In this document: positions 1-55,345 of the stretch, in pieces
How the letters are laid out: each line of letters opens with the position of its first letter
Numbering within the stretch: the stretch's first letter is position 1
Assembly (NCBI GenBank): GCA_031269105.1
Contig: JAISZO010000034.1
Span: 1-55,345 of the forward strand
DNA length: 55,345 bases
From: Planctomycetaceae bacterium
GTDB taxonomy: Bacteria; Planctomycetota; Planctomycetia; Pirellulales; Thermoguttaceae
Direction: 5' to 3'
Position numbers and translations under genes: made by a program
The notes under the pieces: generated by a model
What the model saw: only the letters and a program-made list of their open reading frames with translations
What the model was told of the DNA's origin: nothing
The model's database searches: none

Positions 1-139
1 ATGAATTTTATAACAGCATTAATAAATTTTAGAAAGTTGTTGTAATGAGAAAGTTTTCGAATCGTTACCATTTTTTAAAAATCAAACCGACGCCTAAATT
101 TTTATTTTTTACAATAAAGTAAAGATAAGGGCGAGTCTA

Positions 140-382
140 TCACACCCCCCATTGGGTAACGTCCCTTTGGCTAGCGTCAACCAAAAGAAGAATGGATTGT
201 TTAACCGCCGGTGAAAGTTCCTTCCAGCGACTGATAATTGCTTGCAAAGATTCAACGTCGTCGGCAGTTAAATTTTCAAGAAAAGGTACGGATTTAGTAC
301 AAACGGGATTTTGATTTTGACGTAAGTTATTGTCATATAATAAGATATTGCAATTATTATTACTCCAAACACGCCCATTTTT
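140..382 (-). pseudogene. Degenerate fragment, possibly the C-terminal part of a site-specific (serine-type) recombinase
   Basis: Minus-strand open stretch without a start codon: KNGRVWSNNNCNILLYDNNLRQNQNPVCTKSVPFLENLTADDVESLQAIISRWKELSPAVKQSILLLVDASQRDVTQWGV*. The same frame continues upstream through an in-frame TAG as LENKYLKLRDIAKWCNKRQ*, reminiscent of the recombinase motif 'IAxxLNxRGxxTxxGxxWS'. Confidence 0.25.
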
Positions 383-693
383 CTATTGTCTCTTATTGCA
401 CCATTTTGCAATGTCTCGTAATTTAAGGTACTTATTTTCTAATCATTCTTACACGTCCCAGCGGCTCCATGAACATACGCCGAATCTTTATTATCCTAAA
501 TTAGAATCGCGGCGTTGGTTTGGCGTTTGTAGATCGTTCCAACGCCCCAAACGGAACGTCGAACTTCCGCAAAAACAAATCAATGATACAATGTTCGGAA
601 TAACCTTGCGATGCGGCAGGTTTCTGCGGCGTCGCTCAGCGCGACGGTTTCCATAAATTTGACGCAAAAAAGAGGAAAGAAAAAGGAAATTTC

Positions 694-2061
694 ATGATCG
701 GCGTCTTATTGAATTTTGTCTATTTTGTTTTGTTACTGGCGTTGTCGCCGACGCTTTTTTATCGCGCGGCATTTCTCAAAAAATATCGCGAGGGACTGGC
801 GGCAAAACTATTCGGGCGAGCGCCAAATCTTCCGCCGCTTGGCGAAACGCCTTCTCTTAACGCTTGCGTTCAAAAGACAAAACGAGTTTGGTTGCACGCG
901 GTCAGCGTCGGCGAAGTCAATTTACTTAAGCCGCTTTTACGTCGGATTGCGGAAAGACGTCCCGATTGGGAATGCGTCGTATCGACAACCTCCGCAACAG
1001 GATTTGCCGTCGCTCAAAAAAATTACGGCGCAAATTACAAAGTCTTTTACGCGCCGCTCGATTTCACCTGGTCGGCGCGAAACGCTTTGCGGCGAATCAA
1101 ACCGTCGATGCTGATTCTCGCCGAACAGGAAATTTGGCCCAATCTGCTGTTATTTTGCAAGCGGCGCAACATTCCGGTCGCGTTGATCAACGGACGTATG
1201 AGCGAAAGCGGTTACAAGCGTTATCGTATCATTCGCGGACTTTGGCGATTCGTTATGCGGCGGCTCGATCTTGTTTGCGTGCAAAGCGAAACATATTCCA
1301 AGCGCTTTCAGGAAATTGGCGCCAAACCGGAATCGGTACATGTTACCGGTTCGCTGAAATTCGACAACGCGCAGACGGATCGGGACAATCCGGCAACGCA
1401 AAAATTACGGCGGCTGGCGGGTATTTCCTCAACCGACGTCGTTTTTCTCGCCGGAAGTACGCAAGAGCCGGAAGAAGAACTTGCGGTGGAAACGTGGCTT
1501 GCCTTGCGGGAAAAGTACGCAAATTTGCGGTTGATTCTGGCGCCGCGACACCCGGAACGTTTCGACGCGGTGGCGAAAATGCTCGACAGACGTTTGGGCG
1601 CTTCGCCAAAACATTGGCGTCGGCGAACTTCGTTTCTCGAAACGTTTTCCGCAAACGGTTTTTCGCCAGGCGACAACGCGGCAAATTCCCGCGTTCCGAT
1701 ACTGGCGGACACGATGGGAGAACTCGGCGCGTGGTGGGGAACGGCGCATATCGCGTTTGTCGGCGGCAGCATGGGAACGCGCGGTGGACAAAATATGCTG
1801 GAACCGGCGGCTTACGGCGCGGCGGTTTGTTTCGGAACAAATACGCAAAATTTCCGCGACGTCGTTTCGCCGATGCTTGCCGAAAACGCGGCGGTGGTTG
1901 TTCGCGACGGATCAGAATTAACGCAATTTGCCGCGCGTTGTCTTGCCGATCCCGCATTTGCCGAATCGTTGGGAACGCGCGCTCGCCAATTCGTTCAACG
2001 GCGGCTCGGCGCGACGGAAAAAACGCTCGACTTGTTGGAGAAATTATTCGCGTCTCAATGA
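694..2061 (+). CDS. waaA: 3-deoxy-D-manno-octulosonic acid (KDO) transferase
   Basis: 455 aa ORF with WLHAVSVGEVN, VSTTSATGF, ILAEQEIWPN, GSLKFDN, RHPERF and GGQNMLEPAAYG, typical of the WaaA/KdtA family. Confidence 0.93.
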   Translation: MIGVLLNFVYFVLLLALSPTLFYRAAFLKKYREGLAAKLFGRAPNLPPLGETPSLNACVQKTKRVWLHAVSVGEVNLLKPLLRRIAERRPDWECVVSTTSATGFAVAQKNYGANYKVFYAPLDFTWSARNALRRIKPSMLILAEQEIWPNLLLFCKRRNIPVALINGRMSESGYKRYRIIRGLWRFVMRRLDLVCVQSETYSKRFQEIGAKPESVHVTGSLKFDNAQTDRDNPATQKLRRLAGISSTDVVFLAGSTQEPEEELAVETWLALREKYANLRLILAPRHPERFDAVAKMLDRRLGASPKHWRRRTSFLETFSANGFSPGDNAANSRVPILADTMGELGAWWGTAHIAFVGGSMGTRGGQNMLEPAAYGAAVCFGTNTQNFRDVVSPMLAENAAVVVRDGSELTQFAARCLADPAFAESLGTRARQFVQRRLGATEKTLDLLEKLFASQ

Positions 2062-2345
2062 TTTTAGAAATCGGCTCAAGGCGTTAAATTTTGTTTTTCT
2101 CACAGAGCCGCAAAGACGACGAGCGTTTGTTTTAGGAATCTTACGCGTCTCGCGCCGCCGCCGTGAATAAACAGGCAAAACGAGCGCGGCATAAAAATGC
2201 GTCAAAAAGCGAATCGAAAAACTGAAAATTCCACTATTCCTCTTCTCTGTTTTTTCTGTTAAGACGTCAAACCGCCCTACCTTTCTCAATAAATATTGAG
2301 TATAATAAAAAGAATGCTTTCATCAACTTGGAGACAATAACCATC

Positions 2346-3830
2346 ATGGCGGCGGTCGCGATCAGAAACATGACGGCGGGAAATCCCGCTAAACAGATCA
2401 TCTTATTTACGATTCCCTTGCTGGTCGGAAATCTGTTTCAACAATTTTACAACATGGCGGACGCCTTTATTGTCGGACGAACTCTTGGCGAACTTTCGCT
2501 GGCGTCGGTCGGTTGCGTCGGCAGCGCGATGTTTTTGATTCTCGGTTACGCTATCGGTTTTACGTCGGGGCTGACAATCGTAACCGCGCAGCGATTCGGC
2601 GCCGGCGACGCGGCGGGCGTGCGGCGAAGTTTCGTTGTCGGGATCGTTGTCAGTACGGCGATGACAATTCTTATGACGGCGGTTTGCGTTCCGTTGACGC
2701 GACCGATTCTCGAATGTCTGCAAACGCCGGACGACGTCATCGACGGCGCATACAATTATTTAAGCGTCATTTTAATGGGAATCGGTGCGGCGATGTTGTT
2801 TAATCTTGTTTCGGGATTGTTGCGAGCGGTCGGTAATAGCCATACGCCGTTGTATTTTCTGGCGTTGGCGTGCGTTATTAACATCATTCTTGATTACGCG
2901 TTCATTCTGGTTTTTCACACCGGAGTCGGCGGCGCGGCGGCGGCGACGGTCATTGCTCAAATGATTTCCGGCGGGCTTTGCATTCCGTATTTGATGAAAA
3001 AAGGTTCGGTGTTCCGCCTGACAAGAAACGATTGGCGAATTTCATGGAACGACGTTTGGAGTCATATTCGCATTGCCGTGCCGATGGGATTTCAACTGTC
3101 GATTATCGCTATCGGCGCGTTGGTTGTTCAATACGCCGTCAATCGGCTCGGCGAAGAAATTACGGTCACGGCAAACGCCGCGTTTACCGCCGCGATGCGG
3201 ATTGATACAATCGCGGTTTTTCCTTTGATGTCGTTTGGAATTGCCATGTCCACTTACACGGCGCAAAATTATGGCGCGGGAAAAATCAAGCGAATCCGCG
3301 ACGGTATGATTCAATGCGTTTGTATTTCCGCAACGTTTGCGATTCTTGCGGGAGCGGCGAACGTCTTTTACGGTTATCACCTTTCGTCGCTGTTTATTCC
3401 CAACAACCCCCGCGCGACTCAATTGTCTCATCAATTTCTGACCGTGAACGGAAGTTGCTATTTGATTTTAGCGATGGTGTTTATTTTTCGCTACGGTTTG
3501 CAAGGATTGGGACGAAATATCATGCCGACAATTTCCGGCGTCATGGAACTGGTCATGCGGGCTTTCGGCGCGTTACTTCTCGCCGATTATTGGGGATTTT
3601 TCGGCGTCTGTCTTTCTAATCCGTTAGCGTGGCTTGGCGCGGCGGTTCCGCTTGGAATTGCTTTTGTCGCGACGCTACGGTATTTATCGACACTGTCGGA
3701 ATATGCCGCCGTTTCTCAGGTTTCTCCTTGCGAACCGCGCGAATTAAACATCCCCGCTCCGCACCTGACGCCGCAACATTCGTCTCCTTCGTCGATACGT
3801 ATTGTCCAAAACTCCGATCATTTGGTCTGA
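2346..3830 (+). CDS. MATE family efflux transporter
   Basis: NPAKQIILFTIPLLVGNLFQQFYNMADAFIVGRTLGE start and a 12-TM-like pattern typical of MATE/DinF proteins; ATG preceded by GGAG. Confidence 0.93.
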   Translation: MAAVAIRNMTAGNPAKQIILFTIPLLVGNLFQQFYNMADAFIVGRTLGELSLASVGCVGSAMFLILGYAIGFTSGLTIVTAQRFGAGDAAGVRRSFVVGIVVSTAMTILMTAVCVPLTRPILECLQTPDDVIDGAYNYLSVILMGIGAAMLFNLVSGLLRAVGNSHTPLYFLALACVINIILDYAFILVFHTGVGGAAAATVIAQMISGGLCIPYLMKKGSVFRLTRNDWRISWNDVWSHIRIAVPMGFQLSIIAIGALVVQYAVNRLGEEITVTANAAFTAAMRIDTIAVFPLMSFGIAMSTYTAQNYGAGKIKRIRDGMIQCVCISATFAILAGAANVFYGYHLSSLFIPNNPRATQLSHQFLTVNGSCYLILAMVFIFRYGLQGLGRNIMPTISGVMELVMRAFGALLLADYWGFFGVCLSNPLAWLGAAVPLGIAFVATLRYLSTLSEYAAVSQVSPCEPRELNIPAPHLTPQHSSPSSIRIVQNSDHLV

Positions 3831-3871
3831 AATTCAAAAGTCCATCGAAAACCTTGCGCCGCGCGGCAATT

Positions 3872-4405
3872 ATGAAAGAAACTATGATACTCTCCGGTAA
3901 AGAAATATTGAAAGAAATGGCAAACGGCAACATCGCGATTGATCCTTTTGACGATCAACAGATCAATCCGAACAGTTATAATTTGCGGTTGCATAACAAG
4001 TTGATGATTTATCAGGATTCCGTTTTCGATATGAAAAAAAAACATGCGATGGAAACGCTGACGATTCCTGAAAACGGGCTTCTTTTGAAACCCGGACAAT
4101 TGTATCTTGGGCGGACTTTTGAATATACCGAAACGCATCGTTACGTTCCGATGCTCGAAGGGCGTTCTTCGGTGGGACGGCTTGGACTTTGCGTTCATGT
4201 TACGGCGGGATTCGGCGACGTCGGATTTGCCGGTTTTTGGACGCTTGAAATTCATTGCGTTCAGCCAATCCGTATTTATTCGTTTGTCGAAATTTGCCAA
4301 ATTTATTATCATACGATTCAAGGCGAATACGACGAGTATTGTGATGGAAAATATCAAAATAACACGGATATTCAGCCGAGTATGCTTTATAAAGATTTTC
4401 TGTAA
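3872..4405 (+). CDS. dcd: dCTP deaminase
   Basis: MILSGKEI...INPNSYNLRLH...LEGRSSVGRLGLCVHVTAGFGDVGFAGFWTLEI, the Dcd/DUT trimeric fold signature. The ORF track start (3629) is too early; the internal ATG at 3872 is in frame. Confidence 0.92.
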   Translation: MKETMILSGKEILKEMANGNIAIDPFDDQQINPNSYNLRLHNKLMIYQDSVFDMKKKHAMETLTIPENGLLLKPGQLYLGRTFEYTETHRYVPMLEGRSSVGRLGLCVHVTAGFGDVGFAGFWTLEIHCVQPIRIYSFVEICQIYYHTIQGEYDEYCDGKYQNNTDIQPSMLYKDFL

Positions 4406-4751
4406 ATTGCAATGAGACGCTTCCATCGCGTATCTACTGAAACAAATATTTATAAGGAGAAAAAAAACTTCTCTTGACATACAAAGGAAAAAAATGAAAA
4501 ATCTCGCATAATGAACGCCTTATTGATTTAAAATATGCATTATACAAAAAATAAGCGATATAAGTACAATGTATTGATAAAAATTTGTATCAGAGAACAA
4601 ATGAAAATTTTCTATTTTCCTGACAAAATTTGTATATTATCATTGGATTTTTGAGAAAAATACGTATCATTAAACTGATGAGTTTCGTTTCGTCTTCTCA
4701 AAATTGAGATTCCTTTTAAAATTTGACGCAAAAACCGCATGGAGGCAAATA

Positions 4752-6260
4752 ATGCTCGGTTTTACCGGAAATGGACAGCCGTTTGTTTTACAAAAAACAT
4801 TAAAATTGCAATCGAGTTCAACAAACGAGGACGTTTGGATCAATTCTTGCACCTGTAATATTCGCACGCTTCGTCCCGGCGATCTTTTTGTCGCTCTTGT
4901 CTCCGATCATTGCGACGGACAAGAACGCGACGACGGTCACGATCATATTGAAGAGGCGGTGCGTCTTGGATGTCGGGCGATTTTGTCCGAGCGTCCGATT
5001 TCTCATGTGCAAGCGCCGCATTTTACCGTTTCTAATTCGCGCGAGGCATATGGGATTCTTTGTCAAAAACTTCACGGCAATCCCGCCGAAAAACTTAAAA
5101 TTACAGCCGTAACCGGCGCTCATGGAAAAACCGGAACGGCTTTTTTGATCGCGGGAATTTTAGCCGAAGCGGGACGTCCGGTTGGAATCGTTAGTTCGGT
5201 TGGCGTTTATGACGGCGAAAAAATGTATCCTTCGACGGTAACAACGCCGCCCGCAAACGAATTAGCGTATTGGTTTTCGCGTATGACGCTCAACGGCTGT
5301 ACGCATCTTGTATTGGAAACATCCGATGATGCGATTGATCAGGAATATTTCGGCGGCATAGAATTTGACGCGGTTTGTTTGACGAATCTTCGCGCGGATC
5401 CTCTTGATTCTTGTCAAACGGCGGAGCGTTATCGTCAGACAAAATTGCAAATTCTTCGCTATGCCAAAAAAAACGCGGTTGTGATTTGTAACGCGGACGA
5501 TCCGGTCGTTCACGCATCGATTCCGTGTATTGACAGACCGATTTTAACGGTGGGGTTGCAACGGCAAAATTGCGAAATCAACGGAATTTTGCTGGAAAAA
5601 TCGCGGGCGGAACAAACGTTTTATATTACCGCCGGTTCTGAAACGGTACCGGTTTGTACGCGAATTATCGGCGAATCGCATATTTATCATTCATTGACGG
5701 CGGCGGCGTTTGGCGCGAGTCAAGGAATCGATCTCAAACAAGCGGTTCGCGGAATTGAGCGGGTCGAAAGTATTCCGGGACGTATGGAGCGAGTGGAGTG
5801 CGGGCAATTATTCGGCGTTTTTCTCGATTCGGCGCAACATCCCGAAACGCTTGCCGCGAATCTTACAACGTTGCGCGAAATAACGGAAGGCGAATTGTAT
5901 TGCATTTTTGGGGCAAGCGGGCGAGGTTCGACTTCGGCAAAGCGGCAGGAGATCGGCGAAACGTTGCGACGAATGGCAGATCATGTTGTTTTGACGGCGG
6001 AATCGTTGACGACCGAGCGACCGGATCGCGCGCTCCGCGACATGTTACAAAGCGTTGGCGGCACGAATAAAGTGCGGATTATTCGCAGTCGCGCCGACGC
6101 CATTTCTTCGACGCTTGCACGAATGAAGGACAACGATTGCATTTTGATTATTGGTAACGGACGCGAAGTCTCGCCGAAACAGACGGAAGAAGCGTTTTTA
6201 ATGAATGAACGCGATTACGTCAAAGATTGGCTGTATGAAAATCAACCGGCTTTCTTTTGA
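4752..6260 (+). CDS. murE: UDP-N-acetylmuramyl-tripeptide synthetase (MurE-like Mur ligase)
   Basis: TAVTGAHGKTGTAFLIAGIL (P-loop), VTTPPANELAYWFSRM and a Mur ligase C-terminal domain; GGAGG at 4741 upstream of ATG 4752. Confidence 0.8.
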   Translation: MLGFTGNGQPFVLQKTLKLQSSSTNEDVWINSCTCNIRTLRPGDLFVALVSDHCDGQERDDGHDHIEEAVRLGCRAILSERPISHVQAPHFTVSNSREAYGILCQKLHGNPAEKLKITAVTGAHGKTGTAFLIAGILAEAGRPVGIVSSVGVYDGEKMYPSTVTTPPANELAYWFSRMTLNGCTHLVLETSDDAIDQEYFGGIEFDAVCLTNLRADPLDSCQTAERYRQTKLQILRYAKKNAVVICNADDPVVHASIPCIDRPILTVGLQRQNCEINGILLEKSRAEQTFYITAGSETVPVCTRIIGESHIYHSLTAAAFGASQGIDLKQAVRGIERVESIPGRMERVECGQLFGVFLDSAQHPETLAANLTTLREITEGELYCIFGASGRGSTSAKRQEIGETLRRMADHVVLTAESLTTERPDRALRDMLQSVGGTNKVRIIRSRADAISSTLARMKDNDCILIIGNGREVSPKQTEEAFLMNERDYVKDWLYENQPAFF

Positions 6261-6760
6261 AAAGAGAAGGCAAAAATTCTTCGTCGGCGTCTCGAAACGT
6301 AAGCGACGGGTTAGGACTCGCCGACGTTTTTCCGGCGTATTGCCGAAAACTTATTTCCACAATCGATTGATTTTTTGGAGAGAACGTCGGAAAGCGTTTT
6401 TCAAAAAAACATATTTTTTGTAATTTTGTATTTTTTTCTTTTTTTGAGACCGTGTTCGCGACGATACATCATTCATTTAACAACAACACGAGCTATTCCA
6501 CTTTTAATTTGCTTTCATTGTTGTTGCTCTGGCGAATTCCCCCCTGTTCGTAAGACTTGGGAATGAGAGAGAAAATGGGAATAGTAAAAAAAACGGGATG
6601 CAAAGAGATTGAGTCTTTGAGAACAACACGATGAGAAGAATCTTATCAATTTTTATCCGATAACATTTTTTTACAGGTAGATTGAAATCGCTTCAACGCT
6701 CAATGGATTGACTGCGTGTTATTTCAATTGACTTTGCAAACACCCTTTTTTCTGAGAGAA

Positions 6761-8263
6761 ATGTTTATGGACGCCAATTTATTGGGGAACATTTTTTCAA
6801 AAAATGTTCCGAGTATGTTAAAAACAATACGAAAATCGGGAGGATTTTCCATATTGTTTTTTCTGACGATGCTTTCTGCCGAATCCGGCAACGCGGTTTT
6901 TGCGCAATACGGAAATGCGAGTACGATTCCGGTGGCGCATACCACGTATTACGAAAGTTTCAACTCCGACGGAAGCGTCGCCACGCTCGCGCAAGCGGGA
7001 TACGACGACGGTCAGGAGACGTCGCAACAATCTGGTTCGGCGGTGGTTTTGTCGTCCACCGCCGCTTTGGAATCGCGTCTTATCGCGCTGGAAGAAGAAT
7101 TTGCGAAAGCAAAATCCAAAGATACAAAAAAAGAAGACGAAAACAAATGGACAAATAAAGTCGGCGGACGGTTCTTTTTAGACGCCGTGAACTTTTCCGA
7201 CTTGGAACCCGTCGCTGGAAACAGATCCGAAAACTATTTTGCGTTGAGTGAAGCAAGAATTACGTTCAGCGGTTCCGGCTACCGAAATTACGACTACAAA
7301 GCCGAACTCTATTTTGGCTCGGGTAACTTCGGGATACGCGACTTGTATTTGGGGGTTAAGAAAGTTCCGATTTTCGATTACGTAAAAATCGGGCATTACA
7401 AAGTGGAAACCGGCGCGGCATATTTGGTCAGCACCAATTACACCACCGGAATGGGATTTCCCGCAGCGACAAATCAACTGTCGTTTAACCGTCGGTTCGG
7501 TATCAGTTCGACGCAACTTTTCGCCGACGACCGCGTGCGATGGTTTACCGGTATATTCACGAGCGACAGCGGCAATTTCAATAACGATAGACTGACCCGT
7601 TCCGATTCGCCCGGAATCGTTTACAACACGCGTTTGTCGTTGCTTCCATTCGCTTCCGAAGACGGCAAACATTATTTGCACGTCGGCGGAAACTGGACGT
7701 ATCACGATTATGACAAGAACGCCTCTCAAGCGTTTAATCTCAAACCGGGAATTACGTTTAACAGTGCAAGTAATCAACTTGCTTTGGGAACTATTAGTAA
7801 CGTAAACCACGCGGCTTTGACCGGAGCGGAACTTGTTTATACGCATAACCGGTTTGGAGCGTCGGCGGAATTTCAGGCGATGTCGTATGGACGCGGAAGA
7901 ACGGTTTACGGCGGTTACGGCGAATTACGCTACTTTTTGACCGACGCGTACCGCGAGTACGATAAAGCCAACGGAGTTGTTGGCGCGCCGAAAGTCAAAA
8001 ACGGGCTGAAATTCACGGAACGTTCCGATGGATATTGCGGTATCGATTCGTTTGGCGACTGGGAAGTTTTTGCCCAGTTGAATTATCTCGACTTCGGCGA
8101 TATTGTACCGTCCTCAGGTCAGCAGGATTACGTTTTCGGCTTGAACTGGTTCTGGAACGCCAATACGCGAATGATTTTCGAGTATGTTCACAGCGTTCCC
8201 AAATTGCAAGGCGATTCAGATTACAGCGATATTTACGCCGCCAGTTTGAGATTCCATTTTTAA
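6761..8263 (+). CDS. OprO/OprP-like outer membrane porin
   Basis: Signal peptide-like N-terminus, alternating beta-strand pattern and terminal FHF*; 'GGRFFLDAVNF...YKAELYFGSGNFGIRDLYLGVKKVPIFDYVKIGHYK' matches the phosphate-selective porin pattern. Confidence 0.75.
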   Translation: MFMDANLLGNIFSKNVPSMLKTIRKSGGFSILFFLTMLSAESGNAVFAQYGNASTIPVAHTTYYESFNSDGSVATLAQAGYDDGQETSQQSGSAVVLSSTAALESRLIALEEEFAKAKSKDTKKEDENKWTNKVGGRFFLDAVNFSDLEPVAGNRSENYFALSEARITFSGSGYRNYDYKAELYFGSGNFGIRDLYLGVKKVPIFDYVKIGHYKVETGAAYLVSTNYTTGMGFPAATNQLSFNRRFGISSTQLFADDRVRWFTGIFTSDSGNFNNDRLTRSDSPGIVYNTRLSLLPFASEDGKHYLHVGGNWTYHDYDKNASQAFNLKPGITFNSASNQLALGTISNVNHAALTGAELVYTHNRFGASAEFQAMSYGRGRTVYGGYGELRYFLTDAYREYDKANGVVGAPKVKNGLKFTERSDGYCGIDSFGDWEVFAQLNYLDFGDIVPSSGQQDYVFGLNWFWNANTRMIFEYVHSVPKLQGDSDYSDIYAASLRFHF

Positions 8264-8318
8264 TTTGATCGCGTTCTCCTTTTTCCGACGCGTCTTTTGT
8301 TGATTTTTCCTATCACAA

Positions 8319-8359
8319 AACGATGACGAGGTTCTTCTTCCTCCCGTCATCGTTTTTTT
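8319..8359 (+). terminator. Rho-independent terminator
   Basis: AACGATGACGAGG...CCCGTCATCGTTTTTTTA: inverted repeat followed by a T-run, 55 bp after the porin stop. Confidence 0.75.
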
Positions 8360-8653
8360 ACCGTGAAACCGCGAAATTCTCTCGCCACGAAAAAACGAAG
8401 AAACGCAAAAGAATCACGAAGAATTTTAAAGTTGGGTAAACGACGCTCCCGATGCGCCAGCAACGATTGACGGCTCGCTGATATTTCAATCTGCCATGTT
8501 GATAGGTTTCAGCCGCAAGATACCAGATTCCCGTTTTGTTTTTTATTCTAAAATTGCTCTTGAATTTCTTTGGTAAAATTCTTAATATCCGCAAAATTCC
8601 CCTCCTTTTTTGAATTTCTGCGAGTAAAGAACGTTATACAGGAACGAAATCCG

Positions 8654-11600
8654 ATGGCATACGACAGAATTACGACCAGTTCCAAAACAATTTCACATCA
8701 ACAACAAAATTCCAATTTTAGCCGCCGCGTATCAAAAAATACTTTGATGGAAACATTGATAATTGCGGGAGTTGCGTTATTCTTTTGGATTTTTGCAACA
8801 GTTGTACTGCGGGCGCAGCAACCCGCCGGTTTTACGCCGCTCGCTCCGCAAAACCAAAATGAAGACGTCGCTGCGCAATCGCGTTGGCGTTTGGAACATC
8901 TTCGGGCGGAAAACGCTGAAATGACGTTACGGCAAACGCTTCCGGCAGACGTCGCAAAATCTGTCGTCATTCAGGTTGATTCCGCGAACAACAGCGTCAA
9001 TTTTATTGGAACGGCGCGCGCGGTTCAAGCCGCGTCGCAAATTTTGCAAAGTATCGATAAACCGCAACTTCCGCCGAATCAGGATTTCACGCAACAATCC
9101 AGTAAACCGCAAAATTTGACGCCAACTCCGCCGCCGATTCTTTCGCCGTCGAATTTTTCGCAAAATCTGCCGCCGCCTCAACCGGTAAATACGCCCATGA
9201 CGTCGCAACCAATAACGCAGCAACAGCCGAATCGTCCGCCGATTTATTTGAACGCTCAAACCGCTTCAGCTCCGCAAAATCCGCCGATTCCGCCTCTTGA
9301 AGCGCCGATTTCGTCGGAGTCGAATGAGCCGGGAACGTATTTTAGTAAGCCGTCGCATTTGGAAATGATTTCTCGCGAATTGCGGCAGCGTTATAAAAAC
9401 CATCGAAATATCGTCATTGATTTTATACCGGAAAGCGGAAAGATTTTGGTTTGGGCGCCGCAGCGAATTCATCAAGAAATCTTTGCGTTGATGAATCAAA
9501 CTCATGCGTGGGCGGAAATTCCTCCGGGACGCGATCCCCGCGAATTGGAAGGAACGCTCGTCCGGTTCGGTTCGGGAACAAAATCGTCCGCCGCAAATTC
9601 CGCTTCCTCCGCGACAGAAAAGCCGATTCTAGAATCGCACGCTCCGAAATTCACAACCATCGAAAAAATTGAAATCAAATTACAAACGTTGTTTGGTCAG
9701 CGCATGACCGTCTTGCCGGATTCCAACGACAAAGTCACGAAATACCGAATCGCGATTTCGAAACCGCAACAGACCGCCGTTTGCGAATTGACGCTGAATA
9801 GACCCGATTATCGTTTGGAGGTCAAAGCGCCGCCGAAAATTGCCGGAGAATTTATCGCGCTTGTTCAAGCGATAGATCAGGAATCGCCGGAAGAAGGTTA
9901 CGACCGAAAATTTATTTCCGTGCAAAAGACCGACGCGGAAAAAGTCAAAAAACTCCTTGAAATTTACCGGCTTAAAGCCCAACCGAACAATAGCCGAAAC
10001 TTGTTGCGCCGCAAAAATTGGCACGATACGGGAATCCGTCAGGTTTCTTATCAGGAGGAAGGCGGATTGACCGGCGGCGTAACCAACGCGGGAATCAACA
10101 GTCTGACGCCAGACGCGACCGGCGCGCTTTCCGGCGATCCGTTGCTGCAAGACGCAACGAACATTCAACTGATTGCGCAGCCGGAGACTAAAATTCAAGT
10201 GTTGAGCGATCTCGACGTGGTTATCATTGACGCGCCGATGAACGAAGTGCAACGAATCATAGACATGATCAGACAATTGGAAGATATTAGCAAATACGCC
10301 GAACCGCAGATTGAAGTGTTGTTTCTCCAAAACGTGCAGTGCCAATCGCTTTATGGAATTTTGAATATGCCGCTTCGAACGTCCGTTTCTCCTTTGACGG
10401 GGGCTTTGACGACGGTTTATCTTTATACGGAAATGTTCGCGGCAAAACAAGGACGCGTTTGGGTCATTCCGCTTTTGAATCCTAACGCAATGCTTCTTGT
10501 CGGATGGGGACAATCGCTCGAAGCGATGAAATCGCTGATCGAGAAACTCGATCAACCGGTGAACTCGGAAAACAGTATTTTGCGAGTCGTGAAATTAGAA
10601 TCGGCTCCGGCGACCGAAGTCGCGGAAACGCTGACGAATTTTTTCAACGAACAACCGTCGCCGGGAACGCTGGCTCCGGGATTTCAGCCGCGAATCCGCG
10701 TGTTGAGCGATCCGCGAACCAACAGCTTAATCGTGCAAGCCGCGCCGAATGATTACCGCGATATGGAACGGATTATCGCCGAATTGGACGTTCCCAAAGG
10801 CGGACCAAAATTGCAAGTGCGAACGTTTAAAATGAAAAGCGTTCTTGCCGCCGATATGGTTACGACGTTGAACAGCGCGTTAGATATGGCGATTCACGGA
10901 ACGCAGGACGGACGCTTGCCGGTTGTGGAAATCATTCTCGATACGCCGGTAGGACGAAAAGTGATTGAATCCGGTTTTTTGAGCGAAACGACGATCGCGT
11001 CAAACGCCGGAAATAATACCGTGATTGTTACCGCGCCGTCGAATTGTATGCCGTTGATTACAGAACTGATTACGATGCTCGACGTAACGCCGGGAGTCGC
11101 GGTTGTGAAAGTGATTCCTATCAATCACAGCGACGCGGAAACTATTCAAAAAACATTGCAAACGCTAATTCCGTCGCAAATGGCGGGAAACGGCGGCGTG
11201 CAGCTTCCCGGCTCGGAAGGCGGCGAAACGTTTATTCCGTTGAAAATTGCTATTGATACGCGGTCGAATAGTATTGTCGTCGCCGGTTCGGAAAATGATA
11301 TTCAATTTATTGACCTGCTGATTAGAAAACTCGATCAGAAAGACGCGATTCAGCGGATGACAAAAACGTATCAACTGAAAAACTCCAGCGCCAGCGACGT
11401 GTCGGCAGCCGTAACGAATTACTTGCAAAAACGCGCCGAGTTACAGAATGCGGAGGTTATCAGTCCCTATCAAAAACTTGAAAGCGCCGCGATTGTCGTG
11501 CCGGAACCGGTCTCGAATGTATTGGTGATTAACGCCGCCGAAGAATATATGAAAGAAATCGAGGACATAATCAAAGTTCTGGATCAGGAGCCGCCGCAAG

Positions 11601-12685
11601 TCGTGATTCAGGTGTTGATCGGCGAAATCACGTTGAGCGACGCGGACGAATTTGGAATTGAACTCGCTTTGCAAGATCCGTTGTTATTCAAACGAAGCGT
11701 TCTCAGCGAACCGACAATGACGCCTGGTTTCGATTTCAACAATTTAACAACCGGACTCGGCAACAGTTCCGCCGCCGATTCGCTTGCGACGGCGGGAACG
11801 GTCGGAACGCAGATGTTGAGCAATTTTGCAACAGGACGAGTAAACAGCGAGTCCGGTTTCGGCGGATTGGTCTTTTCGGCAAGCAACGACGCGGTCAGCG
11901 TTTTGATTCGCGCGATGCAGGAACGAAGCCGGTTGGAAGTTTTGAGCCGTCCGCAAATTCAGGCGCAGGACAATCAATTAGGAATCGTGTTTATCGGACA
12001 AAGAGTCTCGCGCGCCACAGGAACGGATTCGTCTTACGGAAACATTACGACTCGTACGGAAGACAAAGACGTCGGTTTGTTCTTAGGCGTGATTCCGCGT
12101 ATCAGCAAAGGAGAAAACGGCGAGCCGGACAAAGTCGTCATGCTGATTTCCGTCACGAAGTCCAGCGTCGGCGGCGCAAACGACGGAATGCCGATTGTTT
12201 CCGGCACATCGATCGTTCGCATTCCGAACATCAATCAAACCCGCACGGAAACGATTGTCAGCGCGTTGGACGGCGAAACGGTGCTGCTCGGCGGTTTGAT
12301 CAGTACCGACAAACAACAACTCAACCGCCGCGTGCCGTATTTGTCGGACGTTCCGCTGTTGGGACGGTTGTTCCGTTACGATTACGAGAAGCAAAAACGC
12401 TCGGAACTCATACTTGTTATGCGTCCGCGCATCATCCGTAAAACGGAAGACGCGGAAGAAATCAAACGTGTCGAAGCGGCGCGGATGAGTTGGTGTTTGC
12501 CGGACGCGACGCGAATTCACGGAGATTTTGGCGTTTATAATACGACTTCGCGACGTTCCCAAACGGAAATCGGCAATACGCCGCGTCTCGCGCCGGAGCC
12601 GGTCAATAAAAGCGAATTACAACCGCTGACGACCGCTCCCGCGCCAACGTTTTCCGCCGAAGCGCCCGCGCCGCCGTTACCGTAA
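8654..12685 (+). CDS. Large secretin (type II/III secretion system GspD-like) with multiple N-domains
   Basis: Repeated N-domain motifs (IRVLSDPRTNSLIVQAAPNDYRDMERIIAELD, DTRSNSIVVAGSENDIQFIDLLIRKLD) and a C-terminal secretin domain (VLSRPQIQAQDNQLGIVFIGQRV...ETVLLGGLISTDKQQLNRRVPYLSDVPLLGRLFRY). Confidence 0.88.
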   Translation: MAYDRITTSSKTISHQQQNSNFSRRVSKNTLMETLIIAGVALFFWIFATVVLRAQQPAGFTPLAPQNQNEDVAAQSRWRLEHLRAENAEMTLRQTLPADVAKSVVIQVDSANNSVNFIGTARAVQAASQILQSIDKPQLPPNQDFTQQSSKPQNLTPTPPPILSPSNFSQNLPPPQPVNTPMTSQPITQQQPNRPPIYLNAQTASAPQNPPIPPLEAPISSESNEPGTYFSKPSHLEMISRELRQRYKNHRNIVIDFIPESGKILVWAPQRIHQEIFALMNQTHAWAEIPPGRDPRELEGTLVRFGSGTKSSAANSASSATEKPILESHAPKFTTIEKIEIKLQTLFGQRMTVLPDSNDKVTKYRIAISKPQQTAVCELTLNRPDYRLEVKAPPKIAGEFIALVQAIDQESPEEGYDRKFISVQKTDAEKVKKLLEIYRLKAQPNNSRNLLRRKNWHDTGIRQVSYQEEGGLTGGVTNAGINSLTPDATGALSGDPLLQDATNIQLIAQPETKIQVLSDLDVVIIDAPMNEVQRIIDMIRQLEDISKYAEPQIEVLFLQNVQCQSLYGILNMPLRTSVSPLTGALTTVYLYTEMFAAKQGRVWVIPLLNPNAMLLVGWGQSLEAMKSLIEKLDQPVNSENSILRVVKLESAPATEVAETLTNFFNEQPSPGTLAPGFQPRIRVLSDPRTNSLIVQAAPNDYRDMERIIAELDVPKGGPKLQVRTFKMKSVLAADMVTTLNSALDMAIHGTQDGRLPVVEIILDTPVGRKVIESGFLSETTIASNAGNNTVIVTAPSNCMPLITELITMLDVTPGVAVVKVIPINHSDAETIQKTLQTLIPSQMAGNGGVQLPGSEGGETFIPLKIAIDTRSNSIVVAGSENDIQFIDLLIRKLDQKDAIQRMTKTYQLKNSSASDVSAAVTNYLQKRAELQNAEVISPYQKLESAAIVVPEPVSNVLVINAAEEYMKEIEDIIKVLDQEPPQVVIQVLIGEITLSDADEFGIELALQDPLLFKRSVLSEPTMTPGFDFNNLTTGLGNSSAADSLATAGTVGTQMLSNFATGRVNSESGFGGLVFSASNDAVSVLIRAMQERSRLEVLSRPQIQAQDNQLGIVFIGQRVSRATGTDSSYGNITTRTEDKDVGLFLGVIPRISKGENGEPDKVVMLISVTKSSVGGANDGMPIVSGTSIVRIPNINQTRTETIVSALDGETVLLGGLISTDKQQLNRRVPYLSDVPLLGRLFRYDYEKQKRSELILVMRPRIIRKTEDAEEIKRVEAARMSWCLPDATRIHGDFGVYNTTSRRSQTEIGNTPRLAPEPVNKSELQPLTTAPAPTFSAEAPAPPLP

Positions 12686-12699
12686 ATCCAATCATTCCG

Positions 12700-13070
12700 A
12701 AAATCCGCCGGGAATTACGGATTCCCGCCGACTTACCGGGAATACCAAAATGGCAGCCCGAAACGTAAACAAGGGGTGAACCGTCGCTTACGCTTCGATC
12801 TGCTATGATGAGGAGTCAGGGTACAGGGAACAGAAACCAGTGTTGGTTTTCAACATGCGAAAGTACGGCAAGCCAATATTGGTATCTGGAACCTGCAACC
12901 TAAAACAAAATTCCCCTCTTTGGAGGGACGCCCGTCGGCGTAGCCGACTGACGGGGTGGTTCGCGACTTTAGGGACGTCAGCGACTTAAACGATTGTTTG
13001 AGACAACAAGGACGTCGCCGGAAGAGAGTCGCCAAAGTCCCAAGATTGGACGGCGGCAAGCATTATTCCA
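12700..13070. repeat. Intergenic repeat block with palindromes
   Basis: Contains TTCCCCTCTTTGGAGGGACGCCCGTCGGCGTAGCCGACTGACGGGGTGG and CCCGAAACGTAAACAAGGGGTGAACCGTCGCTTACGCTTCG, which relate to other words in the window. Confidence 0.4.
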
Positions 13071-13093
13071 TAAAAATTTATTTTTCCAAAATC

Positions 13094-14710
13094 ATGAAAA
13101 CGCAACATAATATTTCACTGTTCTTTTTTGTCTTATTGACAATAATCGGATACGGCGTTTGCGGTTGTTCGTCGCCGGTTTCAACGCGAAAAATCGAGTT
13201 TTACAATCCGTTTTTAGTCAATCGTCCGCACCGCGCCGCGAAAATGACGGGACTTTGGGAAGCGAAACAACGGATAAAAAAATCGGGAAGTATTCGCGGC
13301 TTTCAAGGCGAAATCATTTTTTTTCGCGATGAGAAAATGGAAAAATCAACCGCAGTGGACGGAACGTTGACCGTTTATCTTTTTAATTCCGACAAAAGCG
13401 TCGGAGAGAATAGGAACATTGACGGTATCCAACCGGAAGGCGCATATACTTTCGACTCCAATACGTTGAGAAAAAGCGTTGAGAAAAATAAAAAATCGAA
13501 ACTGATCAGCTATGGAGTTTGGCTTCCTTACGATCAGGCGCCCGGCGATGAGAAAAATTTTGTCATTCTCGCGAAATTTGAAGGTAAAGAAGAAGACGGC
13601 GAATTGATTTTTTCCGACCAAATTCCTATCCATTTACCCGGCAGACCTGTTGCCGCGAAATCGGAAAAGAACGTCGCGAAAACTATTGAAAGATCGGAAA
13701 TTCAGCCGGTTGGCGACACGGTTTCCGTCAACGGTTTTGACGGTTTCAACGCGATACGTCACGCCGATTACAACGATTCCGTCAATTTCAACGGCGTTCA
13801 AATGACGGCTTACGGCGAAGCGGTTCAACGTTTGCAATCGGGAATGAACGCGGCGGAGATTTCGCGTTCTTCGGACAAGTTAATGTTGCCGCCGAGCGTT
13901 TTGCGTCAAATTCTTCAAACGCCGCAAAATTCCGACGCGGAAAAAAACAAAAACTCTTCGCCGTTCCATTCGGAAAAAACGTCAACGTTGCCCGATGAAA
14001 TTCGCACGCCCGCAATTGGTTTCGGCGGCGGAGACGCGGCAAATACGTATTCTTCGTCAAACGATCAACGTTTTGCGGCGCTCGGTTTTGGAAACGGCGC
14101 TCCGCCGGCGAACGCGCCGAACAATCAATACGCGGCAAATCCCGCGCCATACCGCAATTCCCTGCCGGAAGAAATGTCGCCGGAACGTTTGACGCGGTTT
14201 CGTCCGAATGTTACGGGAATCGGCACGCAAATCAATCAACGGATGCAGGAGGGATTGTATGCGGATCGGCGTCAATCGTTCAACAACGCCGCAACGTCTC
14301 CCGCGAATTTCAACAACGACGAGATTCAGCAAGTTTCTTACGTTGCGACAAATCCGCAAACGTCCGCAACTCAAACGGCAAAGCGTCAGGAAATGCATCA
14401 GGCGATGGCTCGCATGATGATGGAGCAGGAACAACGCCGCAATTGGAATCAAGCGAATCCGTTGGGATTCAGCAATTACAACGCGAATACATTTCCGACC
14501 GATCAAAGCCGCGTGACGGTGACGGATCGTTATCCGTCGTGGGGAATGATTCCTTCGCAAACGGAACGGCAAGCTAATCAATTTTCGCCGAATCAAATTC
14601 CGAATACTTTGCAATCTTCTTATGTTGAATCAGAATGGGGTTCCGCCCTTGAAGGCGTTTCGTCAAGCCGTGAAACGCAAGTGTTCTATTCGCCGACCGT
14701 GAGGAGATAA
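13094..14710 (+). CDS. Hypothetical lipoprotein, Asn/Gln-rich C-terminal half
   Basis: MKTQHNISLFFFVLLTIIGYGVCGCSSP lipobox; in-frame ATG at 13094 inside the longer ORF. Confidence 0.7.
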   Translation: MKTQHNISLFFFVLLTIIGYGVCGCSSPVSTRKIEFYNPFLVNRPHRAAKMTGLWEAKQRIKKSGSIRGFQGEIIFFRDEKMEKSTAVDGTLTVYLFNSDKSVGENRNIDGIQPEGAYTFDSNTLRKSVEKNKKSKLISYGVWLPYDQAPGDEKNFVILAKFEGKEEDGELIFSDQIPIHLPGRPVAAKSEKNVAKTIERSEIQPVGDTVSVNGFDGFNAIRHADYNDSVNFNGVQMTAYGEAVQRLQSGMNAAEISRSSDKLMLPPSVLRQILQTPQNSDAEKNKNSSPFHSEKTSTLPDEIRTPAIGFGGGDAANTYSSSNDQRFAALGFGNGAPPANAPNNQYAANPAPYRNSLPEEMSPERLTRFRPNVTGIGTQINQRMQEGLYADRRQSFNNAATSPANFNNDEIQQVSYVATNPQTSATQTAKRQEMHQAMARMMMEQEQRRNWNQANPLGFSNYNANTFPTDQSRVTVTDRYPSWGMIPSQTERQANQFSPNQIPNTLQSSYVESEWGSALEGVSSSRETQVFYSPTVRR

Positions 14711-14927
14711 CAAAATCAGAAAATGAATCGTTAAAGAAAATGCGAGACATTCACTCTGAAAAGCGCCAAAATTTGAATTATCAGAAAAGAGAGGGGGAAT
14801 TTAGAGGTATCTGTAAACAAATTGACAAAACTTTTTAGAATAAAATCATTGTTTCCCTCATTTTAATCGTCGCTTTTTGACTCATAAATTTTTTTTCAAA
14901 AAAATTTCAATTTTCCGACAATTCGTA

Positions 14928-14955
14928 TTGACGTCGCGGATTATTTGTTCATAAT
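14928..14955 (+). promoter_or_regulatory. Sigma70-like promoter
   Basis: TTGACG-N16-CATAAT, about 95 bp upstream of the ATG at 15049 of the first DUF1559 reading frame. Confidence 0.4.
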
Positions 14956-15101
14956 AAAGATTAATACACTTTACTGAAATGATAAGATCGCTGTGATTTT
15001 TGTCATTTCAATTTCAAAAAACAAAAAAATGTAGAAGGAGTTTCGACTATGAAAAAGTTGAACAAAGCGTTTGATTTTCTTGAACTTCGGCAGAATGTAT
15101 C

Positions 15102-15113
15102 GGGGGGGGGGGG
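15102..15113. repeat. G12 homopolymer tract
   Basis: 12 consecutive G residues read directly at 15102-15113. Confidence 0.95.
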
Positions 15114-15251
15114 TACGTAATATGGCTAATAAGCCGTGTTTTACGTACTCTAACGCTCTTTTTTGCCCGCGTTATTACGAGTATTTTTGCCCGTATAATT
15201 GCGTGCATTTCTCTCCTTTCGTGCGCTTTTGCCCGTTTCGGAAAACAATCT

Positions 15252-16283
15252 TTGATTCGTCGGGCGTTCACGCTTGTCGAATTGCTGGTTGTGATTGCGA
15301 TCATTGGCGTGTTAATCGCACTTTTGTTGCCGGCTGTTCAAGCCGCGCGGGAAGCGGCAAGACGGATGCAATGTACGAATAACCTCAAACAAATGGGGCT
15401 TGCGGTTCATAACTTCCACGATTCACGGCGTGCTTTACCGCCGCTGACCGTCTGGATTCACAAGCCGGGAATCTACCTGTTCCTGTTTCCTTACGCGGAA
15501 CAGCAACAGATGTACGACTTTATTGTCAATCGCGGGATTCTCACCTGCACCGGCACGTCCAACGTCAATGGAAATCAACACTATCCTTATTTTCCCGACG
15601 GAAGTGCAGGAATGCAGCAACTCACTTCGCAGGAACGAAGCGGGTTCAATATTGGTTGGGTACGTTGTCCTTCCGCAGGTATTGAAGCGACGACCAATTA
15701 TGCCGCGACCAATAGTTACGTTGTTCCTCTGGTCTATGCGGGAGATAACAACTGGACAAACTCCTACAAAATGACGACGGACAGTAACCAAAGTAACGGT
15801 CCGTTTCGCGCCGCCCAAGTGACCGGCTCGGGAGCCAATAACGACTTGTCCGATCACAACAAGATCAGAAGTTGGCAGCCTCGCGGCGACACGATGGCGT
15901 CGTGGTCGGACGGAACGTCCAATCAGATTATCTTTGCGGAAAAGCACGTTCCTGCATGGGCGCGTAAAAAAGCCAATAATCAGGCGTATTCCTGGAACGG
16001 AAGTTATCTGATGAGTTGGACGGATTACCGCGCGGGCGGATACGCCCGGCTTGTAACCAATCAAGCCGATCTGATTGCGCCGGCGCCGAATAGCATTGCG
16101 GTCGATACGCAGCTTCCTTCGTCGGGAACTTCGGCGCAGTATTTTTACGGCAGTTATCACGCCGGAACGCTGAACGTGCTGCTCGGCGACGGCAGCGTGC
16201 AAGGCGTTTCTAAAACAGTGGATCCGCAGGCGTTTTACGACAATTGCAATACGTCCGACGGGAAAACGTCAAAATTGCTGTAA
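15252..16283 (+). CDS. DUF1559 domain-containing, prepilin-type N-terminal methylation protein (5' part probably frameshifted; likely full gene 15049-16283)
   Basis: [45 protein letters not shown] and C-terminal [19 protein letters not shown]. The frame is open upstream to 15084, and an ATG with RBS-like AGAAGGAG lies at 15049 in another frame, separated by G12. Confidence 0.88.
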
Positions 16284-16290
16284 ACGAGAG

Positions 16291-16372
16291 GTCTAAACTA
16301 TGATTTTTATGATTGACGTGATTTTAAAAAATCATTAAGAATCAATAAAATCACAAAAATCATAGTTCAGAC
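16291..16372. repeat. Long imperfect inverted repeat 3' of a DUF1559 gene
   Basis: GTCTAAACTATGATTTTTATGATT ... AATCACAAAAATCATAGTTCAGAC. Confidence 0.7.
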
Positions 16373-16415
16373 GTAAATAAAACTCAATGGAATCAAAAAC
16401 ATAAAGGAGCAAATT

Positions 16416-17471
16416 ATGCTGAAAAAACTTTCTCAAGCGATCAGAAAAGTCTTACAAAAAGGTTTTCGCGGCGGCTTTACGCTGGTCGAACTTCTGGTGG
16501 TGATTGCCATCATCGGAGTTTTGATCGCGTTACTTTTGCCCGCCGTTCAAGCCGCGCGTGAAGCGGCGCGGCGGATGCAGTGCGCCAATCATCTCAAACA
16601 ATACGGGCTTGCCATGCACACCTATATGGACGCATGGCGTCAGTACCTTCCCTGCGGAAACTCCCATCCGACCGGCGGTTTTCAGGGAACGCAGCAACGT
16701 CACACATGGATGCCGCGCATTTGGCCCTACATCGAGCAGCAGGCGCTGTACAGTCAGTACCGTTTCGATATCGGCTTTTACGCATCGCCGAACAACGAAG
16801 ACAATCAAACGGCGATCACGCCGACCAGCAGTAAAGTTTCGATTTACTATTGTCCGTCGGATCGTCCCGGCGCGATGTGGACGGGCGACGTAAATTACTG
16901 CTGCCGCGCAAACTACGTAACCAATATGGGAAACGATTGGTTCTGGCACGGAACCTCAACAGCCGGCGCTCCGTATCCTTATAAACTGGACACGGCGACA
17001 AATCGCTGGACAGGTGCGCCGTTTTATCTCAATATCTATGTGGACGCATCGGAAATTTCCGACGGGCTTTCCAATACGATGTTTTTGTCGGAACTTTTGT
17101 GTGCGGAAGATAATCATTTTGATTTTCGCGGATATATTTTTAATGACGAGGGTCCCGGCGCGTCGTATATGACGGTGACAGGTCCTAATTCCCGCACACC
17201 GGATGCTTGTATTTGTAAAGGGAGCGGAAGTGAAGCCACATCTGCTCCCTCAACTATTGCTACTGCGTCGCTCTCTACAAAAATGCCTTGTACAAATCTT
17301 GTTGGAAGTGCGACCGGTGATGAACGATGGCAAACCGCACGCAGTAAACATACCGGCGGTGTGAACGTTTGTCTTGGTGACGGTTCGGGAACGTTTGTTT
17401 CGGAAACGATAGCTATCGACGTTTGGCGCGCGATCGGCTCTGCGCACGGCGGCGAAAGTAAAGGGCTGTAA
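16416..17471 (+). CDS. DUF1559 domain-containing, prepilin-type N-terminal methylation protein
   Basis: [45 protein letters not shown] and C-terminal VCLGDGSGTFVSETIAIDVWRAIGSAHGGE. Confidence 0.93.
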   Translation: MLKKLSQAIRKVLQKGFRGGFTLVELLVVIAIIGVLIALLLPAVQAAREAARRMQCANHLKQYGLAMHTYMDAWRQYLPCGNSHPTGGFQGTQQRHTWMPRIWPYIEQQALYSQYRFDIGFYASPNNEDNQTAITPTSSKVSIYYCPSDRPGAMWTGDVNYCCRANYVTNMGNDWFWHGTSTAGAPYPYKLDTATNRWTGAPFYLNIYVDASEISDGLSNTMFLSELLCAEDNHFDFRGYIFNDEGPGASYMTVTGPNSRTPDACICKGSGSEATSAPSTIATASLSTKMPCTNLVGSATGDERWQTARSKHTGGVNVCLGDGSGTFVSETIAIDVWRAIGSAHGGESKGL

Positions 17472-17476
17472 GATAT

Positions 17477-17559
17477 TTGTCTGAACTGTGATTTTTATGA
17501 TTCGTATGATTGCTAGGATTAACTATGATTTTGGATCATAAAAATCATAGTTAAGACAA
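17477..17559. repeat. Long imperfect inverted repeat 3' of the second DUF1559 gene
   Basis: TTGTCTGAACTGTGATTTTTATGATTC ... GGATCATAAAAATCATAGTTAAGACAA, same core as 16291-16372. Confidence 0.7.
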
Positions 17560-17609
17560 TTTAACTTCTCAACAATCACAATTGAAAAGGAATGTTTTAA
17601 CATTTAACA

Positions 17610-18050
17610 ATGAAAAAAAACGCGATACTGATTTGTTCTTTATTACTTTTCACGATTTTGCCAACCGGATGCGCCAAAAAACGGACGGAAGTAACGATTA
17701 CCGGAACGGTGACGGTTGCGGGAAAACCGGTGGACTCAGGAATGATTCAATTTATTCCGGTCAATCAGGATTCGTTTGAAGGCGGCGGAATCATCGCAAA
17801 CGGAAAATTCACCGCAACCGTTCCTTACGGCGAACTTCACGTCCGGTTTCGCGGCAACGAGTATTTGAAGAAAGACGCGCAAGGCAATCCGCTTGGCGGC
17901 AAAGACGAAACGGATAAAGACGGCATGCGTTCTTACACGCCGCCGCCAACCCGACAAATGATCCCCGACAAATACTGGTTCGGCAACGAAGCGACAACGA
18001 CCGTAATCACCGGAAAAGAAGAGTTCAACTTCGATCTGGAAGCCAAGTAA
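17610..18050 (+). CDS. Lipoprotein with carboxypeptidase-regulatory/transthyretin-like domain
   Basis: MKKNAILICSLLLFTILPTGCAKK lipobox; VTITGTVTVAGKPVDSGMIQFIPV beta-sandwich pattern. Confidence 0.75.
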   Translation: MKKNAILICSLLLFTILPTGCAKKRTEVTITGTVTVAGKPVDSGMIQFIPVNQDSFEGGGIIANGKFTATVPYGELHVRFRGNEYLKKDAQGNPLGGKDETDKDGMRSYTPPPTRQMIPDKYWFGNEATTTVITGKEEFNFDLEAK

Positions 18051-18392
18051 GTTAAAAGCTAAAAGTGAAAAATGGCGTTCTGAAACGTAAGCGACGTTTA
18101 AACTCTCGCCGACGTTTTGGGACGCCATTTGCCGTACTTTTCGTGTTGAAAACCAACACGGATACTTGACTTTTCATTTTTCACCGGTTTTTCCATAAAA
18201 AAAAGGGTTTGTAAAAAAATATCGCCGCGGCTTTTTTAAAAGCTAAAATAGAATTGGCGAGGGATGGTTGAAATACTTCGTCCGGTTTCAGGGCGATTTT
18301 CCTCGATACGCAAGATGCAAATTACGCGCGGCGCGAAAAACGCATGACGCATCAGGAAAACGTCTCAACACGTAGTATTCGGAGTAAATGTC

Positions 18393-18800
18393 ATGCAAAA
18401 AACGGTTCTGGTTGTCAATGAAGATCAGGAACGGCTCATGAAGATTGCCTCGTATTGGCACGACGAGCCGTGGCGAACAATCACCGTTCCAACCGCGCAA
18501 GAAGCAATCGACGTTTTGGACGACGTTCCTGTCGATATGGTGATTGTGCAGGAAAATATGAATTGGATCAGCGGGACGGAATTTTTGAAACTCACTTGCC
18601 ATTCCTATCCCAAAATGATTCGCGTTTTACTCACGGACGATGCAACGGAGAAAAGTGTTTTGTCCGAATCTCGTTGGTCGCCAAAATTTCACGCCTCAAA
18701 CCGGATTCATCATTTTTCGCCGTATCCCTGCGACTCGGAATACATGACGCAGGTGGTTTACGCCATGTTCGGAATGGAACGGGAAGAAATTGCTTATTAA
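18393..18800 (+). CDS. Response-regulator receiver-like protein (degenerate REC)
   Basis: KTVLVVNEDQERLMKIAS..AQEAIDVLDDVPVDMVIVQENMNWISGTEFLKLT..MIRVLLTDDA; the phosphoacceptor position reads Q (VIVQENM) rather than D. Confidence 0.65.
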   Translation: MQKTVLVVNEDQERLMKIASYWHDEPWRTITVPTAQEAIDVLDDVPVDMVIVQENMNWISGTEFLKLTCHSYPKMIRVLLTDDATEKSVLSESRWSPKFHASNRIHHFSPYPCDSEYMTQVVYAMFGMEREEIAY

Positions 18801-18864
18801 CCAAACAGAAACGCTTTCGTTAAATCGCTCATTCGTTTACCCCATCTGAAAAAAGAGGAACACA

Positions 18865-19806
18865 ATGTCAATCGTTACCGAGAACCCGCAAATTCAAGAA
18901 ACTCGCGGAAAAGAAGAACTCCAGAATATGTTTCGGGCGGAACAACTTCCTGCAATGCCGCACAGCGCGTTGATCGTGTTGCAATTAGACAACGATTTAT
19001 CGAAAGTCAACATCAACGATCTTGTTCGTCCGATTGAAGCCGATCTCGGATTGACAACGCAAGTGTTGAAATTTTTGAACTCCGCGTTTTTCGGATTTCA
19101 GAACGCAATTTCAAGTATTAAGCAAGGAATTGCGCTTGCCGGAATCCGCACGGTGAAAAATTTTGTTTTGTGGAAAGCGGTGTTCAGCTTGATTCCCAAA
19201 ACAGCCGATTCGTTTTTTGACGTAAAACTTCTCTGGCAAGATTCGTTACGGCGAGCGTTATTTGCTCGTAAGTTGCTTGTCCTGCTCGGACGCGGCGATG
19301 AAGATTTGACGTTTGCCGGCGCGTTGTTGCAAGATATGGCGATTCCGCTTTTGCTGAAAAAACGTCCGCAACCGACAAGCGGTTTGATTCAGGAATTAAA
19401 ACGCCGTCCGAATTACCGACTTTCCGATTTAGAACAAGAAATGTTCGGCTGGACGCATGCCGACGCGGCGGAAATTATATGCCAAAGCTGGAAAATTCCC
19501 AAAGACCTTTCGTCATTCATGGCAAATCACACGCAAATTGAACCGTTCATGGACGAACCAACTCGCAACCCGGAACAATTATCGGTTTCGTTATCCGCGC
19601 TATTGCCGTCGGTCGTGAATACGCATTGGTTTGAAGAAGAAAAATTGCGTCATTATCTTAACGTTCTTTTCCCAACCAAGCCGAACATTTTAGAAAATCT
19701 TTTTGAACAGGTCGATAAAGAATTTGATCAATACGCCGTCGTTTTACAGATTTCGCGTCCGAAAATTACGCTTATCGACCAGTTCCAGGTAAAAAAGATG
19801 CGTTAG
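18865..19806 (+). CDS. HDOD domain-containing protein
   Basis: LPAMPHSALIVLQLDNDLSKVNINDLVRPIEADLGLTTQVLKFLNSAFFGFQNAISSIKQGIALAGIRTVKNFVL. Confidence 0.88.
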   Translation: MSIVTENPQIQETRGKEELQNMFRAEQLPAMPHSALIVLQLDNDLSKVNINDLVRPIEADLGLTTQVLKFLNSAFFGFQNAISSIKQGIALAGIRTVKNFVLWKAVFSLIPKTADSFFDVKLLWQDSLRRALFARKLLVLLGRGDEDLTFAGALLQDMAIPLLLKKRPQPTSGLIQELKRRPNYRLSDLEQEMFGWTHADAAEIICQSWKIPKDLSSFMANHTQIEPFMDEPTRNPEQLSVSLSALLPSVVNTHWFEEEKLRHYLNVLFPTKPNILENLFEQVDKEFDQYAVVLQISRPKITLIDQFQVKKMR

Positions 19807-19870
19807 CGATTCTTTTGTATTTGGGATCGATATGTTGTCGGAACGGTATTTCCGCCGACTGTTTGAGTCG

Positions 19871-20614
19871 CTAAGTATTCGTGAAATACAATTTCTCCGC
19901 AATGAGAATCAGCAGAAAAACAAGAATAACCGCGACGCTTTTAAATAAATCCGTACAACGAATCGAATCTGCTTTTCTTGTTCGAATCTGTCCTGAAAAA
20001 CCGCGGGATTCCATTGCCTGACGAATGATTTCGGATTGATCAATCGCTTTGATTGTCATGCCGCCAATAATTTGTCCGTAAACTTTCAAAGATTTGAGAC
20101 GCAAACTTGGCGAAAATAAACGGGATTTTAAAGAGGCGAGCGTCGCTTTCGTTTGGCGAAGTAACAAATGCAGATAACGTTGCGTCAGAAAAAACGTCGC
20201 CGTAAAAACGGACGGAAATTTCATCGCTTGAAACCCGGCAAGATATTCCTGAATATCTCTTCTTTTTAATAAAGAAACGACAAAAACGCAAGTTGTTATG
20301 CGGGCGGCCGTTAATATTGCAAATTTTGCGGCTTCCCAAGTTATCGGAATACCGTCTGACAACAAAAGCGTCGCAAAGGAAAAAAGAAGAAACGGCGCGA
20401 CGCATTTCAAACGCCGATAAAGCTCGCGGAATGCCGAGCCGATCGTTTGTAAAACGAAAAAGACAAAAAGAGACGTCGCGGCAAGAGTCGTTATATGTTG
20501 CATATTAGCGACGCAAAGCGTTCCAATCAGCGCCGTCAAAAAGCAAGAACGAATTTCCCACCGGCGCGACGGCGGGCGAACCGAAATATCAAGAGTTTCA
20601 CTTCGGGTTTCCAT
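19871..20614 (-). CDS. Energy-coupling factor transporter transmembrane protein (EcfT/CbiQ family)
   Basis: Multi-TM protein with ..IIGGMTIKAIDQSEIIRQAMESRGFSG, the EcfT 'AMEARGF' coupling-helix motif. Confidence 0.78.
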   Translation of the reverse strand: METRSETLDISVRPPSRRWEIRSCFLTALIGTLCVANMQHITTLAATSLFVFFVLQTIGSAFRELYRRLKCVAPFLLFSFATLLLSDGIPITWEAAKFAILTAARITTCVFVVSLLKRRDIQEYLAGFQAMKFPSVFTATFFLTQRYLHLLLRQTKATLASLKSRLFSPSLRLKSLKVYGQIIGGMTIKAIDQSEIIRQAMESRGFSGQIRTRKADSIRCTDLFKSVAVILVFLLILIAEKLYFTNT

Positions 20615-20867
20615 AATTTTTTCTTAATAACGACGTCGCGAGTAAGAGAATTTTCTTTTTTGTAATAAAACTCTCTGTATTTTATCAAAAAAAATGAAAC
20701 AGGCGCCTCTCCGCGCGAAAAAGAAGGAAATTTTTTCAAAATACAAAATAATTCTCTGTAAAAAAATTGCTCTTTACTTACGCCGTTTTTTTTCTTAAAA
20801 TTCGTACCTCTGTTAAAAAATGTAATAAATAACGAATAATAGATTCGCTAAAAAATGGAGTAAGTCG

Positions 20868-21194
20868 GTGTCTTTCAATAAGTTAGATGAAGAGATACTA
20901 TTGTGTTGTCTCGAAAATCAGCCGCACGGTTGGGAATATTTTGTGGATCGTTTTATGGGATTGGTTATGCACGTGATTGATTATTCTGCGACAATTCGCG
21001 GACTGGAAATCGAATCTCGCGAGCGCGACCGTCTTTGCGAAAATGTGTTCGCCACGTTTTATCACGATTCTTTTCGGCTTTTACGTGAATTTGACGGTCG
21101 CGGAACTTTAACCACGTACCTTACGATTCTTGTACGGCGGATTGTTGTGCGAATTTTATTGAACCGCGAATCCTCCTCCTTAACGACAAAATAA
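20868..21194 (+). CDS. Sigma-70 region 2-like small protein
   Basis: WEYFVDRFMGLVMHVIDY...LCENVFATFYHDSFRLLREFDGRGTLTTYLTILVRRIVVR resembles ECF sigma region 2; no region 4 present. Confidence 0.5.
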   Translation: MSFNKLDEEILLCCLENQPHGWEYFVDRFMGLVMHVIDYSATIRGLEIESRERDRLCENVFATFYHDSFRLLREFDGRGTLTTYLTILVRRIVVRILLNRESSSLTTK

Positions 21195-21260
21195 GTCGCT
21201 TAACGATACAATTGAAATCAACAATGAAATAAAATACAAATTGATGAAACTTTTAGTATT

Positions 21261-23648
21261 ATGAATCCCACAAATAACAGAGACGTTATCAGAAATCAAA
21301 ATATTCCGATTGGAATATTGCGGCGGATTGCGACGATTTTTTTTATCATGCCGCAAATCCGATGGATTTTATTGTTAACGTTGGGGTTTGCAATATTGAC
21401 GTCGTTTTCAGCGTCGGCGCAAGATGAACCGTTGACAGCCGTTGTTATTAACGAAACTTTTTTGTGGTCGGGACCTGGAAATCATTATTATCCGACAACG
21501 CTTTTGCATGTTGGAGATCGGCTTGACGTTTATTTTACCGTAAAAGAGACTTGGTGCGCCGTGCGTCCTCCGAAAGGATGTTTTACATGGGTGGATGCGC
21601 GAAATGTGGAACTCGGCGAAAAGCAAATTGGAACCGTGTTGGTGAATGGCGTTCAAGCGCGGGTTGGAAGCGATTTAAGTAATCAATGCGGAGCCGTTCA
21701 GGTTACGTTAGAACGCGGCGAAAAAGTTTTTGTGTTAGAACGTATTGAAACGCCGGGAGACGCCAAAACGCCGGTTTGGTATAAAATTGCGCCGCCTGCC
21801 GGCGAATTTCGTTTTATTTCGCGCAGCGATCTTCAATGGGACGTCGTTCCGAAGAACGCGTCGAGCGCGGCTCAAAATAATAATCCGCAAAATTCGGAAG
21901 TAAATACGTCGCATCAACCGCAAACGCTTCGGGAACGTCAACCCATTCAATTGGCGAGCGATCTGCAACCGCGCGTTTCGCAAGAAAATACGCCGGAGGA
22001 ATTTAACGCCGATGATTTTCATACGGCATTAGAGCAATTGAAACTGGATTTTGCGGAAAAAATTATGGAGCAGGAAGTTGCGGCGGACTCGCTGCAATCG
22101 TTGTCTCATATCGCGCGGATGCTTTATCAATCCGCCCCAACGCAAACGGATAAAAATGAAGTTTATCGGTTGCTTGCCGGTTTGGAACGAGCGACCCGTA
22201 TCAGACGCAATGAAACGCAAAATCAAAATGAAACGGAAATCAAAATCGACGCAAATCATTTTGCGAAAAAACAAACGGAAATCAATAAAGACGATCCATT
22301 GATTTCTGCCGTTTCTCCTTCCCGCTTGCCGACGCCGCAACGCGACGTTGTTGCTATCGAATCCCAAACAAACAAGAAAAACAACGATAAGAAAACAATC
22401 GTCGCAAAAAACGTCAATAGCGACGGGGCTTCTGATATTTACGAACAAACGATACGTCAGCCAATTCAGAAACCGGTCGTTGAAAATGATTTTACCGAAC
22501 GCGCTGTTTTTCCAAACGCAGCGGAAACAACGCAAGTTTTGCTTTACGATACAAATACCGGCGCGTATCAGGAAATACCGCCGCAAGAATGGGGACGGTA
22601 TTTGACGGCGGAACAGACGCCGACGTATCAACAACAATATCCCTATCAATCTTATCCGCACGAGCCGCCAAAACAAAGTTGGATACAGCGTTTTATCAGC
22701 GGTAAATTGTTTCAAAGCGGCAATCCGAATACGCCAAATAAAAACGCGGCGTATGGCGGCGTCATGAACGATCATAATTTTATTCCCGATAGGTATTCGA
22801 CGGAAAATCGCGGCGTTTATGAAAACGATAATCGCAACGTTATCGACGCCGCAAACGCTTTCGCAAAGAAATCGCCGCGCAAAGGATTTTATAATTCGCA
22901 ACCGATGATTATCGCTTCTTCGCAACAGAATCATTTTGCGGCAAATTCTTACAAGCGTTCGCGTCCGATACAAAATTCTTATTCCTATAATAACGCCGAC
23001 ATGTTGACCGGAGTTTCGTTAATAGGAAAAACCGAACAAAGTATTCGTTCTAATATTCCGCAAGAAATTGTTCTCCCCGAAGGCGTGGAAGTTCCGGGGG
23101 AAGTGGTCATTTACGACGAATCGCAGGGAATCAATTTGACGCCGCAAATGATTTCTGGTTTGCAAACAACGGATCAAGCGACGGCGCTGATGCAAATTAT
23201 TCAATCGCACGGCGCGACGGCTCAAGAGACGACCTCTGTTGCGCCGGAAACGTCAACCGTTTTGCAATCTCAACAGCCGATTCTTTTGCAACAAACGGCG
23301 TCGCGTCAGCCGACGGAACAAACCGCGTCTCCTTGGAAAAATTCTCTTGCGAGCGGACGCCGCGAAAACGGCGGCAACGTAGTTTCTGCCGGCGCTTTTG
23401 ACGCTATCGGGCGGCTTGGACGAATCAAAGTCAATCAGAATAAACCCAACGACGTTCCCAAATACGCGTTAGTAAACGACGCGGGGAAAATAATTTTTCT
23501 TGTTTCGCAAACGGTCGGTATTGATTTGAATCATTACGTCAACCAAACCGTTGGGCTTATCGGCGTAAAAAGCAGTTATGTTCAAGACGGCAAAACCTAT
23601 CCGTATATCTCAGCGAAAGCCGTTTATCCGATTCAAGGAAGAAAGTAA
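21261..23648 (+). CDS. SH3 domain-containing protein, low-complexity central region
   Basis: TAVVINETFLWSGPGNHYYPTTLLHVGDRLDVYFTVKETWCAVRPPKGCFTWVDARNVEL bacterial SH3-like repeat. Confidence 0.7.
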   Translation: MNPTNNRDVIRNQNIPIGILRRIATIFFIMPQIRWILLLTLGFAILTSFSASAQDEPLTAVVINETFLWSGPGNHYYPTTLLHVGDRLDVYFTVKETWCAVRPPKGCFTWVDARNVELGEKQIGTVLVNGVQARVGSDLSNQCGAVQVTLERGEKVFVLERIETPGDAKTPVWYKIAPPAGEFRFISRSDLQWDVVPKNASSAAQNNNPQNSEVNTSHQPQTLRERQPIQLASDLQPRVSQENTPEEFNADDFHTALEQLKLDFAEKIMEQEVAADSLQSLSHIARMLYQSAPTQTDKNEVYRLLAGLERATRIRRNETQNQNETEIKIDANHFAKKQTEINKDDPLISAVSPSRLPTPQRDVVAIESQTNKKNNDKKTIVAKNVNSDGASDIYEQTIRQPIQKPVVENDFTERAVFPNAAETTQVLLYDTNTGAYQEIPPQEWGRYLTAEQTPTYQQQYPYQSYPHEPPKQSWIQRFISGKLFQSGNPNTPNKNAAYGGVMNDHNFIPDRYSTENRGVYENDNRNVIDAANAFAKKSPRKGFYNSQPMIIASSQQNHFAANSYKRSRPIQNSYSYNNADMLTGVSLIGKTEQSIRSNIPQEIVLPEGVEVPGEVVIYDESQGINLTPQMISGLQTTDQATALMQIIQSHGATAQETTSVAPETSTVLQSQQPILLQQTASRQPTEQTASPWKNSLASGRRENGGNVVSAGAFDAIGRLGRIKVNQNKPNDVPKYALVNDAGKIIFLVSQTVGIDLNHYVNQTVGLIGVKSSYVQDGKTYPYISAKAVYPIQGRK

Positions 23649-23932
23649 ATTGTTTTCCAAAAAGTTTCCGCAGGAATGTTTTTTCCATGTCAATATTTCA
23701 ACACGTTTACCGCGAAGAATCGCGAAGATTTCACGAAGGATTTTAAAGTTGGGCAAACGATTGTTTCAATCCCAGAGTAACGCATTCTGCTTACGGAATT
23801 TTTCGCTCGTGCCTCCGTGTGAAACATAAAATATCGATTCATCATACTGTCTTTGCGAGTCAAGATTGACGGATTTTATAAGACGTCTTATCTTGTCAAT
23901 CCTGTTCATCTTATCAAAACATAGAAAGTCAA

Positions 23933-24168
23933 TGTTGTATTTTATCAATTTTTGATTTTATGATAAATTTTACTTGATTTTTTTTCGGGTTGGCATAAAA
24001 TAAGAAAAAATGTAAGGAATTTTTAGAAAAATTGTCTTGTCCCCCCTATTGCATGAATTTGGGAGCGTTGTACAATCAAAATTCATGAAATTAAAGTTGA
24101 GTTTTATCAATTTTTTAATTTTATGGTAAATTTCACTTGATTTTTTTTCCGAGTGGGCGTAAAATATT
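23933..24168. repeat. Pair of ~70-bp direct repeats, each carrying a promoter-like sequence
   Basis: GTTGTATTTTATCAATTTTTGATTTTATGATAAATTTTACTTGATTTTTTTTCGGGTTGGCATAAAATAAG (23933-24005) versus GTTGAGTTTTATCAATTTTTTAATTTTATGGTAAATTTCACTTGATTTTTTTTCCGAGTGGGCGTAAAATATT (24097-24168). Confidence 0.8.
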
Positions 24169-24218
24169 AAGGAACGATTGGAAATCCTTCTAAATTTTTC
24201 CTAGAAATTTTCAGAAAA

Positions 24219-24679
24219 ATGACGCGAAATATCAGGCAAATCACGGCTCTGCTCTTACTGGCAACATTCGCTCCGGCGATGTTGATTGGTTCGGGATTGC
24301 ACGCGTTGCCCGGGCTTGGTCATCATCATTTTCACGGCGTTTGCCAATCTGAAACAAACAAACAAACAAACAAACAAACAAACAAACAAACAAACAAACC
24401 CAACCGTTTGCAACGGATCATACCGACGTTTGTCAACGTTCCTGCGGGGAAAAACACGAAGCGGAGACGAAACATTTCTCCGCCGTTATTCCCGCCGAAA
24501 AAGACGATAACTGTTCTATCTGCGAGTTTGTATCGCTTTGTCAGAGCGATACTCTTCCAGACGCGCCGGTATTAAAATCCAACGTAGCGGATGATTTCAT
24601 ATCTTTACCCGCCGTTTTCAATATTCTTCAGCGTATTTTCTCTACGCAAAGCCGCGCTCCGCCGATCTCTCTTGCTTAA
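24219..24679 (+). pseudogene. Small secreted Cys/His-rich protein (DUF2946-like) interrupted by an out-of-frame (AAAC)12 tract; possible phase-variable gene
   Basis: N-part MTRNIRQITALLLLATFAPAMLIGSGLHALPGLGHHHFHGVCQSE in one frame. After the repeat, the coherent frame is QPFATDHTDVCQRSCGEKHEAETKHFSAVIPAEKDDNCSICEFVSLCQSDTLPDAPVLKSNVADDFISLPAVFNILQRIFSTQSRAPPISLA*. Confidence 0.7.
24352..24399. repeat. (AAAC)12 tetranucleotide microsatellite
   Basis: 48 bp of perfect AAAC repeats. Confidence 0.97.
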
Positions 24680-24750
24680 TCTATCGTTTTTTGCCACGCC
24701 GCCGACGTTTTACGTCTTCGGTCAATGTAGATATTCAAGCAGAGATTCAA

Positions 24751-24969
24751 ATGGATAGAACCGGCTCTCAACCGATTGTATCGCAAGAGGAAGCATGTTC
24801 GCAGCGTCTGCTCAAAACCTTTCGCGAGCTTTTGTTACACGATGGTTACGGCGACGTCGCAGTTGAAGTCAAGCTCCTCAAACGCGGTCAAAAAGAGGTT
24901 ATCATCAAGTCCGGCAAGCAGTATCGGTATGTCGTTGACGTGCCGGAAAATACGCTGCATAAAGACTAA
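24751..24969 (+). CDS. Hypothetical small protein
   Basis: MDRTGSQPIVSQEEACSQRLLKTFRELLLHDGYGDVAVEVKLLKRGQKEVIIKSGKQYRYVVDVPENTLHKD; in-frame ATG within ORF 24691-24969. Confidence 0.55.
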   Translation: MDRTGSQPIVSQEEACSQRLLKTFRELLLHDGYGDVAVEVKLLKRGQKEVIIKSGKQYRYVVDVPENTLHKD

Positions 24970-24979
24970 TGAATAGATA

Positions 24980-25262
24980 TTTTTCACGCCAAGACGCAGA
25001 AGAATTTCCTCAAACAAAACCTTTGTGACTTGGCGCCTCCGTGTGAGAAATGTTTTATAGATATTTTTTTCACACAAAGGCGCTAAGGCACAGAGACTTT
25101 ATTTCAAAATCCTACCTTTGTGACTTTGTGCCTCCGTGTGAGAAAAAAAATTAAAGTATGACAAGTTAGATATTTTATGTTTCACACAAAGGCGCTGAGG
25201 CGCCAAGATTTTGATTTAGGAATCTTACCTTTGTGACTTTGCGCCTCCATGTGAAATAAAAT
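24980..25262. repeat. Three copies of 'CACACAAAGGC' inverted-repeat family
   Basis: TTTTTCACGCCAAGACGCAGAAG...GACTTGGCGCCTCCGTGTGAGAAA; TTTTTTTCACACAAAGGCGCTAAGGCACAGAG...CTTTGTGCCTCCGTGTGAGAAA; TTTCACACAAAGGCGCTGAGGCGCC...CTTTGCGCCTCCATGTGAAAT. Confidence 0.85.
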
Positions 25263-25482
25263 TTGGCGTCGACTCAAGAAAGGAGGTTTATCGCCGTATT
25301 ACTGTTGCGCCGTCTGTCTGCGAATGTGGGATTCGAGACTTATGTTTTTATTTTGTTTCATTTCCCGTATCCGCCGCCAAAGGAGTTTTGGGGGGATACG
25401 CCAAACTCCGAACAGGGCAATAACAACAAACAACATTAAACTGCTCCTGTTCATTAAAAATTAGAATTAGGAAACAAATGCT

Positions 25483-26472
25483 ATGAGAAAAGCATTTACA
25501 CTTATCGAGCTGCTGATTGTTATCGGCATTCTCGCCGCCCTCGCGGCAGCCGCCCTTCCGATGTTGTCGGTCAACCGTGAGGAAGCCTTGAGCGGCATTA
25601 ACCAGTACAACAAAGGGGCGATCCTCAAAACGCTCAAAGAGTATCAAACGCTCACTGGGAAACTCCCCGAAGGACTGCACACAGGGTTGCAGGACGACGG
25701 TACGACAACGACGTTGATGCCCGGTATCACCGGACAAGTTCTGAAAAATTTCACTGCCAGCGGTGCCAACGGATCAAGGACTTTGAGTACTATTGAAGCA
25801 ACAGCGCTTAGAAGCTTAGGACTTGGACACGTTGCTACAGGGGAAGGCGATAAGGAGGGAGAGGATTATCACGAGGTACTCGGCTATGCACATCCTAACG
25901 AGAACCTCCCATTTCTGGTTGTCAATGAACAGTGGCAAACAGGAAGCGGCGCTCCCTTAACTTTCAACGGTCACAATGTGGAATCTTTGGAAAAGGAAGG
26001 ATACACAAAGGTTATTGCGCTGTATGTGACGCCGACCGTCAACTGGGAAGTGAGCGATGCGACTGGCAATAATGCGGCGTGGACGAAATCCGTGAAGGAA
26101 TTTGGTCTGGACTTTGCCGGAAAAAATCCGCTTGTCGCGGATGACACGTTTGCCTACTACATTGTCTACATTGGAGTTGGCGAGACAGTATATGCGGCGA
26201 CTACAACTCTTACCAATGTTCACCTCCACTCGATGGCAACATTAGCGGATGCCAAAGATGAGGCGGAGGAACATATTACAGACGTTACTGCGTACGAGGA
26301 TGCTGAATTCGCATGGGTTGACGCACCTGATGGTTCAGGTTCTGAGGGAACAGTTACTGACCCTAACAATAATGATGCGTTTCTCGGCACGGTAACTATC
26401 ATGCTTCAACCGGCTGGCACTGCGAAGTTGCTTGGTATTACGGACTCGAATTGCGAGCCGCTTAATCCGTAA
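25483..26472 (+). CDS. Type II secretion/type IV pilus pseudopilin (prepilin-type N-terminal domain)
   Basis: MRKAFTLIELLIVIGILAALAAAALPML. Confidence 0.85.
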   Translation: MRKAFTLIELLIVIGILAALAAAALPMLSVNREEALSGINQYNKGAILKTLKEYQTLTGKLPEGLHTGLQDDGTTTTLMPGITGQVLKNFTASGANGSRTLSTIEATALRSLGLGHVATGEGDKEGEDYHEVLGYAHPNENLPFLVVNEQWQTGSGAPLTFNGHNVESLEKEGYTKVIALYVTPTVNWEVSDATGNNAAWTKSVKEFGLDFAGKNPLVADDTFAYYIVYIGVGETVYAATTTLTNVHLHSMATLADAKDEAEEHITDVTAYEDAEFAWVDAPDGSGSEGTVTDPNNNDAFLGTVTIMLQPAGTAKLLGITDSNCEPLNP

Positions 26473-26524
26473 GGGAAAGAACCTCGCCCCGCAGAACCCC
26501 GCGGGACGAGAGGAAATTCCCGAA

Positions 26525-26612
26525 TCCTTTGTGACTTAGCTCCTTAGTGTGAGAAGTATTTTATAGATATTTTCTCACACAAAGGCGCTGAGCCACAAAG
26601 ATTTTGATTTAG
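26525..26612. repeat. 'CACACAAAGGC' repeat family (partial copies)
   Basis: CCTTTGTGACTTAGCTCCTTAGTGTGAGAAG and TTTTCTCACACAAAGGCGCTGAGCCACAAAGATTTTGATTTAG. Confidence 0.75.
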
Positions 26613-26718
26613 AAAAATAAAGTTGGGGAACGGCGACAGTCAATATTCTCTTGAATTTGTTCTTGATTTTGAGTAGAATAAAAGTCGTTTTATCGGCAGA
26701 ATTTAGGAAAAAACCGCA

Positions 26719-27297
26719 ATGAGACGCGCTTTTACACTTATTGAATTACTGATTGTGATCGGACTGCTCGGCGCATTAGCGGCGATGGTGATGTTAAATC
26801 TGCAAATCGACCGCAAACAAGTGATTGAGGACTCCGTTGTCGTTAAAGAACTGGCGGATATTCAGGCGGCATTTCAAACGTTTGCAGGCGACGTCTCTTT
26901 CAATTCTCATCGGCTGGAGAATTGTCAACTCGTTGCCGAATACGAATTGTCGGTTCTTTTGGAAAATGACGATGACAATTTTGCGGAATGGAATCACGAA
27001 AAGCAAATCGGCTGGAACGGTCCGTATCTCATGGCGGAAGGCAGACGGGTTTTTAATATCGACAATAAGAACCAGGAGTTATCCGTCATTGAAACGCCGG
27101 AATCGGTGAACGAATCCGACGGGCATTATTATCGGGTGATTGCAACGGACGAAGACGGCGATGTTGTCAGTGCTGATAGCAGCGAGATAAAACAATTATG
27201 GGTCGTTTATCCGTTTTGGGGTTCCGGAGATTTCCCTTACCCCAATGTCAATCTGGTCAATGATCAACAGAAAAAACTGATGCGGGAGTTGTTATGA
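26719..27297 (+). CDS. Pseudopilin (prepilin-type N-terminal domain)
   Basis: MRRAFTLIELLIVIGLLGALAAMVMLNLQIDRKQ. Confidence 0.85.
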   Translation: MRRAFTLIELLIVIGLLGALAAMVMLNLQIDRKQVIEDSVVVKELADIQAAFQTFAGDVSFNSHRLENCQLVAEYELSVLLENDDDNFAEWNHEKQIGWNGPYLMAEGRRVFNIDNKNQELSVIETPESVNESDGHYYRVIATDEDGDVVSADSSEIKQLWVVYPFWGSGDFPYPNVNLVNDQQKKLMRELL

Positions 27298-27303
27298 GGA
27301 AAT

Positions 27304-27848
27304 TACTTTATATTTTATGTTTCACACAAAGGCGCCGGCGCCAAGACTTTATAGATACTTTTTTCACACGAAGGTATGCAGAGATTTTGATTTAAGAATC
27401 CTACCTTTGTGACTTGGCGCCTCCGTGAGAAAAGAAATTAAAGTATGACGAGTTAGATATTTTATGTTTCACACAAAGGCACGAAGGCACAGAGGTATAG
27501 AAAATAGGATAAAGTAGATTTTTAGGAAATAAAAAACTCTTTGTATCTCCGTGTGAAAAAGAAAAATATAAAAAGATTTTTCACGCCAAGACGCAGAAGA
27601 ATTTCCTCAAACAAAACCTTTGTGCCTTTGTGCCTCCGTGAGAAAAAAAATTAAAGTATGATAGTTAGATATTTTATGTTTCACACAAAGGCACAGAGGT
27701 ATAAAAAATAGGATAAAGTAGATTTTTAGGAAATAAAAAACTCTTTGTATCTCCGTGTGAAAAAGAAAAATATAAAAGATTTTTCACGCCAAGACGCAGA
27801 AGAATTTCCTCAAACAAAACCTTTGTGCCTTTGTGCCTCCGTGAGAAA
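27304..27848. repeat. Tandem cluster of 'CACACAAAGGC' repeats including a ~200-bp segmental duplication
   Basis: Two near-identical composite units (about 27450-27655 and 27662-27848) sharing TATTTTATGTTTCACACAAAGGCA...GTATCTCCGTGTGAAAAAGAAAAATATAAAA(G)..TTTTTCACGCCAAGACGCAGAAGAATTTCCTCAAACAAAACCTTTGTGCCTTTGTGCCTCCGTGAGAAA. Confidence 0.85.
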
Positions 27849-27998
27849 CAAAATTAGTAATATATCAGCGGAATTTTCGTGAAACGTCGCGTTGGCTGAT
27901 TCACTGACGCCTTACGGCGTCCAACCTTTCGGCGAAAGGTTGGCTACCTTGTCATTTTCAACCATAAAAAAATTTCCGCTGATATATTACCAAAATTA
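27849..27998. mobile_element. MITE-like element (134 bp, 27857-27990) with 8-bp target-site duplication
   Basis: TIRs GTAATATATCAGCGGAA...TTCCGCTGATATATTAC (27857 and 27990 ends), flanked by CAAAATTA (27849-27856) and CAAAATTA (27991-27998), inserted in a 'CACACAAAGGC' repeat linker. Confidence 0.85.
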
Positions 27999-28020
27999 AA
28001 GTATGACGAATAGGTGAAAT

Positions 28021-29022
28021 ATGTTTGCGAATCAGAAACAGAAGGGAATGACGCTCATCGAATTGGTGATTGTTCTCGGTATTCTTGCCGCGCTGGCAGG
28101 AAGCGTGCTGACAATGACCGCTTCGCTCAACGACCGCGCCCGGTACGAAACGACGCGGCGTCGGCTCGACGAAATCGGGATCGCTATCGTCGGCTCTCCA
28201 ACGGAACCGGAAGCAAGCCGTTTTCTCAACGATATGGGACGCTTGCCTATCCAAAAGGTCGGCGACGGAAAAGCGTTGTCCGAACTTTGGGAATGCAACA
28301 GAAAATATCCGGGGGTTGTATCGATGGATTACAACATCGGAACGGTCGCGAATCCGATCTGGCGTCCGATCACGCTGAACGCCGGTTGGCGGGGTCCCTA
28401 CATTCACATTGCCGGGGAAAAATTTTACGACGGTTTCGGATGGGAATTTTATACGGGAACAATGAATGCGAACGCGGATTGGGAAGATAATACGATTGAT
28501 TCCGTCGGAACTTACGGAGCAGACGGAAAAGAAGATAAAGACGACGAAGAAGAAGATACAAGTGTTGAGTGGCAGAATAAGGACGATATACGGATTGATT
28601 TTTCTGATCGGGCGTTGGCGGAATTGACGGTGCAGATTCATGTGAAAGACGGTTCCGGGTGGACGTCGCCAACAAACGCCGACGTGCAGAATGTCGTCGT
28701 TTTTTCCCCTTACGTTGACGAGAACGGCGATGCGTATATACGACAAACGGTTGCAACGAAAGCCGCGTCGGCGGCATGGGCAAAAAGCGATGATGATACG
28801 TGGTTTTCAACTCCCAATAATACTTCTGTTCCTACAATAACAAAACCGGCGCCGGTTATTCTCACCGAACCGAACGAATTGACTTTTTACAAGTTAACGC
28901 CGGGAATACGAAAATTGTTAGTCTATGGAACTTACGGCGACGACAACATGCCGAAGGAGAGCGGCGTGGTAACAATAAAATTACAACGCGGAAGTAATAT
29001 GGTGAACATTTATTTACGGTGA
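28021..29022 (+). CDS. Pseudopilin (prepilin-type N-terminal domain)
   Basis: QKGMTLIELVIVLGILAALAGSVLTMTASL. Confidence 0.82.
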   Translation: MFANQKQKGMTLIELVIVLGILAALAGSVLTMTASLNDRARYETTRRRLDEIGIAIVGSPTEPEASRFLNDMGRLPIQKVGDGKALSELWECNRKYPGVVSMDYNIGTVANPIWRPITLNAGWRGPYIHIAGEKFYDGFGWEFYTGTMNANADWEDNTIDSVGTYGADGKEDKDDEEEDTSVEWQNKDDIRIDFSDRALAELTVQIHVKDGSGWTSPTNADVQNVVVFSPYVDENGDAYIRQTVATKAASAAWAKSDDDTWFSTPNNTSVPTITKPAPVILTEPNELTFYKLTPGIRKLLVYGTYGDDNMPKESGVVTIKLQRGSNMVNIYLR

Positions 29023-29025
29023 GTT

Positions 29026-30423
29026 ATGTTTTTCAGGAACAAGCACAGCAAAGTTGCGGTATTACTTCACGACGGCGGGACGTGGTTTGCGTTTGCGTTC
29101 CGTTTTGAGCGGCGCATTTGGCGGTGTTATGCGCAAACAACGCTGAACGGTAAAAGTCCGCGACGTATTCCGCCGGAGTTGTTGACGTTTGCCGAGACGA
29201 ATCATTGCCTGCGCGTCCGTCTTGTTTTGCCGCGACAGATTCATACATTAACGACGGAATTGCCGCCGGATATTACCGCAGAAGAAATACAGACGTTGCT
29301 CGTTTCAGAGGCGTCGCAGATAACCGGTTCGGAATTTGGTTCGGTGCGCATTGCCGCCGTCAAAGCGGATCATGATTCGATGAGCGGATTGCCGAATACC
29401 ATTTTTGCTGCGGAGTTTGAACAAGCGGCGCTGCAACAGTATCAACAGCAATGTCGGCAGGAACAACTTCGTTTCGACGGCTGCGCGGCGCTGGAATTAA
29501 CGACATTAGCCGTTCATTCGGAAAACACGCCGGAAAAACGGTTTCTTTTTTTACGACAGGAAAGCGGCTTTTACTACGTCGGGGCGTCGGACGTCGACGC
29601 TGAAAACGGGCAACCGACGACTGTCGTCAATATTGCCGTTGGTTCGCAAAACTTCAGTAAACTCCCCGAAAAATCGGAACGTCTTCGCAAACGTCTTGAT
29701 CTGCATAAAAATATTCCAATTGAAGCGGCGCTTTGTTATACGGAAATCGACGAGGAATACAAAGCAAAATTACGAACGCTTGTCAGCGAAGAAACGGAAG
29801 CGGAGTTTATTCGTTTCGCCGACATTGCGGAAGCGGTTGCCCGGCGGGTTGCGGAAATTACCCCGACAAACGAAGACATTTGCCCGCTCGTTTCGCTCGG
29901 CGAAGAAGTCACCGACCCGCATTACGCGGGAACTTATATTTTAGTCGCCTCGTTGCTGATTGCGATTGTGCTTACTGTCGGCGGAAGATGGAAATTGCAG
30001 AATGATTTAAAAATGATTGAAACGCGGGCGGCGGCGTGGAATAAATTGCAGGAAGAACGGAAGAAGGTCAACGACAAGTTAGCGGACATTGACGCGCGAC
30101 GGAGCAAATGCGATAAAGTGATTGCTCTGTTGAATGACAAATCCCGCACACCGCCGGGTTTGATGAAGATATTGACGGAATTGAGTCAAAATATTCCGGC
30201 TTATACAAAGATTGAAGCGATTGAGCAAAAGAACGGACAAGGGAAAAACCTGTTTGAAATCAGAGGACGGACAATCTATCAGGACGGGTTGCTGCAATTT
30301 TGCAGTCAGTTTAACAATGAATTGGCGGGGATTTCCTGCAATTTGGAATTGAAAGAATTTGAGAAAGCGGCAGATAATCCGCGTGAGCAGTTGTTTGTTT
30401 TTTGGGTAAACAGTACGAGGTAA
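29026..30423 (+). CDS. GspL/PilM-PilN-like secretion/pilus assembly protein
   Basis: N-terminal actin-like region, then one TM (AGTYILVASLLIAIVLTVGGRWKL), coiled coil and PilN-like domain; position after pseudopilins and before a GspM-like protein. Confidence 0.6.
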   Translation: MFFRNKHSKVAVLLHDGGTWFAFAFRFERRIWRCYAQTTLNGKSPRRIPPELLTFAETNHCLRVRLVLPRQIHTLTTELPPDITAEEIQTLLVSEASQITGSEFGSVRIAAVKADHDSMSGLPNTIFAAEFEQAALQQYQQQCRQEQLRFDGCAALELTTLAVHSENTPEKRFLFLRQESGFYYVGASDVDAENGQPTTVVNIAVGSQNFSKLPEKSERLRKRLDLHKNIPIEAALCYTEIDEEYKAKLRTLVSEETEAEFIRFADIAEAVARRVAEITPTNEDICPLVSLGEEVTDPHYAGTYILVASLLIAIVLTVGGRWKLQNDLKMIETRAAAWNKLQEERKKVNDKLADIDARRSKCDKVIALLNDKSRTPPGLMKILTELSQNIPAYTKIEAIEQKNGQGKNLFEIRGRTIYQDGLLQFCSQFNNELAGISCNLELKEFEKAADNPREQLFVFWVNSTR

Positions 30424-30425
30424 AA

Positions 30426-31190
30426 ATGCGGGCGTTACGGCGGCAATTACGAATTTGGAAAAATGATTTTCTGTCGGTGTATCTCCGTTTGACAACGTTT
30501 CACCGCACGGTGGTCGGTTTGCTTTTGGCGTTGGCAATGATCATGGCGGCACGGCATTATTGGCTCAATCCGCTGCTGACTGAGATTAAAACGGCAAAGG
30601 ATAAATACGAGGCAAGCAATCCGCCGGATATACTGACAACACCGGAAAACGATGCGGAAATTCAGGACGTTTTGACGAAAATCGAAGGACGCTCCGCAAT
30701 GCTTGAAGAACGGAAAAAAGAAGAAGAGCGGATTGCCAAGAGTAAACAGAAAATCACGCAGCAAAACAAAACCGCCGTCATTTCGCAATTCGGAACGCTG
30801 ATTTTGCAGGAGGATTTACAGTTAATCAATACCCGTCCGGCAACAGTGCCGCCGGTGAAAACTGAAACGCCGAAACCTGAAACCAAAACAAATACAAAAA
30901 AGAAAACCGAATCCGCCGCCTCAAAGACGAAAACGGAGCAAACGCCGACTACTGTCAAACAGAATGTCAACGCGGATATTCCCAGCGAAGCGTATGATTA
31001 TCTGATTGAGGGAGACTACCAAAATATGCTGAAGTTTTTACAAGCGGCGGACAAATTTGAATATCCGGTAAAGATGAACAGTTTCCGCTTGGGATTTCCT
31101 GAAATTGATCCCGGTATCGCGAAGTTGGGCGCGGCGCCTGTGAACCGCCGCTTGCAGTTGAAGTTTCAATTAACTCTGTATTTTTATTAA
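30426..31190 (+). CDS. GspM/PilO-like protein
   Basis: Single N-terminal TM, coiled coil and C-terminal ferredoxin-like segment (YDYLIEGDYQNMLKFLQAADKFEYPVKMNSFRLGFPEIDPG...LQLKFQLTLYFY). Confidence 0.55.
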   Translation: MRALRRQLRIWKNDFLSVYLRLTTFHRTVVGLLLALAMIMAARHYWLNPLLTEIKTAKDKYEASNPPDILTTPENDAEIQDVLTKIEGRSAMLEERKKEEERIAKSKQKITQQNKTAVISQFGTLILQEDLQLINTRPATVPPVKTETPKPETKTNTKKKTESAASKTKTEQTPTTVKQNVNADIPSEAYDYLIEGDYQNMLKFLQAADKFEYPVKMNSFRLGFPEIDPGIAKLGAAPVNRRLQLKFQLTLYFY

Positions 31191-31199
31191 ATCAAGACA

Positions 31200-31430
31200 T
31201 AAAAAGTTTTTCACACAAAGGCACGAAGGCGCAGAGATTTTGATTTAGAATCCGCCTTTGCGACTTGGCGCCTCCGTGTGAAAAAAAATTAAAGTATGAT
31301 AGTAGATATTTTATTTCTCACACAAAGGCACGAAGGCACAAAGGTATAGAAAATAGGATAAAGTAGATTTATAGGAAATAAAAAACTTCTTTGTGACTTT
31401 GCGCGAGAAACAAAAACGATAAAAAGATTT
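31200..31430. repeat. Two 'CACACAAAGGC' repeat copies upstream of the GxxExxY gene
   Basis: TTTTTCACACAAAGGCACGAAGGCGCAGAG...GACTTGGCGCCTCCGTGTGAAAAAAAATTAAAGTATGAT and TTTCTCACACAAAGGCACGAAGGCACAAAGG...CTTCTTTGTGACTTTGCGCGAGAAAC. Confidence 0.85.
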
Positions 31431-31436
31431 CAGTAT

Positions 31437-31820
31437 ATGACAGAAAACGAAATAGGAAAAATTGTTGTTGACGCCTGTTATCATATACACAGAGAATTAG
31501 GACCGGGACTGTTGGAAAAGGTTTATGAAATAATCCTTGCCGACCGGCTGCGTTCCAAGAGATTGTCCGTGCAGCGGCAAGTTGTCGTCCCAATTGTATT
31601 TGACGGCAAACAATTTGAGGAAGGATTTGCGGCAGATATTATCGTTGAGAATAAAGTCATTCTTGAATTGAAATCCATCGAGACCGTCCATCCGGTTCAT
31701 AAGAAGCAATTATTAACATACCTGAGATTGACAGGCATGAAATTAGGATACTTGTTAAACTTTGGCGAAGAGTTAATGAAGACCGGCGTTTCAAGAATTA
31801 TCAACGGCAATTTAGAATAA
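31437..31820 (+). CDS. GxxExxY protein
   Basis: VVDACYHIHRELGPGLLEKVYEIILADRLRSKRLSVQRQVVVPIVFDGKQFEEGFAADIIVENKVILELKSIETVHPVHKKQLLTYLRLTGMKLGYLLNFGEELMKTGVSRIINGN, the canonical family pattern. Confidence 0.95.
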   Translation: MTENEIGKIVVDACYHIHRELGPGLLEKVYEIILADRLRSKRLSVQRQVVVPIVFDGKQFEEGFAADIIVENKVILELKSIETVHPVHKKQLLTYLRLTGMKLGYLLNFGEELMKTGVSRIINGNLE

Positions 31821-31852
31821 CCCTTTGCGCCTTTGCGTGATAAAATTTGTAA

Positions 31853-33304
31853 ATGACGTCCAAACAGCGAATTGATTTAAATAAAGTCGTCGCCTCGCGC
31901 GACGCGCTGAAATCCGTTCCGGCAGTGTTGGCGCGGCGGTTGAAAATTTTGCCGCTTTACATTGCCGATGAAATGCTCTATGTTGTTATGGAAGACGAGC
32001 AGGATGACGTCGCGTTATCACAACTGGAATCAACATTGCCAATGGCGGTGAAGGCGCTACCGGCGCTTGCGCCGGAAAACGTTGTTCCGGCGATTAAACG
32101 TTATTATCCCGATACTGCGGCAACATTCGAAACACCGCTGACAATTTTTGAAGAGATATTACGGCGTGCGCTGCTTTACCGGTGCAGCGATATTCATTTC
32201 GACCCGGAAAAGGAAAATGCGAAAATCCGGCTGCGCATTGACGGCGTGATGCGTGTTGACCACACTTTGCCGCTGTCAACGTGTGCCGAAGTTGTTTCCG
32301 CCGTGAAGGTTGCCGCCGGTCTTGATATTGCGGAACATCGGATTCCGCAGGACGGACAAATGTCGATCAATCCTTATCAGCGTCAACAGGAAAGCGAAGA
32401 GATTTCGATGCGGGTTGCCGTCATTCCGACTCTTCACGGCGAAAAATTAACGATTCGGATTCTTGCCACCGAAGCGATCTCCGCCGAGTTGGCGGACTTG
32501 AATAAAATCGGAATGAGCGATGGACATCACCGTTTATTTATGCAGGCGTTGAGACATTCTTACGGCATTATTCTTTTATCAGGACCGACCGGCAGCGGCA
32601 AGACCACGACTCTTTATGCTGCGCTGCGTCATCTGAAAGCCCCCGGCACGCAGCACATCTTGAGTATTGAAGACCCTGTTGAAATTCCGCTGGACGGCGT
32701 CAATCAGATTCGCATTGACAGTGAGCGAGTGAGTTTCAGCAAGGCGTTGCGGAGTTCGCTGCGGCACGACCCCGATATTATTATGCTCGGTGAAATCCGC
32801 GACAGTGAAACAGCGGATATTGCGGTGAAAAGTTCGCTCACAGGACACCTTGTTTTATCCACGCTGCACGCCAACGATGCGGCGGGAGTGACGACCCGAT
32901 TGCTTAATCTCGGTATTGCTGCGGAACTGATGGCTTCGGCGTTGCGGATTGTCGTTGCGCAGCGGTTAGTTCGTCGTCCGTGTCTGCATTGCGTTCAATG
33001 GGGCAAAGCGTCTGACAAAGATAAGGAGTTGTTTTCGTTTCCTTCCGACGCCCGCGTGCCGATTCCGACCGGCTGTCCGCTGTGCGGCGGGATGGGATAT
33101 GCGGGACGGCTTGGACTTTACGAAATGTTTCCGGTTGACAAACGGATTCGGGAGATGATTCATTCGCACGCTGCGGAATCGGAAATCCGAAGTCATGCGT
33201 TCGAGAAACTCGGCTTAAAAACACTTCAGCAGGACGGCGCCGATAAAATCCTCTGCGGCTTAACAACGCCGGAAGAAGTCAAGCGGGTGACATTTGCAAT
33301 GTAA
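31853..33304 (+). CDS. GspE/PulE/PilB-family type II secretion/pilus assembly ATPase
   Basis: ILLSGPTGSGKTTTLYAALRHL, ILSIEDPVEIPLDGVNQIRID, LRHDPDIIMLGEIRDSETADIAVKSSLTGHLVLSTLHANDA, and a degenerate CxxC zinc module. Confidence 0.95.
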   Translation: MTSKQRIDLNKVVASRDALKSVPAVLARRLKILPLYIADEMLYVVMEDEQDDVALSQLESTLPMAVKALPALAPENVVPAIKRYYPDTAATFETPLTIFEEILRRALLYRCSDIHFDPEKENAKIRLRIDGVMRVDHTLPLSTCAEVVSAVKVAAGLDIAEHRIPQDGQMSINPYQRQQESEEISMRVAVIPTLHGEKLTIRILATEAISAELADLNKIGMSDGHHRLFMQALRHSYGIILLSGPTGSGKTTTLYAALRHLKAPGTQHILSIEDPVEIPLDGVNQIRIDSERVSFSKALRSSLRHDPDIIMLGEIRDSETADIAVKSSLTGHLVLSTLHANDAAGVTTRLLNLGIAAELMASALRIVVAQRLVRRPCLHCVQWGKASDKDKELFSFPSDARVPIPTGCPLCGGMGYAGRLGLYEMFPVDKRIREMIHSHAAESEIRSHAFEKLGLKTLQQDGADKILCGLTTPEEVKRVTFAM

Positions 33305-33312
33305 GAAAGAGA

Positions 33313-34539
33313 ATGCAGTTTCAATATAAAATCAGCACAAAAGGAACAATTCAAACCGGAGTCATTGAGGCGGATAACGCGAACAATGCGGCGGCGACGC
33401 TGCGTCAGCAAGGTATTTTATTGCAGTTGACTCCCGCAGCGTCCCGATCATCTACCGGTAAATCCGCCGCTCCTCTGCGACTGCTGCAAAAGATTTTTCA
33501 TCCGTCTTCCATGCAGCAGGAAATTTATTTGCGGCAACTTTCATTTTTACTCAAAGCCGGCGTTCCGATTTTAACGGCTCTCGAATCAATCTGCGAACAC
33601 GCTCCCAAACGTATTGCCGCAATCTTTGCAAAACTTGCCGACAGAGTCCGCAACGGTTCTTCGATGAAAAAGTCCCTTGAAGAAGAAGCGGCATTTTTCG
33701 GAAATGTTTCTATCGGTCTTATCGGCGTCGGCGAAGCAAACGGAACGCTTGACGAGATGTTCGCTTACGCTTCCGATTTAATGGAACGCAACCGCAATGT
33801 CAAGAATCAGATTCTTCAGGCATTGGCTTATCCCGCCGTAGTGATGTGTGTTGCTCTCGGAATCGCTTATTACATCGTCGCGTATGTTTTGCCGACGATT
33901 ATGTCTTTCATTGCCAAGCAATCGAAGACCGTTGCTTTGCCGCTTTCAACCAGAATGTTGCTTGTGCTGAACGATATTTGCACCCATTATTGGCAATACT
34001 TTCTAATCGTTCCGATTTTTTTGACGGCGGCGTATTTTTTGCTCCGGCGTCATCCGACTGTTGCGGAACGGATTGACTTTGCGATGCTTTATGTGCCGCT
34101 GATCGGTCAGGCAATCCGCGAACATAATAACACGCTCTGGACACGGACGCTCGGAGCATTAGTCCGCAGCGGTATTGATATTACAGCGGCGTTGGAATTG
34201 GTTGCAGGAATGATGAGCAACCGGCATTACGCCGCTCAAATTCAGAAAGTTCGGGGGTCGGTGAAACAGGGAATCTCATTGACAAAAGCGGTTCAGGAAA
34301 CAACGCTGCGGTCTCTCTGTCCGATGTGTTCAACAATGCTCGGCGTCAGCGAAAAGAGCGGCAGTATTGATACTTCGCTGATGCACACGGCGGATTATTG
34401 CGAAGACCGTTTAACGCGGCGTGTTACCTTATTGGGCAAGTTCGTGGAACCGGCGATCTTTGGTTTTGTCGGCGGTTTTGTCGGCTTCATCTATTTTGCG
34501 TTTTTTATGGCGATGCTCGCGGCAACCCGGTCGGTCTGA
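33313..34539 (+). CDS. GspF/PilC-family inner membrane protein
   Basis: EIYLRQLSFLLKAGVPILTALESI and GVGEANGTLDEMFAYASDLMERNRNVKNQILQALAYPAVVM. Confidence 0.93.
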   Translation: MQFQYKISTKGTIQTGVIEADNANNAAATLRQQGILLQLTPAASRSSTGKSAAPLRLLQKIFHPSSMQQEIYLRQLSFLLKAGVPILTALESICEHAPKRIAAIFAKLADRVRNGSSMKKSLEEEAAFFGNVSIGLIGVGEANGTLDEMFAYASDLMERNRNVKNQILQALAYPAVVMCVALGIAYYIVAYVLPTIMSFIAKQSKTVALPLSTRMLLVLNDICTHYWQYFLIVPIFLTAAYFLLRRHPTVAERIDFAMLYVPLIGQAIREHNNTLWTRTLGALVRSGIDITAALELVAGMMSNRHYAAQIQKVRGSVKQGISLTKAVQETTLRSLCPMCSTMLGVSEKSGSIDTSLMHTADYCEDRLTRRVTLLGKFVEPAIFGFVGGFVGFIYFAFFMAMLAATRSV

Positions 34540-34714
34540 AATAGATTAAACCTTTATTCTGAATTTGACGATAATAACAATTAAGGCGGAGTAAAAACTT
34601 ACTCGTCTATCGTCAACCTGAAACGGATGAAGAGTCGTTAGGTAGCAGTACAACCTTTATTAATCAAGATGGGGGAGCCATACGGTTAGTATTTTATGAT
34701 TTATAAAAACCCCA

Positions 34715-35500
34715 ATGCGATTATATTCGATTACTTTTTTTCTCCTTTTTCTTACCGGTTCGTTATTCGCGCAAACGGAGAATTACGTTCCCAGCGTCAA
34801 TAACCGGTATTTGATTGCACCGCAAGCGCCAACGCCGCCGGAATCTCCAATCGTTAATCCGTTATCTCAAACAGTGATTCCGCTTCCCGATATTGCGCCG
34901 GAACCGATTGTTATCAATCCGTTTCAATACAGAATGCCGGACGGCAGCATAACGGCGACGGCAAGATTCGCGCAAATGGATCATAGTTATCTTCCCCGCG
35001 CCAATAACCGGTATCTGATTGCACAGCAGGAACCCAAGCCGACGGAATCTCCAATAACTGATCCGTTATCTCAAACAGCGATTCCGCTTCCCGATACCGC
35101 GCCGTCGGAACCGGCTGTTATCAATCCGTTTCAATACAGAATGTCGGACGGCAGCATAATGATGACGCCGAGTCGAAGTTCCGTTTTGCCGCAAGGGATT
35201 CGCATTGTCGGCGTGCTGATTATGGAAGATAAGAAATTGCCGCCGATTGCCGCCGTTCAAATGCCAAACGTCGGCGGTTCCGCGTCCCGATCCGCCGGTT
35301 CGGATACGATTCATTATGTCCGCGAAGGCGAAATGCTTGAAGTGAACCGGAGTATGCTTAACGCCAGGTCCGCCGCGAGAGCGCCGCGAAACGACGGTAC
35401 GCAATCCGAAACGCTATTCATTGAAATTTCCAAAATTACGCCGTATCAAATTGAAATTCACTCCAAAGACAACTTTGAAGACAAACATATTATCCGCTAA
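34715..35500 (+). CDS. GspC/PilP-like protein with duplicated Pro-rich module
   Basis: Directly precedes the secretin. The C-terminus 'GIRIVGVLIMEDKKLPPIAAVQMP...IHYVREGEMLEV...ISKITPYQIEIHSKDN' resembles an HR/PilP fold; two ~55-aa repeats occur in the N-terminal half. Confidence 0.5.
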   Translation: MRLYSITFFLLFLTGSLFAQTENYVPSVNNRYLIAPQAPTPPESPIVNPLSQTVIPLPDIAPEPIVINPFQYRMPDGSITATARFAQMDHSYLPRANNRYLIAQQEPKPTESPITDPLSQTAIPLPDTAPSEPAVINPFQYRMSDGSIMMTPSRSSVLPQGIRIVGVLIMEDKKLPPIAAVQMPNVGGSASRSAGSDTIHYVREGEMLEVNRSMLNARSAARAPRNDGTQSETLFIEISKITPYQIEIHSKDNFEDKHIIR

Positions 35501-37497
35501 TGTTTTTATCAACGCTTAAAAAATTTGTATCTTCGACGATACTAACCGTACTGCTGCTATCCAATGCGGCGTTGAACGCTCAAACGCTTCCGCGTTTGGC
35601 GTCGCCGAGAGATGAGCCGGAAAATTCCGCAAGCGATCCCGTCAACCCCGCCGACGTTGTTCCGCTAAACGCTCAAAAAATTGCGGCGCTGAATGTCAGA
35701 GGAACGCCAATGTCGGAATTTGCCCGACTTGTCAGTCAGGGCGCCGGTTGGAGAATTGCGGTAAGTCGGAAAGCCGCCGTAATGCCGGTGAATATTTATC
35801 TTGAACATATCGGCGGCGAAGACGCTATCAAAGCGGTTTGTCAAACGCTTAATCTTTGGTATCGTATCGATAAGAACAGCGGATTAATAAACATATTAAC
35901 GCTTGACGAATACCAACGCGGAATGTTGTCCTTTGCGCAAGATACCGTTCAGGTCGTTACGGTGTTGTATCCCGATGCGAAAAGCGTCGGCGATTCGCTA
36001 CAGCGGTTGTTTAGAAACCGAGTCGTTTGGAATCCGCCGGACGATTATTTGAACGATCCGATTTACGACGTCGAGCGCGCTGTGGATCGTATGGATTTTA
36101 TGGCAGACCGCGTTCAGGCGACGTTGCCCGACACGCAGACGACAAGCGGACGCAGCTCGCGTTCTTCACGATCAAGTTCCAGTACGAGCAGCCGTAATCG
36201 TTTCAGCAATTCAGGGGCTTCAAATAATCAGCGTCAGCAGCAGCAATACCGCAATGATCAGAATTTATTTCAGAATGAAATTGATGAAGAAATGTTAAAA
36301 GTTCAACTGGCTGCGGAAAATTCTACGAAAGATTCTGCAACGTATGAAACAGACGACGCCGCAAATCGGGAAATTCTCGGCGAACCGGGGATTGTGTATA
36401 TTTCGGCATTTCAGGGAACGAATGATTTATTGTTGCGGTCTTCCGACGCCGACGCCGTCAAAGAAGTTGTCGAAGTCATAAAGAAACTTGACAAACCTAA
36501 ACCGCAAGTGTTACTCGAAGTAAAAGTCCTGAAACTTGATCTGAACGACAATGCCGGTTTCGGTTTTGATTGGATGTTCAAATCCGGCAAATGGTCTGGC
36601 GGACGTTCCACAGGTCCCGTTGACGGAATCGCTTTCGGCGCCGATTACGGTTCGATTCTTTCGCCGCAAGGACTCGCGCCGGCGGCGGGAACGGCGCTTG
36701 ATCCGAAAGCGTTTGTCTTGCAATATGTAAGCAACGATATTGCGGCGCGAATCCAAGCGATGCAGGAATCCGGTCGTCTTGTCGCATTAGCAACGCCGAA
36801 TCTTTGCGTCGCAGACGGCGAAGCGTCAAGAATTTTTATCGGTAAAACGACAACCGTATTAACTTCTGTGGATATTCAATCTTATACTTTCGGCGACGAC
36901 AGACCGGTTGTCAACACGGTAACAACTCCCGAAACGCAGCGGTTAAATGTCGGAACAACGCTGCTTATCACTCCGCGAATCCACGCCGACAAAACGACGA
37001 CGATTCGCTTGGTGCAGGAAGAATCGCAAATCGGTAACAAAAACGATATTAATTACGGAGCGGGAACGTTTCAATCGCAGGATATTGATATGCGGACGGT
37101 AAGCACGACGGTCGTTGCGGCGGACGGTAAACTTTCGGCAATCGGCGGTTTGATTAGCGAACAAGTCCATCACAAAGACTCCGGGATTCCGGGCTTAATG
37201 AATATCCCGTACATCGGCGCCGCTTTTAAGACGACTTCGGACATAAAATCCCGTAGCGAATTGTTGGTCTTGATTCGCCCTTATATTCTTCTTGCGCCGG
37301 ATGAAACCGATTGCGCAACGAGTCAATTGATGAAGCGCTTGAGCGAACATCCGAGCGCAACGGTCAATACTCCGCCGCTGCGAATCGGTAAAGGATCATT
37401 GACAATCGTTAATGAAAAAATGTATCCCATTCCGCAAGATGCGATGAACGCCGTAAAGACGCAAGCAAGACCAATGCCAACAGATGAAAGAGAATAA
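35500..37497 (+). CDS. Type II secretion system secretin GspD-like
   Basis: KPQVLLEVKVLKLDLNDNAGFGFDW...LATPNLCVADGEASRIFIGK...LNVGTTLLITPRIHADKTTTI...LSAIGGLISEQVHHKDSGIPGLMNIPYIGAAFK. Confidence 0.93.
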   Translation: MFLSTLKKFVSSTILTVLLLSNAALNAQTLPRLASPRDEPENSASDPVNPADVVPLNAQKIAALNVRGTPMSEFARLVSQGAGWRIAVSRKAAVMPVNIYLEHIGGEDAIKAVCQTLNLWYRIDKNSGLINILTLDEYQRGMLSFAQDTVQVVTVLYPDAKSVGDSLQRLFRNRVVWNPPDDYLNDPIYDVERAVDRMDFMADRVQATLPDTQTTSGRSSRSSRSSSSTSSRNRFSNSGASNNQRQQQQYRNDQNLFQNEIDEEMLKVQLAAENSTKDSATYETDDAANREILGEPGIVYISAFQGTNDLLLRSSDADAVKEVVEVIKKLDKPKPQVLLEVKVLKLDLNDNAGFGFDWMFKSGKWSGGRSTGPVDGIAFGADYGSILSPQGLAPAAGTALDPKAFVLQYVSNDIAARIQAMQESGRLVALATPNLCVADGEASRIFIGKTTTVLTSVDIQSYTFGDDRPVVNTVTTPETQRLNVGTTLLITPRIHADKTTTIRLVQEESQIGNKNDINYGAGTFQSQDIDMRTVSTTVVAADGKLSAIGGLISEQVHHKDSGIPGLMNIPYIGAAFKTTSDIKSRSELLVLIRPYILLAPDETDCATSQLMKRLSEHPSATVNTPPLRIGKGSLTIVNEKMYPIPQDAMNAVKTQARPMPTDERE

Positions 37498-37501
37498 TGA
37501 A

Positions 37502-38245
37502 ATGAAACGTTATTTACTGTTTTTGTTACTTGTATTCTTTGCCGGCTGTCATCAGTTGCCGGAGAAGGACGCAATAAAATCATTCTTGCCTTTTGGTAAA
37601 AAAGACGTTGCGGATACTTCATCGACAAATTTGACTCCGCTCGACAGAGCCAAATTTTTGCAGGAAAAAAAAGAATATCCCGACGCGATTGCGCAATACA
37701 AAGCGGTTTTAGAAACGAAGATCGACGCGGCGTCGCGGGAACAGGCGAAAATCGGCTTATCGCAATGTTTAACGGCAATCGCGCATTATGCGGCGGCATT
37801 GAAAGCGCTGGAGCCGTTGCCGCTGGACGTCCGTTGCGATACCGACGCACAAAAATTAGCGGTTGCCGGCGAGATTTTGTTGCGTCAACGCAGAGAAAGC
37901 GAAGCCGTCGTCTATCTTGAAATTGCGGCGGGATCCATCGATTTAGAAAGCGTAACAGCGTCTCTTTCCTCGTCGGATAACTCTGATAACGATAACGATG
38001 CGGCGTTTCCCGATTGGCTTCCTGCGGCGGCGGCAAATCTGGCAAGCGCTTATACAAAAACCGATAAACCGCAAAGCGCCGTTGTGATGTACGAGTTTGC
38101 TGAAAAATTATATCTGCGCCGACGTCAATACCGGCAAGCGGAACAGTGCCGTCAAATGTACGACGATTTGTATTTGGTGATGAAAAACTACGTTCCTTTT
38201 CAACCCGCTCCCGTTGCTTACGGGTTGCCGGCGGGGAGGTATTAA
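37502..38245 (+). CDS. TPR-like lipoprotein
   Basis: MKRYLLFLLLVFFAGCHQLP lipobox, alpha-helical repeats (YPDAIAQYKAVLET...). Confidence 0.65.
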   Translation: MKRYLLFLLLVFFAGCHQLPEKDAIKSFLPFGKKDVADTSSTNLTPLDRAKFLQEKKEYPDAIAQYKAVLETKIDAASREQAKIGLSQCLTAIAHYAAALKALEPLPLDVRCDTDAQKLAVAGEILLRQRRESEAVVYLEIAAGSIDLESVTASLSSSDNSDNDNDAAFPDWLPAAAANLASAYTKTDKPQSAVVMYEFAEKLYLRRRQYRQAEQCRQMYDDLYLVMKNYVPFQPAPVAYGLPAGRY

Positions 38246-38256
38246 AAGTATTAACA

Positions 38257-39315
38257 ATGCAGTCCGAATCGCAGCGCCTTCTTCTGGAACTCGTTGAACG
38301 CAACGGCAGCGACCTTCATCTTGCCGAAGGAAACCGTCCGGTCATGCGAATACACGGCGTCTTGTATCCGCTGGAACATTATCAGCCGCTCGTTGCGGAA
38401 CAAACTCAAACGCTTATTAAAGATATTGTCGGCGAAACGTCGTTCAAACGCCTATTGGCTGCCGGCGAACTTGACGTTGCGATAGAATTCCCCGGCGACG
38501 GCAATTCGCGTCCCTGGCGATTGCGTATCAACGGTTATCGTCAGCAAGGAACGTACGCGGCGGCTATCCGGCTTTTGCCGAACAAGTTTTTTAGTTTCAA
38601 GGAACTTGGTCTGCCGATGCAGGTTTTGGAAAAAATTTGTCGTTTGAATAACGGGCTTGTGTTGGTAACCGGCGCTACCAGCAGCGGAAAATCGACGACG
38701 ATTGCGAGCATTGTCAATGAAATCAACAAAGAGCGTCCTTGTCATATTTTGACGATTGAAGACCCAGTGGAATATCGTCATTATTCTCAAAAAGCGTTTG
38801 TTACGCAACGGGAAGTCGGCGTCGATACGGCGTCGTTTGCGGAAGCGTTACGGCGCGCGATGCGCGAAGACCCCGACGTGATTGTCGTTGGCGAGATGCG
38901 GGATTTGGAAACGATTTCGGCGGCGTTGACTTTGGCGGAAACGGGACATCTGACTTTTGCAACGCTTCATTCGTCAACGGCGGTGCAAACGATAAGCCGC
39001 GTGATTAGCGCGTATCCGGCGGTGCAGCAATCGCAGGTTCGCATCCAGTTGGCGTCGACGTTACGGTTTGCTATATGTCAAAACCTGACGCCTTGGGATA
39101 ATAATCAGGGACGGAGTTTAATAGCGGAGATTTTGGTTGTCAATTCGGCGGTGCGGGCGATGATACGGGAGGAAAAGACGCATCAACTGAAAAATATCAT
39201 GCAGACAAATTACGATATTGGTATGCGGACGTTAGAACAGGCGACGGAAACGATTTTAAAGCAAAACCATATTTCCCGAAAACAAGCGAAACTGTATCTC
39301 AATTTGGAAGAGTAA
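38257..39315 (+). CDS. pilT: PilT-like type IV pilus retraction ATPase
   Basis: ELVERNGSDLHLAEGNRPVMRIHG, LVTGATSSGKSTTIASIVNEIN, HILTIEDPVEYRH, AMREDPDVIVVGEMRDLETISAALTLAETGHLTFATLH. Confidence 0.9.
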   Translation: MQSESQRLLLELVERNGSDLHLAEGNRPVMRIHGVLYPLEHYQPLVAEQTQTLIKDIVGETSFKRLLAAGELDVAIEFPGDGNSRPWRLRINGYRQQGTYAAAIRLLPNKFFSFKELGLPMQVLEKICRLNNGLVLVTGATSSGKSTTIASIVNEINKERPCHILTIEDPVEYRHYSQKAFVTQREVGVDTASFAEALRRAMREDPDVIVVGEMRDLETISAALTLAETGHLTFATLHSSTAVQTISRVISAYPAVQQSQVRIQLASTLRFAICQNLTPWDNNQGRSLIAEILVVNSAVRAMIREEKTHQLKNIMQTNYDIGMRTLEQATETILKQNHISRKQAKLYLNLEE

Positions 39316-39588
39316 TGTTTTCGATATTTTTTAATGTGCCAACGGCGTGCATTCGCTTAATTGGTCGCGGGCTAAAACGAACGACGCTCGCACGATTTGG
39401 CTTATTGGCGAAAACATTTTGTTCTTTGATAATTGAAACCGATGATTTTCTCAAAACTCCCCCTCTTGATTTTTGTGGAAAATTGGAGTAAAATTTATCG
39501 TTCTTGTTGATTTGATTTAAACAGACAGTATGAAGAAAAATATTGAGACGACAAAAAATCGCGTTAAGTCAATAATTGGTAGGAGTTT

Positions 39589-39816
39589 ATGAAAATGAAA
39601 GACGGCATTCACCCTAAATATATGGAAACGAAAGTTACCTGCGGTTGCGGAAATTCGTTTGTCACCCGAAGTACAAAACCGGAATTGAAAGTCGATATTT
39701 GTAACGCTTGTCATCCGTTTTACACCGGACGGCTCAAATATGTCGATACAGCGGGACGAATTGAAAAGTTCCGCTCCAAATTCTCCGGCGGCTACGGTCT
39801 CAAGAAAAAAGGTTAG
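39589..39816 (+). CDS. rpmE: 50S ribosomal protein L31
   Basis: [45 protein letters not shown]. Confidence 0.95.
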
Positions 39817-39838
39817 CGCGCCGCGTTTCTTAATTTTT

Positions 39839-39875
39839 GAAAAGCAGGGATTTTACCCCGCTTTTCTTCTTTATT
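39839..39875 (+). terminator. Rho-independent terminator after rpmE
   Basis: GAAAAGCAGGGATTTTACCCCGCTTTTCTTCTTTATTTT. Confidence 0.65.
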
Positions 39876-39991
39876 TTGCGCTCGTTTTTCTGATTTTGTA
39901 GATTAACTATTGATATTATATCTATACCGCAGCTTGATATAGACGTCTCTTTTATTCGATGTTTATAAAAATTTGCGGGGAAATTTGAATC

Positions 39992-41065
39992 ATGCGACAA
40001 TTACTTGAAGACAAGCTGAATCGTTTTACAGAATTAGAACATCAAATGTCCGATCCGGAAGTTCTTGCCGATCCATCGAAAATGCAGTCGGTGGCGCGGG
40101 AACATGGACAAATTGCGAAACTTGCGACAAAATACCGACGATTCAAACAGCTTAATGAGCAAATTGAGGAAGCCAATGAAATTCTCAATGGACATGACGC
40201 CGAACTCAAGGAATTGGCGGAAATGGAGTTGCCGGAACTCAAAGAAGAACGTGAAACGCTTTGGAACGAGTTGCTTGATATGACAATCGGCGGCGAAGAT
40301 GCAAACCGTTCCAGTTGCATTCTTGAAATTCGTGCGGGAACCGGCGGCGATGAAGCCGCGCTTTTTGCTCGCGATTTGTACGAAATGTACAAACATTATT
40401 GTGAAGATAAGGGTTGGAAAGTCGAGTTGATGTCGATGAATCCGACGGAACTTGGCGGATTTAAAGAAGTAGTGTTGGCGATTGACGGCGAAGGATGTTT
40501 CCGTCATTTGCAGTTTGAAAGCGGCGGACACCGCGTACAGCGCGTGCCGGAAACCGAAGCGAAAGGACGTATTCACACTTCCGCAGCAACTGTCGCGATT
40601 ATGGCGGAGCCGGAAGATATTGAAGTTAACCTTCCGCCGGAAAGTTATCGCTACGACCGTTTTTGTTCCAGCGGTCCGGGCGGTCAGCACGTCAATAAAA
40701 CCGAGTCGGCGGTACGTTTGACGCATTACGAAACGGGAATCGTCGTCAGTTGTCAAGACGAAAAGAGTCAGCACAAAAATTTTGCCAAAGCGATTCGAGT
40801 GTTGAAATCGCGAATTTATGATTATTATCGCGAGCAAGAAGACCGTAAACGCTCCGAAGAACGCAAGACAAAAATCGGCAGCGGCGACCGTAGCCAACGA
40901 ATCCGCACTTACAATTTTCCAGAAAACCGAGTTACCGACCACCGCATTAATTTGACCATTTACAAACTCGACGTGATTTTGAGCGGACGTCTTGAATACA
41001 TCGTGGACGGTCTTCTCGAATACGAGCGTCAGGAACTCCGCAGCGCATTCGGCACGCCGGAATGA
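39992..41065 (+). CDS. prfA: Peptide chain release factor 1
   Basis: [22 protein letters not shown]...[37 protein letters not shown]. Confidence 0.97.
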
Positions 41066-41198
41066 AATGAAAAAATGACCGCGATTCGTTTCGCTTGCCT
41101 CTTCTCCCCTATTTGAGATTTTGGTATAAAACATATAATTAAAGAGAAATATTTTTTGTTTTTGGGATTACTTTTCAAATATTGGAAAGGATTGAACG

Positions 41199-42767
41199 AT
41201 GGAATTGCCGAAAATTCGTCGGGCGTTGGTGAGCGTCAGTGATAAAATGGGACTGGCGGCGTTTGCTAAAGGTCTTACGGCTGCGGGAGTTGAGATTTAC
41301 AGCACCGGCGGAACCCGTAAACATCTCGAACACGAAGGAATACCGGTACGCGATATTTCCGACTACACAGGGTTCCCCGAAATGATGGATGGACGGCTCA
41401 AAACGCTTCATCCGAAAGTGCATGGCGGAATTCTTTGCCGCCACGATAATCAAAGCGATATGAAAGCGATGGTCGAACACGGGATTTTATCGTTTGAATT
41501 GGTTGTCGTTAATCTTTATCCGTTTGAGACGACGGTTGCAAAAGAAGGCGTCACCGACGAAGAAGCGATTGAAAATATCGATATTGGCGGACCGACAATG
41601 GTACGGGCGGCGGCGAAAAATCATCAGTTTGTCACGATAGTTACAAATTCCGAACAATATTCTGCGGTTCTGGAACAAATTCAAAAAGACGGCGCAACAA
41701 CATTGCAACTCCGCCGCTCGCTGGCAAAAGACGCTTTTACGCATACCGCGTCGTATGATACCGCGATTTCCCGATATTTTGTCGAACGTTCCGCCGACGG
41801 TTTGTTTCCTGAAACGTTCAATTCGCAATTTCATCGGGAAACCGTTTTGCGGTACGGCGAAAATCCGCATCAGCAAGCGGCGTTGTATGTGGACAAAAAA
41901 GCGAAGTCGGCAAACGTCGTTTCCGCCCGTCAATTGAACGGTAAGGAACTTTCTTACAATAATATTCTCGATTTGGATTCCGCGTTGGCGATTGTTCGGC
42001 GATTCGAGCGTCCGGCGGTTTCGGTCGTCAAACATAACAATCCGTGCGGCGTTGCGGTTGCCGAAACGATTGTTGACGCCGCGAAAAACGCGATGGCGGG
42101 CGATCCGCTGAGCGCGTTCGGTTCCGTATTGGGATTCAATCGAAACGTTGACGCGGCGACCGCTGAATTTCTTTCGCAGCCGGGACTTTTTGTCGAGGCG
42201 ATTGTCGCGACAGATTTTGATCCGCAAGCGCTTGAAATTCTCAAGACTCAACCGAAATGGCGTCTCAATGTTCGTTTGTTGCAATGCGGTTCGCTGGCGA
42301 AATCGCCGTCCGGTTTGTCGGTTCGGATTCTTGAAGGCGGCGCGTTATTGCAGAACGCCGATACGGAAAACGATCCTGAAGATCAATGGCAAGTCGTTAC
42401 CGCTACAAAGCCGACGGAAAATCAACTTGCCGATCTTCGTTTCGCATGGGAAATCGTGCGGCACGTCAAGTCGAACGCAATAACGCTTGCCAAAAACGGA
42501 ATGTTGCTCGGAGCGGGCGCGGGACAAATGAGCCGCGTGGATTCGGTGGAAATTGCGATTAAAAAAGCGGGCGACCGAATTGACGGTTCGGTGTTAGCGT
42601 CCGACGCATTTTTCCCGTTCCCGGATTCGATTGACGCGATTTCGCAACACGGCGTAAAAGCGGTGATTCAACCTGGCGGTTCGCGCAACGACGACGCAGT
42701 CATCGAAACGTGCAACAAATACGGAATCGCTATGATTTTCACCGGACGGCGGCATTTTAAGCATTAA
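41199..42767 (+). CDS. purH: Bifunctional AICAR formyltransferase/IMP cyclohydrolase
   Basis: IRRALVSVSDKMGLAAFAKGL...IDIGGPTMVRAAAKNH...RYGENPHQQAALY...GAGAGQMSRVDSVEIA. Confidence 0.97.
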   Translation: MELPKIRRALVSVSDKMGLAAFAKGLTAAGVEIYSTGGTRKHLEHEGIPVRDISDYTGFPEMMDGRLKTLHPKVHGGILCRHDNQSDMKAMVEHGILSFELVVVNLYPFETTVAKEGVTDEEAIENIDIGGPTMVRAAAKNHQFVTIVTNSEQYSAVLEQIQKDGATTLQLRRSLAKDAFTHTASYDTAISRYFVERSADGLFPETFNSQFHRETVLRYGENPHQQAALYVDKKAKSANVVSARQLNGKELSYNNILDLDSALAIVRRFERPAVSVVKHNNPCGVAVAETIVDAAKNAMAGDPLSAFGSVLGFNRNVDAATAEFLSQPGLFVEAIVATDFDPQALEILKTQPKWRLNVRLLQCGSLAKSPSGLSVRILEGGALLQNADTENDPEDQWQVVTATKPTENQLADLRFAWEIVRHVKSNAITLAKNGMLLGAGAGQMSRVDSVEIAIKKAGDRIDGSVLASDAFFPFPDSIDAISQHGVKAVIQPGGSRNDDAVIETCNKYGIAMIFTGRRHFKH

Positions 42768-43428
42768 TAAAAAGCGTAATCAAACGCAAAATGAAGGGTG
42801 AATTGATAAGTAACTTTTAAAACTTCATTGTTTTTTACTGCGAAGGACACGAGAAACGCCGAAGTAAATTAAGAGTGAAAGTAGCGTCTCCAAATTATTA
42901 TTGTCTTATTTGTTATTATCCTGACGCGATATTCAAGATTTGATATATTCTTTTAAGACAGTCGGAAAAGAGATACGAACGACATTGGTTGTTATATCCG
43001 TTTCGCAGAGGCGGAACGCGGTTACTTTAACTTTGTACCGTATTACGATTATTATTTTTCATCGGGAAACAATGAAATAGAGCGCTGCAAAATATTTTGA
43101 ATTTTTTGTTCCTGACTCTGTTGCATAAGCAAAAACGCCGGTTATAATCACTGAAAATTGATTTTACGTTTGTATTGTAAAGGAAGATTTAACGACGTAC
43201 TCTATCCGGTTTGTCCACAACCCGATAATCCTATATTATAGTTCAGTTGGATGCGGCGAGTAAAACATTGCAAACCAAACATAATTTTCCCAATAATAGA
43301 TTTTAACCATTAGTCATAATTGAACAACGATTAATAATACTGATTGTTGTTCAATGACTTTAGATTTGTTTATAGGATATTTATCTCTCATGAAACAATA
43401 AATTTGTTTTCTTGTTTATCTCATTCCA

Positions 43429-43599
43429 ATGTCATTTGATATCATTGCCAATGATACGATGGAAGTCAAAAAAGACGAACTCATAAAAAAATACATTTCA
43501 GGACCCGACGAACCGCGATTCTGGATGATGGCGTTAGGAATTATTATGATGCTCATTGGCGGCGGCTGGAAACTTCGCGACATGCTCAAAGAATCGTGA
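43429..43599 (+). CDS. Putative 56-aa single-TM membrane protein
   Basis: MSFDIIANDTMEVKKDELIKKYISGPDEPRFWMMALGIIMMLIGGGWKLRDMLKES*; below the ORF-track length cutoff, lies in an otherwise non-coding ~1 kb gap. Confidence 0.5.
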   Translation: MSFDIIANDTMEVKKDELIKKYISGPDEPRFWMMALGIIMMLIGGGWKLRDMLKES

Positions 43600-43822
43600 A
43601 AGATACTCATCATACTTGAAATTTCGGTTTTTGAACACGGAACGCACAGAATACACAGAAAAAAACGCTAAAAATTCCGTGATCTCCGTGTTCAGAACAA
43701 TAAAACAAAAACCGAATTTTAAAGTAAAAAGTATATTTATTGCAATTTGGGGTGCAATATTAAAAATGAATAAAAAAGCGTTTCGTTTTATAAAATGAAA
43801 TACAAAAAGAAAAAGGGATTCG

Positions 43823-44815
43823 ATGAAAACGCGGCGAAATGGGTGTAGTTTTTTGTTTCTTTTGGCAGTATTGGCGAATGGATCGCTTTTTTTGACGGCG
43901 GAGGAATCGCCGCGTCAATCGACGGGAAATCTGGAATTAACCAAAACAGATTTCGGTTATCGAGCGACTATCGACGGCAAGTTGTTTACCGAATATCGCA
44001 CCGGCTTCAACGGCGCTCCGATTATTTGGCCCATTATCGGACCGAATGAAAAGCCGATGACCCGCGCGTATCCGATGGATGAAAACGTTCAAGGCGAAAA
44101 AAAAGATCATCCGCATCACCGTTCGCTTTGGTTTACGCACGATCGTGTGAACGGGAATCGTCATTGGATGAAAGACCCGATTGTTCATCAGGAATTTCTG
44201 AAAGCGGAATGCGACGGCAAAACGGCAACGCTTGTTACGAAAAATCATTGGCTTGATCCGAAAAACAACGCAATAATATGCAGCGATATTCGCACCATCG
44301 TTTTCAGCGTTATCGACGATACGCGTTGCATTGATTTCGATCTCAAACTGACCGCCGAGCAAGAAAATGTGACCATCGGCGACACAAAAGAAGGAACGTT
44401 TGGCATTCGCGTACCGACGTCAATGGATGGGGACGCGAAAAAAACGAATCCGAAACTCGGCGGTACAATCGTCAACGCGCAAGGCGACAAGGACGACGCG
44501 GCATGGGGAAAACGTTCCGACTGGGTGGATTACTCCGGTACAGTTGACGGCAAAACGGCGGGAATTACGGTGTTTAATCATCCGAAAAGTTTTCGCTATC
44601 CGACATGGTGGCATGTAAGAACGTATGGACTTTTCGCCGCGAATCCGTTTGGAATCAAAGATTTTGAACCGTCGCTCAAACAGAACGGCACGGTCGTTTT
44701 GAAAAAAGGAGAATCGCTTTCATTTTATTATCGCGTCATTTTGCATAAAGGCGACGCGGCTTCGCTCGATCTTAACAAACTTTATAAAAATTATTCGCTG
44801 TTGCCGAAAGAATGA
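43823..44815 (+). CDS. DUF6807 (PmoA-like) family protein, secreted
   Basis: Signal peptide; GFNGAPIIWPIIGPNEKPMTRAYPMDE..KKDHPHHRSLWFTHDRVNG. Confidence 0.8.
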   Translation: MKTRRNGCSFLFLLAVLANGSLFLTAEESPRQSTGNLELTKTDFGYRATIDGKLFTEYRTGFNGAPIIWPIIGPNEKPMTRAYPMDENVQGEKKDHPHHRSLWFTHDRVNGNRHWMKDPIVHQEFLKAECDGKTATLVTKNHWLDPKNNAIICSDIRTIVFSVIDDTRCIDFDLKLTAEQENVTIGDTKEGTFGIRVPTSMDGDAKKTNPKLGGTIVNAQGDKDDAAWGKRSDWVDYSGTVDGKTAGITVFNHPKSFRYPTWWHVRTYGLFAANPFGIKDFEPSLKQNGTVVLKKGESLSFYYRVILHKGDAASLDLNKLYKNYSLLPKE

Positions 44816-44903
44816 ACGGCGAAACAAATTTCATCAATCCGCCGTTGCACGAATTATTTCCTTATCACTATCGCAAGGTTATTTTTCGACAACCCAAGCG
44901 ATT

Positions 44904-46118
44904 TTAATTTGACCGATTAGAATTGTCGGCGCTTTCTTTCAGTATCGGAAACGAATAATTGGGAAACGCTTTTAAATTACCTTTTTCATCACGACCGGAA
45001 AATAAAAAGAAATCATTTTTTAAAAACGAAACGACAGAATCGGATTGTTGCGGAACAAAATAAATATTCGTATCGTGAATGACGGAAATCATTGGAACGA
45101 TTTTCGGCTTGTTCAATCCGGCGTACTTCAAAAATGACGGGTCGGAAATATTGACCGGAAAAAGATAAGGAATCGCTAAAGAAGAATTTTGAACGTCGAT
45201 AGAAATCCACGCATTTTGGTAAAACGAAGAAAACGCGGAATTTGTTCGATAATTTTGAAGCTGGCTTGCTGAATTGCTATCAAAATTCATATTGGTCAAA
45301 AGCCGAAGATCGCTTTGTGAAAGACCGTAAGGAGAATATTGAGAAGAATTGTTATTAGGAACATTTTCCGCAAATTGTTGCACTTTCTTCTGAATAATAA
45401 TTTTTTTCGCTTGACTTAATCCTCTTTGCACAAGCGGAAAAATCAAAATCGCCGCCGCCATTCCAACGAACAACGATGCAATTATATCTTTGAACGTCCA
45501 AGAACGTTTATCCTTTTTCGTCGTTTTGTTTTTTTCTCCGTAATACTTGACGTGTTTGTTGACAATCATGCTGGGCGTTTCCGACACGATCAAAGAAATT
45601 TTGCTTTTTGACGTATCTAAAGTATCTATTCGTCGAATCGTTTTACTCGTTTCCTGCGGCTTCAATAACGAATGTTTGTCGTGAGAATTTGGCGTCGGCG
45701 TAACATGAGTTACAGCTTGGCTTAACGGAAGAAGAATATCTGAATTAATATTCGATTTACTTTTATCCGTATTTTGCGTATCGACGTCTTGAGACGGAAT
45801 GAAACGGATCGTTGCTCTTCGTGAATGCGATGAGTGCGGCTTCGTTGTAAAAACGTGAGAAACAACGTCTTCCGACTTTTGAGACGCGTCTGTTTTCGAC
45901 CACAATCTTTGACAAGTACGTTGCGCCAAACCAACAGGCGGTTCATGAGAGTCGGCAATCTCATTTAAAGGAGCAATTGTTTGACAGAGTTGCGCCAAAT
46001 CATCTCGCAATGATTGACTGGATTTTAACTTTGCGTCAATTTCTTTTTGTTCTTGCGGTTCTAACGCGCCTGCCAAATATCCTAATAAAATTTCATGCCG
46101 TTGATCGTTCATACGCAA
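44904..46118 (-). CDS. Anti-sigma factor-like membrane protein
   Basis: N-terminus MNDQRHEILLGYLAGALEPQEQKEIDAKLKSSQSLRDDLAQL resembles the cytoplasmic domain of anti-sigma factors; single central TM. Confidence 0.5.
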   Translation of the reverse strand: MRMNDQRHEILLGYLAGALEPQEQKEIDAKLKSSQSLRDDLAQLCQTIAPLNEIADSHEPPVGLAQRTCQRLWSKTDASQKSEDVVSHVFTTKPHSSHSRRATIRFIPSQDVDTQNTDKSKSNINSDILLPLSQAVTHVTPTPNSHDKHSLLKPQETSKTIRRIDTLDTSKSKISLIVSETPSMIVNKHVKYYGEKNKTTKKDKRSWTFKDIIASLFVGMAAAILIFPLVQRGLSQAKKIIIQKKVQQFAENVPNNNSSQYSPYGLSQSDLRLLTNMNFDSNSASQLQNYRTNSAFSSFYQNAWISIDVQNSSLAIPYLFPVNISDPSFLKYAGLNKPKIVPMISVIHDTNIYFVPQQSDSVVSFLKNDFFLFSGRDEKGNLKAFPNYSFPILKESADNSNRSN

Positions 46119-46327
46119 GACCTTCTACGCGCGAGATTGAAAAATACCTTATTTTATAACAGAGATATTCAAAATTTATCTCTAAAAATATTTCAGTGAA
46201 ATGAATGGTTTTATTTCCTCTTTGTTGATGAAAAAAGATGCTCTAAAAATATTAGATTTTCGTATCTCATCATGTCGTCTTCTCTAAAATAAATTTTGAG
46301 TGATTTTAATAATCCGCAAAAATCAAG

Positions 46328-47557
46328 TTATTTCAGTTCTTTCTGAAGAGGATAAATAGTGAAAGGCGATCTTTTGAGCGGTTTCGCGGTTGTATTCGGC
46401 AATGCGTCGGAATCACGAAGCGGAGGCGACGGCGTATTCGGGAGATTCAACTTGGGTGAATCGGAGAATTTTTTTGAATTTACCGGAGGCGATTGAGTCG
46501 CAGGTAACGAATCTGACGACGGTACAGCAGGCGTTGTCGCGGAAGGATTGGCTGTGTGATATTGCGAAGGAGAAACAATGGCGGGCAACTGCGTGAACTC
46601 GGACGTCTGCACAGGACGCAACTTTGTTTCCGATGTTGGCGAATTTGGCGTCGTTGAAACTATCGGTATTCCAGATATTGACGATGAATTTTTCAGTGAA
46701 ACAGGCGGCAATGTCGGCGGAATATCGGCAATACTTGGCTGCACGGAAACCGTTGGTGAAACTGTACTTATATAAGCCGCCGGAGCAATCTGCGTCGGAA
46801 GGAATGACGCAGGATTGCTACCGGGCGAAACAATATTTGTTTGAGCCGTCGATGATACAACAGGATAAGATATTGTTGGTAAAATTGTTGTTGCCGGCGT
46901 TGCGTAAGTTGGCAAAGCGGACGCCGGTAAATTTTCTTGCGGGGTAATGTTTGAAATGACATTGTTTAACGCGCCAACAATCGGTCTGTTGGATTTTTCT
47001 GTTCCGGTAATTGGCTTGTAGCGAATGACTTGTTTGCGATGCAACCAAGGAAGAACCGATTCTGTTTGCCGTTCCCGATAAGAAGTAACATAACCGCCTA
47101 CGGAAGAATCGTAAACTGTTATTGGATCATAAGTTGTATCTTTTATTGTCGAATACGACCATTCATATTCTACTGTCGGTTGTACCGGCGGAACAGCTGC
47201 TGTCGGCAATGTTGTTCTTGGCAAACCGTTCCAGATAGTCGGTTGATTTGTTGAAATATAACCTGTTGACGCAACGCCATTTGCGACAACCGTGCCGCCC
47301 GGCGGAAGCGTAACGCCATTGGACGGCGGCGCAACAGTTTGCGGATACGAATCGGCGACCGGAATGATTTCAGGCGTCGTAACAACAGGCGGAATATAAG
47401 GTTGCGACACAGTCGTACGCGAACCGCGTCCGCCGAGTAACCAATCGGTAAAGTCTGACGCATGTGTAAAATTACAAAAACAAACCGTGAGCGCCATAAA
47501 AAGAACAAAATTCTTTAATGTTGCAAAATATCGTAAATTTAAAGATTGATATTTCAT
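46328..47557 (-). CDS. Secreted Pro/Ser/Thr-rich hypothetical protein
   Basis: Signal peptide-like NFVLFMALTVCFCNFTHASD; low-complexity P/S/T-rich body. Confidence 0.6.
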   Translation of the reverse strand: MKYQSLNLRYFATLKNFVLFMALTVCFCNFTHASDFTDWLLGGRGSRTTVSQPYIPPVVTTPEIIPVADSYPQTVAPPSNGVTLPPGGTVVANGVASTGYISTNQPTIWNGLPRTTLPTAAVPPVQPTVEYEWSYSTIKDTTYDPITVYDSSVGGYVTSYRERQTESVLPWLHRKQVIRYKPITGTEKSNRPIVGALNNVISNITPQENLPASALPTYATPATTILPTISYPVVSSTAQTNIVSPGSNPASFLPTQIAPAAYISTVSPTVSVQPSIADIPPTLPPVSLKNSSSISGIPIVSTTPNSPTSETKLRPVQTSEFTQLPAIVSPSQYHTANPSATTPAVPSSDSLPATQSPPVNSKKFSDSPKLNLPNTPSPPLRDSDALPNTTAKPLKRSPFTIYPLQKELK

Positions 47558-47905
47558 AAAATTTCTCCTTAAAATACTTTGAATACAAATCAATGAGAGG
47601 TATTTATCAACGTTTTCATAGATGTATCTACGACGATCTGCCCTAATTGGGACGAAAAATATTGGAAAATGTCAGAATTTTCGTTTTTAATTTTGACAAT
47701 TTTCGATAAGTTAGCGCCTTTATTGAATAATCAACATTTTAAATGTTAATTCAAAACATCATATTTTTGTTGAAATATTTTGTATTTTTTAATATTTTAC
47801 AAAAAAAATGACAATACTATTACTACAATCGCTATATCTGAATCAGTTGTTTTATATTGTAAACGCTACCATGTTGGTCGTTGCAAATTAAGCGAGAGAT
47901 GAGTT

Positions 47906-48124
47906 TATAGCGTTAAATTAAAATAGAATGTTTATTTGGCACATTAAGTAAAATAAAAAACTTAGACTATTTTAATATTTCAGCGAAATTGGAATTTGCA
48001 ATAAACCTTTATTTTCCAACGAAAATAAGAGTTTTGATAGAAAAATTTTCACTATCTTTGCCGTCGTTTCTATTGGCTCGCCAATAAAAATACAAGAACG
48101 ACATTCTATTTTCTGACGTTATAA
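47906..48124. repeat. Imperfect inverted repeat pair (possible MITE remnant)
   Basis: AAAATAGAATGT (47920-47931) and ACATTCTATTTT (48101-48112), extended imperfectly by TTATAGCGT.../...ACGTTATAA. Confidence 0.4.
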
Positions 48125-48143
48125 CGGCGTTTCGGCGAAACGC
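48124..48143 (-). terminator. Stem-loop 3' of the MFS gene
   Basis: CGGCGTTTCGGCGAAACGCCG perfect hairpin downstream of the minus-strand gene stop at 48198. Confidence 0.45.
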
Positions 48144-48197
48144 CGCCTTCGCAAAAAGCAAATGAAAAAACAACAGAAAAACTTTCAAAATTTATTT

Positions 48198-49784
48198 TTA
48201 TTCCTCTTTCCGTGCTTCCTCCGTAGAGACCGGATTTTTACCAAGCAATACAAACAGAATGAAGAAAACGGCAATATAACCGGCAGGCGGCAATAAAATG
48301 CCTTTCCAATTATACGCCTGCGCCACAAGATACTCGCGGCGTTCAATCGCAAACTCGTCCTGTTCTTCTTTCTTGATTTCTTTGAAGAGTTTTATTAAAT
48401 CGTCTTTCTTAAATTTGTTTCCGCTGATTTCAAGTTCGTCATCCGCTTTGGCTAATTCTTGAGACGTAATTTTATTGTCTTGGTTCTCATCAAGCACAGA
48501 ACCCAAATCCGACGCAACCGCCGCAGTTTGCTCTTTTTTCGGAAACAGAGCATCTGTCACGGTTTTACCGAGATCAAGATATTTCCAAGCCGAATTGGCG
48601 GCTTTGACGTCGTCCCATGCGGGTAACGATTCAAACGCTTTCGCCGAAGCGACGCTGTTGATTGTCGGCTCGTTTTGCGGCTGATCGCGGATAATTCCAT
48701 AACCCACCGAACCAAGAACCTGACCAACGCCAAGCAACAGAAACGCCATCAAACCTTGCACGCTGTTTTTCAAATCCGCCGGAGCTTTCTTGTCCGCGTA
48801 CATGTAAGCGGCAACGTACAGAAACGAATAGCAGAATCCGTGCAAGAGAAGCGCAATCACGGCGCACTCAAACGTTGGAATCGTGAATACCCAATACCGC
48901 AACGCCCACGCCGCCATGCCAAGTACGACCACCCATTTCAGACCGATACGGGTAATGAAAAACGGCAGAAGCGACATAAAGAAAATTTCGCTAAACTGAT
49001 TCAGCGTCGTCAACGCAACCGGCGAAGGATAACCGTGCTGCGTCAAATAAGTCACTTGAAACGCAAAGAAAAAGTTACACGCCGGAATACTTGCAAGAAA
49101 AACGCACAGCACGAAAATTGCAAAGGATGGGTCTTTGAAAAGCTTCAAAGCGCCTAAACCGAGAGCGTCGGATTTTTCGCCTTCTTTCGGAGCGCCTTTG
49201 GGCGGCGTGTCGGGAAGAGTTACGGCGTAAAGAGCGAGTAAAATACCGCAAACGCCGCCTGCAAACAGGAAGTAAGGTTGTTTCGCTCCGTCAAGGAACG
49301 CGGCGATAAACAAGTTGACGACAATCCATCCAATCGTTCCGAAAACGAAAACGTAAGGCGCTTTGCCCGGAGCGGAATGTTTGAACACGATACTATTGAC
49401 CAACGCAATAGTCGGCATAAAGCAAATTCCCGAAAAGAGAATCAAAACCATCAGGACGGTAAACAGCGCCGTTCCTGATGCGAGATGATATTGACAGACC
49501 GCTCCGGCGGCGAGCAAGGCAAGACCGCCGAATAGGTGCAACAGCGAAACAACTTTTTGCGCCGAAAAATACCGGTCGGCAAGCGGCGCAATGAACAGCG
49601 GCGAAATAATCGCGCCAAATGGAATGGCGGCGTAAAGCCACCCGATTTGCGTGCCGGGCAGTTTAAGAATATCGCTCGCATAACCGCCAAGCGCTCCCGC
49701 CCAACTTCCCCAGATGGCGAACTGTAAAAAATAAGCGATACACAAGCGGGGATAAATCCCGGAAGACGATTTCGCGTCGGTCAT
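48198..49784 (-). CDS. MFS nucleoside:H+ symporter-like transporter (NupG-like) with EF-hand-like insert
   Basis: YPRLCIAYFLQFAIWGSWAGALGGYASDILKLPGTQIGWLYAAIPFGAIISPLFIAPLADRYFSAQKV; insert VLDENQDNKITSQELAKADDELE. Confidence 0.85.
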   Translation of the reverse strand: MTDAKSSSGIYPRLCIAYFLQFAIWGSWAGALGGYASDILKLPGTQIGWLYAAIPFGAIISPLFIAPLADRYFSAQKVVSLLHLFGGLALLAAGAVCQYHLASGTALFTVLMVLILFSGICFMPTIALVNSIVFKHSAPGKAPYVFVFGTIGWIVVNLFIAAFLDGAKQPYFLFAGGVCGILLALYAVTLPDTPPKGAPKEGEKSDALGLGALKLFKDPSFAIFVLCVFLASIPACNFFFAFQVTYLTQHGYPSPVALTTLNQFSEIFFMSLLPFFITRIGLKWVVVLGMAAWALRYWVFTIPTFECAVIALLLHGFCYSFLYVAAYMYADKKAPADLKNSVQGLMAFLLLGVGQVLGSVGYGIIRDQPQNEPTINSVASAKAFESLPAWDDVKAANSAWKYLDLGKTVTDALFPKKEQTAAVASDLGSVLDENQDNKITSQELAKADDELEISGNKFKKDDLIKLFKEIKKEEQDEFAIERREYLVAQAYNWKGILLPPAGYIAVFFILFVLLGKNPVSTEEARKEE

Positions 49785-50095
49785 AAATAGTTACTCCGTA
49801 AGTTTTTTGAGTGAAAGTTTTGGTTGAAAACGATAAAGTTAAAAACGTTTTGTTTTTCGGTTCTGCGGTCAAAACAACCGCCCGCTCAACTTTATTACTT
49901 TTTGTTTTTAACATTTCTTTCTTATTATGTCAAGTTTTCTCATAATTTTCAAGGAGTTCTACAGAATTTTTGAAAAAAGTAGGATTTTGCGTCGCTGATT
50001 CGAAGCGGTCGCTACGGAATCCAGATCATGCCGCCGCTAACGCAACTCATTAATTTAGGAAAAGACAGAAAATATTTTAACCCTCTTGACGCAAT

Positions 50096-50107
50096 CTACA
50101 CTTGTAG
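50096..50107. promoter_or_regulatory. BlaI/CopY-type operator (TACAnnTGTA)
   Basis: CTACACTTGTAG perfect palindrome, preceded by TTGAC, about 60 bp upstream of the BlaI-like ATG. Confidence 0.7.
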
Positions 50108-50165
50108 TCAAAATAACCACATTCGTATTTAATTAACGATTGAAATTGAATTTGCGGAGGAAAAG

Positions 50166-50552
50166 ATGTCGGATTTTGAAATTTCGGACGCTCAATGGCG
50201 GGTGATGGAAGTTGTCTGGTCGCGCGGCGAGGCAACGGCGGCGGACATTATTGACGAAATCACGCCGGAAACCGGATGGAATCATCAAACCGTCCGAACT
50301 CTGCTTGCACGACTTGTACAAAAAGGCGTGTTGCAAACACGTCCGGTGCGGAATTATTACGTTTATTCTTCGCTCGTGTCCCGCGAAGAATCAGTGCGGA
50401 ACGAAAGCGAATCGTTTCTGAAACGGCTCTTTCACGGTAACGCCGATTCGTTGCTCGTCCATTTTGTCCGTGAAGGAAAAGTTCAACAGGAAACGCTTGA
50501 CCGATTACAAAAAATGATTGACGAACAACAAAACAAGAAAAATAAAAAATGA
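50166..50552 (+). CDS. BlaI/MecI/CopY family transcriptional repressor
   Basis: ISDAQWRVMEVVWSRGEATAADIIDEITPETGWNHQTVRTLLARLVQKGVLQTRP. Confidence 0.95.
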   Translation: MSDFEISDAQWRVMEVVWSRGEATAADIIDEITPETGWNHQTVRTLLARLVQKGVLQTRPVRNYYVYSSLVSREESVRNESESFLKRLFHGNADSLLVHFVREGKVQQETLDRLQKMIDEQQNKKNKK

Positions 50553-50556
50553 GAGG

Positions 50557-51843
50557 TTGACTATATTCGATGAATTTATCTCGCTATTTGTTACAACGCT
50601 TTGGCGATCCGCGTGGCAAGGATCAGTTTTGGCGTTATTGGTTGTCGCAATCCTGTGGTTTTTCGGTCAACGGATTCCGGCACGTTTCAGGTTTTTGCTG
50701 ATCGGCGTTGTGTTGATACGGTTTTTATCGCCTTATACTCCGCCGGTTGTAACAAGCATGTTTGAAATTTCTCAACACGCAACAAATTTCGTTTCGACAT
50801 TTTTTGAAGCGCCCGAAATTGCCAATATCGAAAATTCCGTCCCTGCTCATTTTTTGACATTTTCCGAAACGGCAACTTCGCAAAACGTTTTCTCTGATTT
50901 ATCGAATCAAAAATTGTCCAATAAAAATAAGATTGTTTCAACGCAAATTTCGACACAAATAAACATTGACGAACATTCGCAAGCAATGTCGTTACTTCAT
51001 CGCGACGTGATTATTCTGTTGGCGATTTGTGTTGTCGCGTTGATTTGGTTTGCCGGAATATTGTTTTTTGCAATTCGTTTTTTTTGCGACGAATTTCGGC
51101 TTTTCAAAAAACGTCAATATTGGAAAGTTGCCGAATCGCCGGAACTGTTGCGACTTGTTGCCGAATGTCGGAAACAATACGGTTTGCGTCGAAATGTAAC
51201 GGTTTTTATGACGCCGGAACCGGTTGGAGCGGCGTCGTGCGGTATTTTTTATCCAGCAATGATTTTGTCGCAAGAATTAACCGAATCGTTTGACGCGAAA
51301 GAATTGCGGCTTATTTTGCTGCATGAACTGTTACATCATCAACGTTTTGATCCGTTGTCGCAATTTTTGTCTCAAATTGTTTTTATGTTACATTGGTGGA
51401 ATCCGTTTGTTTGGATTTTGTTGGGTCGGTTTCGCTTGGAACGGGAACTTGCGGTCGATGAATCAGTAGTTCAATTGACCGGACAAGAGAACGCATCGAA
51501 TTACGGCAATGTCGTTTTGAAAGCGTTTCGTCAATACGCAACTGTTATTCAAAATATTCCGAACAAATTTAATCCGGTTTTGCTTGGCGTTCAAAACGGC
51601 AATCAAAGCCAAGACAAATTTTTAGAAAGGAGAATCACAATGATTCTTACATCTCACCCGAACACGTTATTTCGTGTAACGTTTGGCATATTATTACTTG
51701 ACCGCGTGATTGAATCGGCGTTGACCGACAAAGATTTTACGCCGACTCCGTTACCGTCGCGAGCGGCAATTATTGTTCGGTGGCTATTCATTATATATAG
51801 GTCTCGCCATGATGATTTATGCCGTATCTATGAAATTCATTAA
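50557..51843 (+). CDS. M56 family (BlaR1/MecR1-like) metallopeptidase
   Basis: LRLILLHELLHHQRFDPLSQFLSQIVFMLHWWNPFVWIL...ERELAVDESV; HExxH present. The start is uncertain (TTG 50557 or 50518). Confidence 0.85.
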   Translation: MTIFDEFISLFVTTLWRSAWQGSVLALLVVAILWFFGQRIPARFRFLLIGVVLIRFLSPYTPPVVTSMFEISQHATNFVSTFFEAPEIANIENSVPAHFLTFSETATSQNVFSDLSNQKLSNKNKIVSTQISTQINIDEHSQAMSLLHRDVIILLAICVVALIWFAGILFFAIRFFCDEFRLFKKRQYWKVAESPELLRLVAECRKQYGLRRNVTVFMTPEPVGAASCGIFYPAMILSQELTESFDAKELRLILLHELLHHQRFDPLSQFLSQIVFMLHWWNPFVWILLGRFRLERELAVDESVVQLTGQENASNYGNVVLKAFRQYATVIQNIPNKFNPVLLGVQNGNQSQDKFLERRITMILTSHPNTLFRVTFGILLLDRVIESALTDKDFTPTPLPSRAAIIVRWLFIIYRSRHDDLCRIYEIH

Positions 51844-52230
51844 GAAAAAAGAGTGAAACTGTTCAGCGTTGTATTTCGCTGGAAACTCAAACAATTAAAT
51901 CTTCTATAAATACACCTCAAATTAAACAAGATTTCATACCAATTCGTAAACACTAGGAAAAATTTTAAAATATTTTTGAGAATAATTGTTAAATGTAGGT
52001 AAACATAAGTCATTACCAATACTTATGTTATGTCGCATTATCAATACTGATTGAGTAAAATTAACGCTATTGTTTTATTAAAGACGTATTCTTGGCGCTT
52101 AAATTTAACTTGCTTATAATTATCTAAAACTTTTACGCTATCGTTATTCAAATTTATTTATTATTATTTATTGCCATTTTTATTTTTTTAATAACGCATC
52201 GCAAAATACTTATTCGTATAAGGTCTTCGT

Positions 52231-52710
52231 ATGTTCGCAACAAAGAATGATCGTTTACAGAAATATTTTTTGAAAACCAATGAAAATATTGGACATGCGA
52301 TTGTTGTAGATAAAAAATTAGTCGCGTCTTTCCGCTTTTTCTTATTGATTTCTTTTTTCCTTGTTTTCGCCTCGTGCGAACAATCGACTTATCAGACAAA
52401 TCCTCTTTCTTTTTCTGATTCCGTAAAAATCTGCGAACTTCCTTACAAGAAAAATACTCGTAAAAAACCGCTTTTAAAATTAACAGAGCAAGAGAAGGAC
52501 TTGATTTGGAATTTTGTTTCGCTTCCTCAAAATGATAAACTTGGTCTTTCGTATCTTCTTCACTATTTGAAGGTTTATGCGGAAAAGCCGGAAAAATATC
52601 GACGAGAAAAAGAATATTTATTATCTATCATTCAAGAAGAAAAAGGTTCATCCGCCAAGTCCGTACCTTACCTCTCTCATAACAAAAAAACGGACAAGTT
52701 GCTACAATAA
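52231..52710 (+). CDS. Putative lipoprotein, 3' end at the junction with a transposase remnant
   Basis: FRFFLLISFFLVFASCEQSTYQTN lipobox; the stop codon lies inside the ISL3-like remnant. Confidence 0.4.
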   Translation: MFATKNDRLQKYFLKTNENIGHAIVVDKKLVASFRFFLLISFFLVFASCEQSTYQTNPLSFSDSVKICELPYKKNTRKKPLLKLTEQEKDLIWNFVSLPQNDKLGLSYLLHYLKVYAEKPEKYRREKEYLLSIIQEEKGSSAKSVPYLSHNKKTDKLLQ

Positions 52711-52975
52711 GTCGGCAAGTCGTTTTTTACTTCGCTGGATACAAACAGCGGAAGCGACGAATATCCCGGAATTACAGCGTTTTGCGAAAACGTTGCGCAA
52801 TCACGCCGATCAACTCATCAACGACGTCACTTGCGAAATCTCGACTGGTCCGCTTGAAGGACTAAACAATAAAATCAAAACCATGAAAAGACAAGCATAC
52901 GATTTCCGTGATCTCGAATTTTTCAAACTCAAAATCTTGGCAATACATAACGCAAGGTACGAACTTGTCGGATGA
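52706..52975 (+). pseudogene. ISL3-family transposase C-terminal remnant
   Basis: NKSASRFLLRWIQTAEATNIPELQRFAKTLRNHADQLINDVTCEISTGPLEGLNNKIKTMKRQAYDFRDLEFFKLKILAIHNARYELVG*, the DDE_Tnp_ISL3 C-terminal signature, no N-terminus. Confidence 0.85.
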
Positions 52976-52994
52976 ACCAGAAGTTTTTATTACC

Positions 52995-53405
52995 ATGAAA
53001 CATTTTACATTTTTAATTGCTTTAACATTACTTTGCGTTGGATGCAGCAAAGACGTTTCCGTTAGCGGAACGGTAAAATATACGGATGGGCAGCCGCTCA
53101 ATCAGGGAACAGTGATGTTCTCTACGCCGACTTACGTTGGTTCTGCGCCGATTCAACCGGATGGAACTTACAAAGTATCCGGCAGTAAAACCAATTCCGG
53201 CATTCCTCGCGGAGAATACAAGGTTTGCGTTGCGGCAAGTACTTCAACGAGCAATGATACGCCGGGTTGGAAACGGGGCGTTTCGATGGTGGACGCAAAA
53301 TTCAGCGACCCGGAAAATAGCGGTTTGATCATAAAAATCGACGGAGCAACGAAATACGATATTACAGTTGACTATCCGAAAACGGGACGAGTGAAAGAAA
53401 AATAG
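52995..53405 (+). CDS. Lipoprotein with carboxypeptidase-regulatory-like domain
   Basis: MKHFTFLIALTLLCVGCSKDVSVSGTVKYTDGQPLNQGTVMFSTPTYVG. Confidence 0.78.
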   Translation: MKHFTFLIALTLLCVGCSKDVSVSGTVKYTDGQPLNQGTVMFSTPTYVGSAPIQPDGTYKVSGSKTNSGIPRGEYKVCVAASTSTSNDTPGWKRGVSMVDAKFSDPENSGLIIKIDGATKYDITVDYPKTGRVKEK

Positions 53406-53524
53406 TAACGATTCAGCGGAATTTTCGTAACTATATCGCCATTGAGTTGAGTAGTGCAATTTTCAGTTCCGCTAGGAACGTTGCATTATTAACCGTATGC
53501 TTTGGCTTACGGTAGGCGATTGCG

Positions 53525-53680
53525 TTATTCCTCAAACAGGGCGTCAACAAATGGAATCGGTTCAAACACGACAAGATCGTCCGCCGATTCTCCCACTCCG
53601 ACATATTTGACCGGCAAATCAATCAACCGGCAAATCGCTACGATCACGCCGCCTTTTGCCGGCGGTTCAAGCGACGTCAA
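53525..53680 (-). pseudogene. ftsY: FtsY (signal recognition particle receptor) C-terminal remnant
   Basis: Minus-strand frame: LTSLEPPAKGGVIVAICRLIDLPVKYVGVGESADDLVVFEPIPFVDALFEE*; compare FtsY 'LTKLDGTAKGGVVLAI...LPVKYVGVGEGIDDLxPFDxxxFVDALF'. Confidence 0.85.
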
Positions 53681-54998
53681 TCACAATCGATATTTCCGTA
53701 ACGGCGGCGACTGTTCCGTCGATAGAAGCGTGTAAATCCGCGCCGAGCGCCGTTTTGCCGTCGGCGACAGGACGTTTTGCAATCGTTTGACCAACCGCGA
53801 CGCGGTCGCCGACATTGACTATCGGTTGACACGCCGCGCCGATATGTTGCCGCAATAAAATTTCTACGCGCGGAACCTCAAGCAACTCGTCGTGAAGCGG
53901 CGCATGATTTTCAAAACGGGATAAACCGATTTTTTGCATCAGCCGCGAAGTCGGCGTTTTGCGGTTTCGCATCATGTTCGCCGCGCGGTTTTCACGAAAC
54001 GGCGGATTTTCCCAGCGTTGACGATTCGACAAAATTCGTTTCTTATTTTCAGCGCAAACGCCGCGCGGATCAAGACCTTCGGGACACGAACAATAACTGC
54101 ATAAATTGCACTCGCAACAAAATTGCGTTCCGGGAACGTCGGATTGACGCGATAAACTGAAACCGATGCTCCGCATCGCGCGGTGCGGCTCAATCGGATG
54201 TCCCAGCAAATTGCGAGGACAAAGCTCCGTGCAATAAGAACATTGATCGCATGCCGCCATGCCGATCCGCGCCGTTTTTTTCCAATCCCATGATTTTCGC
54301 CGGACAATAAAATGATCGTCGGGTAAAACAATGATTCCGCCGGTCGTTTTCGCGACCGGTTTCGATAAATCCGATTCAAGATATCCCATCATCGCTCCGC
54401 CAATAACGTAACGCGGATTGGAAATCGTCGTTCCGCCTGCCGCCGCAAGACACGCGGATAACGGAGCGCCAATCGGAACGCGAAGCGAAATCGGACGCCG
54501 AACGTCTCCCGCAACTGTCAGCCACTTTTCCGTAACATTGACGCCGTCGGCAATTGCGGCAATATTGAACGTCGTTTCCGCATTGAGAACGATCGCTCCC
54601 ACCGCCAACGGAATTTGCCCCGGCGGAATGACGCGACCAATCGCTTCATAAACTAAAATGAATTCGTCGCCGGACGGATAAGCGTCGTCAAGCGGCGCGA
54701 CAATCATATTCTTCAGAAGTTGCGACCGAACAATTTCAATCGTTTCGGTATATTTTTTCTTAATTCCAACCACGCCGCAACTCGCGCCGACTAACTGCAT
54801 CGCCTGTTGCAAACCGTTCACAAATTGCCGCGTGCGGTTGCGCAACAATTCTTTGTCTTTATGCAATAGCGGCTCGCACTCGGCGGCGTTAATTACGACG
54901 GTATCGGCGGTTGCGGAAAGTTTCACGTGCGTCGGAAACCCCGCGCCGCCGGCGCCAACCACGCCGGCTTCGGCAATTTGTTCAACAGTAACGGACAT
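53667..54998 (-). CDS. PduS/RnfC-like SLBB and 4Fe-4S electron-transfer protein
   Basis: EAGVVGAGGAGFPTHVKLSATADTVVINAAECEPLLHKDKELL...CDQCSYCTELCPRNLLGHPIEPHRAMR...CCECNLCSYCSCPEGLDPRGVCAENKK. Confidence 0.85.
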   Translation of the reverse strand: MSVTVEQIAEAGVVGAGGAGFPTHVKLSATADTVVINAAECEPLLHKDKELLRNRTRQFVNGLQQAMQLVGASCGVVGIKKKYTETIEIVRSQLLKNMIVAPLDDAYPSGDEFILVYEAIGRVIPPGQIPLAVGAIVLNAETTFNIAAIADGVNVTEKWLTVAGDVRRPISLRVPIGAPLSACLAAAGGTTISNPRYVIGGAMMGYLESDLSKPVAKTTGGIIVLPDDHFIVRRKSWDWKKTARIGMAACDQCSYCTELCPRNLLGHPIEPHRAMRSIGFSLSRQSDVPGTQFCCECNLCSYCSCPEGLDPRGVCAENKKRILSNRQRWENPPFRENRAANMMRNRKTPTSRLMQKIGLSRFENHAPLHDELLEVPRVEILLRQHIGAACQPIVNVGDRVAVGQTIAKRPVADGKTALGADLHASIDGTVAAVTEISIVIDVA

Positions 54999-55230
54999 TC
55001 TCTTTTATTTCTTGCGGTCAGGTGAGATTGCGTATCGTTTGTTTCAATTAAGAAATCTCGTTATTTGTTCAGTATAACGCGAAACCAATTTCATCGCAAC
55101 AGGGAATTTTTGAAAACGACCGCAAAATTAAGTCAAGAGAATGAAAGTTGGCTTTTATTCTTAAAGTAAGTCTTTAACCGGCTTTTTTGTATTAAAAAAT
55201 CCGGAATTGGTATTGTAGGAAATCCAAAAA

Positions 55231-55289
55231 CCATGTTACGCTTCCGTTTTTGGGCATAGCAAACCTTATTAATGGAGCACGTAACATGG
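55231..55289 (+). promoter_or_regulatory. Inverted repeat covering the transposase start codon
   Basis: CCATGTTACG (55231-55240) ... CGTAACATGG (55280-55289). Confidence 0.5.
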
Positions 55290-55345
55290 AAGTGAAGTTG
55301 CATTATCGCACGGATTTGACGGACAAGCAATGGCAAATCATCAAA
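55286..55345 (+). mobile_element. 5' end of an IS4/IS5-type transposase, cut by the window edge
   Basis: MEVKLHYRTDLTDKQWQIIK..., the 'LTDxQWxxI' start typical of IS5-group transposases. Confidence 0.7.

Follow-up and report, generated by a model that had tools for sequence, protein, structure and literature searches.

The stretch of DNA analysed here (the window; 55,345 nucleotides) carries a GxxExxY gene that is bordered by repeats and inserted in a secretion operon. The features of the locus, and the gene-less hairpins found elsewhere in the window, are as follows.

30426..31190, plus strand: ORF upstream of the GxxExxY gene, gspM-like by position only
31207..31285, no strand: complete hairpin 1, arms at 31207-31236 and 31256-31285, three 8-nt units per arm
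31314..31412, no strand: complete hairpin 2, left neighbour of the GxxExxY gene, left arm at 31314-31346, degenerate right arm at about 31385-31412
31437..31820, plus strand: GxxExxY gene, 127 aa, ATG start, PD-(D/E)XK nuclease as predicted by profile, motif and fold
31810..31837, plus strand: 3' end of the GxxExxY gene plus right arm, in-register match to hairpin 1, suggestive only
31821..31845, minus strand: orphan right arm, starting at the first base after the GxxExxY stop codon
31853..33304, plus strand: downstream neighbour, GspE-type ATPase (PF00437, 371.9 bits)
25066..25148, no strand: gene-less hairpin, same family as the arms at the locus
25178..25262, no strand: gene-less hairpin, same family as the arms at the locus
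27465..27556, no strand: gene-less hairpin, same family as the arms at the locus
27578..27645, no strand: gene-less hairpin, variant arms
27677..27762, no strand: gene-less hairpin, same family as the arms at the locus
27780..27848, no strand: gene-less hairpin, variant arms

The first-pass annotation of this DNA had placed a GxxExxY ORF at 31437-31820, with two repeat copies upstream and a right-half repeat straight after the stop codon, and all of these features were recovered. The gene product matched both family profiles above their cut-offs, each of the two upstream copies proved to be a complete hairpin, and the right half-arm CCCTTTGCGCCTTTGCGTGATAAAA begins at 31821, the TAA stop codon occupying 31818-31820. 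The same annotation had the gene splitting a gspM-like gene from gspE. This held for gspE, which was identified by PF00437 and is followed by gspF and then by a secretin gene; the gspM-like gene remained a positional assignment, since the upstream ORF gave no match in a Pfam search. Hairpin 1 has 30-nt arms that are 80% complementary and enclose a 19-nt loop. The left arm of hairpin 2 is 84% identical to that of hairpin 1, and its loop is common to the hairpins at 27465 and 27677. Because the copy adjoining the gene is itself a complete hairpin, GxxExxY has a full hairpin on its left and an orphan right arm on its right, and does not lie in a simple loop.

The assignment of GxxExxY proteins to the PD-(D/E)XK-like group, also proposed at first pass, was in agreement with the domain match, the conserved D and ExK residues and the predicted fold. 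The window protein scored 135.8 bits against TIGR04256 (GxxExxY; cut-off, 35) and 134.6 bits against PF13366 (PDDEXK_3; cut-off, 22). PF13366 was the only match in a Pfam search, which yielded no Y1 HUH or other transposase domain and no S23p/IVP domain. Residues E27, Y30, D67, E77 and K79 were invariant in alignments of 20 and 43 GxxExxY proteins, from which database copies with stop codons were left out; among the 43 relatives, which came from many phyla, H18 and GPGLLE were also invariant and Q91 was nearly so. The E-D-ExK-Q motif order is that of Cas4/lambda-exonuclease-like PD-(D/E)XK nucleases. The best PDB matches of the predicted structure (pLDDT, 94.5; pTM, 0.88) were Cas4 SSO0001, LHK-Exo and lambda exonuclease, with probabilities of 0.9 to 1.0 and a best E-value of only 0.006, by which these fold matches are weak, and phmmer found no match for the window protein in the PDB. 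Taken together, GxxExxY is predicted with high confidence to be a PD-(D/E)XK nuclease of the Cas4/lambda-exonuclease type. The dN/dS ratio was approximately 0.07 and 0.11 in two same-site orthologue pairs, and the protein is thus under purifying selection. GxxExxY was found in 118 of 250 genomes of the window's phylum and also in many other phyla.

The repeats were then counted against control patterns. With up to three mismatches, CACAAAGGCACNAAGGC occurred 17 times in the window, versus 0.29 expected from shuffles (largest shuffle count, 3), and with up to two mismatches the repeat core was present genome-wide in 47 copies, versus 5 for the reversed control pattern. The abundance of the repeat in the window is not due to chance. 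Besides the locus at 31437-31820, this genome had only one other GxxExxY locus, which is frame-broken, lies on contig 403 (9949-10297) and has a different arm type, CCACGAAGGAACGCGAAGA. Further copies of this second arm type were scattered in the genome: the clearest stood at position 5960 of contig 337, and more degenerate ones on contigs 121 and 205 and at 23710-23740 of the window.

To place the locus in a wider context, the flanks of GxxExxY genes were surveyed in 30 of the best-scoring loci from the 250 genomes of the window's phylum and in 80 named loci from other phyla (Deltaproteobacteria, Bacteroidota, Chloroflexi, Acidobacteria, Cyanobacteria, Verrucomicrobia, Alphaproteobacteria and others). 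In a motif-free test, the 160 bp preceding each gene were compared by alignment with the reverse-complemented 160 bp that follow it, and an inverted repeat was called at scores of 15 or more. Inverted repeats spanned the gene in 64 of 105 GxxExxY loci versus 4 of 135 other ORFs from the same loci (Fisher's test, 4e-25), a comparison made on best-scoring matches rather than a random sample, with mechanically called control ORFs and phylogenetically non-independent genomes. This enrichment relative to other genes supports the layout suggested by the first-pass annotation, namely a "payload plus REP" unit analogous to RAYT/REP, with gene boundaries at repeat halves. Approximately 39% of the GxxExxY loci showed no clear inverted repeat at the sensitivity of the test, which counts against an element model with the arms as substrate of the nuclease.

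The arms consist of tandem 8- or 9-mers, a typical one reading CCAC-AGAG-ACAC-AGAG-ACAC-AGAG. Among 69 GxxExxY arms, the best period was 8 in 39 and 9 in 19. Left arms end a median of 28 nt before the conserved start, and right arms begin a median of 9 nt after the stop codon. Each locus has its own version of the arm, matched left to right: the mean left-right score was 17.0 for the arms of one locus versus 9.0 for arms swapped between loci, the best of 5000 permutations reaching 10.5. Moreover, arm distance tracked protein distance (Mantel r = 0.38; 0 of 5000 permutations), and the correlation held when only between-phylum pairs were scored and the proteins were permuted within phyla (0 of 5000). 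Such co-variation would be expected if the protein reads the arms, or if both always travel together. Around the GxxExxY gene of Hymenobacter daecheongensis DSM 21074, the left and right arms agree without a mismatch for 51 nt, which suggests recent activity in a cultured strain. The arms of the relative in Nostoc sp. 106C also match each other almost perfectly.

Arms of this kind were also found in quantity away from the gene. In the 12-Mb genome G046, the CACGGAG pattern of a sampled GxxExxY arm gave 250 hits and its reversed control none; all 20 hairpins that were read carried the GxxExxY arm, and BLAST aligned them to the GxxExxY unit at up to 100% identity over 34 to 36 nt. Genomes with a CACGGAG-type sampled arm contained more copies than the others (P = 7e-4; n = 5 versus 38), and the analogous test for the octamer family gave a P value of 0.013. 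The association of gene and arms, the layout and the dispersed copies that share the arms are direct observations. Near-identical GxxExxY copies within one genome were absent among the loci fetched, the best pair showing 77% DNA identity and the rest 65% or less. The gene was therefore not seen to amplify repeatedly within a genome, which counts against a nuclease-driven model. To our knowledge, RAYTs likewise have no near-identical gene duplicates within a genome.

At the genome level, at least 8 octamer copies were present in 40 of the 250 genomes, and all 40 were GxxExxY positive. The possibility, raised along with the original proposal, that the repeats might abound where the gene is lacking was not borne out, since none of the 132 GxxExxY-negative genomes had at least 8 copies. 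Repeat-rich genomes also contained four-helix-bundle genes (20 of 21) and Y1 transposases (all 16 checked). Because these other element families are present too, the co-occurrence of octamers and GxxExxY is confounded and is weak support by itself, so that it is the gene-level evidence that counts.

The hairpins might instead be of use to the host, being kept as terminators, RNase III sites or mRNA ends in the manner of 23S rRNA intervening sequences, or GxxExxY might be a housekeeping nuclease that trims cruciforms and lets genomes tolerate palindromes. The position of the arms right at the gene ends, the purifying selection on the protein and the presence of GxxExxY in every one of the 40 octamer-rich genomes would be in concordance with such a role. 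However, the arm mismatches on the coding strand comprised 89 G-U and 94 A-C pairs. RNA pairing would favour an excess of G-U, and A-C was just as frequent; selection for an RNA hairpin is therefore disfavoured. No Rfam match was found within positions 24500-34000 of the window either, and an RNA-level function of the hairpins is unsupported. As for housekeeping, the presence of the gene is patchy, its copies are divergent and empty sites exist, all of which speaks against such a role. We consider host use, in any of these forms, improbable.

Sites with and without the unit were compared between related species, each species being sampled by one genome, so that the unit boundaries are approximate. 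The nearest relatives of the window's GspE are only about 45% identical to it; the empty-site comparisons concern other loci. Between pheS and pheT, one species has an arm-gene-arm arrangement and a congener has an unrelated spacer of about 33 bp without any arm. Among seven congeners compared at groEL-dnaJ, two contain a GxxExxY unit, three show only a short, armless spacer and two have other inserts, the spacer measuring approximately 60 to 100 bp when empty versus 570 bp when occupied. Among six species of one genus compared at argG-argH (L290-L295), two carry different GxxExxY elements, which share 65% DNA identity versus 82 to 87% for the flanking genes. In the other congeners, the argG-argH spacer holds one four-helix-bundle-type hairpin and three other palindromic (REP-type) repeats. 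GxxExxY units and other palindromic elements use the same spacers.

Because relatives have spacers without both gene and arms, and because one argG-argH spacer received two different copies, the gene and its arms behave as one insertable unit. Where the neighbouring genes are co-directional, the GxxExxY gene was in the sense orientation in 55 cases and antisense in 4. The units thus enter operon spacers whole, either in the sense orientation or being retained only so. No target-site duplication was resolved at pheS-pheT, groEL-dnaJ or argG-argH, whose spacers are too diverged between species. At a site in a pilin operon, G112 has the whole unit and its congener G143 has a lone right arm at the orthologous position, which resembles the window's own orphan right arm and may be a deletion scar or a half-element.

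These sites bear on a homing explanation, according to which the hairpins would be an older, independent family and GxxExxY would cut gene-less hairpins and be copied into them by repair, the arms representing the halves of its target. The location of the ORF between repeat halves, the gene-less hairpins of the same family in the same genome and the lone right arm in G143 where G112 holds the whole unit all agree with homing. I-Ssp6803I is a homing endonuclease of the PD-(D/E)XK type, and the genes for such enzymes resemble GxxExxY in being small nuclease ORFs between the halves of a possible recognition sequence. However, the empty sites at pheS-pheT and groEL-dnaJ have no arm at all, and therefore the arms there either arrived together with the gene or have since disappeared completely. 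In addition, GxxExxY was not seen amplifying among the abundant hairpin targets of a genome and, unlike homing endonuclease genes, it occurs at many unrelated sites, has empty sites without the flanking sequence and is associated with no intron or intein. Homing thus seems to us a rather improbable origin.

The same layout was encountered in other gene families. The four-helix-bundle 23S-IVP genes (PF05635) had inverted repeats in 21 of 29 loci, mostly with a period of 7 and of types other than those of GxxExxY. At individual PF05635 loci (L072-L101), matched arms of tandem 7- or 8-mers were seen, for instance of the GTTAGGA, TTCGTAGG and AACACAAG types. From their layout, which is like that of 23S rRNA intervening sequences, these loci appear to be a parallel class of elements. 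The Y1_Tnp genes of the window's phylum (L188-L199, L207 and L209) were bordered, in a TIRtron-like manner, by long inverted repeats compounded of GC-rich REP palindromes. The CxCnnAG unit was present in 55 of 72 GxxExxY inverted repeats versus 2 of 22 of the four-helix-bundle type and 0 of 15 of the Y1-transposase type. Thus, the layout is common to several families, and CxCnnAG arms are specific to GxxExxY among the families tested. Y1/RAYT transposases were rejected as the source of the GxxExxY arms, their own arms being compound REPs that lack the CxCnnAG unit.

It could still be that GxxExxY is a passenger and that other machinery moves gene and arms in trans; candidates would be, for example, a REP transposase of the HUH/Y1 type or a reverse transcriptase together with four-helix-bundle proteins. 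The nuclease would then serve addiction, defence or competitor exclusion, and the arms would be the ends that the foreign machinery recognises. The finding of all these families in repeat-rich genomes is in line with this explanation, as is the fact that the argG-argH spacer holds, depending on the species, a GxxExxY element, a four-helix-bundle-type hairpin or a REP-type palindrome. On the other hand, the compound-REP arms of the Y1 genes are quite different, and the GxxExxY arms co-vary with the protein across phyla, which a passenger would not need. We regard the passenger explanation as unlikely.

The nearest described relatives in layout are the REPtrons and TIRtrons and the intervening sequence of the Coxiella burnetii 23S rRNA. 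In REPtrons and TIRtrons, RAYT (Y1 HUH) transposase genes have REPs or long terminal inverted repeats on either side (PMC3733652). They share with the GxxExxY units a single gene between matched palindromes, dispersed gene-less palindromes, an intergenic location and the absence of observed gene amplification, but the GxxExxY protein is of the PD-(D/E)XK and not the HUH/Y1 type, and its tandem 8/9-mer arms lack the compound GC-rich palindromes of the Y1 genes of the same phylum. The Coxiella sequence contains an S23p ORF, terminal inverted repeats and tandem GACAGAT heptamers by the start codon (PMC4990558). Intervening sequences of this kind (S23p/IVP, PF05635) are similar in size (approximately 0.45 kb), in having one small ORF and in their terminal inverted repeats and tandem short repeats. 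In contrast, GxxExxY encodes a different protein, has an arm period of 8 or 9 instead of 7, shows no sign of pairing selection at the RNA level and, in the window, sits between protein-coding genes of a secretion operon and not in a 23S rRNA helix.

Other systems share less. With Cas4, lambda exonuclease and LHK-Exo, GxxExxY has in common the predicted fold and the order of the motifs, but it is a single domain of 127 aa whose operon in the window holds no phage or CRISPR genes. As with MITEs, gene-less copies share their arms with the gene-bearing copy, which here, unlike in MITEs, encodes no known transposase. The GxxExxY unit also differs from insertion sequences and DDE or HUH transposons in lacking a transposase and in showing no near-identical copies among the loci fetched.

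The location of GxxExxY between mirror-image repeats that are shared with dozens to hundreds of gene-less hairpins suggests a minimal kind of mobile element that has not been described. The likeliest form is a REPtron-like element with a nuclease where REPtrons have the HUH transposase, to which we give about even chances: GxxExxY would cut the arms that flank it, and host replication and repair would see to the remaining steps. The element would consist of GxxExxY and its two arms, in all approximately 0.45 to 0.6 kb, with a single-domain PD-(D/E)XK nuclease as its only gene and arms of tandem 8- or 9-bp units on a CxCnnAG skeleton. It would enter spacers inside host operons, in the sense orientation relative to transcription, and be expressed from the host operon. 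The nuclease would recognise its own arms as a cruciform, as a single-stranded hairpin at the replication fork or as duplex, and cut there, after which host replication and repair would duplicate or relocate the DNA bounded by the arms. Hairpins that have these arms but lack the gene would be carried in trans and accumulate like REPs around RAYTs. We infer that GxxExxY cuts its arms and that this cutting drives spread, and hence also the direction of causation. The suggestion, made at first pass too, that GxxExxY may mobilise or maintain the repeats is compatible with the empty sites, the matched arms, the co-variation of protein and arm and the arms dispersed in trans. PD-(D/E)XK enzymes hydrolyse DNA and are not known to transpose by themselves; a host or foreign partner would therefore be needed, which counts against the nuclease-driven model.

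A broader reading, which we offer tentatively as possible rather than probable, takes the two gene families together. GxxExxY elements would form a new class of prokaryotic mobile elements, in which a PD-(D/E)XK nuclease, without transposase or recombinase, reads modular arms of tandem 8/9-mers and spreads itself and gene-less hairpins by means of host replication or repair; the four-helix-bundle (IVP) genes in tandem 7-mer arms would be a parallel class, with the 23S rRNA intervening sequences as its best-known members. If so, many of the CACAGAG/CACAAAG-type hairpins that abound in bacterial genomes would be traceable to the two classes together. The parallel with the 23S intervening sequences may bear on where those came from.

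A search of the open-access literature retrieved no function for GxxExxY, no matching element and nothing relevant on the repeat sequences, PF13366 or PDDEXK_3, although subscription papers and the notes of the TIGR04256 curators may hold an earlier mention. Two papers name GxxExxY, and the mention that was checked was incidental and concerned a reverse-transcriptase pipeline. The tie between GxxExxY and its own repeats provides a testable function for a widespread, uncharacterised family and probably shows where a common class of so far unexplained bacterial hairpins comes from. Furthermore, the matched nuclease-arm pairs constitute a natural series in which the reading of repeated short units by a small nuclease can be studied.

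Two minor observations concern the hairpins themselves. In the window, the segment 31810-31837, with ATTTAGAAT within the coding end, matches the loop and right arm of hairpin 1 (31243-31270) in register, with 82% identity over 28 nt; this match is a hint, suggestive only, that some hairpins may be internal-deletion derivatives. In G046, some of the copies (L312-L331) have a shared core and differ by extra internal segments, and several hairpins appear to have hairpins of a related subfamily inside them; these segments look like nested insertions.
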